Below are positions 1-50,350 of a stretch of DNA of 50,350 nt, piece after piece. The translations under genes were made by a program, and so were the position numbers. Within the stretch, counting starts at the first letter, position 1. Every line of letters starts with the position of its first letter. The notes beneath the pieces were generated by a model that saw only the letters and a list, made by a program, of their open reading frames with translations, searched no databases and was not told where the DNA came from. Origin of the DNA: Lentisphaera araneosa HTCC2155 (GTDB lineage Bacteria > Verrucomicrobiota > Lentisphaeria > Lentisphaerales > Lentisphaeraceae); the NCBI RefSeq assembly GCF_000170755.1, contig NZ_ABCK01000035.1, forward strand, positions 1 through 50,350. Direction: 5' to 3'.

Positions 1-101
1 GCGCCACAATCACATAATTGAGTTTGGATACCTTTCCAAGCGTAAGATGCTTTGCGCTGACGCTTTTTCATCTTTGATGTCTTTCTTTTTGGCTGTGCCA
101 T
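1..101 (-). CDS. rpmF: 50S ribosomal protein L32, 3' truncated by the window edge
   Basis: Only the first 33 codons are in the window. The peptide begins MAQPKRKTSKMKKRQRK and continues through SYAWKG to QLCDCG, the basic N-terminus and first zinc-type Cys pair of bacterial L32 in the large ribosomal subunit. It lies 29 bp downstream of the yceD gene, the conserved yceD-rpmF arrangement of many bacteria, and is the last gene seen of the kinase-regulator-coaD-yceD run. The call is firm from the N-terminus and the neighbour; the C-terminus cannot be checked. Confidence 0.93.
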   Translation of the reverse strand, partial: MAQPKRKTSKMKKRQRKASYAWKGIQTQLCDCG

Positions 102-130
102 GTTGTGTTCCTTGTCTTAACTTTAAAAAA

Positions 131-613
131 TTAGTCAAAATTTAGATTATCTAAAATATTGTCAAAAGAGCCACCATTATCCGGTTTTGAGCATTGGCAA
201 CTCTCTTTATTGAGGTTCGCGCCACATCCTGAGCATAGTCCTTGGCAGTCATCACTGCACAGGTAGTGTTGCGGAAAAGTGAGGAGTATATCCTCACGTA
301 TGTATTCTGTCAAATCAATAATGTCAGGACAGTTTTCAATATGATGACAAATTTCTTCTGACTCGAGAAGATGAGTGAAGTCTGAGTTGCAACGATCGCA
401 ATTGCATTGCATATCCACACTTACATGGCCCCTTATTAATAAGGTGTCCATTTGATCGAGTAAACTCACGTCCAACTTAGCTTGCATTGGGCCGTAAGAT
501 TTTTCACGATAAGAAGTGGGGAGTCCCATGATAGACGAATCGATTTCGTCTTCGATTTTCATCCCGAATTCGGGGATGTGAAACTTATTTATCTGTAGAG
601 GGTGAAGGGGCAT
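131..613 (-). CDS. yceD: YceD / DUF177 large-subunit rRNA accumulation protein
   Basis: A 160-residue protein of the DUF177 family, whose members are needed for 23S rRNA accumulation and sit next to rpmF. Two Cys-rich patches are visible: CNCDRC near residues 70-75 and a C-terminal set (CSDDCQGLCSGCG, then CQC) with LN between them, typical of the family and probably metal-binding. The ATG at 613 has a strong AAAGGAG ribosome site about 8 nt upstream, so the start is accepted although it overlaps the end of coaD by 29 nt. Expression is therefore probably coupled to coaD and rpmF. Confidence 0.88.
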   Translation of the reverse strand: MPLHPLQINKFHIPEFGMKIEDEIDSSIMGLPTSYREKSYGPMQAKLDVSLLDQMDTLLIRGHVSVDMQCNCDRCNSDFTHLLESEEICHHIENCPDIIDLTEYIREDILLTFPQHYLCSDDCQGLCSGCGANLNKESCQCSKPDNGGSFDNILDNLNFD

Positions 614-1094
614 GGTATTTCTCCTTTAAAGCATCAGCGATAATTGGCGGAACAAATTTGGCGATGTCTCCACCCAGGCGAGCGATTTCGCGAATCATTC
701 GAGAGGAAACAAAAGATGTTTCGGGGCTCGGCATTAAGAAAACGGTTTCGCATTTTGGATTGAGGTCGCGATTCATCATCGCCATGTGGATTTCATATTC
801 GAAATCGGAAATTGAGCGTAAGCCACGAACGACGGCACAGGCATCAAAGTTGTTGAGTGCTTCAACGAGGAGACCGCTAATTGAATGGACTTCGATGTTG
901 GGAATATGCTGACATATATCAATAATGTGACCGCGTCTTTCATCTAAGCTGAAGTGAGCTTGTTTTGAGGCATTGACAGCCACGAGTACAATGAGTTTAT
1001 CGAAAAGCTTGGCGGCTCTTTCGATAACATCCAAATGCCCAAAGGTCAAAGGATCGAAAGATCCTGGGTAGATGGCTACTTTTTCTTCGGACAT
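585..1094 (-). CDS. coaD: Phosphopantetheine adenylyltransferase
   Basis: A 169-residue nucleotidyltransferase that joins ATP and 4'-phosphopantetheine to give dephospho-CoA, the penultimate step of CoA synthesis, in the cytosol. The N-terminal PGSFDPLTFGHLD carries the TxGH nucleotide motif, and SSRMIRE near residue 125 is the second signature. Length matches the family (about 160 residues). An in-frame TTG at 1109 would add five residues, but the ATG at 1094 lies one base after the stop of the response regulator and has a GGAA 9 nt upstream, so ATG is preferred. Having coaD between a two-component system and yceD-rpmF is unusual. Confidence 0.95.
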   Translation of the reverse strand: MSEEKVAIYPGSFDPLTFGHLDVIERAAKLFDKLIVLVAVNASKQAHFSLDERRGHIIDICQHIPNIEVHSISGLLVEALNNFDACAVVRGLRSISDFEYEIHMAMMNRDLNPKCETVFLMPSPETSFVSSRMIREIARLGGDIAKFVPPIIADALKEKYHAPSPSTDK

Positions 1095-1095
1095 T

Positions 1096-2487
1096 TTAGG
1101 TGATTCCAAATTGTTTGAGTCGACGGTGCAGGGTGCGTCGGCTCATGCCAAGTCGTTCCGCTGCAAGGGTGCGATTATTGTTAGATTCTTTGAGGGCCTT
1201 CAAAATAAGTACTTTTTCGTTTTCTGCCACATCAAGTGCTTTGTCTTTGTCTTCTATTTTTGCAGTCTCGCTCAATTGTTGTTCACCGAGTAAAACGTGA
1301 TCCGGTAGATTGGGGAGGTCAAGGTATTCTTGCTGAGATAAAACGGCCATGCGCTCCACGACATTGCGGAGTTCGCGAACATTACCAGGCCAATCATAAG
1401 TGCACAGGCGTGCCATCGCATCCGCGGTGAAGCCTTTGACATTCAATTGATTCTCAGTAACTGAAGAAATGAGCCAGTGTTGGAGTAGGGCAGGGATATC
1501 TTCTCGGCGATCACGCAGAGGTGGCAGTTCAAGGTTGATGACATCGAGGCGATAATAGAGGTCTTCTCGGAACTCGCCAGCTTGAACCATTTTGCGAAGG
1601 TCGCGATTGGTTGCGGCAATGAGTCGCGCATCTGAATAGAGTGTTTCGTTTCCGCCGACGCGTTCAAAGGAGCGGCTCTCGAGAATGCGCAGGAGTTTAA
1701 CTTGGGTTGCGGCATCAATTTCACCAATTTCGTCGAGGAAAAGTGTGCCACCATCAGCGGCTTCGAAGCGACCAATGCGTTTTTCATTGGCGCCAGTGAA
1801 GGAGCCCTTTTCGTGGCCGAAGAGTTCACTCTCAAAGAGGTTGGCATTGAGAGCGGCACAATGAACGGCAATGAAAGCTTTTTTGGAACGAGTGCTCGCG
1901 GCGTGAATGGCTTTGGCAATGACCTCTTTACCCGTACCAGTTTCACCAGTGATTAATACTGAGGAACGTGCAGGCGCAATTTGCTGAACAGTACGCAGAA
2001 CGTTTTCCATAGCCACAGATTGATAAATGATCTGTGGAGAATTCTTGGAGCCTTTTGCGGTTTGCGCAATTGCAGGTAGCTGAGCTGAAGTTGCTTTTTT
2101 GGTGCTCGGTAATTGAAAACTTGGGCTTGCTTGGACGGCAGTTTTTAAAACTCCGTCCAGGTCATCGAGACGAAAGGGTTTTGTGATGAAATCGTAAGCG
2201 CCTGCTTTGACGGCGTCGACCACTGTCTCCGTTTCGTTATAGGCACTCATGACAATCGCTGGAGTTTCAGGGCGAATGTTTTTGAGCTGACGTAAAAGCT
2301 CAATGCCATTCATTCCAGGCATTTTGACATCGGTTAAAATGATGTCGACTGGGTTGTCTTCAAAAATTTTAATCGCTTCTTTGCCATTGGACGCCGTAAA
2401 AGTTTCCCATTCATATTTGAGTGCGCGGGCTAAGCCTTGGCAGGTGTGGATCTCATCGTCAACAATTAGTATTTTCTTTTTATTCAT
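1096..2487 (-). CDS. Sigma54-dependent NtrC-family response regulator
   Basis: A 463-residue three-domain activator. The receiver domain spans residues 1-120 with acidic pair D10-D11 and phospho-acceptor D53 (LTDVKMPG). The AAA+ domain follows, with Walker A GETGTGKE at 181-188, the sigma54-contact loop GSFTGA at 228-233 and Walker B LDEIGE at 251-256. A Fis-type helix-turn-helix ends it (NNRTLAAERLGMSRRTLHRRL). GSFTGA replaces the usual GAFTGA, a tolerated variant in some family members. The ATG overlaps the end of the kinase gene by 8 nt, so the two form a cognate pair. The target promoter is not identifiable here. Confidence 0.95.
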   Translation of the reverse strand: MNKKKILIVDDEIHTCQGLARALKYEWETFTASNGKEAIKIFEDNPVDIILTDVKMPGMNGIELLRQLKNIRPETPAIVMSAYNETETVVDAVKAGAYDFITKPFRLDDLDGVLKTAVQASPSFQLPSTKKATSAQLPAIAQTAKGSKNSPQIIYQSVAMENVLRTVQQIAPARSSVLITGETGTGKEVIAKAIHAASTRSKKAFIAVHCAALNANLFESELFGHEKGSFTGANEKRIGRFEAADGGTLFLDEIGEIDAATQVKLLRILESRSFERVGGNETLYSDARLIAATNRDLRKMVQAGEFREDLYYRLDVINLELPPLRDRREDIPALLQHWLISSVTENQLNVKGFTADAMARLCTYDWPGNVRELRNVVERMAVLSQQEYLDLPNLPDHVLLGEQQLSETAKIEDKDKALDVAENEKVLILKALKESNNNRTLAAERLGMSRRTLHRRLKQFGIT

Positions 2488-3637
2488 CTGAAATCTCTTG
2501 ATTTGTGTTGGTGCTAATCATGCGAATGCGTTTCCCCAAGCGTGGAAGGGAGATGGTGAGGATGGTACCTTTTTCTTCTGCGGAGCTTATATCGAGGCGC
2601 CCACCGTGTTCGCGGATAATTTTTTCTACAATAAAGATGCCGAGGCCTGTGCCACTATGGCGATCACTTTTGTAGGAATTAAAGATTTTCCCAATTTTAT
2701 TGAGGTCAATACCTCCACCTGTATCGGCAAAGCTGATGTTAATGAAATCGTCGTCACCCGTGCAAAGTAGGGCAAGTTTACCTCCCTGAGGCATGGCTTG
2801 GATGGCGTTTTTCATGATGTTGAAAAAGGCTTGCTTGAGTTGAGTTTCGTCCCCTTCGATAGGAGGTGTTCTTTCCGGGATCGAGATTTCGAGCTCAATA
2901 TTGCGATCTTCAATTTCTTTGGTCATGAACTGCAGCGCTTCTCGTAAAATGGAGGTGAGCTCAATGGCTTTCATTTCAGGCTTGTCGGAGCGAAGAGCAC
3001 CTAAGAATTGACGAATAATGGTGTCGAGTCGCTCGATTTCTCCCGAAGCAACGCCGAGTAATTCCCGAGCTTCATCGCCCTCGTCGCCTTCGATCTGTTT
3101 CATGAGGCGGTTGAGCAGTTGTAGGTGAATATTTAAGCTATTGAGTGGATTCCCCAATTCGTGGGCGACTCCCGCAGCCAACATGGTGAGCAGGCGAAGT
3201 TGTTCGCTCTCGTTCTGTGATTGACTTTGATTGTGGAGATCTGTGTTGTCGTGAATGACGATGATGTAGCCGTCGATTTCATCTTGTTTAACAATGGTAC
3301 AGATGAGGTGGCGAAATTCTGGATAAGAAATTTCGAGTTCCTGACGCTTGAAGCCATTCTCTGAGGGGATCATCTCATTGACTTTGAGTTCAGGGACAAA
3401 TTTTGTGAGAGCTTGGCCCTTAGCATCATTGGTTAGTCCAAGCAATTCTTGGGCGGCTTGATTATGGTAAGTGATGTCGTAAGCTTCATCGAGAACGACA
3501 ATGCCCTCGCGAATGGTATTAAAAATGGTATCGAGGGAGCTTTTTTCGCGCACGAGGTGAAGTAAGAAGGATTGTTCCTCTCCTAATTCTGAGTGCTTGA
3601 GTCTTTCGCTCAGTCGATCTATAATATCCGCTTTCAT
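2480..3637 (-). CDS. Soluble PAS-domain sensor histidine kinase (NtrB-like)
   Basis: A 385-residue kinase with no membrane segment or signal peptide, so it should sense a cytosolic signal. A PAS domain covers about residues 30-130 (FNTIREGIVVLDE...GQALTKFV). The dimerisation/phosphoacceptor helix contains H159 in GVAHELGNPLNS. The ATPase domain shows the N box (NIMKNAIQAMPQGG) and G boxes (DTGGGI, GTGLGIFI). The Asn after the H box (HELGNPL) is typical of the NtrB-like phosphotransfer class. It overlaps its response regulator by 8 nt and starts the operon running to rpmF. The signal is unknown. Confidence 0.93.
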   Translation of the reverse strand: MKADIIDRLSERLKHSELGEEQSFLLHLVREKSSLDTIFNTIREGIVVLDEAYDITYHNQAAQELLGLTNDAKGQALTKFVPELKVNEMIPSENGFKRQELEISYPEFRHLICTIVKQDEIDGYIIVIHDNTDLHNQSQSQNESEQLRLLTMLAAGVAHELGNPLNSLNIHLQLLNRLMKQIEGDEGDEARELLGVASGEIERLDTIIRQFLGALRSDKPEMKAIELTSILREALQFMTKEIEDRNIELEISIPERTPPIEGDETQLKQAFFNIMKNAIQAMPQGGKLALLCTGDDDFINISFADTGGGIDLNKIGKIFNSYKSDRHSGTGLGIFIVEKIIREHGGRLDISSAEEKGTILTISLPRLGKRIRMISTNTNQEISDE

Positions 3638-3765
3638 TTTTTATCCATAAAATTAGTTTTTTTACCTTAGCACATTTATTACAAATGCCCAAAAAATCTT
3701 TTATTTGTATTCGAAAGACTAGGAATTATACTTTTAAAAACCACTAATTTGGAGCCTATTTATCC

Positions 3766-3912
3766 ATGACGACATATATACGACCTTTTGTAATTGTGTG
3801 CTTAAGCTTTTTGATTGCGCATAATACGACAACATCTTGTGGTATTTATACGACGCATGAACATGAAGAAGAGCACGAAGATGAAGAGTTCGAAAAACTG
3901 GCGGAAGAATGA
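3766..3912 (+). CDS. Tiny acidic lipoprotein, copy 1 of 3
   Basis: A 48-residue ORF. The hydrophobic N-terminus (YIRPFVIVCLSFLIA) leads to a probable lipobox, TTTSC, with the acceptor Cys at residue 25. The mature part is about 24 residues and almost entirely acidic or His (HEHEEEHEDEEFEKLAEE). A GGAG lies 11 nt before the ATG. Its stop overlaps the start of copy 2 as ATGA. The shared RPF / hydrophobic / TSC / acidic-tail plan in three neighbouring ORFs is the main evidence that they are real; I know no family for them. Lipidation and function are inferred. Confidence 0.62.
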   Translation: MTTYIRPFVIVCLSFLIAHNTTTSCGIYTTHEHEEEHEDEEFEKLAEE

Positions 3913-4064
3913 AAAAATACTTTAGGCCGCTGTTTATCATTTGCTTAACTTTCCTCTTTGTGAGTACGACTTCGTGCTCATGCAAGATGTACACCTTTAG
4001 TGAAGAAGAGGAAGAAGAGCGCAAAAACGAGATAGAAGAGTATGAGCGCCTGGCCGAAGAGTAG
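3909..4064 (+). CDS. Tiny acidic lipoprotein, copy 2 of 3
   Basis: A 51-residue ORF starting inside the stop of copy 1 (ATGA), so it is probably translationally coupled. KKYFRPLFIICLTFLF forms the signal segment and STTSC the lipobox, with the Cys at residue 23 and a second Cys at 25. The tail is a run of six Glu, then KNEIEEYERLAEE, matching the end of copy 1 (KLAEE) and the EIEEYE of copy 3. A larger antisense ORF covers the same DNA, but only the plus-strand frame shows this repeated protein design. Function unknown. Confidence 0.65.
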   Translation: MKKYFRPLFIICLTFLFVSTTSCSCKMYTFSEEEEEERKNEIEEYERLAEE

Positions 4065-4159
4065 TTTTTATTGACGTAACTCATTGAATATTAATATATC
4101 AATATTGATTTCGAAGGTTTTCTATTGTACCCTTAGTGAATAATTCAGTGGAGAGTGCA

Positions 4160-4306
4160 ATGAAAAATAAATATTTTAGGCCCCTTTTTATTATAGGATT
4201 GGCTTTTTTATTCGTTAGTTCAACTTCTTGTGACTGGCACAGTTATGAGGAAGAAGAGGTAGAGTCTGAGATAGAAGAATACGAGAATGACCGCGAAGAA
4301 GAGTAA
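4160..4306 (+). CDS. Tiny acidic lipoprotein, copy 3 of 3
   Basis: A 48-residue ORF with a good GGAGAG ribosome site 5 nt before the ATG. KNKYFRPLFIIGLAFLFV is the signal segment, SSTSC the lipobox (Cys 24), followed by DWHSYEEEEVESEIEEYEN and a closing DREEE. The start of the next membrane-protein gene (4287) lies inside its 3' end, a 20-nt overlap in another frame, which ties this small gene to the downstream pair. A mature acidic tail of about 24 residues could bind cations or a basic partner at a membrane surface; this is inference only. Confidence 0.65.
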   Translation: MKNKYFRPLFIIGLAFLFVSSTSCDWHSYEEEEVESEIEEYENDREEE

Positions 4307-4757
4307 GCTCTCCCCCCTTTATTACCTTCCTGTTTTGATTTTAGTTATTGTGGCGGTTTTTCAACTGGCCATGAGTAACTTTAGTGACTTGAGCCCATGG
4401 AAAGGCGGTGGCTTTGGCATGTTCTCGAGTCTGAAGAACCCCGGCATGAGAAGGGTTCATGTCCGCCTCAATTTTGCCGATGGACAAGAAAAATTAGTCT
4501 CATCAAAACAATTTTCGAAAATGGCTGTTTATGATCAGCTTAGATCTTTCCCGAAAGAAGCCAAGTTACTTGAGTTTCTTGAAGAGATTAAACTCTTAAA
4601 GTGGAAACATCGTCATGGCGACAGTGATGAGTATTTACGTATTAATTCCTTAGGGCAAAGTGCCGTTGAAATCGAAGTTGATATAAATGAACTCATCTAT
4701 GAAAAAGGTAGAGTGCGAGCCGAAAAAATCCTTAGCCATAAGTGGCGTGCCAAATGA
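4287..4757 (+). CDS. Membrane-anchored protein of unknown function
   Basis: A 156-residue protein. One transmembrane segment at about residues 11-30 (YYLPVLILVIVAVFQLAMSN) is followed by a conserved-looking WKGGGFGMFSS and a soluble domain that probably lies outside the cytoplasm. I do not recognise a named domain. It overlaps the third tiny lipoprotein by 20 nt and the next multi-pass protein by 4 nt (ATGA), so all three should be made together. The pairing with a multi-pass protein suggests a membrane complex, but no activity can be read from the sequence. Confidence 0.8.
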   Translation: MTAKKSKLSPLYYLPVLILVIVAVFQLAMSNFSDLSPWKGGGFGMFSSLKNPGMRRVHVRLNFADGQEKLVSSKQFSKMAVYDQLRSFPKEAKLLEFLEEIKLLKWKHRHGDSDEYLRINSLGQSAVEIEVDINELIYEKGRVRAEKILSHKWRAK

Positions 4758-5572
4758 CTATGTTATTGCGAATGTCCTTATTATTAGCCCTTCTGGCGAC
4801 CGCACCTAGAGGTCACGTTGCAGCTGCGTTCCATTGCTTGGTCTTACTGGCGCTATTTTTCCCAAAGTTTGGTAAGCACCAAGATTTCTGGCTCGCCCTA
4901 ACATCTTTGCAGGGCTTCGCAATTTTTTATAGTTGGGGAAGTAGCGATAATCATAAATATCTAATTGCCTATTGGTTTTTTACTTTGTACTTGGCCTTAT
5001 TGGCGACCAAGCAAAATAAAGACTTATTCAAAGATTTTTGTGCCCAGTCCGCACGTTATCTTATTGCCGGATCGATGCTTTTTGCGGTCTTAGCAAAAGC
5101 CATTCACCCTGAGTATATGAATGGAGACTTTTTTCGTTTCACCCTGTTGATGGACGGGCGCTTTAAAGTTTTTACCATACTTCTAACTGAAGTCGATAAA
5201 TCAGTCTTAGAAGCTAATGCCGCCGCCATGAAACTGATGCGAGATTCGCAACAAAGTGAAATGCTTTTACAAGGACTTGCAGAAGTGAATGCCTTGGCAC
5301 TGTTTTTGACTTGGTGGACAATTTTAATCGAAGCCATCATTGGAGTTTTATTTCTATGCAACAAAAAGCCACTGTTCAGTCACCTATGTTTGATGGTGTT
5401 TATGATCACCACTTATTCAGTTGCGACTGTAACTGGTTTCTCCCTCGTTCTTTGTTGCTTAGGCTACGCCCATGCCCAGCGACAAGATTTACCGGACAAG
5501 ATAAAATTGTTCTACCCTTGCTTTTTTGCCTTCACCTTTGTTTTAGGCCTATCCTTCGGAGAAATAATTTAA
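4754..5572 (+). CDS. Multi-pass membrane protein (HTTM/DoxX-like topology)
   Basis: About 272 residues with seven or eight hydrophobic segments. The ATG at 4754 overlaps the previous stop as ATGA and is preferred to a GTG at 4742. The segment LFAVLAKAIHPEYMNGDFFRF, between the third and fourth membrane regions, resembles loops in HTTM/DoxX-like proteins, but the match is by eye only. It follows the WKGGGFGMF protein and the tiny lipoproteins. Its stop codon shares a 4-bp TTAA with the stop of the convergent cupin gene. Function unknown. Confidence 0.8.
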   Translation: MTMLLRMSLLLALLATAPRGHVAAAFHCLVLLALFFPKFGKHQDFWLALTSLQGFAIFYSWGSSDNHKYLIAYWFFTLYLALLATKQNKDLFKDFCAQSARYLIAGSMLFAVLAKAIHPEYMNGDFFRFTLLMDGRFKVFTILLTEVDKSVLEANAAAMKLMRDSQQSEMLLQGLAEVNALALFLTWWTILIEAIIGVLFLCNKKPLFSHLCLMVFMITTYSVATVTGFSLVLCCLGYAHAQRQDLPDKIKLFYPCFFAFTFVLGLSFGEII

Positions 5573-6219
5573 CTTGGCAGGTGCCCCGTTTTTACGAGGA
5601 TCAAAGTTTCCTTTTCGACGCGTGGGAAGTGCTGACTATTATGCGGACTTCGCAACCAAGTGTATTTGGGGTAAGAGCCATGTTCATCAATGAACTCTCC
5701 ACTAATGACAAAAATTTCTTCGCCTCCCATATGGCGATGTGGCTGAAAAACTTCATTAGCAGGCCATTTGACCAGGGCCGTATTATGCCCTAAAAAATTA
5801 TGGAGGGGCATGACTTGTAGATTTCCTGCGCCTTGATGCCAGTCAGCTTTATGGGTGTCAACCCGTAGTGATTCACTATCGTCGGGGTTGAATTGATTGA
5901 GCTTTACGAAAATAATACAACCCTCTTTACTGAAGGGTTTATGCTTACTGCCGGGTGGGTTACGAATGTATGTCCCGGGTCCGAAGTTGCCCGTTTCATC
6001 CGAAAAAGTCCCTTCGAGAACAAAAATCTCTTCTCCCAGGGGGTGGAGGTGCTCATTGAAATAGGAGTTCGCTTCGTATTTCACGATGCTCGTCACATGA
6101 CCGTGTTCAGCGGCTTCGCGCTCGAGTGCTTTGCGCCAAACACCTGCTAAGGGGCTTGCGAGCCAATCTTGCTCGTCCCAGTGAATGACACATTGTTTAC
6201 TGAAGTCCATATTGAGCAT
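5569..6219 (-). CDS. ChrR-like double-cupin protein
   Basis: A 216-residue protein with two cupin domains of the anti-sigma ChrR type. Domain 1 holds SYFNEHLHPLGEEIFVLEG and FGPGTYIRNPPGSKH; domain 2 holds VFQPHRHMGGEEIFVISG and YTWLRSPHNSQH. The His and Glu residues fit metal binding. There is no N-terminal zinc anti-sigma region and no neighbouring ECF sigma gene, so it is probably a stand-alone cupin, not an anti-sigma factor. Family members often begin MDFS, which favours the ATG at 6219 (AAAAGG 10 nt upstream) over an upstream TTG at 6276; the ATG at 6210 is also possible. Confidence 0.85.
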   Translation of the reverse strand: MLNMDFSKQCVIHWDEQDWLASPLAGVWRKALEREAAEHGHVTSIVKYEANSYFNEHLHPLGEEIFVLEGTFSDETGNFGPGTYIRNPPGSKHKPFSKEGCIIFVKLNQFNPDDSESLRVDTHKADWHQGAGNLQVMPLHNFLGHNTALVKWPANEVFQPHRHMGGEEIFVISGEFIDEHGSYPKYTWLRSPHNSQHFPRVEKETLILVKTGHLPS

Positions 6220-6355
6220 AGGAAGGGAACCTTTTGTTTTTGCTTTGAAAAATGTATGGAACTTAAGGTTTTTCAAGTTTGTTTATTGAAGCGCAGTCAA
6301 GCTGAACTACACTTTAGCTACTCGAGTTTGTGTTAATGCTTCATATGAGAATGAG

Positions 6356-7429
6356 ATGAGAAAAAATATAGAGAAAGATTTCCAAGATTTAGTTTCTTGG
6401 TCAAAAGATAATTATTCTCATTTGCCTTGGCGCAGTGAAGTACGTGATCTCTATCGTGTGCTCGTCTCGGAAGTGATGTTGCAGCAAACAACCGTGGCAA
6501 CAGTTTTGCCGCGCTACGAAAGCTTTTTTGAAAAATTCCCTGACCTCGCGAGCCTCGCAAATGCCGACGAAAATGATCTAGCTTTAGCTTGGAAAGGCTT
6601 GGGTTATTATCGCCGAGCTCAAAATTTGTATAAGGCGGTAACGATGATTCATCAGTCTGGGGGCGAATTCCCCGATGGTGAAGAAGAACTCCAGAAAGTT
6701 CCTGGAGTCGGCCCATATACAGCGGCCGCCCTCACGGCGATTGGCAGAAATCAATTAGCGCTCGCGGTGGATGGAAACCTGCAGCGCGTCTTAAGTCGTT
6801 ATTTTTTCATTGAAGTCGAGCAGGGACCCAAACTTCAGAAAGCAGTTCACTCTTTGATTCAAAATAAAACTTTTGCCAAGACGCTTGAGCTTTGCGGACC
6901 ACGCAAATTTAATGAAGCGCTAATGGATTTGGGTCGAGCCATTTGTAAACCTCGCAATCCTAAGTGTGGTGAATGTCCTTTACAGAATTCCTGCGAAGCT
7001 CGGCTTAAGCATAAAGTTGAACTTGTTCCCGTGAAAAAAGAAAAGCAAAAAGTGGCGATTTCGGAACTCAAATTAGTGCGATTCTTAGTGAAGAATTCAC
7101 AAGGTGAAATGCTCTTTTATAAAAAACGACAGGGAGAATGGCTCAAGGATCAATGGGAGTTACCCACCGCAATTGTGGAATCCGAAGATCAAAAGATTAA
7201 ACAGTACCCTTTTGCGAATGTCGCAAATTATTCGGATGAGCAGATTACGACGGCGATTACCCGTTACCGCATTCGCAATTATTGGAAAGAAATGGAGGAA
7301 CTCGACTTTCGTGACTTAGGAATTCTCAATGATCGCGACTTCGCTTTCCTGCCATGGGGTAAAACCCAAGAACATATTTCAAGCGCCAGTGAGAAAGTGC
7401 TAACGCTAATAAATGGTCGTAGTCAATGA
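6356..7429 (+). CDS. mutY: A/G-specific adenine DNA glycosylase
   Basis: A 357-residue MutY that removes adenine opposite 8-oxoguanine in base excision repair. Catalytic Glu39 lies in VSEVMLQQT; the helix-hairpin-helix is PGVGPYTAAA (about 116-125), followed by Asp139 in AVDGNLQRV. The 4Fe-4S cluster motif has C197, C204, C207 and C213 (C-x6-C-x2-C-x5-C). The C-terminal 120 residues form the NUDIX-like 8-oxoG recognition domain. The start lacks a strong ribosome site. Its end overlaps recQ by 4 nt (ATGA), making a two-gene repair operon. Confidence 0.95.
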   Translation: MRKNIEKDFQDLVSWSKDNYSHLPWRSEVRDLYRVLVSEVMLQQTTVATVLPRYESFFEKFPDLASLANADENDLALAWKGLGYYRRAQNLYKAVTMIHQSGGEFPDGEEELQKVPGVGPYTAAALTAIGRNQLALAVDGNLQRVLSRYFFIEVEQGPKLQKAVHSLIQNKTFAKTLELCGPRKFNEALMDLGRAICKPRNPKCGECPLQNSCEARLKHKVELVPVKKEKQKVAISELKLVRFLVKNSQGEMLFYKKRQGEWLKDQWELPTAIVESEDQKIKQYPFANVANYSDEQITTAITRYRIRNYWKEMEELDFRDLGILNDRDFAFLPWGKTQEHISSASEKVLTLINGRSQ

Positions 7430-9348
7430 ATTCCTTAACTGAATCACTAAAAGAAAAATTTGGTTTTGGGCAATTTCGCGAAGGCCAAGAACAGACGATT
7501 AGTCAATTGCTTCAGGGGCAAAGTAGCTTGGCTATCTTTCCCACGGGCTCAGGCAAATCACTTTGTTATCAACTCGCGGCGTTGCACTTGCCCAAGCTCA
7601 CCTTGGTGGTGTCTCCCTTGCTGGCTTTGATTAAAGACCAGGTGGATTTTCTTCATTCTAAAGGTATTGCGGCGTCGAGTATAGATTCGACTCAGAGTTT
7701 TGAGCAACAGCGTATGACTCAAGAAGGTATTCGACGAGGCGAAATTAAGATACTTATGGTGTCAGTCGAACGCTTCAAGAATGAGCGTTTTCGAAATTTT
7801 ATTGAAGGCATTGAGCTCTCGATGCTCGTGGTCGATGAAGCACATTGTATATCGGAATGGGGACATAATTTTCGTCCAGATTATCTCAAGCTTCCCGATT
7901 ACAGGAATCAGTTTCAGATTCCCTTAGTGCTTTTGCTGACGGCGACGGCAACGCGAAAAGTGAAAGAAGATATGTGTCGGAAGTTTTCGATTGATCCTCA
8001 GAATATTGTTCAGACAGGTTTTTATCGCAGCAATTTAGATTTGAGTATTTTGCCAACAGCGCAAAATGAGAAATTAAATAAGCTCGGCGAAATCTTGCAG
8101 GCGCAGAGTGGTTCGGGCATTGTTTATGTGACTTTGCAGAACAGTGCAGAAGAAGTGGCGAGTTTTCTCGCTCAGCGAGGGCTCAATGCCGTGGCTTATC
8201 ACGCCGGTTTAGGCAATGATAAGCGTCAAATGATTCAGTCCCAATTTATGGAAAGTCAGGATCAAATTATTGTGGCCACTATTGCCTTTGGTATGGGGAT
8301 TGATAAGTCCGATATACGCTTTGTGATTCATTTTGATTTACCGAAATCCATCGAGAATTACAGCCAAGAAATTGGTCGTGCAGGGCGTGATGGCTTGAAG
8401 TCCCAATGTTTAACCTTGGCGAATTTGGATGGTTTAACCACGGTTGAGAATTTTGTTTATGGTGATACACCTGAGCCCAGTGGCGTCGCTCATGTGATTA
8501 ATGCGATTCAAAAGGAAAGTCTGCAGGGACGCTGGGAAGTTCAGCTCAACACACTCTCAAGTGCGAGTAATATTCGTCAATTGCCGCTAAAAACACTTTT
8601 GGTCCAACTTGAGTTGTTAGGTGTTATTAAATCACTCTTTTCTTACTACGCTGATTTCCGCTTTAAATTTAATTTAGAGGAAAATGAAATCCTTCAAAAA
8701 TTTAAGGGTGAACGCCAAGAGTATTTGAGTAAGATCTTTCAATCATCGTCGCGAAAACGCGTTTGGTGTGAGCCTAATTTCCAACAAGTGAGCGGGGAGC
8801 GCAATCGCATGGTGACCGCGCTTGAATACTTACATGAAAAGAACTGGATTATCCTTGAGAGTAAAAAGATTACTGACGTCTATCAAGTGAATGAAACCGA
8901 ACTCAATGATTCATCTTTAGTGGATTCCCTGTCGCAATACTTTTTGCAAAAAGAAGCGAGCGAAATCAAACGCATTGCGAATTTGGTGAAATTTTTTGAA
9001 TCGCAGAAATGTCTGAGTTGTGGACTAGCCAAATACTTTGATGATCAAGATGCGGTGACTCAATGTGGGCATTGTTCTGTCTGTCGAGGTCAGTTAGCTA
9101 AGTTAAGTTATTCCCAAGCAGTTTCTTTGCCTAGCCAAGAGCAAGTGCAGCAATACCTAGAGGACTTCAAACAAAAGTTACCAAGTGGGAGTCAATACCA
9201 AATGAGTTCAGAGCTCTTTTGTCGCTTCTTGGCAGGGATTAAAGTCCCAGCCTTTAGCCGCAATAAAGTTCAGTCCCTAGAAGGATTTGCCGCCTGTGAA
9301 AAAGTGCCCTTTGCAAAGATTCGAGAGCTTATTGCCCTAGCTTTTTGA
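7426..9348 (+). CDS. recQ: ATP-dependent DNA helicase RecQ
   Basis: A 640-residue superfamily-2 3'-5' helicase for recombination and fork repair. Walker A (TGSGKSLC) is at about 40-47, the DEAH box at 137-140 followed by CISEWGHNFRPDY, motif III is TATAT, and motif VI is QEIGRAGRDG. A RecQ-type zinc module carries C529, C532, C547, C550 and C553. No clear HRDC domain is seen after it; the C-terminal 85 residues are poorly conserved to my eye. The ATG overlaps the mutY stop (ATGA), so the two are co-translated. Confidence 0.94.
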   Translation: MNSLTESLKEKFGFGQFREGQEQTISQLLQGQSSLAIFPTGSGKSLCYQLAALHLPKLTLVVSPLLALIKDQVDFLHSKGIAASSIDSTQSFEQQRMTQEGIRRGEIKILMVSVERFKNERFRNFIEGIELSMLVVDEAHCISEWGHNFRPDYLKLPDYRNQFQIPLVLLLTATATRKVKEDMCRKFSIDPQNIVQTGFYRSNLDLSILPTAQNEKLNKLGEILQAQSGSGIVYVTLQNSAEEVASFLAQRGLNAVAYHAGLGNDKRQMIQSQFMESQDQIIVATIAFGMGIDKSDIRFVIHFDLPKSIENYSQEIGRAGRDGLKSQCLTLANLDGLTTVENFVYGDTPEPSGVAHVINAIQKESLQGRWEVQLNTLSSASNIRQLPLKTLLVQLELLGVIKSLFSYYADFRFKFNLEENEILQKFKGERQEYLSKIFQSSSRKRVWCEPNFQQVSGERNRMVTALEYLHEKNWIILESKKITDVYQVNETELNDSSLVDSLSQYFLQKEASEIKRIANLVKFFESQKCLSCGLAKYFDDQDAVTQCGHCSVCRGQLAKLSYSQAVSLPSQEQVQQYLEDFKQKLPSGSQYQMSSELFCRFLAGIKVPAFSRNKVQSLEGFAACEKVPFAKIRELIALAF

Positions 9349-9381
9349 TGTCGATTAAGCATTGAGTTATAGGGGCGATAG

Positions 9382-10284
9382 CTAGATTTTTTGCCATTTA
9401 AATGGAAGCGCATTGGGAATGCATATCGCTTGTTTGAGATAAAAACGCCAGAGCCTTTCGGCACCAGGGAAGTGCTTTTCTTTTGGCGTATCAAGGAAAA
9501 GTTCAGCCTTTCCAGTCATACTAATCAAGGTGGCATTTTCAAAATCTATGAATAAAAGCCCTGCGCGAGGGTTGATTAAGAAATTCCCCAGTGTGTTGAA
9601 GTGTCCATTTCCTGAGTAATCTGGAATGCAGAGCGTGGTATCATTTTCAATTTGGATGAAACCTGGATCTCCACCTCGGTGAGAAACATCCGCTCCGGAT
9701 GATTTTTGGTCGTTGTGAGTTCCTGAACTACTTGCGACAAAGAAAGTGTCGGCTTGCTTAATTAACTTGCGCATAGATGAAGTGAAGAAATTGCTTTGGG
9801 TAGATTTTTCTTGTGGTGAATGATTTTTATTGCTAAGTAATCTTCTTTTGCTAATAAATTTTGGGCAATTACCAAAACTCTGTTTGACGCGGATTTGTAG
9901 CTGATCCTTATTGGCAGAGCTAATACGAGCGGACAGGCGGTTTCTGCGTCGATTCTCCAAATTAATTCCCAAGAGCCCGACATCGACTAAGCCTTGTTCG
10001 ATTGATTTTGATAGTGGGTCTTCTTCATGGATTAGGTTTTTAATGGCTAATTCATTTTCATTAGGAGAACTTATGAAGTTTGTTTGGGAAGATAAAACGG
10101 ATGCCCATAAATCTCCTTGTGGGTCTTGATGACCTAAAAAAATATAGGGCAGTTCACAATAAAATTTCCGATGTTGATCAGGCATGAAATCGCGAATGAC
10201 TTTGCGCCCAAATGTGTCCATGCGTTGATCAATGCCTAGGCTTTTTTGTAAACTTATTTCGCCTTCATGAAATGGTGAGTTCAT
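9382..10284 (-). CDS. Pyridoxamine 5'-phosphate oxidase-like flavin protein
   Basis: A 300-residue protein of the PNPOx-like split-barrel fold. N-terminal SPFHEGEISLQ and the block around SGADVSHRGGDPGFIQI, followed by DYSGNGHFNTLGNFLINP and GLLFIDFE, are typical of this broad family, which binds FMN or related cofactors. It is much longer than true PdxH (about 215 residues) and I see no reason to assign pyridoxine synthesis. It has a good AAGGA ribosome site and follows the GST gene on the same strand, 57 bp downstream, so both probably answer to the TetR regulator upstream. Substrate unknown. Confidence 0.85.
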   Translation of the reverse strand: MNSPFHEGEISLQKSLGIDQRMDTFGRKVIRDFMPDQHRKFYCELPYIFLGHQDPQGDLWASVLSSQTNFISSPNENELAIKNLIHEEDPLSKSIEQGLVDVGLLGINLENRRRNRLSARISSANKDQLQIRVKQSFGNCPKFISKRRLLSNKNHSPQEKSTQSNFFTSSMRKLIKQADTFFVASSSGTHNDQKSSGADVSHRGGDPGFIQIENDTTLCIPDYSGNGHFNTLGNFLINPRAGLLFIDFENATLISMTGKAELFLDTPKEKHFPGAERLWRFYLKQAICIPNALPFKWQKI

Positions 10285-10341
10285 AGATGATCCTTAAAGA
10301 CCTCTCCCCATAAATCAGGGGGAAGTCCAGTAGTTGATAGT

Positions 10342-10956
10342 TTATGCGGCGCTCGATGGGCGTTGACTGACTTCTTGATGCCAACGAGAAAGCTTGGGGT
10401 AGTCATTGAGAGTGAGCAAGTTTAAATGAAGTGCAAAGTCTAAAGAGCAAAGTAGGGTGATGTCTGCAATGGAATAGATTTCTCCAGCTAAGAAGGGATT
10501 ATGCTGTAACTGTTTCTCCATGATCGCTAAATGCAGGAGTAGTTGACTTTGCTGATGAAGCCCCCACTCGTTGTTACGGTAACGATCGTCCCCAATGCCT
10601 TGGGTGGCATGATGAAAATATTGGCCAGTGGAGAATAAAACCCCCAATTCAGCGCGGCGTTGCCACATATCAATGGTCGCTTGCTCTTTTGCAGTTTCTC
10701 CAAATAGTTTTATGCCTGAGCTTAAACTTTCAAAATAGCGGGAAATTGAATGCGATTCAGTGATAAAACTCCCGTCATCAAGTTCTAGAACAGGAACAGT
10801 AGCATAGGGGTTTTTTGCTAAAAAATCAGCTGATTTATGTTCGCCGTCACCCAATTTCACCGTAATGAGTTCGAGATTTTCGAGGAGACCTTTTTCGGCA
10901 ATAAAAATTCTGGCACGACGAGCGTTGGGGGCAATTTGTGTGTGATAAAGTTTCAT
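10342..10956 (-). CDS. Glutathione S-transferase family protein
   Basis: A 204-residue GST with an N-terminal thioredoxin-like domain (MKLYHTQIAPNARRARIFIAEKG, cis-Pro in ATVPVLEL, and ITESHSISRYFE contacting glutathione) and an all-helical C-terminal domain. This class uses a Ser or Thr near the start; which residue does so here is not clear. AAGGA precedes the ATG at 10956. It is divergently transcribed from the TetR gene, and two of the three ATCTATC operators lie within 61 bp of its start, so it is probably repressed by that regulator and induced by an electrophile or drug. Confidence 0.9.
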   Translation of the reverse strand: MKLYHTQIAPNARRARIFIAEKGLLENLELITVKLGDGEHKSADFLAKNPYATVPVLELDDGSFITESHSISRYFESLSSGIKLFGETAKEQATIDMWQRRAELGVLFSTGQYFHHATQGIGDDRYRNNEWGLHQQSQLLLHLAIMEKQLQHNPFLAGEIYSIADITLLCSLDFALHLNLLTLNDYPKLSRWHQEVSQRPSSAA

Positions 10957-10980
10957 GAGTTTTCCTTATTTTAATAACTT

Positions 10981-10998
10981 ATCTATCAGTAGATAGAT
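10981..10998. promoter_or_regulatory. Operator 1 of the TetR/GST divergent promoter
   Basis: ATCTATCAGTAGATAGAT is a perfect inverted repeat with ATCTATC half-sites and a 4-nt spacer. It lies 25 bp upstream of the GST start. The same half-sites recur in the two other operators, and TetR-family proteins usually bind such palindromes near their own gene. Binding is inferred. Confidence 0.72.
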
Positions 10999-10999
10999 T

Positions 11000-11017
11000 A
11001 GCTACCTAGTGATAGAT
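11000..11017. promoter_or_regulatory. Operator 2 (imperfect) of the TetR/GST divergent promoter
   Basis: AGCTACCTAGTGATAGAT matches the operator with a degenerate left half (AGCTACC) and an intact right half (GATAGAT). It starts 19 bp after operator 1, so bound dimers would lie on nearly the same DNA face after almost two turns. Confidence 0.6.
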
Positions 11018-11069
11018 AATGCGAGTGTTGACTAAAAACAACTACAAATATCAAAAAAAGTAGATTTTT

Positions 11070-11087
11070 ATCTATCTAGTGATAGAT
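11070..11087. promoter_or_regulatory. Operator 3 of the TetR/GST divergent promoter
   Basis: ATCTATCTAGTGATAGAT is a perfect inverted repeat with a 4-nt spacer, ending 22 bp before the TetR ATG. Its position next to the regulator's own ribosome site suggests autoregulation, while operators 1 and 2 serve the GST operon. Confidence 0.72.
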
Positions 11088-11109
11088 TTATAAAAAGTAG
11101 AGGTTTAAA

Positions 11110-11649
11110 ATGAGCAAAAAAGAAGAAATTATTTTAGAGGCATGCCGAGCCTTGCAAGAAGGTGGAGTTAATGGCTTTAGCTTTCGTGACTTAGCCGACA
11201 CAGTTGGAGTCAAGTCCTCCAGTGTGCATTATTATTTCAAAAATAAAAATGATTTATTTATTGCGGTTTTAGAAGCTTTTACAGAAGAGTTTACTCAAAA
11301 TTTACAGTCAATTCTAGATGAAAGTTCGAGTCTACAAGATGTCATTGATGGAATCATTGATCAATTTATTGAAATTGCTCAAGAGCAGAAATTTTGTGTT
11401 TGTGGGATGTTGGCGATAGATCAAAAGCATTTGAGTGAAGAAATGATAAGTCGAGTGAATGAGACTTTTTGCGCTTTACGCAAATGGCTAAGCGAAGTAA
11501 TCGCTCAGTATCCTCAGGAGAAGTTTTCGAACGAAGAGCTCTCTTCTATATTTATTAGTGCCTTAGAGGGTGCTTTAATGATGGACCGTCTCAGTAAAAC
11601 GACGGAGTCACTAGAAAGCCTACGAAGCTTTATGCACCGCTTGGTATAA
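11110..11649 (+). CDS. TetR-family transcriptional regulator
   Basis: A 179-residue repressor. The N-terminal helix-turn-helix (ILEACRALQEGGVNGFSFRDLADTVGVKSSSVHYYFKNKNDLF) occupies residues 8-50, and the rest is the helical ligand-binding and dimerisation domain, including FCVCGMLAID. AGAGG precedes the ATG. The protein is divergent from the GST / PNPOx-like pair, and three copies of an ATCTATC-n4-GATAGAT operator fill the 153-bp spacer, which fits a local repressor responding to a small toxic molecule. The ligand cannot be read from the sequence. Confidence 0.93.
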   Translation: MSKKEEIILEACRALQEGGVNGFSFRDLADTVGVKSSSVHYYFKNKNDLFIAVLEAFTEEFTQNLQSILDESSSLQDVIDGIIDQFIEIAQEQKFCVCGMLAIDQKHLSEEMISRVNETFCALRKWLSEVIAQYPQEKFSNEELSSIFISALEGALMMDRLSKTTESLESLRSFMHRLV

Positions 11650-11779
11650 GGGCTTCTTTTAAACAAGCTTAGTTAGGCATAAGAATGGAGATGAATTCGC
11701 TTCATTATTAAGAGTTTAGTTAAGTCATGATATGTATCCTTAGGTTTGAGTCATTAAACCACAAACAAAAGGACATAAA

Positions 11780-12766
11780 ATGAAAAGCAAATTTGATCAC
11801 TTCTACAATTTAATGAAAAGCGCCTTGTTTTTACAAGGTAAAGCTCACAGGACAAGAGATTCCTACCTACGAGCTTTACGCCGAATCAATAAAATGCTTA
11901 CTTTGGAATTAGATGAGATCACAGAAGAAGATCTTAAAAAATATTTTTTGAAGCTTTTGAGAACGTATGCGGTACCAACCGTAAAGAGTGATCGTTGTGG
12001 CTTAGCATTTTTTTATAAATATGTGCTCTCTCGAGAATTTAACTGGGGCAAGATTATACGAATTCAGACCGTTCATAAATTACCAAGTGTTTTGACACAA
12101 AAAGAAATCGCCCACGTGTTGAGTTACGTGAAACGGTGGCGCCATCGTGTCTGCTTGACGGCAATATATAGTATGGGGCTTCGGGTTAGTGAGGCATTAA
12201 AAATGAGGCCTAGTGATATTTGCGTTGAGCGCAAAATTCTTCATATTCGTAATAGTAAAGGTTGCCGGGATCGCTTGGTACCTTTGCCGGACTTAAGTTT
12301 GCAGATGATAAATGATTTTTGGCTCAGCCATCGAAGCCCCAATTATATTTTTCCTCAGATTAGGGATAAATCTAATATGGTTAATATAGATAAGCACATG
12401 TATATCGGCGCAGTTCAGGGAGCTTTTCGTATGGCGGTTTTGGAGAGTGGAATCATGAAGCGCGTAAGTGTGCATAATTTGAGGCATAGCTATGCGACTC
12501 ATATGATGGAGAAAGGCGTTCCGATCATGGCCATACAAGAAATACTTGGGCATCGGGATATTAAGACGACGATGATCTATGCGCGGCTAACGGAATTAAT
12601 CTATGAAAATAGACATGATCAAATTCGCAAGTTGATGTCGCCTTTGGAGTTTTTAAATAATTCATCAAATGAATCCTTGCATATATCATCTTATAGCTTG
12701 GAGGAAATTAATAGCTTATGTTTACAAAAGCTGAGCATAAATAATGAAAATAGTCACAAGATGTGA
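11780..12766 (+). CDS. Tyrosine recombinase of the IS91-associated type
   Basis: A 328-residue tyrosine recombinase with all catalytic residues present: R135 (GLRVSEAL), K160 (NSKGCRDRLVPLP), H232 and R235 (HNLRHSYATH), H258 (LGHRD) and nucleophile Y267 (MIYARL). An N-terminal core-binding domain covers about 10-90. The wording ITEEDLKKYF, YKYVLSREFNW and ESGIMKRVSVHNLRHSYATH resembles integrases accompanying IS91/IS801 elements and, less closely, integron integrases. No Y1 rolling-circle transposase is next to it, so it is solitary here. AAAGGA precedes the ATG. A 103-bp gap separates it from the first sulfatase; no terminal repeats were found. Confidence 0.88.
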   Translation: MKSKFDHFYNLMKSALFLQGKAHRTRDSYLRALRRINKMLTLELDEITEEDLKKYFLKLLRTYAVPTVKSDRCGLAFFYKYVLSREFNWGKIIRIQTVHKLPSVLTQKEIAHVLSYVKRWRHRVCLTAIYSMGLRVSEALKMRPSDICVERKILHIRNSKGCRDRLVPLPDLSLQMINDFWLSHRSPNYIFPQIRDKSNMVNIDKHMYIGAVQGAFRMAVLESGIMKRVSVHNLRHSYATHMMEKGVPIMAIQEILGHRDIKTTMIYARLTELIYENRHDQIRKLMSPLEFLNNSSNESLHISSYSLEEINSLCLQKLSINNENSHKM

Positions 12767-12869
12767 TTATTTTTGCGAATGGAGTTATAAGATTGCTTTG
12801 GGCTCTGTTCTATAGGTGTTGAGATAGTTCGGTGTCGAATTAGTATAAAGAAAATTTTAGGAGCCATAA

Positions 12870-14438
12870 ATGAAAAAACTGATTGTCTTATTTTTACTCA
12901 TCAATTGTGCGGTGTACGCAAAACCGATGAACTTTGTGTTTATTCTTGCAGATGATTTGGGGATAAAAGATATTGGTGCTGAGGGGAGCATTTTTCATGA
13001 GACTCCTAACTTAGATGCTTTAGCAAAGAGCTCGGCGCGCTTTACGGATGGTTATTCCACTTGCCAAGTTTGCAGTCCTTCTAGAGCGAGTATCATGCTC
13101 GGTCAGTTTCCGGCGACACATGGCATTACTGAGTATATTGGAGCGCCTTCGGGCTTGCGTTGGAAACGCAATACAAAAGTTATGCCAGCGGAATATGTTC
13201 GAGCTTTACCTGCAGAAGATATGACGATTGCGGAAGCGATGAAAACTGCGGGCTATAAAACATTTTTCACGGGCAAATGGCATTTGGGCGGTGAGGGTTC
13301 CTATCCAGAAGATCACGGTTTCGACATTAATGTGGGTGGTTATGAAAGAGGTGGCCCTTACGGCAATGGTAAAGAAGCAGGTTTTTTCTCACCCTATGGC
13401 AATCCAAAAATGAAAGATGGGCCAGACGGGGAAAGTTTGAGTGTGCGTTTAGGCATGGAAACGGCGAAGTTTATTGAAGCGAATAAGGATGAGAAATTTT
13501 TTGCTTTCATGTCTTTTTATGCGGTTCACGCACCGATTCAAACGACGCGTTCATTATGGGAGAAGTACCGCGCGAAAGCCGAAAAAATGGGCTTGGTGGA
13601 AAACGATAAGCGTTTCATCTTTGATCGTACACAAGCGGTGCGCCAAGTCCAAGATAATCCGGTTTATGCAGGCATGATGGAGAGTATGGATGAAGGTGTG
13701 GGCGTGGTGCTTAAAAAATTAAAAGAATTAGGCTTAGATAAAAATACCGTAGTGATTTTCACTTCAGATAATGGTGGCGTTTCGTCAGGCGATGCCTACG
13801 CAACAGCTTGTTTACCTCTACGTGGTGGCAAGGGGCGTCAGTGGGAAGGGGGGATTCGTCAGCCTTTTTATATTCACGTTCCAGGAATTGCTGATGAGGA
13901 GAAGTTTATTGGAGTGCCAGCAACAGGCGCTGACTTTTACCCTACTATTCTCGACCTCGCGGGTTTAGAACTCAAGCCCGCGCAACATGTGGATGGCCTT
14001 AGTTTAAAGGCAGCGATGCAGGGCAAGGAAATGCCTAAGCGTGATTTGTTTTGGCATTACCCACATTACGGTAATCAGGGTGGTGAGCCTTCTTCCATTA
14101 TTCGCTCAGGCCAGTGGAAGCTCATCCATTACTATGAAGATGGTCGCAAGGAACTCTACAAGATTTCTGATGATATTGGTGAGCAAAATGATTTGGCATC
14201 GAGTCATCCAGAGAAAGCTCAAGAGCTCGCTAAAAAATTAAAATCTTGGCTCGAAGAGAAGCAGGCAAAATTTCCAGAAAAAGACAAGCGTTATAATGCG
14301 CAAAAAGCTGCAGTAAGCCTCAAAAATAAAGAGCAAGGACAGATGAAAAGCTTAGAGAAGTCGCATGCGAATTACCTCAATAAAGATTATAAAGGTAATC
14401 CAAAACAGCGTTCGAATGGTTATTTAGAACCGCGTTAA
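12870..14438 (+). CDS. Secreted S1-family arylsulfatase
   Basis: A 522-residue cysteine-type sulfatase that hydrolyses sulfate esters. A signal peptide (LIVLFLLINCAVYA) directs export. Metal-binding DD is at residues 28-29 (FILADDLG); the formylglycine motif CSPSRASIMLG starts at C68 and needs conversion of that Cys. GKWHLGG and TSDNGG are further active-site blocks. The substrate is presumably a sulfated polysaccharide or glycan, but S1 subfamily cannot be assigned by eye. AGGAG lies 7 nt before the ATG. Its stop shares a TTAA with the stop of the convergent FGE-like gene. Confidence 0.93.
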   Translation: MKKLIVLFLLINCAVYAKPMNFVFILADDLGIKDIGAEGSIFHETPNLDALAKSSARFTDGYSTCQVCSPSRASIMLGQFPATHGITEYIGAPSGLRWKRNTKVMPAEYVRALPAEDMTIAEAMKTAGYKTFFTGKWHLGGEGSYPEDHGFDINVGGYERGGPYGNGKEAGFFSPYGNPKMKDGPDGESLSVRLGMETAKFIEANKDEKFFAFMSFYAVHAPIQTTRSLWEKYRAKAEKMGLVENDKRFIFDRTQAVRQVQDNPVYAGMMESMDEGVGVVLKKLKELGLDKNTVVIFTSDNGGVSSGDAYATACLPLRGGKGRQWEGGIRQPFYIHVPGIADEEKFIGVPATGADFYPTILDLAGLELKPAQHVDGLSLKAAMQGKEMPKRDLFWHYPHYGNQGGEPSSIIRSGQWKLIHYYEDGRKELYKISDDIGEQNDLASSHPEKAQELAKKLKSWLEEKQAKFPEKDKRYNAQKAAVSLKNKEQGQMKSLEKSHANYLNKDYKGNPKQRSNGYLEPR

Positions 14439-15220
14439 TCTTTAGGAACAATCGCTAAGCGAAAACCTAAGTTATATAAACGGCCATCAGCTGAGTACCA
14501 ATCGCGTTTGGCGGAGTAGCAGTCGCCAGCGCCTTCGTGCCAACTAGCTCCACGCGAGGAGCGGACTTTCCCTGTTTCGGGACCCTTTGGATCGATAAGT
14601 TCATTGGCGTCATAGTGATCGTAGCGGTCTGAACACCATTCCCAAACGTTACCGTACATATCGTGCAGTCCCCAGCGATTGGCGTTCTTTTTTCCTACGG
14701 GGTGAGCTTGTTCATCTGAATTGCCATCAAACCAAGCAATCGTACTTAAATCCATAAGGGGTTTTGGACTGTAGTTGGCCTGGCAAGCGTATTCCCATTG
14801 GGCTTCCGTGGGCAAGGCAATTTTATATCCACTCGGAATTTCTTTGGCGTAATAACGATTGAGTTTGGCAATGAGTTCTTGGCATTCATTCCAAGAAACA
14901 TAATAGATAGGGTGATGTGGGCCTACTCCGCGCAATGACCAATCGGGATTCGCTAAGTCACGTTGTTCTTGGATTGACTTATTCATGTAGCCCAGCCATT
15001 GCGCTTGAGTGAATTCAAATTTGGCGAGCCAAAAGTCTTGTGAAATAGTGATTTCTCTTACGGGTTGTTGATCGCTACTGCCTTTTGCAGTGCCCATGTC
15101 AAATTCACCCTTTGGGATATGTTTAAACTCCATTGAGGCGAGTTGTAGGTCTGGCTGCTGCAGACTTGTGCAACTGAAGAACAAGCTGATAAATACAAAA
15201 ATGATGATGACGCGTTTCAT
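14435..15220 (-). CDS. FGE-sulfatase-fold (SUMF1) lipoprotein lacking one catalytic Cys
   Basis: A 261-residue protein with a lipobox (LFFSC, Cys17) and an FGE-fold domain from about residue 32: FKHIPKGEFDMGT, EFTQAQWLGYM, LPTEAQWEYAC, GLHDMYGNVWEWCSD, LGFRLA. True formylglycine-generating enzymes have two Cys five residues apart in RGGSxxCxxxxC. Here the segment is RGASWHEGAGDC: position 229 is Glu, and only C234 remains. It is therefore probably not a standard oxygen-dependent FGE. It starts 8 bp after the sulfatase at 15229-16815 with an AGGAG site, so it is co-transcribed with two sulfatases. A role as a surface carbohydrate-binding or helper protein is possible. Confidence 0.88.
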   Translation of the reverse strand: MKRVIIIFVFISLFFSCTSLQQPDLQLASMEFKHIPKGEFDMGTAKGSSDQQPVREITISQDFWLAKFEFTQAQWLGYMNKSIQEQRDLANPDWSLRGVGPHHPIYYVSWNECQELIAKLNRYYAKEIPSGYKIALPTEAQWEYACQANYSPKPLMDLSTIAWFDGNSDEQAHPVGKKNANRWGLHDMYGNVWEWCSDRYDHYDANELIDPKGPETGKVRSSRGASWHEGAGDCYSAKRDWYSADGRLYNLGFRLAIVPKD

Positions 15221-15228
15221 AAATTCTC

Positions 15229-16815
15229 CTATTTTTTCTCTTTCGCATTGCGGAATGCAGCGTATTTATTTGAAATTTTGATGGCTTTTTGACGATCTGC
15301 TTCGCTATAATCCCAAAACTCATTAATGACTTGGTTAGCGATAAATTTTTCATGGTCAGCACCATTTTCTTGCCTCATTTGAGCGAATTGATCTTTTAGC
15401 TTCGCAATCAAGTCGGGGCTGGCTAGTTCATAGATATTATTTAATTCTTGGGGGTCTTTTTCGAGGTCATATAATTCCCAGGCTGGGGGAGTTTCAGGCT
15501 GAGAATCTTCGGGTTTGGCTCCGTAATAAAGGATGAGTTTATATTTTTTTGTGCGCATGCCAATGTGAGCGGGATTATCGTGATGAGCCATGTGCATCCA
15601 GTACTGATAATAAGCGGCTCGTTTCCAGTTTTTTGGTTCTTGCTTTGTTTCAAGAATTGATCTGAAGCTTCGTCCCTGCATGTAAGTAGGCGTTTTGACA
15701 CCGGCATAATCGAGCATCATGGCGGGGTAATCAATATTTTCGATAATTGCATCAGATTTTGAACCCGCTTTAATCGCCTTTGGGTAGCGTACAATGAAAG
15801 GCATACGCATGGTTTCTTCATAGGCCCAGCGCTTGTCTTGGTAATCGTGCTCGCCGAGCATGAAACCTTGGTCACCAGTGTAGATGATGATGGTGTTGTC
15901 GTAGATCTTTTCTTGTTTGAGGTAATCCACCAAACGTTTCATGTTATCATCGATGCCCTTGACACAGCGCAAGTATTTTTTGAGGTAGGTTTGATAAGCT
16001 GTTCTTTTTGCTGTAGTAGGATCGCTAATGCCTTTCGCCCAAGTTTTAGCGTAATTACGTCGCGTATTGCGCATGCCAATAGAAGTTCCGATATGATGAA
16101 TGAGTTCATCCTTGTGGCCTTTTGTCGCTAGTGAACCATTATTTTTGTTGTCCCAAAGACTGCTTGGCTCAGGGATTTTGACATCGGCCAGATAGCTTTC
16201 ATAGCGTGGTGCATAGTGAAAGAAATCATGGGGAGCTTTAAAATGAAACTTGAGAAAGAAAGCTTGATTTTTGTGACGTTTGTTACTGAGCCAATCAATA
16301 GCTGAATCAGTGAGACAATCTGAGGAATGCCCTTTCATAACGACGGGTGAACCCTTTTCATCTCCCAAGCTGCCCTCGAAGAAATTGGGGTCAAAATATT
16401 TTCCTTGACCGGGTAAAACTTTGTAGTAATCAAAGGCTGCAGGACGCTTCTTTAAATGCCACTTACCAATCATTGCGGTTTGATAGCCCGCCTTACGCAT
16501 TTCATGAGCGAGGTATTGTTGGTCAGAGGCAATGCTACCTTTGAGGTCAAGAACTCCGTTGATGTGAGCATATTGTCCGGTCATTATCGAGGCGCGACTG
16601 GGAGTGCAGATGGAATTTGAGCAGAAGGCGTTGGTCATGATGATGCCATCACGAGCAATTTTATCGATGTTGGGTGTAGGGTTGAGTGGAGCTAAACGTC
16701 CACCATAGGCCCCGATGGCCTGTGCAGTGTGGTCATCAGACATGATGAAAAGGATGTTGGGTTTTTCCACCGCAAATAAATGGAGGCAGGAAAGTATGAG
16801 CAAACAATATTTCAT
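15229..16815 (-). CDS. Secreted S1-family sulfatase, tandem paralogue B
   Basis: A 528-residue exported sulfatase (signal LLILSCLHLFAVE). The DD pair lies at 27-28 (FIMSDDHTAQA), and the formylglycine motif is CTPSRASIMTG with C70. Further active-site blocks are GKWHLKKRP, KFHFKAPHDFF and YTGDQGFMLGEHD. It is strongly similar over its whole length to the upstream neighbour (16831-18429), a tandem duplication. The two ORFs are 15 bp apart, and the FGE-like gene follows after 8 bp. Such KAPHD / GDQGFMLGEH sulfatases often act on glycosaminoglycan-like or algal glycans; the substrate is not proven. Confidence 0.94.
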   Translation of the reverse strand: MKYCLLILSCLHLFAVEKPNILFIMSDDHTAQAIGAYGGRLAPLNPTPNIDKIARDGIIMTNAFCSNSICTPSRASIMTGQYAHINGVLDLKGSIASDQQYLAHEMRKAGYQTAMIGKWHLKKRPAAFDYYKVLPGQGKYFDPNFFEGSLGDEKGSPVVMKGHSSDCLTDSAIDWLSNKRHKNQAFFLKFHFKAPHDFFHYAPRYESYLADVKIPEPSSLWDNKNNGSLATKGHKDELIHHIGTSIGMRNTRRNYAKTWAKGISDPTTAKRTAYQTYLKKYLRCVKGIDDNMKRLVDYLKQEKIYDNTIIIYTGDQGFMLGEHDYQDKRWAYEETMRMPFIVRYPKAIKAGSKSDAIIENIDYPAMMLDYAGVKTPTYMQGRSFRSILETKQEPKNWKRAAYYQYWMHMAHHDNPAHIGMRTKKYKLILYYGAKPEDSQPETPPAWELYDLEKDPQELNNIYELASPDLIAKLKDQFAQMRQENGADHEKFIANQVINEFWDYSEADRQKAIKISNKYAAFRNAKEKK

Positions 16816-16830
16816 TGATGGATTCCTAGT

Positions 16831-18429
16831 TTATTTTTTCTTCTTTTTGAGAGGGGCTTTATAGTTTTTATAAGCATGAGAAAGTTCAATTGCCTTTTGT
16901 CGATCTTCACTGCTGTAGTCCCAAAATTCGTCAATTACTTTATTGCAGGCGAATTTAGGATCATCTTCTTTATATTTATGGCGCAAGTCTTTGAGTTCAG
17001 CTTTGAGCTTATTAATAATTTCTTGATACTCTGGATTGTCGTAGAGATTATTGCTCTCTTTAGGATCTTTACTGAGGTCGTAAAGTTCCCAGGCGGGTGG
17101 CGTCTGTGCCTGGTCGCTGTCTGTTTTCGCCCCATAGAAAAGGATGAGTTTGTAGCGTTTGGTGCGAATCGCAATGTGGGCAGGGTTATCGTGATGTGCC
17201 ATGTGCATCCAATAGTGGTAATAGGCGGCTTTTTTCCAGTTTTCACTTTCGACGCCGGACTCAAGAATGGATCGAAAGCTATAGCCTTGCATGTACTTCG
17301 GTCGTGCCACGCCAGCATAGTCCAGCATGGTTAAAGGGTAGTCGACATTTTCAATAATGGCGTCGGATGCGCTTCCAGCTGGAATAGTTTTTGGGTAACG
17401 TACAATAAAAGGCATGCGCATAGATTCCTCATAAGCCCAACGTTTATCTTGGTAGTCATGTTCACCCAGCATAAAACCCTGATCACCTGTATAAATAATG
17501 ACGGTATTGTCGTAGAGACCCTCTGCTTTGAGGTAATCAATGACACGCTTGAGGTTGTCGTCGACGCCTTTGACACAGCGTAAGTATGCTTTTAGGTAGC
17601 TTTGGTAAGCTTGTGATTTAGCTTGCTTGTTACTTAAATCAGGATCTTTTGCCCATTTTTTAGCGTAGTTACGGCGGTGGTTTCTACGACCAATAGAAGT
17701 TCCGATTTTGTTGATTAATTCATCTTGATATCCGCGTGTGGCAATGGAACCATTATTTTTATTATCCCAAAGGCTCGCTGGTTCCGGAATATGTGTGTCC
17801 GCTAAGTAAGATTCATAACGAGGAGCATATTCAAACATATCATGGGGTGCTTTGAAGTGAAATTTGAGGAAAAAGGCTTGGTCTTTTTTGCGGATGTTTT
17901 TAAACCAATGAAGTGTTGAATCCGCAACACAATCAGAAGAGTGACCTTCCATTTTTACTTTCTCACCTTTAGTGTCGCCAAGTTTACCTTCGTAGAATTC
18001 AGGGTTGAAGTACTTGCCCTGGCCTGGAAGAACTTTGTAGTAGTCAAAAGCGGCAGGGCGGTGTTTGAGGTGCCACTTACCGATGACAGCCGTTTGGTAG
18101 CCAGCTTTTTTCATTTCATTAGCTAGGTATTGATGTTCAGAATCTAGCTTGCCACCCAAAGTGGTGACGCCGTTCACCGCACTGTATTGCCCCGTCATAA
18201 TGGCAGCTCGACTTGGAGTGCAGATGGCATTATTACAAAAGGCATTGGTCATAATTATACCCTCTTGGGCGATGGAGTCGATTGTTGGTGTGGGATTTAA
18301 TTTTGCGAGACGACTATTGTAAACACCCACAGCTTGGGAGGTGTGGTCGTCAGACATGATGAAAAGGATGTTGGGTTTTTGTTCTGCAAGTAATGGCAGG
18401 CAAAGGAGGAAAAACAAAACTGACTTCAT
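16831..18429 (-). CDS. Secreted S1-family sulfatase, tandem paralogue A
   Basis: A 532-residue exported sulfatase (signal SVLFFLLCLPLLAE). It shares the DD pair (FIMSDDHTSQA), a CTPSRAAIMTG formylglycine site at C70, GKWHLKHRP, and YTGDQGFMLGEHD with paralogue B, and ends in a Lys-rich tail. It is the first gene of the operon sulfatase A, sulfatase B, FGE-like lipoprotein, with an AAGG site before the ATG. The divergent IclR regulator lies 150 bp upstream across a region with a perfect 10-bp inverted repeat, which makes regulation by that protein likely. Substrate unknown. Confidence 0.94.
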   Translation of the reverse strand: MKSVLFFLLCLPLLAEQKPNILFIMSDDHTSQAVGVYNSRLAKLNPTPTIDSIAQEGIIMTNAFCNNAICTPSRAAIMTGQYSAVNGVTTLGGKLDSEHQYLANEMKKAGYQTAVIGKWHLKHRPAAFDYYKVLPGQGKYFNPEFYEGKLGDTKGEKVKMEGHSSDCVADSTLHWFKNIRKKDQAFFLKFHFKAPHDMFEYAPRYESYLADTHIPEPASLWDNKNNGSIATRGYQDELINKIGTSIGRRNHRRNYAKKWAKDPDLSNKQAKSQAYQSYLKAYLRCVKGVDDNLKRVIDYLKAEGLYDNTVIIYTGDQGFMLGEHDYQDKRWAYEESMRMPFIVRYPKTIPAGSASDAIIENVDYPLTMLDYAGVARPKYMQGYSFRSILESGVESENWKKAAYYHYWMHMAHHDNPAHIAIRTKRYKLILFYGAKTDSDQAQTPPAWELYDLSKDPKESNNLYDNPEYQEIINKLKAELKDLRHKYKEDDPKFACNKVIDEFWDYSSEDRQKAIELSHAYKNYKAPLKKKKK

Positions 18430-18484
18430 GAAACTACCTTGGTTAATTAATTGAATTATAAGTAAAATAAATTAACTTAGTTCA

Positions 18485-18532
18485 ATTTTCAAGCTCAGGT
18501 CTTATTTAATTTTTAGAGCTCTGCTTGAAAAT
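18485..18532. promoter_or_regulatory. Candidate IclR operator: perfect 10-bp inverted repeat
   Basis: ATTTTCAAGC (18485-18494) and GCTTGAAAAT (18523-18532) are exact inverted copies 28 nt apart, between the divergent sulfatase operon and the IclR gene. Less perfect TTGAA/TTCAA elements occur nearby (18451-18462, 18476-18485, 18553-18563). IclR proteins often bind paired palindromes as tetramers. Function is inferred from position. Confidence 0.45.
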
Positions 18533-18579
18533 ATGTGGATAGAAGGTTTTTTATAAGTTCAATAATTTAACTATGGGCA

Positions 18580-19317
18580 ATGATGAAAAATTTAAGCGGA
18601 ACTCTACCTAAGGCATTAGTTATTCTGAAATTCATAGCGAATCAGCAGGGTGAAGTGAGTTTTCAGCAGATCAAAAATCATTCATCTCTGAGTTCTAATG
18701 TGCTGTCGCGCATTTTAAAAACTTACCTCGAATGGGATTTTTTTGTAAAAAACTCTGAAACAGGGCTCTATAGTTTAGGAAGCGAAAGCATCAACTTGGC
18801 AAAAACCATACTGCAAGAAAATGCTCTCCATGATATTGCGGCGGAAGCCGTCAAGATTTTAGCAAATGGTACGCAAGAATCAGCAGCCTTTTTTGAGTTC
18901 GACGGAGATTTGATTAAGTTGATAGCTAAAAAAGAAATGGCGAATTCCTACCACTATTTAAAATTGATGAGCAGTGAAATACACTCGCCGAATAATGCCT
19001 TTATTTATTGCATTCTACCCTTTTTGAGTGAGGTCAAGAGCCAAGGTTTTATGGATAAAAGTGACGAAGCTTTTAATTTTGAAAAAACAAAAGTCGAGGA
19101 TGATTTTTGCGAGATTCGCAAAAATAAGTTTTTGCTTCGCAAAGAACGCTATCAGCGCGCAGAAATAAGTCGGATTTGCGTCCCTGTATTTGCCGGTGAA
19201 AAGATTATTGGCAGCATTGGTGTGACGATTAATAGTCACAAACTTAAAGCAAGTGATAGTCAAGAAATCCTGCAGCAGTGTATGACTGCTGCAAGATCTA
19301 TTGAGGCTAAGCTCTAA
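18580..19317 (+). CDS. IclR-family transcriptional regulator
   Basis: A 245-residue regulator. The winged helix-turn-helix occupies about residues 8-68 (KALVILKFIA...SFQQIKNHSSLSSNVLSRILKTYLEW), and the rest is the effector domain, ending in the typical ISRICVPVFAGEKIIGSIGVTI. The ligand is unknown, but divergence from the sulfatase operon suggests a sugar or sulfated-sugar catabolite. Start could be either of two adjacent ATGs (18580 or 18583); no strong ribosome site is seen. The stop overlaps that of the convergent sulfatase by 4 bp (CTAA). Confidence 0.88.
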   Translation: MMKNLSGTLPKALVILKFIANQQGEVSFQQIKNHSSLSSNVLSRILKTYLEWDFFVKNSETGLYSLGSESINLAKTILQENALHDIAAEAVKILANGTQESAAFFEFDGDLIKLIAKKEMANSYHYLKLMSSEIHSPNNAFIYCILPFLSEVKSQGFMDKSDEAFNFEKTKVEDDFCEIRKNKFLLRKERYQRAEISRICVPVFAGEKIIGSIGVTINSHKLKASDSQEILQQCMTAARSIEAKL

Positions 19318-20825
19318 TCCAGTAAAGGGGCACTGCGTTTTGATTCGCGGTACTTCGTCAAGAGGGCTTTGAGCTCTTTAACGATTTCAGGGTTTTGATC
19401 ATAAAGATTGTTCTTCTGTGCGAGGTCATCTTTGAGATTGTAGAGCAAGCCAGGAGCCTTTTTATTGATGGGGTGAAAGCCATGCTTTGCCAAGTAATCG
19501 GCACTGACCCGACTGCGGTGTCCCGTGTTGGCATCAATGAAAAGCCAGTCGCCGCGACGGATAGCAAATTGATTCTCAAAAGTGTTTTGAACTGTGGCTT
19601 CACGAACAGCGTTTTGTGCTTTCTCTCCCATGAGGATGTTGAGCATGTTATAGCTATCCACAGCTTCATTTTCTTTGAGTGAAGCGCCAGTGATTTTGGC
19701 GATAGTTGCCATGAGGTCAACTTGACTGATTGTTTCATTCGTAGTAGCAGCTTTAATTTTATTGGGCCAAGAAATAAAAAAGGGAACGCGGTGGCCGCCT
19801 TCGTAAACATCGCGTTTGAGCCCACGAAGTTTTCCAGGGCTGTAATGCTTGAATTTTGTCGCTCTTGTATAGGCGTAGTGCTCGGGGCCATTATCGGCAG
19901 TAAAGATAAGTAGTGTGTTTTCGTAAAGACCTTTTTCTTTGAGTTTGTTAACAACTTGGCCGGTGATCCAGTCAATTTGATACACAAAATCGCCATAGGG
20001 ACCTGCTTGTGATTTCCCAATAAATTCTTTGTTCGGAATGATCGGCGCATGGGGACCAGGAAGAGCAAAGTAAAGGAAAAAAGCTTCATCCTTTTTTTGC
20101 TGGTCTAAGTAGTCGAGAGTTTTGTCCGTGAGTGTCGGCAGAACGGCGTAGTGATCCCAGTCTTTTACAGCAGGACCTGGACGGCATTCCCAACCACCTT
20201 CGGGTGGTTTGGTTCCTTTGAGGTCGAGCATGACGGTCGGGGTTTCTGTCACACGATCATTTTCGATCCAGCAATAAGGAGGGAAATTAATCACGCCATC
20301 ACCGAAATAATAATCAAAACCAATGCTTAAAGGCCCTCCAGGAATGGGCTTAGACCAGTCGAAAGCTTTGGGAGAGTAAGCGCTCTTTTTTCCTGATTTT
20401 ACTTTGGCTTTTGGATCAATCATAATCGCTTTCCAATCAAAGCCCAAATGCCATTTACCGATACAGGCGGTTTTGTAGCCTTGTTGTTTAAGCATGCGGG
20501 GAAGAGTCATTTCATTTTTCTCAAAGACAGATGCGCCAAAAGAATTCACAATGCCGTGCATGCGTCTCCAGTGATAATTACCTGTGAGTAAAGCGTAGCG
20601 ACTTGGAGTGCAGATGCCCGAAGAACTGTGACCATCATCAAAGCGCAAGGCTGTCGTTGCAAGTTTATCGAGATGGGGCGTTGGGATTTTACTGTCGGGA
20701 TTCATCACGGATATGTCACCATGTCCCATGTCATCAGCATAAATAATAATGATATTTGGTTTTTCAGCCGCCAAGCCTCCGAGGCCTAAGAAACTGAGCA
20801 TAAGCAGTAGTAATTTTTTCATCAT
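19314..20825 (-). CDS. Secreted S1-family arylsulfatase (arylsulfatase A-like)
   Basis: A 503-residue sulfatase with a signal peptide (LLLLMLSFLGLGGLAAE). The DD pair lies at 31-32 (IYADDMGHGD); the formylglycine site is CTPSRYALLTG with C72, followed by YHWR. GKWHLGFD, LPGPHAPI and FTADNGPEHYAY complete the active-site set, a pattern common in arylsulfatase A-like enzymes. It differs clearly from the tandem pair, so it should have another specificity. AGGAAG lies 7 nt before the first ATG. It is convergent with the IclR gene and transcribed from its own promoter region upstream of 20825, where no clear operator was seen. Confidence 0.94.
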   Translation of the reverse strand: MMKKLLLLMLSFLGLGGLAAEKPNIIIIYADDMGHGDISVMNPDSKIPTPHLDKLATTALRFDDGHSSSGICTPSRYALLTGNYHWRRMHGIVNSFGASVFEKNEMTLPRMLKQQGYKTACIGKWHLGFDWKAIMIDPKAKVKSGKKSAYSPKAFDWSKPIPGGPLSIGFDYYFGDGVINFPPYCWIENDRVTETPTVMLDLKGTKPPEGGWECRPGPAVKDWDHYAVLPTLTDKTLDYLDQQKKDEAFFLYFALPGPHAPIIPNKEFIGKSQAGPYGDFVYQIDWITGQVVNKLKEKGLYENTLLIFTADNGPEHYAYTRATKFKHYSPGKLRGLKRDVYEGGHRVPFFISWPNKIKAATTNETISQVDLMATIAKITGASLKENEAVDSYNMLNILMGEKAQNAVREATVQNTFENQFAIRRGDWLFIDANTGHRSRVSADYLAKHGFHPINKKAPGLLYNLKDDLAQKNNLYDQNPEIVKELKALLTKYRESKRSAPLLD

Positions 20826-20969
20826 ATGAACTTCCTGTTTTTATTGGTTACAATGACTAAATACGGGGAAAGCTAAAATCATTGACTCGTAAAAATTCTA
20901 TTTTAATTTTATTTCAAGGATGTATAAATTTCGAGTATGCTATAGCTAAAATGGGAAGGAGCAATGAGC

Positions 20970-20990
20970 GTACTTATAATATGTAAGTAC
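20970..20990. repeat. Small inverted repeat next to the ferritin terminator
   Basis: GTACTTA and TAAGTAC are exact inverted copies around a 7-nt centre. It abuts the A-tract of the ferritin terminator. The rest of the 223-bp stretch 20826-21048 is AT-rich, with the leader of the sulfatase gene and nothing else recognisable. Confidence 0.6.
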
Positions 20991-21020
20991 AAAAAAAAGC
21001 AATTACCGAAGTAATTGCTT
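20991..21020 (-). terminator. Rho-independent terminator of the ferritin gene
   Basis: Read on the minus strand, AAGCAATTAC pairs with GTAATTGCTT around a stable TTCG tetraloop, followed by eight T residues in total. It lies 29 bp after the ferritin stop. This is the clearest intrinsic terminator of the left half. Confidence 0.9.
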
Positions 21021-21048
21021 TGATATGTAAAAGGTGGCGAAGATTGAC

Positions 21049-21591
21049 TTACTCTTCGTTACCTGGGAAAAGGTTAACAGTGGATTGGTGAGATTTTTCA
21101 CCATTTGTGAGTAGAGCGATTTCTTTATCGAAGAAATAGAGGCTGTTCCCGCTTGTTCCAATCATTTCGAGTTTGTCGAGGATTGATTTAAAGAGTTTCT
21201 CTTCTTCGTGTTGTTCACCAACGTACCACTGGAGGAAATTAAAGGTAGAGTAATCTTTTTCGCTAAAAGCGGCGTGGGCGAGATCATTGATTTGCGCTGT
21301 GATGAATTGTTCATGAGCATAAATATCTTTAAAAAGCTCGATGATATCTTCAAAATCAGATTTAGGGGAGTCAATCGCACCAATTTTAGCGAGTGCACCT
21401 GTGTCGGCAACGTATTTGAAGAGGCGGTTCATGTGAGTCATTTCTTCTTCAGCGTGAAGACGTAAGAACTCCGCACAGCTCTCGAGTGCTTTGTATTCAC
21501 ACCAGGCACTCATCTGAAGGTAGAGGTTGGAAGAATAGAATTCTAAGTTGATTTGATTGTTAAGTAAACCAATCATTTTGTCGCTAAGCAT
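21049..21591 (-). CDS. Ferritin-like iron storage protein
   Basis: A 180-residue bacterial ferritin (FtnA type) that oxidises and stores iron in a 24-mer cytosolic shell. Ferroxidase ligands are visible: Glu17 (NLEFYSS), Glu50 and His53 (EEEMTH), Glu near 94 ([10 protein letters not shown]), and Glu-Gln near 127 (YVGEQHEEE). Length and helices match FtnA, and no haem-binding Met of bacterioferritin is obvious. It is monocistronic, with a UUCG terminator downstream. No Fur box was recognised upstream. Confidence 0.95.
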
Positions 21592-21691
21592 AATGTTTTC
21601 CTTTATTTAATTTGCTCTAAACCTAAGTCGATTTAAAGGGAAAACAATGCCTATGATGAAATAGAAAACTAGACTAAATCTTAATAAAAAA

Positions 21692-21844
21692 TTAGATTTC
21701 GATGCTTTTGCACAAATTGCGTTTTTTGTTGGCTGCACGACCACATTTGGCACAGAGGTATTGAGGACTAGAAACAATGGAAGCTAGTTCTTCTAGCTTG
21801 TCTCTTAGGTCACTCTTGCTGAGCTTGCAAATGGGTTTTTTCAT
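21692..21844 (-). CDS. Small conserved-looking Cys protein (50 aa)
   Basis: A 50-residue ORF beginning KKPICKLSKSDLRDKLEEL and containing YLCAKCGRAA followed by KKRNLCK. Three or four Cys, including a CxxC, suggest a half zinc ribbon. The plan resembles small uncharacterised proteins with a C-x2-CGR...LCKP ending that I recall in other bacteria. It lies 100 bp upstream of ferritin on the same strand. Its size means only a homology search can confirm it, but composition and motif spacing argue for a real gene. Confidence 0.65.
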   Translation of the reverse strand: MKKPICKLSKSDLRDKLEELASIVSSPQYLCAKCGRAANKKRNLCKSIEI

Positions 21845-22097
21845 AATGTCTATCACGTGCTTTTCGTTAGTCTATATTAAGATATAATCTCAATACGAGT
21901 ATTTTTCAAGTGATAGTATTAAAAATTTGTTAAGTGTTGTGAGTCATGAGTCAGTTGTTGTTTTTCTTAATTGTTTGATTCGCACTAAGATGAAAAAAAG
22001 ACTGTACAACTTGAAAATGTTGCTGAAGTTCTATAATATAAATATATGAGTACCCTCGATTACAGAGGCAAGTTTTACATTAAAATAGGAGAGAGAT

Positions 22098-23252
22098 ATG
22101 GGTTTATGGGATAAACTTACGGGCGAATTTGTCGATATCATTGAATGGACCAATGATGATCGCGAAACTTTAGCATGGCGTTTCGAGCGTTATGGCAATG
22201 AAATTAAATACGGCGCAAAGCTCACCGTACGACCTGGTCAGGCGGCAGTCTTTGTGAATGAAGGCCAAATTGCCGATGTTTTTGAACCGGGTATGTATGA
22301 ACTTCAGACCAGTAACTTGCCGATTCTTTCGACACTGAAAGGCTGGAAGTATGGCTTTGAAAGTCCTTTTAAAGCTGAAGTTATTTTTGTTACAACTACA
22401 CAGATAGTGGATCGTAAATGGGGAACGAAAAATCCGATTATGATGCGCGATCCAGAATTTGGACCGATTCGCTTAAGAGCCTTCGGGACTTATGCAATTA
22501 AAGTCGTTAATCCTAGTGCGTTCATTACAACATTAGTGGGAACTGACGGTGTTTTTGAAGCGGATGAAATTACGGATCAACTTAGAAATATTATTGTCTC
22601 ACGTTTTACCGACAAATTAGGTGAAGCTAAAGTTCCAGCTTTGGACTTAGCGTCAAATTATGATGAAATCGCTGATATTATTCACGACAAAATTGAGCCC
22701 GAATTCAAAGAATATGGAGTTGAGCTCCCTAAGTTTTTAATCGAAAATATTGCCTTACCACCGGAAGTTGAAGAAGCTTTAGACAAGCGTTCTAGCATGG
22801 GGATATTGGGTAATATGAATCAATACTCACAGTTTCAAGCTGCGAATGCGATGGAAGCTGCTGCTAATAATCCTGGTGAAGCAGGAGGAGCCATGGGCGG
22901 TGGTATGGGCATGGGCATGGGTTTTGCCATGGCCAATCAAATGGGCAACGCCATGGGCGGAGGTCAAGCAGCTCCCCAAGCGAGTTCGGCTCCACCCCCA
23001 CCTCCAGGTCATAGTGCGGCTAATGTTGAGTTTCATGTGAGTGTTAACGGCCAATCCTATGGTCCCTATGATATGAATGCTTTTGCTCAACACGTTCAAG
23101 CGGGTCAGATCACTGGTGAAAGCATGGTTTGGAAACAAGGCATGGCGAACTGGTTACCTGCAGCACAAGTTGCGGAGTTAGCTAATTTGTTTGGACCTCC
23201 GAGTCCACCGCCAGTTCCTGGTGGGTCAGTACCTCCACCGCCACCAATGTAG
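22098..23252 (+). CDS. YdjI-like SPFH protein with C-terminal GYF_2 domain
   Basis: A 384-residue protein. Residues 1-235 match the SPFH subfamily of Bacillus YdjI (WDKLTGEFVDIIEW, LTVRPGQAAVFVNEG, FEPGMYEL). A Met/Gly-rich linker (about 265-295) and Pro-rich stretches flank a GYF_2-type domain (FHVSVNGQSYGPYDMNAFAQ to MANWLPA). A Pro-rich tail ends it. In Bacillus, YdjGHI localise the phage-shock protein PspA at the membrane; here the same role is inferred from the paired downstream gene. No membrane segment is present. A strong AGGAGAG site precedes the ATG; a possible promoter (TTGAAA 22011, TATAAT 22032) lies upstream. Confidence 0.88.
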   Translation: MGLWDKLTGEFVDIIEWTNDDRETLAWRFERYGNEIKYGAKLTVRPGQAAVFVNEGQIADVFEPGMYELQTSNLPILSTLKGWKYGFESPFKAEVIFVTTTQIVDRKWGTKNPIMMRDPEFGPIRLRAFGTYAIKVVNPSAFITTLVGTDGVFEADEITDQLRNIIVSRFTDKLGEAKVPALDLASNYDEIADIIHDKIEPEFKEYGVELPKFLIENIALPPEVEEALDKRSSMGILGNMNQYSQFQAANAMEAAANNPGEAGGAMGGGMGMGMGFAMANQMGNAMGGGQAAPQASSAPPPPPGHSAANVEFHVSVNGQSYGPYDMNAFAQHVQAGQITGESMVWKQGMANWLPAAQVAELANLFGPPSPPPVPGGSVPPPPPM

Positions 23253-23262
23253 AGCGGTATTT

Positions 23263-24342
23263 ATGGCTAAACGACAATTTCCCTGCAACTCCTGTGGAGC
23301 AGATTTATTATTTCTACCCGGTTCCAACAAAATGGAGTGCCCCTATTGCGGTAGCGCTAATGAATTAGAGGTGCCAGCTGAAGCGGTAGTCGAACACGAT
23401 TACTTGGCGAAGATGCGCGAACTTGAGGAGTGCCCTCAAGACGCGGACCTGGTTGAAATTAAAGAAGTGGACTGTGGCTCCTGTGGGGCAAAAACCACTT
23501 TGGGAAAGGAAGTTCAAGCGGGATCTTGTCCCTTTTGTGATACGCCTTTTGTAACCGAGCCTCACAGCGAAAAAGTGATTAAGCCCCATGCTTTATTACC
23601 TTTCAAGATTGATTCTAAACAAGGTATGAAGCAGTTCGAATCTTGGGTTTCGAGTCGTTGGTTTGCGCCGAATAAACTCAAAGAGTACGCTAGACGTTCT
23701 GAAAAGCTCCAAGGGATTTATTTAGCCCACTGGACTTACGATACGAGTACATCGACAGATTATAGTGGCTCGCGCGGGCAACATTATTATGTGACAGAGT
23801 CTTATACAGACTCAGAAGGTAATAGCAAAACTCGTCAGGTGCGCAAGACGCGTTGGTATCCGGTGTGTGGTCATGTTTACAATGTGTTTGATGATATTTT
23901 AATTGTGGCGAATGATTCTTTACCGCGCAAATACACCAAGGAACTCGAGCCCTGGGACCTCCAGGAACTCGTTCCTTTTGCGGATGAATACTTGAGTGGT
24001 TTTAAGTCTGAACATTACTCGGTGAGTTTGCGTCAGGGTTTTGATATGGCAAAAGAAGAAGCGAGCCCTGAGATTCGTCAGTCGATTAAACGCGATATTG
24101 GCGGTGATGAGCAAAGAATCCATAACTTCTATACGGATTGGAATGAAGTCAGTTTTAAGCACATTTTGCTTCCTGTTTGGGTATCGGCCTATCGTTTTCA
24201 TGATAAAGTCTACCGAGTTGTGATCAATGCGCGTACGGGTGAAGTTCAAGGTGAACGTCCTTATAGCTGGGTGAAAATTACTTTAGCCGTATTGGCGGTT
24301 CTTGCGCTTATCGCAATTGTTGTTGTCTTATTTAATAAGTGA
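23263..24342 (+). CDS. YdjG-like double zinc-ribbon membrane protein
   Basis: The ATG at 23263 gives 359 residues. Two zinc ribbons open the protein: CNSCGADL with CPYCGSA, then CGSCGAKT with CPFCDTPF. A large middle domain with WTYDTSTSTDYSGSRGQ and YPVCGHVYNVFDD follows, and one transmembrane helix closes it (LAVLAVLALIAIVVVLF). This is the TFIIB-like zinc-ribbon family of Bacillus YdjG, which tethers an SPFH partner to the membrane. It begins 10 bp after the YdjI-like gene. A longer in-frame start would lie in the upstream gene and is not supported. Confidence 0.87.
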   Translation: MAKRQFPCNSCGADLLFLPGSNKMECPYCGSANELEVPAEAVVEHDYLAKMRELEECPQDADLVEIKEVDCGSCGAKTTLGKEVQAGSCPFCDTPFVTEPHSEKVIKPHALLPFKIDSKQGMKQFESWVSSRWFAPNKLKEYARRSEKLQGIYLAHWTYDTSTSTDYSGSRGQHYYVTESYTDSEGNSKTRQVRKTRWYPVCGHVYNVFDDILIVANDSLPRKYTKELEPWDLQELVPFADEYLSGFKSEHYSVSLRQGFDMAKEEASPEIRQSIKRDIGGDEQRIHNFYTDWNEVSFKHILLPVWVSAYRFHDKVYRVVINARTGEVQGERPYSWVKITLAVLAVLALIAIVVVLFNK

Positions 24343-24391
24343 TGCTTGTAAATTACTTGCGTTTAAAGTTTATGTTTAAGCGAGCTTCTTT

Positions 24392-24895
24392 ATGTCAGAA
24401 TTAAAGTACTTAAATGGTTATCCAGAAGATTTAATTCAGCAGATTCAGACTTTGATTGATCAAGATAAACTTGCGGCCTACCTTTTGAATAAATACCCAG
24501 TCAGTCACGATATTAAATCTGATAAAGCTCTTTATGAGCTAGCCATGGGCTTTAAAAATTCTTATCTCAAGAAGTCGGGTCCTTTGAGTAAAGTGATCTT
24601 TGATAGTAAAATTTCTCTTAAGCAACAGGCTCTTGGTTTACATAGTTATATTTCGCGTGTACAAGGGAAAAAATTAAAGGCTAAAAATGAAATTCGCATT
24701 GCGAGTGTGTTGAAAAATGTACCGAAAGAATTCTTGCTAGTGATTTTAGTTCATGAGCTCGCGCACCTAAAAGAAAAAGAACACAATAAAGCTTTTTATA
24801 AATTGTGTAAGCACATGGAAGCGCAGTATTTTCAGCTTGAGTTTGATTTGAGGGTGTACCTAACTCATTACGATAGTCATGGAAGTTTATATTAG
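24392..24895 (+). CDS. YgjP-like (DUF45) zinc metallopeptidase
   Basis: A 167-residue protein with VHELAHLKEKEHNKAFY: H121, E122, H125 and a third His at 131, the pattern of the YgjP/WLM gluzincin group. The N-terminal half has no recognised domain. No signal peptide is visible, so it should act in the cytosol. The gene follows the zinc-ribbon protein by 49 bp on the same strand and may be in the same transcript. It is followed by a string of stem-loops. Substrate unknown. Confidence 0.85.
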   Translation: MSELKYLNGYPEDLIQQIQTLIDQDKLAAYLLNKYPVSHDIKSDKALYELAMGFKNSYLKKSGPLSKVIFDSKISLKQQALGLHSYISRVQGKKLKAKNEIRIASVLKNVPKEFLLVILVHELAHLKEKEHNKAFYKLCKHMEAQYFQLEFDLRVYLTHYDSHGSLY

Positions 24896-24904
24896 GCAAA
24901 AAGA

Positions 24905-25005
24905 AAGCCCTGAAAAAATCAGGGCTTCAATGAGCCGAGGCTCAATATGTATCCTTTCAACCAGTCGGTCATCACTCAATTGACCTTTTGACTCACTCGT
25001 GAGTC
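24905..25005 (+). other. Cluster of four stem-loops after the metallopeptidase gene
   Basis: Within the 316-bp intergenic stretch four hairpins follow one another: AAGCCCTGA/TCAGGGCTT (24905-24927), TGAGCC/GGCTCA (24931-24944), GGTCA/TGACC (24967-24985) and GACTCAC/GTGAGTC (24990-25005). The first has a T-rich run only on the minus strand, so it is not a plain plus-strand terminator. They lie upstream of the rapA promoter and so belong to the 3' end of the previous transcript or to an independent small RNA. The rest of the stretch is AT-rich. Confidence 0.5.
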
Positions 25006-25158
25006 CATCCTATTTTGAAAATCTGTCTTATAAATTATCGGATAAACAGGGTGGAGTAAAGACTTGAAGTGAACTTTTGAGCTTTTTTTTAAGACTTTAA
25101 ACAAAAAATGTAGCTTTTTATGTTAAAACTCCGTTTATTGCTGCGATTTAAGTGCAGG

Positions 25159-25186
25159 TTGACAAAAATTGAGCTCGGATTATAGG
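25159..25186 (+). promoter_or_regulatory. Predicted sigma70 promoter of rapA
   Basis: TTGACA at 25159-25164 and TATAGG at 25181-25186 with a 16-nt spacer. Transcription would begin near 25193, just before the AGGA ribosome site of rapA. Confidence 0.45.
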
Positions 25187-25211
25187 AGAGCAAGTAAAAA
25201 AGGATTTCACA

Positions 25212-28043
25212 ATGTATAGAGCAGGTCAACGCTATTTTTCTGAATCTGAGCCAGAGTTGGGCTTAGGTGTCGTTTTAAAACATGAGTTTGGTAATCTAGA
25301 GATATTATTTCCCGCAACTGAAACGCGTCGACTTTACGTGAGCGAAAGTGCCCCAGTGAAGCGAGTTGCTTTGCGAATCGGGCAAAGTTTTGACGCTGAA
25401 GGTGAAGACTTTAAAATCACTGAAATTCGTGAAGAAGATGGAAATTTTCTCTATATAAATGCCAAAGGCCAAGAAGTTCGTGAATTTCAATTGCCAAACC
25501 ACTTGAGCCTCAGTGGCCCCGAAGATCGCCTAATGATGGGCAGCTTCGATGATCCCCATTTATTTGATTTGAGACGTCGTACACTGATGCATCAGAGTGA
25601 ACAATTAAGTTCAGAGATTTACGGTTTTCAGGGTGCGCGCTTGGATTTATTACCGCACCAGTTTTATGTGGCAGATGAAGTGAGCTCGATGGCGAAACCT
25701 CGCGTTTTATTAGCCGATGAAGTTGGGCTAGGGAAAACTATTGAAGCGGGCTTGATCTTACATAGATTGCTTTTACGTGGGGATGTGACGCGAGTTTTGA
25801 TCTTGTTGCCGGATGCATTACAAAACCAATGGTTTGTGGAAATGTACCGTAAATTCAATCTCTGGTTTTCGCTTATCGATGATGAGCGTTTTAAAGCCGT
25901 TGAAGCGAATCCAGATAATGATAATCCCTTTTTGGATGATCCACTCATTATATGTAGTACTGAATATGCTGCGGCCTCCGCAAAAGTTTCTGAAGCCATT
26001 GTTCAAGGTGAGTGGGATCTGATTATTGTGGATGAAGCGCATCACATATCGTGGAGGCCCGAAACAGTTTCAAATGAGTATCTCTTAGTGGAAGAGCTCG
26101 CAAAGAAAGTGGAGCGCCTCGTGTTGCTTACGGCAACGCCAGATCAGCTTGGAGAAGAGTCTCATTTTGCACGCTTACGTTTATTGGATCCGGATCGCTT
26201 TTATGATCTTGACGTTTTTAAAAATGAGCAATCGCAATACCGCGACAAAGTTAAGGGCCTCGACAAGTTATTAGAGGCTGAAAAGCTCGATGCCAAAGCA
26301 ATGAAACTCTGTGAGAAGTTATTGGGCGATCAGCATCCTCTTTTAGAACGTTTAAAAAAAGAAGTTTTAGAAGGCCAATTACGTCACGAATTATTGAGAG
26401 AGCTGATTGATCGTCACGGGACTTCACGGGTGATTTTTCGAAATACGCGAAAAGTCATGGAAAACTTCCCCGTTCGTTGCCCACGCCCGATTGGACTCGA
26501 AGCTGCAGATTTGGATTTCGTGGGAAAAGAAGCCTCACAAATTTTAGAAGAAAGTGATTTAGACCTTTTTGTTTGTCCCGAGAAAAACGTCAAAGTGCAA
26601 TGGATCTGCGAGACTTTAAAAGAAAAAGTGGATGAGAAGTTCTTACTGATTTGCTCGAGTCGCGAAAAAGTTGAGGCGATTGAGCAAGGAATTCGCCAAC
26701 ACATGGAATTAAAAATGGCGGTGTTTCATGAGGGTTTGAGTTTAAATCAACGCGATCGCAATGCTGTTTTCTTTTCTCAAGATACTGGGGCACGTTTATT
26801 GATTTGTTCGGAAATTGGTTCCGAGGGTAGAAACTTTCAGTTTTGCCAAAACTTAATTCTCTTTGACCTACCGATGAATCCAGGCTTGCTGGAGCAACGA
26901 ATTGGTCGCTTAGATCGCATTGGACAAACAGCAGATATACAGATCTTTTACCCTTATAGAAAGTCGAGTGTCGAATCGGTTTTAGCTGACTTTTATAGTT
27001 TGGGTTTAGATGCCTTTGCACGTCCTTTACACGGGGGTGAAAAAATGACTCAAGAATTAAAGCCCTACTTAGAAGAAGTAATTGTTCAGTGGGCGGAAAA
27101 GATTGAGGGTGCTTCAGAAGCTTTAGCGGAGCTCTTGAAAGTCTCTTCTAAATTGGCCACTGAAACCAAGTGCCAACTCGAAGAGGGACGCGATCATTTA
27201 CTCGAACTTTACTCATTTGATCCTGAGCGAGGCTATGAGATTTGTCAGAGTTTGCGTAAGACCGATAATGAAGGGGCCTTATTTAAATATTTAGAAGACT
27301 TGTTTGATTATCTAGGCGTGGACTGTCGCGATGTGGAAGATGCCGTTTATAAAATCGAGCCAGGCCAAAATTTACTTTGTGATTTACCTGGTTTGAGTCG
27401 AGAAGGTAATTTAATCGCCACACAACGTGCCGAAACCTTACAGAGAGAAGATGTGGCATTGATGACTTGGGAACACCCACTCTTGCGTTCTGGCATGGAT
27501 ATTTTATCTTCAGGTGAGTCGGGGAACAATTGTTTTGCGATATGTGTCGATCCCTCAAGTCGAAGTATTATTTTGGAAGCTGTTTTAGTCTTGGAGTGTT
27601 TACTCCCGGCGAAGAGTGGGGTGAATCGCTTCTTGCCACCGACCCCAATTTTTGTGCGAGTCGATCATAGGGGACGTAATTTAAGTACAGAAATTGTTTA
27701 CGAAGAATGTGATTTAGAGCTGGGCGATCCCATGCGTTTGATGGATAAGTCCGCAGTGAAAGAGCAATTGTTGCCTGAAATGTTGCGAATTACGCAAAAA
27801 CTCGCACAAGAAAAATCAGTAAAAATCATCGATGAAGCTCAAGTAAAAGTAAAAGCTTATTTCGCTAGTGAAATGGCGCGTTTAAAAGATTTACAAGAAA
27901 AAAATAGCTTCATCAAAGATGAAGAGATCAATGATTTGAATAATGCTTTTGAACTCTTGATGACCGAGATTCCTAAATCGCGAATTCGTCAAGATGCCCT
28001 GCGTTTAGTATGGAAGGGATCAGAAAACTATTTGGATGGCTAG
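25212..28043 (+). CDS. rapA: RNA polymerase-associated SWI2/SNF2 helicase RapA
   Basis: A 943-residue Swi2/Snf2 ATPase that recycles RNA polymerase. The N-terminal region (1-110) is the Tudor-like part. Helicase motifs include LADEVGLGKTIEAG (GLGKT 172-176), VDEAHHISW, LLTATPDQLGEESHFARLRLLDPDRF (a RapA-specific block), and QRIGRLDRIGQT. The length matches E. coli RapA (968). It has its own probable promoter, TTGACA/TATAGG, and an AGGA 7 nt before the ATG. Rather isolated from transcription genes, it is followed by an orphan replication initiator 108 bp downstream. Confidence 0.94.
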   Translation: MYRAGQRYFSESEPELGLGVVLKHEFGNLEILFPATETRRLYVSESAPVKRVALRIGQSFDAEGEDFKITEIREEDGNFLYINAKGQEVREFQLPNHLSLSGPEDRLMMGSFDDPHLFDLRRRTLMHQSEQLSSEIYGFQGARLDLLPHQFYVADEVSSMAKPRVLLADEVGLGKTIEAGLILHRLLLRGDVTRVLILLPDALQNQWFVEMYRKFNLWFSLIDDERFKAVEANPDNDNPFLDDPLIICSTEYAAASAKVSEAIVQGEWDLIIVDEAHHISWRPETVSNEYLLVEELAKKVERLVLLTATPDQLGEESHFARLRLLDPDRFYDLDVFKNEQSQYRDKVKGLDKLLEAEKLDAKAMKLCEKLLGDQHPLLERLKKEVLEGQLRHELLRELIDRHGTSRVIFRNTRKVMENFPVRCPRPIGLEAADLDFVGKEASQILEESDLDLFVCPEKNVKVQWICETLKEKVDEKFLLICSSREKVEAIEQGIRQHMELKMAVFHEGLSLNQRDRNAVFFSQDTGARLLICSEIGSEGRNFQFCQNLILFDLPMNPGLLEQRIGRLDRIGQTADIQIFYPYRKSSVESVLADFYSLGLDAFARPLHGGEKMTQELKPYLEEVIVQWAEKIEGASEALAELLKVSSKLATETKCQLEEGRDHLLELYSFDPERGYEICQSLRKTDNEGALFKYLEDLFDYLGVDCRDVEDAVYKIEPGQNLLCDLPGLSREGNLIATQRAETLQREDVALMTWEHPLLRSGMDILSSGESGNNCFAICVDPSSRSIILEAVLVLECLLPAKSGVNRFLPPTPIFVRVDHRGRNLSTEIVYEECDLELGDPMRLMDKSAVKEQLLPEMLRITQKLAQEKSVKIIDEAQVKVKAYFASEMARLKDLQEKNSFIKDEEINDLNNAFELLMTEIPKSRIRQDALRLVWKGSENYLDG

Positions 28044-28151
28044 CTCGAATGTGAAAAGCTCGGTAGAATGCTATGGAGCTAGAGACTTGTGCACTTGCAA
28101 AGGGAAGCTAATGAAATTAGAGTGTGAGTCTCTCAAAAATGGTGTGTTTAA

Positions 28152-29585
28152 ATGAATAAAGTTGCGAAAAGTAGAAAAGATCGATATGTCGCCAAAGGTA
28201 ATGACCTTGTGGAGGCAAAGCGCAGTATGCATTTGACTACTCGAGAGCGCAAACTTGTGGCCTATATGGTTTCCTGTATCAGCCCTTACGATGATGACTT
28301 TAAAGAGTACCGTTTTCCCATAGAAGATTTCATTCAGTTCTTTTCGATTAAAGATAAAAATGCTCCCAAAGAGTATGAAAGAATTGCCCATGGGATCATG
28401 TCCAAGCCCTTTACGGTCGAAAACGATGTGGAACGCTTTACAGCGACGTGGTTGAGTGAGGCTAAGTACCATAAAAAACAGAAGATTTTCACCTTTCGCT
28501 TCACGCCATCTCTTAAACGTTACTTAATTCAGCTGAAGAAATTTTATACGCGCTACAAGATGATTAACCTGATTCATATGGAGAACTGTTACTCAGAATC
28601 CGTTTATGAATTGCTTAAGCAATATGAGACGATTGGCAAGCGCAGTGTTAGTATGGAAAAGATGCGTACAATGCTGGGCTTGGAGCGTAAATATCCACTT
28701 TATTCAAACTTTCGAGTCAAGGTCTTAGAACCTGCAGTCGAGGAAATTAACAAGTACTCAGATATCAATATTGCCTACCAAGAAGTGAAAGAGGGGCGTA
28801 AGATTAGTGGTCTAAATTTTGAGATTAAACCGGACCCGAATAATGAATTCATTAAAGAAGGTTTAGAGAAATATAATTACTTGGGATCAAGTGAAGACTT
28901 TGCCAATCAATCTGACTCTGACAAAGAAAAATCACTCAATCAGCATGAATTGCCCGACGAAATCCCTGATGATCTCAAAGCAATTTTCCAACGCTTAGTC
29001 GAAGAGTTTCAATTTGAGCGAGAAGAAGCTCATGTCTTAGCCGTGAAATATGATGAATCCTATTTGGAAGCTAATCTTAAGCTTACTTTAGAGCGTGTGC
29101 TCAAAAATCGTAAGCGTGGGATTCAGACGGATATTACACGTTATGCTAGATCCGCAATTATGCGCAATTACGCCGGTGATAATGAAGAACTTAGTGCCGC
29201 AACACCTTCGGAAGTTGCATCTGCCCAAGGTGATCGTCGTCGTGCCATAGAAAGCTTTGTGGAACGAGCTCATCAAGCTTGGTATAAAAAAGCCGTGGAT
29301 AAATTCATTCAATCCGAGGGCTCGAAGCACTTGAAAGCCTTCTCAAAATACTTAATGACTCAAGCGGAGCAGGGGATTTATGCCCCCATTAATGAACTCC
29401 TTCTCACGAATGGTTTAAAGCATCCCCAAGTGAAAGCGTATTTCCATAGCTGGATTGTCGAGAAAGAGAATCTCAAGGACCTCTTCAACAAAAAAATGTT
29501 CATGGATGAACAGGGCTATGTCATCGAAAATGAGGGTGACATTAAAGCACGCCTAATGAGACGTGGCCGCTTAATGGAAGTATAA
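28152..29585 (+). CDS. RepB/Rep_3-type replication initiator protein, orphan
   Basis: A 477-residue protein whose first 230 residues resemble the double winged-helix initiators of theta-replicating plasmids: HLTTRERKLVAYMVSCI, KPFTVEN, FTFRFTPSLKRYLIQLKKFYTRY, CYSESVYELLKQY, and YSNFRVKVLEPAVEEINKYSDI. The C-terminal half (LPDEIPDDLKAIFQRLVEEF onward) is helical and not recognised. No iterons, parA or mobilisation genes are seen within the window, and neighbours are chromosomal. It could be a remnant of an integrated plasmid or a domesticated initiator. The ORF is intact. The ATG has no strong ribosome site. Confidence 0.82.
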   Translation: MNKVAKSRKDRYVAKGNDLVEAKRSMHLTTRERKLVAYMVSCISPYDDDFKEYRFPIEDFIQFFSIKDKNAPKEYERIAHGIMSKPFTVENDVERFTATWLSEAKYHKKQKIFTFRFTPSLKRYLIQLKKFYTRYKMINLIHMENCYSESVYELLKQYETIGKRSVSMEKMRTMLGLERKYPLYSNFRVKVLEPAVEEINKYSDINIAYQEVKEGRKISGLNFEIKPDPNNEFIKEGLEKYNYLGSSEDFANQSDSDKEKSLNQHELPDEIPDDLKAIFQRLVEEFQFEREEAHVLAVKYDESYLEANLKLTLERVLKNRKRGIQTDITRYARSAIMRNYAGDNEELSAATPSEVASAQGDRRRAIESFVERAHQAWYKKAVDKFIQSEGSKHLKAFSKYLMTQAEQGIYAPINELLLTNGLKHPQVKAYFHSWIVEKENLKDLFNKKMFMDEQGYVIENEGDIKARLMRRGRLMEV

Positions 29586-29615
29586 AAAAAATGAGTGATG
29601 CGAAGCATCACTCAT
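29584..29615 (-). terminator. Rho-independent terminator of the DUF3313/trpF run
   Basis: On the minus strand ATGAGTGATGC pairs with GCATCACTCAT around a TTC loop, followed by seven T. It begins 22 bp after the lipoprotein stop and touches the end of the convergent Rep gene. Confidence 0.85.
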
Positions 29616-29637
29616 AATAGAAAAGTTGAATAAGAAT

Positions 29638-30291
29638 TTAGAGGTTCTTTTTCATGTAGTTACCTGTGTTTTTCGCCCATTTATCAAGCGTCTTCTTGAT
29701 GTCATCCATCGTGATTTGATTCTCTTCATCGATATTTGATCCAAAGTCTTTTCTCACAACAGCAATTTGTGCTTCGTTAGTGATGGAGTCAACGAGCTCC
29801 GCTTCAACATTAAGAACAGTTGCTTTGTCTCTAAAACCTGTTAATTCACCAGCTGATGTGACGACAAAAGTAATGGGAATATAGGAGTACCATTTATAAT
29901 CTTGGATGGTTTTATCTATAGAAGTAATGGCAATTCTTAATCGAGCTACACCTTGACCAGGAGAATCAGCTAATTTAACCGTTTTAGATAGTTCTGATTT
30001 GAGAGCCTTATTAAAATGATCAAGCATGACTTTAGTTGTTTGCTTAGACATGTCATCATCAGAAGGTAAGTCAGGGTAGAGGGCAACGGGCTCGAGTAAT
30101 ATGGAGTGATACTTACCTTTTTTGAAGGCATCACTTGTCCAGGCTAGTACATCGACTCCATCAGAAGCTTCGGTCTCTTTTAAATGTTTATAGCTTTTTA
30201 AGAATCCGGAGTATTCTTTCTCGTCTACAGTTTTACTCGCACAGCCTAAAAATAGGGCTGAGAGAAGAAGGGTGAGGATAGTTTTTTTCAT
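29638..30291 (-). CDS. DUF3313-family lipoprotein
   Basis: From the ATG at 30291 the product is 217 residues, with a lipoprotein signal (KKTILTLLLSALFLGC, acceptor Cys17). Features such as YSGFLKSY, VLLEPVALYPDL-like text (SILLEPVALYPD), ARLRIAITSI and the final KKTLDKWAK fit the DUF3313 family of outer-membrane-associated lipoproteins, whose function is unknown. An upstream in-frame extension would overlap trpF and destroys the signal peptide, so it is rejected. It lies 34 bp downstream of trpF, on the same strand, and ends in a strong terminator. Confidence 0.85.
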   Translation of the reverse strand: MKKTILTLLLSALFLGCASKTVDEKEYSGFLKSYKHLKETEASDGVDVLAWTSDAFKKGKYHSILLEPVALYPDLPSDDDMSKQTTKVMLDHFNKALKSELSKTVKLADSPGQGVARLRIAITSIDKTIQDYKWYSYIPITFVVTSAGELTGFRDKATVLNVEAELVDSITNEAQIAVVRKDFGSNIDEENQITMDDIKKTLDKWAKNTGNYMKKNL

Positions 30292-30325
30292 AGAGTTATA
30301 CCTTGAGCTTTTAGAGTAAGTGAAC

Positions 30326-30955
30326 TTAACAGTTGCTTTTATTAAGTTTGTTAAAGAAGAGATCAATTTTTTGTGAAGATTTAATGCCTGGTGAAGTTTC
30401 GACTCCAGAAGAAAGGTCTAGGCCTTGTGCTTCAGTAATATTTAGGGCTTCAGCAAAGTTTTCTAGCTTAATGCCACCAGCAATGAGTACGGGCTTTGTA
30501 GATCTATCTACAAATGCCTTACTTAGCTTCCAATCGCCAAGTTCTCCAGTACCTCCAGGTAAAGAAGCGTTTTTAGGTGCGGCATCAAGGACAAATTTTG
30601 AGCATGGGAATTCGAGCTCTCGCTCAATTTGAGCTTCATCTTTTAAGCGCACGGCTCTCCATACATCACAAGTGAAAGATTTTGCGAACTCCGCATTTTC
30701 ATCCCCATGAAATTGAAGCGTATCAATGCCGGCGTCAAGATAAGCTTGGATATCCTCTTTATTCATGTTAACAACAACCAAGACTCGGGCAATATTTGCG
30801 GGAATTATTTTGCACAGTTCGCGAACTTGCTCAGGAGTGACGTAGCGCGGTGAGGGAGGGTAAGCGACAAAGCCAATGGCGTCAGTTTTACGCTCAATTA
30901 ATTTGGCGATGTGTTCTTCTTTGCTAATGCCGCAAATTTTTATGTAGGGGCTCAT
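30326..30955 (-). CDS. trpF: Phosphoribosylanthranilate isomerase
   Basis: A 209-residue TIM barrel for the third step of tryptophan synthesis. It opens with YIKICGISKEEH (catalytic Cys) and contains GFVAYPPSPRYV, LQFHGDE, the catalytic Asp in FVLDAAP, VLIAGGI and GLDLSSGVETSPGIKS. The ATG at 30955 overlaps the stop of the DNA-binding/EIIA gene (ATGA), so the longer upstream reading is not used. No other trp gene is nearby; the fusion regulator upstream and the DUF3313 lipoprotein downstream are its operon partners. Confidence 0.94.
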   Translation of the reverse strand: MSPYIKICGISKEEHIAKLIERKTDAIGFVAYPPSPRYVTPEQVRELCKIIPANIARVLVVVNMNKEDIQAYLDAGIDTLQFHGDENAEFAKSFTCDVWRAVRLKDEAQIERELEFPCSKFVLDAAPKNASLPGGTGELGDWKLSKAFVDRSTKPVLIAGGIKLENFAEALNITEAQGLDLSSGVETSPGIKSSQKIDLFFNKLNKSNC

Positions 30956-31677
30956 TTCATGTTCTTTATTATTTCTGTTTCGCATTCCTCTAGAGCTTCT
31001 TGCATTTCTTCTGCATCATGAGCTTCGCGAAGGCGTTGGGCAAAATCAGTAGATTGGAATAGTAGAGCAATTCTTGAAAGCATATAGAGGTGGTGGCGAT
31101 CATCTACGGTGCAGGGCATTACAAATATATCGGTCAACTTATGGTCAGACGAACCAAAGGGAATACCGTTAGCCGACTTGCCGATTATAATCATATTCTC
31201 TAAATAGAGATAAGGACTATGGATTCGCGTGTGAGGGATAGCAATACCGCCGGCAATGCCCGTCGGACAAAGTTCTTCTCGTTCTTCAAGTAGGCGCAAG
31301 ATTTCTTCTTCATCAGTCGCATATCCCGTGTCAAAAGTAGCTTTTGCCAGAGCTTGAAGAGTTTTTTTACGTGTGCGACCAGGGAGGTCGGGGATCATGC
31401 AGCCTGGGAAGACGCATTGAGAGAGAAAGGCTTGATTATCATCGGGGGTATCAAAAAGATGAGAATCGATGCGTTTGTGGGTGGCGGTGATGGTTTTTTT
31501 GCAGGACTCAAGCATTCCTTGATTGGACCAGTCACGCAATTCAATTTTGCGAAAGACCACTTGACCACGTAAATAGTCGAAAGGTACGGAGCGTTTACGG
31601 ACTAGTTTTTCTAGTTCGTTTAGGCTTAAGTGCAGGTAGTCTGCAGCTTCGTTCATGTTTAACATTGAGTAAGGCAT
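30952..31677 (-). CDS. DNA-binding domain fused to a PTS EIIA (PtsN-like) domain
   Basis: A 241-residue fusion. Residues 3-58 are a MerR/excisionase-type helix-turn-helix (LNMNEAADYLHLSLNELEKLVRKRSVPFDY...VVFRKIELRDW). A C-terminal PTS EIIA type-2 domain (about 85-235) keeps the phospho-acceptor His149 in GGIAIPHTRI. No PTS permease or EI/HPr is in the window, so it should be regulatory: the phosphorylation state could tune DNA binding. It overlaps trpF by 4 nt. Regulatory mode is inferred; the architecture is clear. Confidence 0.87.
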   Translation of the reverse strand: MPYSMLNMNEAADYLHLSLNELEKLVRKRSVPFDYLRGQVVFRKIELRDWSNQGMLESCKKTITATHKRIDSHLFDTPDDNQAFLSQCVFPGCMIPDLPGRTRKKTLQALAKATFDTGYATDEEEILRLLEEREELCPTGIAGGIAIPHTRIHSPYLYLENMIIIGKSANGIPFGSSDHKLTDIFVMPCTVDDRHHLYMLSRIALLFQSTDFAQRLREAHDAEEMQEALEECETEIIKNMK

Positions 31678-31778
31678 GATAAAGAGGGCTTAAATTTTTA
31701 ATTTCTTTGAGTTGCAATTAGTAAGGTAAAGCTATATTGGAATTTATATCGCTTTTTTAATTTTGTGCAGGTTAATTT

Positions 31779-32156
31779 ATGAAAATCAAATCATTCGCTT
31801 TATTTGTTGCCGTTTTGGCAGTGCATTTAATCGTTGGTGGCGTGACTTGGGTCGTAACTCGTCAAGCTGGAGAACATGCGGCAGGTGAAGCTCAAGATGT
31901 TGAGCAAGTTCAAGGACAAGAAGCAGAGCCAGGTTCAAACGAAGTGCCAAAAACTGTTAACCCAGTGAAAAAACCAAAGCCTATCGTGCCGAGTTCGAAT
32001 CCAAAATCAAAAACCTACACAGTTAAAAGTGGTGATCGCTTATCAGTTATAGCGGGTCGCCATGGCGTGAGCGTTAAGAAGTTGATGGAAACGAACAAAA
32101 TCAAAGACCAAAACCGCATTTTTATCGGTCAAAAACTAACAATTCCTTTAGATTAA
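31779..32156 (+). CDS. LysM-domain membrane-anchored protein
   Basis: A 125-residue protein. An N-terminal transmembrane or signal-anchor helix (FALFVAVLAVHLIVGGVTWVV) leads to an acidic then Pro/Lys-rich linker and a C-terminal LysM domain, residues 77-124 (YTVKSGDRLSVIAGRHGV...QNRIFIGQKLTIP), which binds peptidoglycan. It probably spans from the inner membrane to the cell wall. The gene is alone, upstream of the serine tRNA. Fixed partner unknown. Confidence 0.87.
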   Translation: MKIKSFALFVAVLAVHLIVGGVTWVVTRQAGEHAAGEAQDVEQVQGQEAEPGSNEVPKTVNPVKKPKPIVPSSNPKSKTYTVKSGDRLSVIAGRHGVSVKKLMETNKIKDQNRIFIGQKLTIPLD

Positions 32157-32198
32157 TAGAGAACTCAAAAAAACTTAATTTTCTTTAAAGGACTGTGT

Positions 32199-32226
32199 TT
32201 GACAAAGAATGAAGTGGAGATATTAT
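32199..32226 (+). promoter_or_regulatory. Predicted sigma70 promoter of tRNA-Ser
   Basis: A perfect TTGACA at 32199-32204 and TATTAT at 32221-32226 with a 16-nt spacer, placing the start of transcription about 10 nt before the mature tRNA. Confidence 0.8.
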
Positions 32227-32242
32227 CTGTGCACACTCAAGC

Positions 32243-32332
32243 GGAAGAGTGGTCGAGTGGTTTAAGGCGTCGGTCTTGAAAACCGAAGAGGGTGCAAGTC
32301 CTCCGTGAGTTCGAATCTCACCTCTTCCGCCA
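32243..32332 (+). tRNA. tRNA-Ser (anticodon UGA)
   Basis: The acceptor stem GGAAGAG pairs with CTCTTCC (32322-32328), with discriminator G and an encoded CCA end. The D loop is AGTGGTTTAAGGC, the anticodon loop CTTGAAA with UGA at 32277-32279. A long variable arm (GAGGGTGCAAGTCCTC) is typical of serine tRNAs, and the T loop is GTTCGAATC. It decodes UCA and wobble partners. A promoter and a terminator flank it, so it is a single-gene unit. Confidence 0.98.
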
Positions 32333-32342
32333 TTTATTTTCT

Positions 32343-32376
32343 TAAGGGCAGCAAGTAATTGCTGCCCTTATTTTTT
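32343..32376 (+). terminator. Rho-independent terminator of tRNA-Ser
   Basis: TAAGGGCAGCAA pairs with TTGCTGCCCTTA around GTAA, followed by six T. It starts 10 bp after the CCA end. Confidence 0.95.
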
Positions 32377-32453
32377 GTCATAGCGCTCCTAGCGGGTTTT
32401 GTTTTTCAATTGTGATGAACTACAGTCATTTCGAATGAATTTAGGAGAACCAA

Positions 32454-33845
32454 GTGCAGTTAAGTTCACGCCGCCATTTAAAGCAGCTGATGGGAGTTTA
32501 TCAGAAGCACCCCTATCGCGATACGATAAAGCTCTTTATTATTACTGGAATTAGTATGTTATTGGCTTTCTATCCTATTTATGGGGGGATGCCCATACCT
32601 GAGCGCAGAGCCCTGTTTATTTTAATTCTTGCTGCAAGTTTGTGGATGACTGAGGCGCTTCCTGCCTTTGCGGTGGGCTTCCTAGTGATTGGGCTCTCAA
32701 TATTTTTACTTTCCCCAGAGAAAGGTGGGGAGATACCCTGGCAAACTTTTACTGAGACTTGGTCGAGCCCGATTATCTGGTTGTTCTTAGGTGGTTTAGT
32801 CTTGGCGCGAGCGGCAGAAAAGACGGGAGTTAATAAGCGCGTTTCGTCAATCTTGTTGACGAAGCTGGGCTCATCTCATTCCATGCTTTTGTTTGGTATC
32901 ATGTTTTTGAGTTTTATTTTCTCCAACTTTATGAGTAATACAGCGACTGCGGCGATGATGTTGGGATTGATGGGGCCAGTTTTAGCGGGGTTCGCAAAAG
33001 GTGATAAGCGCAAGAAGGCTTATATAATGGCAGTGCCCTTAGGTGCTAATATTGGTGGTATGGGTAGTATTATTGGGACGCCCCCTAATGCCGTGGCAGC
33101 CGCTCTGCTCGATGGCAGAGGTGAGGGGGTGGATTTTTTAACCTGGATGTGGTACGGCATGCCACCCGCCTTGGTGTGTTTATTTGTTTTATGGTTTTAC
33201 TTGAGAACCACTTATTCATGCAAAGGTAAGAACGAAACTAAATTTGATTTTGAGCTTACGCCGATGAATAAAGACTCGGTGTTCGTTATGGTGGTTTTTT
33301 TGTTGACAATCATTTTGTGGTGTACAGGTAGTTTACATGGTGTGCCGGCATCAGTGGTGGCCTTTGTTCCGATTGTTCTTCTTCCGATCAATGGAGTGAT
33401 AGAAGCTGATGATATGCGAAGTTTGCCTTGGGACGTTTTGATTTTATTGGCAGGTGGCTTGACTCTGGGAGTAGCAGTCGAGAAAAGTGGTTTGGCTTAC
33501 ACTTTGGTGGAAGCGATGCCGAGTGCAGGAGAAAATATGTTTATCCTTGTCATTATGATGGCTTTTATGGCCTGTATAGTCTCGAATTTCATGAGTAATA
33601 CCGCTGCCGCTAATATTATCATGCCTATTGCTGCCGCGATGGCTGTGGGCTATGAGAAGCCCATGTTAGTTGTGATTGCGCTCGCTTCATCCACGGCCAT
33701 GTGCATGCCTGTTTCGACGCCACCGAATGCTTTAGCTTCATCGTCTGGTTTGCTAAAGGCGAGTGACTTTTTAGTTACGGGTATCATAGCGGCTATTGTG
33801 GGAGTGATTTCCTCACTCGTATGGATTCGCTTTATTCTTTGGTAA
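32454..33845 (+). CDS. SLC13 (DASS)-family sodium/anion symporter
   Basis: A 463-residue protein with about 11-12 membrane helices that imports dicarboxylates, sulfate or related anions with sodium. The two repeated substrate-site motifs are SNFMSNTATAAMM (first half) and SNFMSNTAAANIIMP (second half), each followed by a cluster of TPPNA (GTPPNAVAA, STPPNALAS). Translation starts at GTG 32454, supported by AGGAG 7 nt upstream. The last 30 nt lie in an 86-bp repeat present again 1.8 kb downstream. Given the nearby sulfatases sulfate is a possible substrate, but the sequence does not tell. Confidence 0.92.
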   Translation: MQLSSRRHLKQLMGVYQKHPYRDTIKLFIITGISMLLAFYPIYGGMPIPERRALFILILAASLWMTEALPAFAVGFLVIGLSIFLLSPEKGGEIPWQTFTETWSSPIIWLFLGGLVLARAAEKTGVNKRVSSILLTKLGSSHSMLLFGIMFLSFIFSNFMSNTATAAMMLGLMGPVLAGFAKGDKRKKAYIMAVPLGANIGGMGSIIGTPPNAVAAALLDGRGEGVDFLTWMWYGMPPALVCLFVLWFYLRTTYSCKGKNETKFDFELTPMNKDSVFVMVVFLLTIILWCTGSLHGVPASVVAFVPIVLLPINGVIEADDMRSLPWDVLILLAGGLTLGVAVEKSGLAYTLVEAMPSAGENMFILVIMMAFMACIVSNFMSNTAAANIIMPIAAAMAVGYEKPMLVVIALASSTAMCMPVSTPPNALASSSGLLKASDFLVTGIIAAIVGVISSLVWIRFILW

Positions 33846-33901
33846 AACTAAAGTCTAGAGAAATCCCAAAGCTTTGAGTCGAGCAATTGTGAAGGTCGAA
33901 T
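33816..33901. repeat. 86-bp direct repeat, copy 1 (includes the SLC13 3' end)
   Basis: Begins CTCGTATGGATTCG inside the SLC13 gene and ends GAAGGTCGAAT. The second copy at 35637-35722 matches at 82 of 86 positions with no gaps, offset 1821 bp. Identity stops sharply on both sides. Confidence 0.92.
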
Positions 33902-33997
33902 CTTTGCTTGAGCATTTTGCATCACGGCGCCAATAGCATAGATACAAAGTTGGTGGGGGATTATCGCCGGTACTCATTTGTAAACAAAGACCTTCAC
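33889..33997. other. Long nested imperfect hairpin downstream of the SLC13 gene
   Basis: Nested pairings: GTGAAGGTC (33889) with GACCTTCAC (33989), TTTG with CAAA, TGAG (33909) with CTCA (33973), CGGCG (33925) with CGCCG (33965), and CCAA (33930) with TTGG (33950). The left strand holds extra unpaired bases. No U-tract follows. It fills most of the space between the SLC13 gene and the convergent hypothetical gene. Confidence 0.5.
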
Positions 33998-34024
33998 GAA
34001 ACTATTATAGTTAAAATGAAGTAG

Positions 34025-34684
34025 TTATCTAAGGTTCACGTAATTTTCAGCATCAATGACTTTTGTGATATAAAAGAATTCAGCAGGCTTCTTTTGTGCA
34101 TCGCTAATATTATTGCCAGATGAGTTCATAACTGTAGCGAGATAGCCCTCTGCATAAATGACATCTTTGTTTTTGAACTGCTTGAATGAAGTAAGTATTT
34201 GTTGATTTTGTGGAATCACTGGTAAGTGCATATAATCCTTCTCAAAATCGTAACCATTCAAATTTTTTTCACAAAATACAATTCTACCTGGTTCACACTG
34301 GAATTTATTTAGGAATTTTGGATTAGACATTTTGTTCCAACCAATAAACATGCTTGCTGGACTAAACGCTTTCATGAACCCTTGATTGTCATAGCTTGAA
34401 ATTATCATACCTTTTAAAGAGATTTTTTTACGTGCCGTAAGGTAGAAATTACTTACTTTAGTTTTCTTTGGCTTTTTTAATGGTACGATTTTTGGTTTTG
34501 ATTGCACAAAGACCTTATCAATCATATCTCTTTCCGTTAAAACAGTACTTGAGCCATCTAGATTTTTCCTTCTTACTTCTTGGCTTGTATTGATTTCAAA
34601 ACTATCTGTTTTAATAGATATTTTTTTTGAGGTTAACAGGTTAAAAGCTCCGATTAAGCAGAGTAAAATAATAAAATATTTCAT
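34025..34684 (-). CDS. Hypothetical exported protein (islet gene 2)
   Basis: A 219-residue protein I do not recognise. A short signal or anchor (KYFIILLCLIGAFNLLTS) is followed by a Lys-rich mature part with no Cys-pair or catalytic motif; VSNFYLTARKKISLKGMIISSYDNQG looks like the start of a beta-rich domain. It follows the other islet gene by only 5 bp on the same strand. Both are visibly richer in A/T than flanking genes and lie between the two copies of the 86-bp repeat, which suggests acquisition as a unit. Confidence 0.72.
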   Translation of the reverse strand: MKYFIILLCLIGAFNLLTSKKISIKTDSFEINTSQEVRRKNLDGSSTVLTERDMIDKVFVQSKPKIVPLKKPKKTKVSNFYLTARKKISLKGMIISSYDNQGFMKAFSPASMFIGWNKMSNPKFLNKFQCEPGRIVFCEKNLNGYDFEKDYMHLPVIPQNQQILTSFKQFKNKDVIYAEGYLATVMNSSGNNISDAQKKPAEFFYITKVIDAENYVNLR

Positions 34685-34689
34685 AGTGG

Positions 34690-35394
34690 TTACTTGATTT
34701 TTAATACCGTTTTTGTGAAATATTCTTGGACTTCAGTATTTAGAGACTTTTCAGATAAAGCAGCTAATTGACTCTTTAAGAGACTTTTTTCTTCTGGAGT
34801 GTAAAAATACGAGAACTTTCTAATATTTTTATAGAGCATTTTTGCCATTAATAGTCGACATTCATCTGTGTAATTATCCCTATCACATTCTTTGATTAAT
34901 TTCACACCAACATGATGTAAATGATCTTTGATTTGATTGACAAGTTTGTTGTGCGCAACTTTATCCTTGGTGCGGTGTTTTTTTGAATGTTCTATAAATG
35001 TACTGACAACAGCTAATTGCGCCTCGCCATAAAAAAGGTTCATTTTAACCACAGATAGCTGTAAGTCTCTTCTTTTTTCTTCATTATAGGCTTTGACGTA
35101 TTGCTTCATAAGAAAAAAAGCTTCTTTAGCTATTTGTTCCCCGACTTCTATTCGTTTCCTAGTAGTTATTTTGCTAGAGCGCATAAAAGCTAGGTTTCTT
35201 AGATCTACAACTTGATCAAATAGCTTGCCCGAGCCTTCAGAATCCGCAACTGGCAGTTCTATTTTTTTATTTTTAATAGCTTCCGTAAATTGTTTATATT
35301 TCTGTATGCTCCAAGGTTTAAAATCGGCCGCAATTAGTGATTGAAAACTTAATGATATGACAATGATTGTAATGATGAATCGTGATAAATTCAT
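34690..35394 (-). CDS. Hypothetical exported helical protein (islet gene 1)
   Basis: From the ATG at 35394 the product is 234 residues. The start is chosen because a near-perfect GGAGGAG ribosome site lies 5 nt upstream and it yields a clean signal peptide (SRFIITIIVISLSFQSLIAADF); the frame is open further upstream but without such support. The mature part is Lys-rich and mostly helical, with no recognised motif. It precedes the second islet gene by 5 bp, so both are one operon. Function unknown. Confidence 0.75.
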   Translation of the reverse strand: MNLSRFIITIIVISLSFQSLIAADFKPWSIQKYKQFTEAIKNKKIELPVADSEGSGKLFDQVVDLRNLAFMRSSKITTRKRIEVGEQIAKEAFFLMKQYVKAYNEEKRRDLQLSVVKMNLFYGEAQLAVVSTFIEHSKKHRTKDKVAHNKLVNQIKDHLHHVGVKLIKECDRDNYTDECRLLMAKMLYKNIRKFSYFYTPEEKSLLKSQLAALSEKSLNTEVQEYFTKTVLKIK

Positions 35395-35537
35395 TTTAAC
35401 TCCTCCAAGATTTATATGTAAAAAAAATGGTAAGTATTTTGCTCTGATATTCAAGTAGAAGTTAATGTTTTTTAAATGAAAAATCATAGGAATCCTACTA
35501 AGGTTTCAGCAGATCATAATTCTATTTTACCATGAAA

Positions 35538-35603
35538 GCTTAACAAGTTGGGCAAGGTTTATTCATGAGTAGTTTCGTATAACTAATGATATGGAACTTA
35601 AGC
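35538..35603. other. Imperfect bulged hairpin, attC-like in shape
   Basis: GCTTAA-(CAA)-GTT pairs with AACTTAAGC at the base, and TCAT-(GAG)-TAGTT pairs with AACTAATGA nearer the tip, with a 6-nt loop (TCGTAT). All bulges are on one strand. The left end reads GCTTAAC, matching the integron core RYYYAAC; the right end lacks the matching G. The remaining sequence of the 346-bp gap 35395-35740 is AT-rich and contains repeat copy 2. Confidence 0.4.
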
Positions 35604-35636
35604 AGAAGGATACAGGTTTCTGGTATATCTAGAAAG

Positions 35637-35722
35637 CTCGTGTGGATTCGCATTATTCTTTGGTAAGACTAAAGCCTAGAGAAATCCCAAAGCTTTGAGT
35701 CGAGCAATTGTGAAGGTCGAAT
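35637..35722. repeat. 86-bp direct repeat, copy 2
   Basis: Matches 33816-33901 with four substitutions. It still spells the reading WIRIILW and stop that corresponds to the SLC13 C-terminus (WIRFILW), but no rest of a transporter gene lies before it. It ends 19 bp before the stop of the convergent LptA-like gene. Confidence 0.92.
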
Positions 35723-35740
35723 ATTCTCTTGCGGATGGAG

Positions 35741-36229
35741 TTACTTAGCTTGCTCATCTTTAACGTAAGTGTGCATCACGGGCTCATCAAAAAAGACTTC
35801 TCCGCTTTCTTGATAAATTGTTATACGTCTGGCTTCAATTTTGTTTTCATTCATGTAAATGACGGGCTTGCGAATGAGGATGATTTTCTTTTCTTTAGGT
35901 GAGTAGGCTACTTTTTCGGAAGTTGATTTTTTATCTTCCTCAGTAATAATCACGTCGCCTTCGGCAATGATTAAATGAATTTCATTTTTTGCATTGAGGT
36001 AGCAAGTCATCTTTTTTGCGGTCATGATCATCTTGCCACGAGTGACGTGAACATTATGTTCGAAGATAGCCATGCGCTTTTTGTCTTGGTTAAAGAAATC
36101 CAGTGTGTCAGAAGTTATGATGACTTCTTCAACATTGGCTTTCTTATCCTCAAGTTTTTCTTTCGAGTCTTGATTAGGCTCGGCTAAGAGGGTGAAGCTT
36201 AAAAGTAGAGCAAGAAAGAATTTAGTCAT
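35741..36229 (-). CDS. LptA/OstA-like periplasmic protein
   Basis: From the ATG at 36229, 162 residues. A signal peptide (KFFLALLLSFTLLAE) precedes an OstA-like beta-jellyroll: VEEVIITSDTLDFFNQDKKRMAIFEHNVHVTRGKMIMTAKKM, then IAEGDVIITEED and EKVAYSPKEKKIILI. This fold carries lipopolysaccharide across the periplasm in LptA. No lptB or lptC is adjacent, so it may be LptA itself or a related OstA-domain protein. The ATG overlaps the end of eboB by 8 nt, which excludes a longer upstream start. Confidence 0.85.
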   Translation of the reverse strand: MTKFFLALLLSFTLLAEPNQDSKEKLEDKKANVEEVIITSDTLDFFNQDKKRMAIFEHNVHVTRGKMIMTAKKMTCYLNAKNEIHLIIAEGDVIITEEDKKSTSEKVAYSPKEKKIILIRKPVIYMNENKIEARRITIYQESGEVFFDEPVMHTYVKDEQAK

Positions 36230-37112
36230 TAGTTCTTTTTTCAGGGCGTTGGCCACGGAGTACTGAGTTGCCTTGGAAAAGTAAACTTTGGTCAAATTCT
36301 AATTCAGTTTCTAATTCTGCTTTCGTGAAAACACCAGACTTTTCAAAGAGCGCAATGGGATTATCCCACATAACTTTTTGGATGATTTCATCCTCGAAGC
36401 CTTGGTCTTTCATGAGGCCAGCAGTGACAGGGACTGCTAGAGGATTAGAGATTCCCCAGTCTGCGGAACTATTCACTAAAATCCGATCAGAGCCGTATTG
36501 TTGAATGAGGTCAACCATGCGATCGGCATCCATTTTTGAGTGAGGGTAGATGGTGTGGCCTGCCCAGCAATTTGTCTCGAGCACATAGGGGAGGGTTTCT
36601 TCATTGTTGTGATCGATGACAACTAAAGTTTCGTCAATACCTACTTCACGAATGAGGTCAATAGTGGCTTTGACGCCATTGATCTTATCTCGGTGAGGCG
36701 TGTGAACAATAACTGGTAAGTCGCGTTCTTTGGCCATCTCGAGCTGAACTTTGAAGAGCTTGTGTTCGTGGTCAGTCATATCGTCGTAGCCAATTTCACC
36801 AACGCCCACGACATTATCTTTTTCAAGGTAGCGTGGGAGGAGTTCTAAGATTTCATCGGCGTATTCGGGGTTGTTAGCTTCTTTAGCATTAAGGCAAATA
36901 GTACAGAAGTGACGAATACCAAATTGTGAAGCGCGGAAGCGTTCCCAGCCAGTGATGGATTGGAAATAATCATCGAAGGAGCCTGCGTGAGTACGAGGTT
37001 GACCGAGCCAGAAAGCAGGTTCGATAACGGCGCGAATTCCAGCTTTATACATGGCCATGTAATCATCTGTAGTACGAGAAGTCATGTGAATATGTGGGTC
37101 AAAGAATTTCAT
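36222..37112 (-). CDS. eboB: EboB-like TatD-family metal hydrolase
   Basis: A 296-residue amidohydrolase-fold protein. Metal ligands appear as HIH (FDPHIHMTS), Glu in VGEIGYDDM, His in VIVHTPH, His in VVIDHNNEE, and Asp in NSSADWG. The wording AGIRAVIEPAFWLGQPRTHAGSF and WERFRASQFGIRH closely fits the EboB branch, not DNase TatD. The ebo cluster is linked to metabolite trafficking to the periplasm in cyanobacteria. It overlaps eboA by 4 nt and the LptA-like gene by 8 nt. Other ebo genes (C-F) are not in the window. Confidence 0.85.
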   Translation of the reverse strand: MKFFDPHIHMTSRTTDDYMAMYKAGIRAVIEPAFWLGQPRTHAGSFDDYFQSITGWERFRASQFGIRHFCTICLNAKEANNPEYADEILELLPRYLEKDNVVGVGEIGYDDMTDHEHKLFKVQLEMAKERDLPVIVHTPHRDKINGVKATIDLIREVGIDETLVVIDHNNEETLPYVLETNCWAGHTIYPHSKMDADRMVDLIQQYGSDRILVNSSADWGISNPLAVPVTAGLMKDQGFEDEIIQKVMWDNPIALFEKSGVFTKAELETELEFDQSLLFQGNSVLRGQRPEKRTND

Positions 37113-37777
37113 AGAGCATTTTTCTCCTTAAGAAAATTAATACAAATATCGGGAACAGTTCGTTTTGCGGCAGTGCGTTCCGTGTAAAAGAATAAGACAG
37201 CTTCAATAAGCTTGTCGTTACAACGTTGTTCTAAGCCATATATTTTATCAAATGGCATTCCCATAAATAGAACTTTTAAGGTGAGTTGAATAAACTCGGC
37301 CTCGGTAAAATGGTTAGCTGGGTAGGGGTTGTTGAGTGCTAAAGCTTTGTAGGTGTCAAGGGAGTTTGTACGGCAAACATTAACCACATCCAAGTGGAGC
37401 TCTTTGCTATCTTCGCGAAAGTTAAGTGCGAGTAAACAGGTGGCCTTTTCAAAGTCATCGCCACGAAGTAGGAGTTCTTGGATGTCTTCTGTGCGCGCTT
37501 TTGTAGAAGCAAGTAAGACGCGTCCTAGGTTGCCAATGCTTAGTAAGGCTAAGGCAGGCGCGAGTTGGTCGAGTTGTTGAATTTCCTCTTCAGTATACTG
37601 AGGGATTTGACGTCCTAATTTTCTGGGGACGCCCGCAAATTGAATGAGAAAGTCTTTTGAGCTCGCCTCGGAGGAATTTAAGAAATCATAAAAAGCCGTG
37701 GCACGACCCTGCTTTGGGGCGTATTTCAGAAGGATTGTTTTTATGGTATCAGTATTCATAATGTTAAGATGGCGCAA
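37109..37777 (-). CDS. eboA: EboA-domain protein
   Basis: A 222-residue all-helical protein. NPYPANHFTEAEFIQLTLKVLFMGMPFDKIYGLEQRCNDKLIEA and the YTERTAAKRTVPDI ending are the hallmarks of the EboA family. A TTG start at 37777 is chosen: AGAGG stands 6 nt upstream and 13 nt after the argH stop, while the internal ATG at 37759 has no ribosome site. The 4-nt ATGA overlap with eboB makes a coupled pair. Function is unknown beyond the link to metabolite traffic in cyanobacterial ebo clusters. Confidence 0.8.
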   Translation of the reverse strand: MRHLNIMNTDTIKTILLKYAPKQGRATAFYDFLNSSEASSKDFLIQFAGVPRKLGRQIPQYTEEEIQQLDQLAPALALLSIGNLGRVLLASTKARTEDIQELLLRGDDFEKATCLLALNFREDSKELHLDVVNVCRTNSLDTYKALALNNPYPANHFTEAEFIQLTLKVLFMGMPFDKIYGLEQRCNDKLIEAVLFFYTERTAAKRTVPDICINFLKEKNAL

Positions 37778-37790
37778 GACTTTCCTCTTT

Positions 37791-39086
37791 TCAAATAAAA
37801 TTGTTTAAGCGTTCTTTAAGAATGTCCACGCCAGGGTTGCCTGGGGCACCTAAATGTGTTTTGCGCTTGACGTTTTCGTAGGGATCTTCGAGCTCAACCG
37901 TATCTAAAGACTTTTTCACTTCAATATAGGCATCGCGGAAGGTTTTTCCTTCAATGACCTGGCGATTAACGAGGTCAGTCGCATAGATGTCCTTTGAGAA
38001 GAAGCTTAGTAGACGTTCTTCTTTAATGTCGGTGTTTGAAATGACAATGCCCATGGCTTCTAGAGATTCTTCGACTAAAGTAAGGCCTTCCATGAAAACG
38101 CCTTTGGTTTCTTGGTAGTCGCTATTATAGCCTGAGAAAAGGTTGGAAATAACGCCTTGAGCTTGGCTAATTTGTCCAGTGAAGAGGTGGTAGCGACTGC
38201 GGATGATTTCGCAGGGGTCGAGATTCTTTTTGTTAGGCATGATACTTGAACCCGTGGTACAAGATTTTCCCACATCTAAGAAGTCAAATTCAGCACTTGT
38301 CATCCAAACCATATCGTTGGCTAAGCGGTTGATGACAAACATTGTGCCCCAGAGAGATTGGAGTGTCTGACATTCTACTTGGCCGCGGCTGAGCTGGCAG
38401 GAGAGTGAGTTGACTTGTGTTCTTGCAAGTCCTAGATCTTTTGTGACAAACTCTCTGTCAATAGGGAAGTCAGTGCCATATCCTGCAGCGGAGCCTAAGA
38501 CATTGACGTCGTTAAGAGAGATAGCTGCGTCAATTGTTTCTTTTTGATTGATGAGAATCTCGGCAAAAGATGATGCCCAAAGACCGATAGAAGAAGGCAT
38601 CGCTCGTTGAGTATGGGTGTAGCCAGGCATGGGAGTCGTTTCGTATTTACTGGCTAAGTTGAGGAGCTCTTCTATAAATGATTTGAGAGTGTGCTTAATT
38701 TTAATGAGTTTATCTTTACCAAATAGACGAGTCGCAGATACCACTTGGTCATTGCGGCTACGTGCCATGTAAAGTTGTTTGCCAGCATCGCCTGCACGTT
38801 TGATGAGTTCATCTTCGATCAAGGAGTGACAGTCTTCAATTTCAGGAAGCATTTTAAGTGTGCCATCGAGGGCTTCTTGTTTCATCTCTTGTAAATGAGT
38901 CTCTATGAGTTCTGCATCGCTTGCAGAAATGAGTTCACATTTTGCCAACATACGTCCATGAGAAATAAGTGCGATAATGTCCCATGGAAGAAGTTTATTA
39001 TCGTAGTCTAGATTAGTTTTAAAGCATATTTCGTGAAGGCGTGAATTGAAGCCTTCGTCGTTGGCAGAAGTTGACCAGATAGCCAT
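37791..39086 (-). CDS. argH: Argininosuccinate lyase
   Basis: A 431-residue member of the aspartase/fumarase superfamily that splits argininosuccinate into arginine and fumarate. Catalytic His158 lies in GYTHTQRAMPSS, the Ser loop signature is GSSIMPNKKNLDP at 279-291, and RSRNDQV near 109-115 is the substrate site. It is first in a run argH, eboA, eboB, lptA-like. No argG or other arginine gene is nearby. The ATG is in the expected place for the family; length is slightly shorter than the usual 455-465. Confidence 0.95.
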   Translation of the reverse strand: MAIWSTSANDEGFNSRLHEICFKTNLDYDNKLLPWDIIALISHGRMLAKCELISASDAELIETHLQEMKQEALDGTLKMLPEIEDCHSLIEDELIKRAGDAGKQLYMARSRNDQVVSATRLFGKDKLIKIKHTLKSFIEELLNLASKYETTPMPGYTHTQRAMPSSIGLWASSFAEILINQKETIDAAISLNDVNVLGSAAGYGTDFPIDREFVTKDLGLARTQVNSLSCQLSRGQVECQTLQSLWGTMFVINRLANDMVWMTSAEFDFLDVGKSCTTGSSIMPNKKNLDPCEIIRSRYHLFTGQISQAQGVISNLFSGYNSDYQETKGVFMEGLTLVEESLEAMGIVISNTDIKEERLLSFFSKDIYATDLVNRQVIEGKTFRDAYIEVKKSLDTVELEDPYENVKRKTHLGAPGNPGVDILKERLNNFI

Positions 39087-39168
39087 TTTGATTCTCCTAA
39101 TGTAAAGTGATTTTTTGAATTAAGCTTAAAGCCTTTAATATGCAAGTAGATGTCATCTTTGCAGAGAC

Positions 39169-39975
39169 TTATTTTACGGCTTTAGCATTTTGAAATTCAA
39201 TGAGTGCGGGTATGGATCGATAAAAGAAAATAAAGTGCAGTGCGGTGGGGATTAGTGTGGAGAAAAAGGAGGTGTTTTCATAGAAAAGGAAAACTGCGAG
39301 ACTCAAAGAAAAGGGAAGTGAAGCCAATACACTGATTTTGAAAAAGTTCATAAAGGGAGCTCTAACCATTCTGCGATGAAGAAAATAGAAGAGTCCAGCT
39401 AAGAAAGCGCATTGGATGATATTTGTGAAAAACATAGAACGCATGGTAGCAAAGAGCTGATGGATTTGGACACTTCTAATGAAGTCAGAGTCACTCTTTA
39501 GGAACTCTTTCAAGGGGATTTGTTCACGAGCTTCTTTCTTGTGGAAGAAGCTTTGTGTCGATTCCAAATGAGTGAAAGTTTCGAGTGGGAGTATTTGGGT
39601 GAAATCAGTGTGAAGAATGGCGAGCTTGTCTTCGGTTATTTGTATAGGAACCTTAGAGTTAAGATCGATTTCTTTATCAAGCTTGATGATGGTTTTATTA
39701 TCGTTATCAAGAGACTTTATTTCTAGGTCTTGCTCGATTGTGACCTTGTCATTTTCTATGTACAATTCAGGTACTTGGTCGAGAATAGGGCTGACTTGTG
39801 TTGAGTAAAATTGCGTAAAATTAGCCTTTGCAGTCCACCATGGAAGGATGGCTGAATAGGCAGAGAGCAATAGTAAATAGAGCAAGCCGTTACGCCACTT
39901 TATGAGGGCGTTTAGTTGTTGCTCTCTTTGATAAAAGTTAGTATAAAACTTAAAGAAGGCAGCAATTTTCTGCAT
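39169..39975 (-). CDS. Membrane protein, possibly DUF1189-like
   Basis: A 268-residue protein with one N-terminal membrane helix (GLLYLLLLSAYSAILPWW), a periplasmic beta-rich part (about residues 50-160: VPELYIENDKVTIEQ...VPIQITEDKLAILHTD), and three or four C-terminal helices. The plan fits DUF1189-type proteins, but this is a weak match by eye. Its ATG shares one base with the stop of the upstream gene (TAATG), so the two are translated together. Function unknown. Confidence 0.75.
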   Translation of the reverse strand: MQKIAAFFKFYTNFYQREQQLNALIKWRNGLLYLLLLSAYSAILPWWTAKANFTQFYSTQVSPILDQVPELYIENDKVTIEQDLEIKSLDNDNKTIIKLDKEIDLNSKVPIQITEDKLAILHTDFTQILPLETFTHLESTQSFFHKKEAREQIPLKEFLKSDSDFIRSVQIHQLFATMRSMFFTNIIQCAFLAGLFYFLHRRMVRAPFMNFFKISVLASLPFSLSLAVFLFYENTSFFSTLIPTALHFIFFYRSIPALIEFQNAKAVK

Positions 39976-41651
39976 TAGAGCGAGTTAGGGTCCATTAAGA
40001 TTCTAAGGCTCGACATAAAGGCGTCTTCGATTGAGCTTTCAAATTTTGCAGGGATGAGCGCATCTACTTGTACGTCAACCGCCGCTGGATAAAGAATAAT
40101 AGGATTGAAGTATGCTGAGCTTTTATCTTTGTTGACTGCAGCAATTGTGATCAGCTCCCCGTCAGAATTTATAGAGATGAGAGGAGTAATGTTTTCATTT
40201 TCTCTAACTGTGTATCCCAATGGGAGCATTTTATTGAATTGTGCAGGTGACCTTAACATATCAATAGAGCCATCTTCCTCAGAAGCATTTAAGATTTTAT
40301 GAATGTGAATTTCATCATCGCCATCAAGGCTGATGTTCAGATCATTTGTGGCATTTTGTAGGTTGCGTGAGATTTCACCTAGAAAGTTAACGCTATGAGA
40401 TGAGACCCACATAATCCGTCCACCTTGGTTTTGATATTCTCTAATGCGTTTATTAAGTTCGCTTTGCAAGTACCATCCAGATCGAGCAGAAAATTTAATG
40501 CAAGGGATGATGATAACAGGCATCGACTTAGCTGTAGGGAAGTCACTGCGTAAAATAGAATCTAAATTCAAGACGGTGTATTCAATCTTCCTTTTGGCTA
40601 GAGAAGAACTGATTTGAGAAGATAAAACAAGTGCTTGCTTACCAAGAAGGGAGCCCTGCTTAGTAGATAGTGGTTCAACGAGTAAACCCACGCTGCCTTC
40701 TTTGCTCTGCGTTTTAATAGCCTCTTTAAGGAAAAGGCTTGTTTCAAGAGGGATTGCTTGATCGATTTTACTCGAGCTTACTGTAATGCTTTTACTATCG
40801 GGGGCTTTATACTTTATCTTAAGTTTGGCAAATTCTACGGCAGTTCTTAGTATGGATGCAGTTGTTTGAATACTACCTACAGATGATTTTAAAACGGCCA
40901 GGTTGCCATTGTAGGTTGTTTTGTCTTTGGTAAGGGCGGCGCGTTGTAGATTGAGTGCGAGTTTATTAGCATGCATTTGTGAATTCTTCAAAATTGAAGC
41001 GGGACGTTGTAATAGGAAGTTAGTTATGTACTCACTGTTCGTTGTGATGACTTGAGGTTTAATATTACTGATCAGTTTTTCATATATGTCTTGGCTATAA
41101 TCAGTTTTGAAAGCATCATTGAAAGAGGGGGTCGCAGCTCCTCGCATAGAAATAGCTTGACCTTCTGAGTTTTTGAGGTCGGGGGCTAAGGCAGGTATGT
41201 ATTCTGATAAATAGTTAATTTCTGCGAGGTTACTTAGGTTGCTGTAGTTCGCGATGTTGTTATTTAAACAAGCTGTCCAAAAGCCAATTTGCATGGAGTC
41301 ATCTGAGGCGATGGCGTTTGTGAGCATTTCGAAAATGATCGGGAGTGAGTTGGGTTCAAGTAAGCGTGTCGTGTTATAGATCATCATTTCTTTTAGGCGA
41401 GTGATGTCTTTGTTGTCAAGCGGGCTTAGTGGTATGGCGCTAATGCCGAGGGCCTGTTTGTTTGTGATTGTTGGTACAAATGAATTAATGCTGTTGTTGA
41501 GGCTGGAGCTCGGTAAGACTTCTTCAAATTCAGGATAGATTTCGATAGTTTTTCTTAGTAGTGCTTGATAGTCTTCTGTAGATCTTGCAAACAAGGGTGT
41601 ATAAACGGCCAGGAATAGCAAGAAAAACTTATTATAGGAGATGACTTTCAT
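39975..41651 (-). CDS. Large exported protein of unknown function with a GATase-like segment
   Basis: A 558-residue protein with a signal peptide (YNKFFLLFLAVYTPLFA). The first half is helical and Ser/Asn-rich. From about residue 320 to 440 it shows VGLLVEPLSTKQG, MPVIIIPCIKFSARSG and REYQNQGGRIMWVSSHS, which resemble the GATase/beta-galactosidase-trimer flavodoxin-like fold often found in carbohydrate-active proteins. No enzymatic triad was identified. It is coupled to the following membrane protein (TAATG). I do not recognise a family. Confidence 0.78.
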   Translation of the reverse strand: MKVISYNKFFLLFLAVYTPLFARSTEDYQALLRKTIEIYPEFEEVLPSSSLNNSINSFVPTITNKQALGISAIPLSPLDNKDITRLKEMMIYNTTRLLEPNSLPIIFEMLTNAIASDDSMQIGFWTACLNNNIANYSNLSNLAEINYLSEYIPALAPDLKNSEGQAISMRGAATPSFNDAFKTDYSQDIYEKLISNIKPQVITTNSEYITNFLLQRPASILKNSQMHANKLALNLQRAALTKDKTTYNGNLAVLKSSVGSIQTTASILRTAVEFAKLKIKYKAPDSKSITVSSSKIDQAIPLETSLFLKEAIKTQSKEGSVGLLVEPLSTKQGSLLGKQALVLSSQISSSLAKRKIEYTVLNLDSILRSDFPTAKSMPVIIIPCIKFSARSGWYLQSELNKRIREYQNQGGRIMWVSSHSVNFLGEISRNLQNATNDLNISLDGDDEIHIHKILNASEEDGSIDMLRSPAQFNKMLPLGYTVRENENITPLISINSDGELITIAAVNKDKSSAYFNPIILYPAAVDVQVDALIPAKFESSIEDAFMSSLRILMDPNSL

Positions 41652-41824
41652 GTTTCGCCTCAGTGTATTTTAAATTCAATAACAAATAGGATACTTCTAA
41701 AATTCTACTGAGCAAGCAGAAAAAGTACCCGTAAGTTTATCATGTTGAAAATTTCTTAAATTATGTTATAATTCTTGACTTTTTATATATTTAGAGACCT
41801 AATTACCAGATTTTGGATGGATGA

Positions 41825-42349
41825 ATGATTGATTTTTTTAGACTCGTTAAAGATGAGAAACTTGCAGATATTTATAGGGCTTTGCAAGACCCTAATTTTG
41901 AAGTAAACCAAAAAGATTTACATGGTAAAGTGGCTTTGCACTACGCTTTGAATCTACAGATTATTAGGATTTTAGTGGCGAGTGGTGCGAATGTTAATGT
42001 TCGCGATAAAAAAGGTTTAACTCCTTTAGATTACGCTCCAAATGATAAAGTTGAGCAGACTTTGCTCGAATTTGAAGCCGTACATGGTGAGCCTATTATT
42101 CTTAAAGAAGATGTTGACTTTCAAAGACGTCAAAAAATCAAAGATGAAGAGAAGAAAGCTGAGCTTGAAGAGAAGAAGAGGCTAGAAGCTGAGAAAGAAG
42201 CTGCACACAAAGCTGAGATCTTGAAAAGACGTGAAGCTCGAAAAGCTGAAACAGCTAAAAGGAACGCAGAGAAGAAAGCCCAAGCAAAAGCTGAACGTGA
42301 GTTAAAAGCAAAGCGCCAGGCGATGTTAAAGAAAAAGAGCGAAAGCTAA
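41825..42349 (+). CDS. Ankyrin-repeat protein with Lys/Glu/Ala coiled-coil tail
   Basis: A 174-residue protein. Residues 28-75 hold about two ankyrin repeats (DLHGKVALHYALNLQIIRILVASGANVNVRDKKGLTPLDYA). From residue 100 to the end the chain is a highly charged coiled coil rich in Lys, Glu and Ala (EEKKAELEEKKRLEAEKEAA onward), with no signal peptide. A second in-frame ATG is not needed; the first at 41825 is used. It is monocistronic and followed by a strong terminator. Ankyrin parts usually bind other proteins; partner unknown. Confidence 0.82.
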   Translation: MIDFFRLVKDEKLADIYRALQDPNFEVNQKDLHGKVALHYALNLQIIRILVASGANVNVRDKKGLTPLDYAPNDKVEQTLLEFEAVHGEPIILKEDVDFQRRQKIKDEEKKAELEEKKRLEAEKEAAHKAEILKRREARKAETAKRNAEKKAQAKAERELKAKRQAMLKKKSES

Positions 42350-42360
42350 AATACTTATAA

Positions 42361-42388
42361 AAGTGAGTTTAATAACTCACTTTTTTTT
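42361..42388 (+). terminator. Rho-independent terminator of the ankyrin gene
   Basis: AAGTGAGTT pairs with AACTCACTT around TAAT, followed by a T-run (eight T from 42381). The U-tract touches the stop of the convergent AsmA-like gene, for which the hairpin could act as a weaker terminator. Confidence 0.9.
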
Positions 42389-44891
42389 ATCTCTCATCAT
42401 CTGATTTAAAGATATTGAAGAACCGAGATGGGGTTCCGTTGATTGATTTTTTAAAGTTATCCATACTGTTTATCGTCCATTCATAGCCATTTTTGTCTCC
42501 TCGGACTTCGGCTTTTACTAATACGGAAAGTGGGCTGAATAGTCCCTTTAAGATATCAACATTTAGCGGTTTTGGTAGTGTGAGTATGCCTTTGAGGTAG
42601 TGTGTGTTTATATTAAAAAGATACATTGTTTGTCTCCAGTCAAACCAGCCTTCTCCGGAGAGGGCTATGAGTTTTCCGTCACTGAAGAAGTTTTCAATGT
42701 TGACCTGTTGATCGAAAAATTTAAGTTGAGCAGACATTTCTTTTACTTTGGCGGCAGAAACAAAAGGGAGGATTGATTCTAGGCGATTGAAGAAGGTAGA
42801 AAGGAAGGGGATCTCTAAGAATAAGCCATCGTAAATATGAACAAAACCCTCGCCGAGAATGCTTTGGATTTCACCATTTTTACTTTTTAGTGCAATGTCT
42901 GCACCGAAGTTGACTCGTCCCGCTGCTGTGGTTAGTGAGTCTTTTTGCAATTCTGATATGAGTCCGGCAAGGTCGATGTTAGTTGCATTTATTTTTAAGG
43001 CTTGTTGATTGAGTTCAAGGTTATCTTGGTAAACGAAGTGCATGTTGCCTGAATAGAAATCAGCTTTTCTTGATGCGATCATGATTTTTTTATCGCGCAT
43101 ATTAAAAGTGATTTTTGGAGATTCGATTTTAAGGTTATTAAAGGTGAATTCAGGAAGTTCAATGTAGGCTTCGCTTCTTGCGTTTAGAGCCTCGTCTAGG
43201 TTGAGGTGTCCGGTTAAACGTGCGTAGCTATTGTTGGGTAAGCCGAGTGAGTCGAGGAGGCCTTTCCATTCACCATTGGCAATTCTTAGGGTTTGAGGGA
43301 TTGATATGGTTGAATAGAATTGATAATCGATTGTGCAGTCATTTGTTACATTTTTAAATCCCAGGTGGCCTCGTGCATGAGTATCGGTCGTATCAACTTG
43401 GATGTTGTGTACGAGTATTTGTTCGGGGAACTGCATGTAAACTTTTGCAGATAGTTTTTGTGTGTTAACGCCATTAATGGAGGCGCCGTCTGCTTTGAAT
43501 TCTCCGTCAAAAGTCATGAGGTCTTCGTTTCTGATGGGGTCATAGCGATAGTCGAAATACCCAGACCAGGTAGGAATGGCCGTGCGGCCCCAAGAAAATC
43601 TTTCCCAAACATTTAAATAGTTTCTACGTCCGCTGTCACTGAATATAAAATGGCTTATATGGCGCGGGTCGCCGGAGGCGTCTGCATAGAGTGATACTTT
43701 GCTGTTTAAGAAATTATAACGTACTTGGACTTTACCGTTGATTTGAGGCCCCGCTAGTTTAAGGGTCTCTGACTGGAAGTTGAGGTTTTTAAATTTTATG
43801 GGGCCTTCCACGAGGTCGACGTATAAACCTTGGACTTGGAAGTTGGATGCTTTTATGGTTCCCTGAGCTTCCCATTGTTTATAGTCGTCTATATTTGGGT
43901 TGTTGATATAGAGGTTGAAGCTGGGTGGAGTTTCGTTGAACTTAACAAAATCTACATGCTTGATGAGTTTAGGTGCAAAGATCTTCAGGTACTTAAAAGG
44001 GAAGACTTGGCCCTTTAGTTGTGCGGAGAGTTTTTTGCTTTTAAGTTCGTATTCTATGTGGCCTGAGAGGGTCTCGTTATTGTCGGCGTTGATCTCAAAC
44101 TGGGGGATAGTGAGTGCGTCTTTTTTTAATTGTAAACGGATCTTTGTACTTTTGACTAGTGAGCCTAAGTAAAGAAATTCCGGAAGGGAGAGGTCTATTT
44201 GAGCGGTACTCTTTTCGGGTTGTAATACATCGACAAAAAAATTGATTTTGACCGACGTTTTTTCGGTGATGTTAAGGAGTTGAGCTACATCATTTACGTT
44301 GATGATAGCCTCTTTGATGTGGTCTGGAATGAGCTTGTTTAATTCGGTTGCTGATAGGAGTTTGGTGGAAGCTTCGTCTTTCTTTTCAGTTTGCACCCAA
44401 TTGGTGAGTTCGCCTTGTATTTGAAGATTTAGGTTTTGAGTGTTGCACTCAAAGTAGTTGATTTTAAGAGTTTTATGATCGAGTAGCTTGGCGTTGAGGT
44501 TGACTTGGTTGACGAGTAGGTACTCTTCTTCGTTGCCATGTTTAAGTTTTAAGTTGAAATTTGCGTTTCTTACTTGCAATGACTCTGGTGTAAATAAGCC
44601 TTGAGACAGGTCCGCTAGATTAAATGAGACTTGTATCTTTTCTGCTTGATAAATGGCTTTTTCTTGGGAGTCGTCTTTTACAGAAATGTTGTTGATTTTG
44701 ATTCCGCTAATGGGCCCCACATGAACTTCGTCTATAGAGAAGTTCAGGTGGGGTGAGTCAAGTTCTTGCCTTAGACCTAGGATTAAATTTTTAGGTAAAC
44801 CTTTGATTTCTAAGATCAGAATAAGAATACAAAGAGTCATTCCTGCTAAAGAAAAGACTCCCCTAAAAATATGCCAGGTTTTTAAAAGCAT
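42387..44891 (-). CDS. AsmA/YhdP-like envelope protein
   Basis: An 834-residue protein with one N-terminal membrane helix (GVFSLAGMTLCILILILEI) and a long periplasmic beta-rich chain. The early FSIDEVHVGPISGIKINNISVKD, YQAEKIQVSFNLADLSQGLF and LQVRNANFNLKL are typical of AsmA-like repeat-groove proteins, and the region about residues 660-770 looks like the conserved AsmA C-terminal part (AAGRVNFGADIALKSKNG...). These proteins probably carry lipids between membranes. It starts within the stop of glgB (TAATG), an odd pairing. Confidence 0.82.
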   Translation of the reverse strand: MLLKTWHIFRGVFSLAGMTLCILILILEIKGLPKNLILGLRQELDSPHLNFSIDEVHVGPISGIKINNISVKDDSQEKAIYQAEKIQVSFNLADLSQGLFTPESLQVRNANFNLKLKHGNEEEYLLVNQVNLNAKLLDHKTLKINYFECNTQNLNLQIQGELTNWVQTEKKDEASTKLLSATELNKLIPDHIKEAIINVNDVAQLLNITEKTSVKINFFVDVLQPEKSTAQIDLSLPEFLYLGSLVKSTKIRLQLKKDALTIPQFEINADNNETLSGHIEYELKSKKLSAQLKGQVFPFKYLKIFAPKLIKHVDFVKFNETPPSFNLYINNPNIDDYKQWEAQGTIKASNFQVQGLYVDLVEGPIKFKNLNFQSETLKLAGPQINGKVQVRYNFLNSKVSLYADASGDPRHISHFIFSDSGRRNYLNVWERFSWGRTAIPTWSGYFDYRYDPIRNEDLMTFDGEFKADGASINGVNTQKLSAKVYMQFPEQILVHNIQVDTTDTHARGHLGFKNVTNDCTIDYQFYSTISIPQTLRIANGEWKGLLDSLGLPNNSYARLTGHLNLDEALNARSEAYIELPEFTFNNLKIESPKITFNMRDKKIMIASRKADFYSGNMHFVYQDNLELNQQALKINATNIDLAGLISELQKDSLTTAAGRVNFGADIALKSKNGEIQSILGEGFVHIYDGLFLEIPFLSTFFNRLESILPFVSAAKVKEMSAQLKFFDQQVNIENFFSDGKLIALSGEGWFDWRQTMYLFNINTHYLKGILTLPKPLNVDILKGLFSPLSVLVKAEVRGDKNGYEWTINSMDNFKKSINGTPSRFFNIFKSDDER

Positions 44892-47068
44892 TAATCACTC
44901 ATTTTTAGATAAAGGACTGAGAGTGGAGGTAAGTTAGCTGTTATGCTATGACTTTTGTTGTGTGCTACTTGTGGAGAGGATTGATAAACTTCGGTAGGCG
45001 AGTAATTACTTCCGCCGAACTCAGTGTCGTCTGAGTTAAGTAATACTTTATATCGACCTGCGGAGGGTACTCCTATGGTGTAGTTGTCTCGTGGAACCGG
45101 TGTTAAATTCATAATGCATAAGACTTGTTCATTGTTTGAATTTTTTCTCATGAACGATAGGACGCTTTGTTCGCTATCTTGTGCATCGATCCATTCAAAA
45201 CCATCGTGACTAAAATCTATTTCCCATAAGCAGTTTTCGTGCTTGTAAATCTCGTTGAGTTTTTTGCTGAATTTTTGAATGCCTAGGTGATTGCCGTTGT
45301 TTAGGGTTGCCCAGTCAAGGTTCTTAGATTCGCTCCATTCATGCCATTGAGCGATTTCGCAACCCATGAAAAATATTTTCTTGCCTGGGTGAGCATACAT
45401 GTAGGCGTAGAGACACCTGAGGTTCGCAAATTTCTGCCAAGTGTCGCCAGGCATTTTTTGGATTAACGAGCCTTTACCATGCACGACTTCGTCATGGCTT
45501 AGGGGTAGTACAAAGTTTTCGTTAAAAGCATAAACCAGAGAAAAAGTGAGTTGGTTTTGGTGGTATTTTCTGTGGATGGGTTCTGTTGAAAAATAAGTTA
45601 AGGTGTCGTGCATCCAGCCCATATTCCATTTCATTGTGAATCCTAGGCCACCATCGTAAATAGGGCGAGACACTTTTGGAAAAGCGGTGGATTCTTCAGC
45701 AATGACCATCGATCCAGGACAATGTTCGTGGGCTAGTGTATTAAGCTGTTTTAGGAATTCAATGGCTTCGTAGTTTTCTCTGCCGCCATCTTTGTTTGGA
45801 CGCCATTCGCCTTCGTTACGTGAGTAATCTCGATAAAGCATGGAGGCTACAGCATCAACTCTTAAGCCATCGATGTGGAATTCCTTGAGCCAGTAAAGTG
45901 CGGATGAAATTAAGAAGTTAGCGACTTCATTTCTTCCAAAGTTGAAGATGAAGGTGTTCCAGTCAGGGTGATATCCTTCGTCGGGATTGTCATGCTCGTA
46001 AAGTGAGCTGCCGTCGAATTGACCCAGGGCGTGTCGGTCAGTTGGGAAGTGAGCTGGTACCCAGTCAATTAATACGCCAATGTTGAGTTTGTGTAAGTGG
46101 TTGACGAAATAGGCAAAGTCGGCCGGGGTTCCAAAACGAGAGCTCGGAGCGAAATACCCAGTGGCTTGATAGCCCCATGAAGGGTCATATGGAAATTCGG
46201 TTATAGGTAAAAGTTCAATATGAGTGTAACCCATTTCGGAGATGTATTTGCCGAGGGTGTGGGCTATGTCGCGATAGTTAGCAAACTCGCCGTCTTTTTT
46301 AAGTTCAGGGTGGTTCCATGATCCGATATGAATTTCGTAAATGCTGAGAGGTGCGTTCATGGGATCAGTTTTTTCTCTTTGTGCGAGCCATTGGTCATCG
46401 GACCAGCTTATTTGGCTGTTATCCCAAACAACACTTGCAGTTCCTGGTCTCAGTTCACAAAATTTTCCAAGGGGGTCTTGTTTTTCCAGTATCTCGTTGC
46501 TTTGAGTTTTTATTGCAAATTTATAGTATTCGCCTTGAGCCATCTCAGGCATGAAAATCTCCCAGATTCCGTTGCTGCCGATGAGTTTTCTCATGGGGTT
46601 TATAGCACGGTTCCAGCCGTTGAAGTTACCGATTAAAGAGACACCTCTAGCGTCAGGGGCCCAAACTTTGAAGCTGATGCCAGGGATTGAGTTAGATGTT
46701 GTTGCTTGGCTTCCCAGTACTTTGTAGAGCTCTAAGTGAGTGCCCTCGTGCATTAAATGGACATCTAAGTCTCCAAGTGTTGGGAGGAAGGCGTAGGGGT
46801 CGTATTTTGATGATTGATTATCGACAGAATAATGGACGTTAACTTTATATGGTTTTTTAGGAGCTGATTTGATTGTAGTGGTAAAAAAACCATCGTCATG
46901 TCGAGTAGCTTTATGAGTCTTGCCTGCGATAGAAATGCTAAGTTTTTCTGCAAATGGCTCGTAGTTTCTGATAATCCATTTCTCATCGAGTTTGTGAAGT
47001 CCGAGATAGTTGTGGGGGGATTCGTGGTGTAGCTCACAGATAGCGCGTTGTTGCTCAATGGAAATCAT
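44891..47068 (-). CDS. glgB: 1,4-alpha-glucan branching enzyme
   Basis: A 725-residue GH13 enzyme that makes alpha-1,6 branches in glycogen. The order is an N-terminal carbohydrate-binding part, a CBM48-type module (FKVWAPDARGVSLIGNFNGWNR), and the catalytic barrel: DWVPAHFPTD, nucleophile Asp in DGLRVDAVASMLYRDYSR, acid Glu in IAEESTAFP, and the third Asp in LSHDEVVHGKGSL. The C-terminal beta domain has the usual family end. No other glycogen gene is nearby. The stop overlaps the start of the AsmA-like gene by one base. Confidence 0.96.
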   Translation of the reverse strand: MISIEQQRAICELHHESPHNYLGLHKLDEKWIIRNYEPFAEKLSISIAGKTHKATRHDDGFFTTTIKSAPKKPYKVNVHYSVDNQSSKYDPYAFLPTLGDLDVHLMHEGTHLELYKVLGSQATTSNSIPGISFKVWAPDARGVSLIGNFNGWNRAINPMRKLIGSNGIWEIFMPEMAQGEYYKFAIKTQSNEILEKQDPLGKFCELRPGTASVVWDNSQISWSDDQWLAQREKTDPMNAPLSIYEIHIGSWNHPELKKDGEFANYRDIAHTLGKYISEMGYTHIELLPITEFPYDPSWGYQATGYFAPSSRFGTPADFAYFVNHLHKLNIGVLIDWVPAHFPTDRHALGQFDGSSLYEHDNPDEGYHPDWNTFIFNFGRNEVANFLISSALYWLKEFHIDGLRVDAVASMLYRDYSRNEGEWRPNKDGGRENYEAIEFLKQLNTLAHEHCPGSMVIAEESTAFPKVSRPIYDGGLGFTMKWNMGWMHDTLTYFSTEPIHRKYHQNQLTFSLVYAFNENFVLPLSHDEVVHGKGSLIQKMPGDTWQKFANLRCLYAYMYAHPGKKIFFMGCEIAQWHEWSESKNLDWATLNNGNHLGIQKFSKKLNEIYKHENCLWEIDFSHDGFEWIDAQDSEQSVLSFMRKNSNNEQVLCIMNLTPVPRDNYTIGVPSAGRYKVLLNSDDTEFGGSNYSPTEVYQSSPQVAHNKSHSITANLPPLSVLYLKMSD

Positions 47069-47276
47069 GTAGTCCTCAAAATTGTTTTGCTCCTAATTGT
47101 GTATGAGTGAAGTATAGGGTTAGATTGATAGTATTCAAATATATAAAACCTTAAGAACGTGTCAGTAAAATACGTTTTTTTTAAACTGAGATATTAAGGA
47201 CTTGTATCATTTGAATGCTCATGTATTTTTGGCAGACCTATAGTAGATAATTTTTTAAATTGAAGGTCCAAAAATA

Positions 47277-48779
47277 ATGATAGTAAATGAAAAAGTTGAC
47301 GAGCTCATGCAATCGACAAAATTGCAGGGTTTGACTTTCGATGATGTGACATTGGTCACACAGTATGCAGATTTTCTTCCAGAAGAAACCAGTATTAAAT
47401 CAAAATTCAGTAGAAATATTGGTTTAAATATCCCCTTCGTGAGTGCTGCTATGGATACCGTTACTGGCCCGTCGATGGCAATTGCAATAGCGCGGCTTGG
47501 TGGCATCGGTGTCATACATAAAAATATGGATATTGCTCTTCACGCGGAAGCTGTAAAAAAAGTTAAATTGCACTCTAATGGTTTGATTCAAGACCCCGTG
47601 AGTTTTCAGGAGTCGCAAACAGTTGAAGAGCTCTTAAATTATAAAGATGAGAAGCGCCTTCCTTTTTCGGGTTTTCCAATTGTCGATGCTAACGGTCGAG
47701 TCGCGGGCATCTTAACTGCTAAGGACTTGAAGTTTTGTAACGATAGTCGTTTGAAGCTTAAAGATGTAATGACGAGTTCGATTCTGACTGCTAATGAAGG
47801 GACTACTTTAGAAGACGCGTACAAAATCATGATTGATAAAAAGATAGGTAAATTACCGCTTTTGTGTGAGAATGGTTCTTTGGCAGGTCTTTATAGTTTT
47901 CATGATGTGAATGCCTTAATTACGGGTACATCTAAACTTGAAAACTTGGATTCAAAGTACCAGCTGCGTTGTGCCGCCGCAATTAGCCCATATGATTTTG
48001 GTAGAGCAGAAGCTCTGATTAACGCGGGTGTGGATGCTATTGTTATTGATACAGCTCACGGGCACTCAAAAGGTGTGATTGAGACAGTTAAAGAACTGAA
48101 GGCTGGTATGGGTAGTTCGGTTGATGTTATTGCGGGTAATGTAGGGACAGCTGTTGGTGCAAAAGCTCTTGCCGATGCAGGTGCCGATGCGGTGAAAGTA
48201 GGTATTGGTCCGGGTTCTATATGTACAACTCGTGTTGTTTGTGGTGTTGGTGTTCCTCAGATCACAGCAGTTTATGAAGCTTCAAGAGCAGTTCCTTCAG
48301 ATGTGCCGATCATTGCAGATGGTGGTATTAAGCAGTCTGGAGATGTCCCAAAGGCGATTACTTCAGGTGCAAGTAGCGTGATGATGGGTGGTTTGCTCGC
48401 AGCGACTGAAGAAAGTCCTGGTGAAAAGATTATGATGCAAGGTCGTCGCTTCGTTGTTTACAGAGGTATGGGTAGCTTGGAAGCCATGAAAAGTGGAAAA
48501 GGTAGTCGTGAACGTTACTCACAAGGTGATGTGGAGGATTCCAGCCAGCTAATTCCTCAAGGTGTTGAGGGACGTGTGCCTTATAGAGGTACTGCAGGAA
48601 GTGTATTGCATCAATTTGCTGGAAGTTTGAAATTTTCTTTAGGATACTGTGGAGCTAAAACAGTTCCTGAATTGCAACAAAAAGGTATTTTATACCGCGT
48701 GACCCCGTCAGGTTTGCGAGAAGCGCATCCACATGATATCCAAATGGTAAAAGACGCACCTAATTACCGCACTGTGTAA
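47277..48779 (+). CDS. guaB: Inosine-5'-monophosphate dehydrogenase
   Basis: A 500-residue enzyme for the first committed step of GMP synthesis. TIM-barrel start [10 protein letters not shown], two CBS domains (about residues 100-215; [19 protein letters not shown] and [20 protein letters not shown]), and the catalytic loop [12 protein letters not shown] with Cys316. The flap region contains [10 protein letters not shown] and [11 protein letters not shown]. It is divergent from glgB across 208 bp and followed after 1 bp by floA. Start is the first ATG of the frame; its ribosome site is weak. Confidence 0.97.
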
Positions 48780-48780
48780 T

Positions 48781-49731
48781 ATGTATATAATTTTAACATT
48801 AGGAATTTTAGTATTACTTTTACTAGTTTTTTTAGTGTTAATTAACGTAGGTGCCTACGTTAAGGTGAAATCGAACGGTATTGACTTAAGTTTTGTCAAT
48901 ATCGTTTTTTCGCGTTTGCGTGGGTTGAACCCAGATAAATTGGTTGATGCATATATCACTCTATTACGCGCTGGGGTCAGTATAGAATATACTAGAATCG
49001 AAAGTCACGCCTTGTGTGGAGGTGATGTTTTGTCAGTGGTGGATGCTTCAGTATCTGCTTTGAAATCTTCTATAGATATGGATTTCGAGCAATTATGTAA
49101 GCTTGACTTAGCAGGTAGAGATGTGGTTTCTGCAGTGGATAGTTATGTTCACCCCGTTGTGATTAATTGCCCAAGTAATAAACAGCCCGGTTATATTGTG
49201 ACGGTAGCAAAAGATGGAATACGTTTAGGTATAAGTGTGAAGTTAACTGTGCGATCGGACTTAAAAAGCTTGATCGGAGGGGCTGGGGTTTTAACAGTTG
49301 AAGCTAGGGTTCAGGAGAAAGTGTTGGGGGCAGTTGGTGCAGCAGAGTCACATAAGGATGTTTTGAATAATCCTTCCATATTGGTTGAGCATTTACAGAA
49401 AGAATCTAACGCTTTAGAGGGGACGTACTTCACCTTGGTTTCAGTAGATGTCTCAGGGATAAAAGTTTTGGATAATCTCAAGGCTAAGTTGGATTCAATT
49501 CAGTCTGAAGCCGATAAAAAAGTTGCTGAGTCACGAGCCGAGGCGCAAAAAGCTGATGCGAAAGCAAGACAGCAAGAGATGAAGGCTAAGTTGCAAGAAA
49601 TGAATGCGAATGTGGTTTCTGCGAGAGTGGTTTTGCCGGATGCTATAAAAAGCGGAATTGACGACGGGGTGCTGGGAACACGAGAATCTAAGGTAAAAAA
49701 CGTATCTCAATGGCGTTCGCAGGCGCTTTAA
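48781..49731 (+). CDS. floA: FloA-like flotillin
   Basis: A 316-residue membrane-associated SPFH protein of the bacterial flotillin FloA (YqfA) type. A hydrophobic anchor (ILTLGILVLLLLVFLVLINVG) is followed by the SPFH domain with VKSNGIDLSFVNIVFSRLRGLNP and a C-terminal helical part rich in Ala/Glu/Lys (EADKKVAESRAEAQKADAKARQ). Flotillins organise membrane microdomains. It begins one base after the guaB stop, so it is probably co-transcribed with guaB. No NfeD-like partner is next to it. Confidence 0.92.
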   Translation: MYIILTLGILVLLLLVFLVLINVGAYVKVKSNGIDLSFVNIVFSRLRGLNPDKLVDAYITLLRAGVSIEYTRIESHALCGGDVLSVVDASVSALKSSIDMDFEQLCKLDLAGRDVVSAVDSYVHPVVINCPSNKQPGYIVTVAKDGIRLGISVKLTVRSDLKSLIGGAGVLTVEARVQEKVLGAVGAAESHKDVLNNPSILVEHLQKESNALEGTYFTLVSVDVSGIKVLDNLKAKLDSIQSEADKKVAESRAEAQKADAKARQQEMKAKLQEMNANVVSARVVLPDAIKSGIDDGVLGTRESKVKNVSQWRSQAL

Positions 49732-49820
49732 GTACTTGACTCCTTGTTAACACAAACTAGCTTTTTTACTGATGTGTTATTATTTTTTTGAAAAATTAAA
49801 GGATTCAATAAGGAAAATCT

Positions 49821-50350
49821 ATGAAAAAAATCGCTTCGTTTTTAGTGTTGGCGTTAATCTTTGGAGCCTCCTCCAGTGTGGTTGCGCAAAGTGGTCCTTC
49901 TGTAATTAAAATTTTGAAAGTTGACGTGAATAATAAGTTGGCACCGCCAATTACAGTCAATAATATTGTCAAGAGTTCGTCGCCCAGTTCAGGTGAATGG
50001 ACGGCTATTACTGTGCGATTTAAAGTTGAGGGAGTCTCAAAAAAACCTAACGCTTTAGATGATGGCACTTGGTTAGATAAAGTTAGTATTTCATGGAAAG
50101 GCTTGTTTAAGGCGAGAGATGGCAAGTATAAGAAAACTCAAAAAGCTGTTAAGTACGAAAGTTTAACAAACGGTGAGTATTATGCGACAATTCTTGTAGA
50201 TCCATCCTCGGTTAATCGCTATTTGGGTGGCGTAAAAGGCGCTAAAGATTTGAGTGTTTATGCGGTATTTAAAGTTGATGGTAAAACTCAATTAGATACT
50301 AAAATTTATGTACAAAACGGGAAAAGACAGAAAGCTTTAGCTACTGGGTT
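49821..50350 (+). CDS. Exported protein, possibly Amuc_1102-like pilus-associated; truncated by window end
   Basis: 176 codons are visible before the window ends. A signal peptide (KKIASFLVLALIFGASSSVVAQ) opens a beta-rich chain: VIKILKVDVNNKL, SGEWTAITVRFKVEG, WLDKVSISWKGLF, and NGEYYATILVDPSSVNRYLGG. This resembles the Akkermansia Amuc_1102 family, encoded near type IV pilus-like genes in that genus; the match is from memory. AAGGA-like bases (AAGGAAAA) precede the ATG. The frame is open through the end. Downstream genes would test the assignment. Confidence 0.6.
   Translation, partial: MKKIASFLVLALIFGASSSVVAQSGPSVIKILKVDVNNKLAPPITVNNIVKSSSPSSGEWTAITVRFKVEGVSKKPNALDDGTWLDKVSISWKGLFKARDGKYKKTQKAVKYESLTNGEYYATILVDPSSVNRYLGGVKGAKDLSVYAVFKVDGKTQLDTKIYVQNGKRQKALATG

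Follow-up and report, generated by a model that had tools for sequence, protein, structure and literature searches.

The interval between the SLC13 transporter gene and the lptA-like gene of Lentisphaera araneosa almost certainly reflects two events: the gain of a small islet of foreign DNA and the loss of ttcA, which encodes tRNA 2-thiocytidine-32 synthetase. The locus lies in a stretch of DNA of 50,350 nt that was analysed as a whole and is referred to below as the window. As judged from the sequence, this history is visible in the order of the pieces, in two scraps of ttcA, in a frameshift and in the islet-free state of relatives that retain ttcA; the mechanism of capture and the timing of the events are suggested by the anatomy of the locus. 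The case is best filed as an ordinary insertion with a flanking duplication, followed by loss of ttcA, and there is no evidence of a self-integrating mobile element. An earlier note on the same DNA missed the main event, the destruction of ttcA. The features of the locus are listed in Table 1.

Table 1. Features of the SLC13–lptA interval (positions in the window).
Feature	Position	Strand	Support or remark
SLC13/DASS-family sodium:anion symporter, intact	32454..33845	+	TIGR00785 246 bits, PF00939
Repeat copy 1: last 30 nt of SLC13 and ttcA tail	33816..33934	+	33816–33901 common with copy 2
ttcA remnant 1: codons 224–251 and stop, in frame, severed by the islet	33848..33934	-	E 7e-9, 93% identity
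Inserted islet, 1702 bp, G+C 0.32	33935..35636	.	absent from the locus in both genus genomes
Islet gene A, 219 aa, predicted exported/membrane-anchored	34025..34684	-	unnamed family of exported proteins; domain predicted to be beta-rich (OB-like)
Islet gene B, 234 aa from ATG, predicted exported, all-helical	34690..35394	-	GGAGGAG ribosome-binding site
Repeat copy 2: last 30 nt of SLC13 (two substitutions) and ttcA tail	35637..35722	+	
ttcA remnant 2: start MSKLSNSIRK fused out of frame to the ttcA tail via CTTG microhomology	35669..35757	-	
lptA-like gene, intact	35741..36295	-	PF03968

The islet is bracketed by an 86-nt direct repeat (33816–33901 and 35637–35722), ungapped and with four substitutions (95.3% identity), with a start-to-start spacing of 1821; these measurements agree with those made earlier. 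The first 30 nt of the repeat are the last 30 of SLC13, stop codon included. In a search of the whole genome (6.02 Mb, 81 contigs), the block matched only its two known copies (E 2e-52 and 2e-34), so this two-copy repeat is far beyond chance. The 56 nt following SLC13 had been described as simply downstream of the gene; their extent is correct, but they are not intergenic, being mostly the coding 3′ end of the convergent gene ttcA on the opposite strand. The ttcA homology of copy 1 outruns the shared 86 nt and reaches about 33934. That the repeat spans two genes was revealed only by comparison with relatives. An assembly artefact is unlikely: four sites distinguish the copies, and each ttcA joint is unique sequence. 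The repeat folds no better than shuffled sequences, promoter and terminator scans gave no excess over shuffles, and no RNA or tRNA features were found at the repeat, the only one found being an upstream tRNA-Ser.

The same locus in both other genomes of the genus (n = 2) has the gene order SLC13 > < ttcA < lptA, without the islet and with a single copy of the repeated stretch lying within the convergent SLC13–ttcA arrangement. The gene order is conserved over ~14 kb per relative, about 6–8 kb on each side of the site, and the SLC13 orthologues are 94% and 89% identical (genomes G002 and G001, respectively). The SLC13–lptA interval of the relatives consists of one intact, convergent gene of 251 codons, identified as TtcA by the NCBIfam equivalog model NF007972 (357 and 361 bits, compared with a cut-off of 272). 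A few nt separate the SLC13 stop codon from that of ttcA, and lptA lies directly upstream of ttcA, overlapping its start. The junction comparison proposed in the earlier note thus gave an islet-free site with one repeat copy in each relative; the two arrangements named there as counting against mobility, islet genes at the same place and an SLC13 paralogue at the locus, were both absent, with no second transporter between SLC13 and lptA in either genome.

These data also bear on the suggestion, made in the same note, that copy 2 is the leftover of a lost second SLC13 gene, a tandem paralogue. Copy 2 does keep the SLC13-like C-terminus LVWIRIILW, in which one change is synonymous and another conservative. 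However, the homology stops abruptly 30 nt before the gene end (7/30 matches just upstream, the chance level), it continues in the other direction into ttcA, and each relative has a single SLC13 at the locus, together with ttcA. Given the upstream identity and the presence of ttcA in both relatives, a second SLC13 paralogue is rejected; this reading is scarcely credible. Since both ends of ttcA are kept in L. araneosa and the gene is whole in both relatives, the ancestral state appears to be ttcA-plus and islet-minus.

A TtcA search of the L. araneosa genome returned just two scraps, at 33851–33934 (codons 224–251) and 35672–35737 (from codon 230), and no intact ttcA genome-wide (E ≤ 0.001; the draft is 96.7% complete). 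A TtcA match at E ≤ 0.001 was present in 52 of 60 related genomes, mostly representing full-length TtcA. The translation of remnant 1 is IGAVMQNAQAKIRPSQLLDSKLWDFSRL, followed by the stop. In remnant 2, the fusion of the first ~10 ttcA codons to the last codons produces a 34-codon reading frame. Comparison with the relatives places CTTG at both ends of the missing piece, marking the deletion joint; this junction microhomology is short. Assuming the relatives' length of 756 nt, 89 nt of ttcA are left here and about 667 nt are missing; a deletion of 667 nt would shift the frame, as observed, since 667 is not divisible by three. The ttcA tail of copy 1 reaches beyond the point at which copy 2 is deleted. 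Copy 1 was thus derived from a ttcA without the deletion, which arose either later than the duplication or independently of it. No ttcA sequence hidden in the islet scored above shuffles. The loss leads to a prediction: the L. araneosa strain would have no 2-thiocytidine at tRNA position 32, and the sister species would have it.

The islet has a G+C content of 0.32, compared with 0.415 across the window, and its DNA is single copy, being absent elsewhere in the L. araneosa genome. As described earlier, it holds two AT-rich genes for predicted exported proteins. They are its only ORFs, both on the minus strand and both with signal-peptide-like starts; gene A starts 5 nt past the stop of gene B, and the ORF of gene B could reach 35487. 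Gene A is a divergent member of a widespread, unnamed family of exported proteins, with 39 loci in taxa that include Proteobacteria, Ignavibacteria and Omnitrophota. Proteins matching gene A at about 20–29% identity are encoded at other places in a single genome of the genus and a single genome of the family. No tested family member received a Pfam or NCBIfam name, the family profile found no solved structure, and plasmids gave no match to gene A. Much of the C-terminal family motif W.W.SS..R.DTG.GAC is lost in gene A. Its structural model is beta-rich (pLDDT 81), and the nearest folds are OB-fold proteins, with no significant match. Proteins of the gene A type (loci L069–L107) are about 200 aa long, share the motif DLALGWGPMSD...SANMHxIPAN...GYLV and have a predicted OB-like fold; no PDB match was obtained for the members tested. 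Gene B appears to be an orphan, with no relatives in 198 genomes of the class, in plasmids, in phages or in a pattern scan of genome contigs. Its model is of low confidence (pLDDT 61) and all-helical, matching generic helical proteins. Searches with PADLOC and PHROGs gave no match to defence or phage cargo. Today the islet is ordinary resident DNA with genes for two predicted exported proteins.

The earlier interpretation of the repeat was site-specific integration. It would make the islet an element integrated at the 3′ ends of SLC13 and ttcA, with the integrase lost or acting in trans. A direct repeat of gene 3′ ends encloses AT-rich foreign DNA, the islet-free site with one repeat copy exists in both genus relatives, and SLC13 (and, at first, ttcA) would have been left whole, as with gene-end att sites. 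A 10-bp palindrome, CAAAGCTTTG, also lies inside the shared block, but it belongs to the ttcA coding sequence, and such a palindrome is expected by chance in 119 nt with a probability of roughly 1 in 10. Moreover, the two islet ORFs gave no above-threshold match to a recombinase in Pfam, NCBIfam, PHROGs or PADLOC, in line with the earlier statement that no integrase is inside; gene B has weak OrfB_IS605/TnpB matches (E 0.02 and 0.014), below the curated cut-offs. The site is without a tRNA or known att type, the genome has no third copy of the block, and the two copies are imperfect, with four substitutions. Site-specific integration is therefore unlikely. The insertion of foreign DNA into an islet-free site, the other half of the earlier interpretation, stands.

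Beginning with the ancestral order SLC13 > < ttcA < lptA, in which SLC13 and ttcA would have been placed tail to tail, the following course of events is proposed. Foreign DNA with genes B and A would have entered the SLC13/ttcA junction, leaving a direct duplication of ~119 bp that comprised 30 nt of the SLC13 tail, a 2-nt spacer and 87 nt of the ttcA tail. Because this duplication spans the ends of both genes, both would have been whole just after the insertion, SLC13 ending in copy 1 and ttcA in copy 2. Later, a separate deletion of ~667 bp inside ttcA, between CTTG-containing sites, would have destroyed that gene. The route of entry may have been a single crossover of a small circular DNA that shared about 119 bp with the junction. 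In experiments with E. coli lacZ, a single crossover with a circle of truncated homology produced duplications of 109–950 bp beside the insert (PMC3240628). The anatomy of the locus points to such an entry as the most likely route, and the history of islet gain and ttcA loss is still fairly probable with this mechanism included. Neither a donor molecule nor an intermediate strain came to light, nor a further example with an empty site; the entry route is read from the anatomy of the locus. The 4.7% divergence of the copies could reflect an old event or a slightly different donor sequence.

Another way to obtain the same arrangement is a duplication and insertion during repair, with opposite-strand nicks about 119 nt apart, or with template switching during replication, and fill-in on both sides. 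Such a process would account for an insert placed precisely where the duplicated block forms its novel joint and for the lack of extended homology at either junction. However, the junctions carry no route-specific signature, and Ku protein is absent from the genome of L. araneosa and from those of six relatives, making classical end joining unlikely; non-classical end joining or template switching may have acted instead. Capture by end joining at a staggered break is less likely than a single crossover and is ranked below it, and repair as a whole is a rather improbable source of the duplication.

Flanking repeats alone are not a rare signature in L. araneosa and often represent decayed paralogues. 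In the surveyed 1.63 Mb of the genome, 11 two-copy direct repeats of 55–350 nt with 0.5–10 kb spacing were found, several of which flank small cassettes at gene ends. For two of these loci, compared with relatives, no clean empty site was found, and they are therefore not counted as parallels; no genome-wide insertion mechanism is claimed. At C1:434158–435077 (locus L154), a 148-bp, 100% identical direct repeat surrounds a 163-aa ORF; it looks recent and adjoins a run of small, related-looking genes. At C4:69544–73944 (L126), an 86-bp identical piece of a 148-aa gene is duplicated 4.3 kb away; the repeats enclose a sulfatase gene and a 567-aa gene, the latter sitting, with its neighbour, elsewhere in the relatives. 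At C1:25057–29920 (L109), the final 124 nt of a 311-aa gene reappear (91%) after 3.9 kb; the interval contains a pseudopilin-like gene and a gene for a 963-aa exported protein, a layout like that of the SLC13 islet. The window itself contains long, diverged direct repeats (15509–18226; 71–80%, with a spacing of 1611–1614 nt), apparently tandem paralogous genes. It is very doubtful that the SLC13/ttcA junction serves small, integrase-less cassettes as a place of entry at which about 100 bp of the gene ends are duplicated; if it did, further gene-end repeats that surround small cassettes in the genome would have arisen by the same process.

The preferred history, insertion with a flanking duplication and subsequent loss of ttcA, gives a readable case of a small foreign operon gained at a convergent junction with neither gene broken, after which one neighbour was lost. 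It also illustrates that foreign DNA between two copies of a gene 3′ end is by itself no proof of site-specific integration.

Integrase-borne islets at gene 3′ ends resemble the locus in the gene-end direct repeats that bracket foreign DNA. The present islet differs in having no integrase and no conserved core att identity, in its size of only 1.7 kb and in the lack of any further occupied or empty att block in the L. araneosa genome. Homology-facilitated illegitimate recombination, described in S. pneumoniae, Acinetobacter and P. stutzeri, links insertions with deletions of about 1 kb (PMC3240628); the SLC13 locus is similar in its insertion of about 1–2 kb, its deletion of similar size and its short microhomology. 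That process, however, replaces DNA and by itself gives no flanking duplication (PMC3240628), whereas the ttcA deletion, next to the second copy of the repeat, seems to be a separate event. The single-crossover insertions of truncated circles in E. coli differ from the islet, which is natural and may be old, has repeat copies diverged by 4.7% and had a neighbouring gene deleted later; in both, foreign DNA lies inside a direct duplication of the recipient locus, of about 100 bp upwards (PMC3240628).
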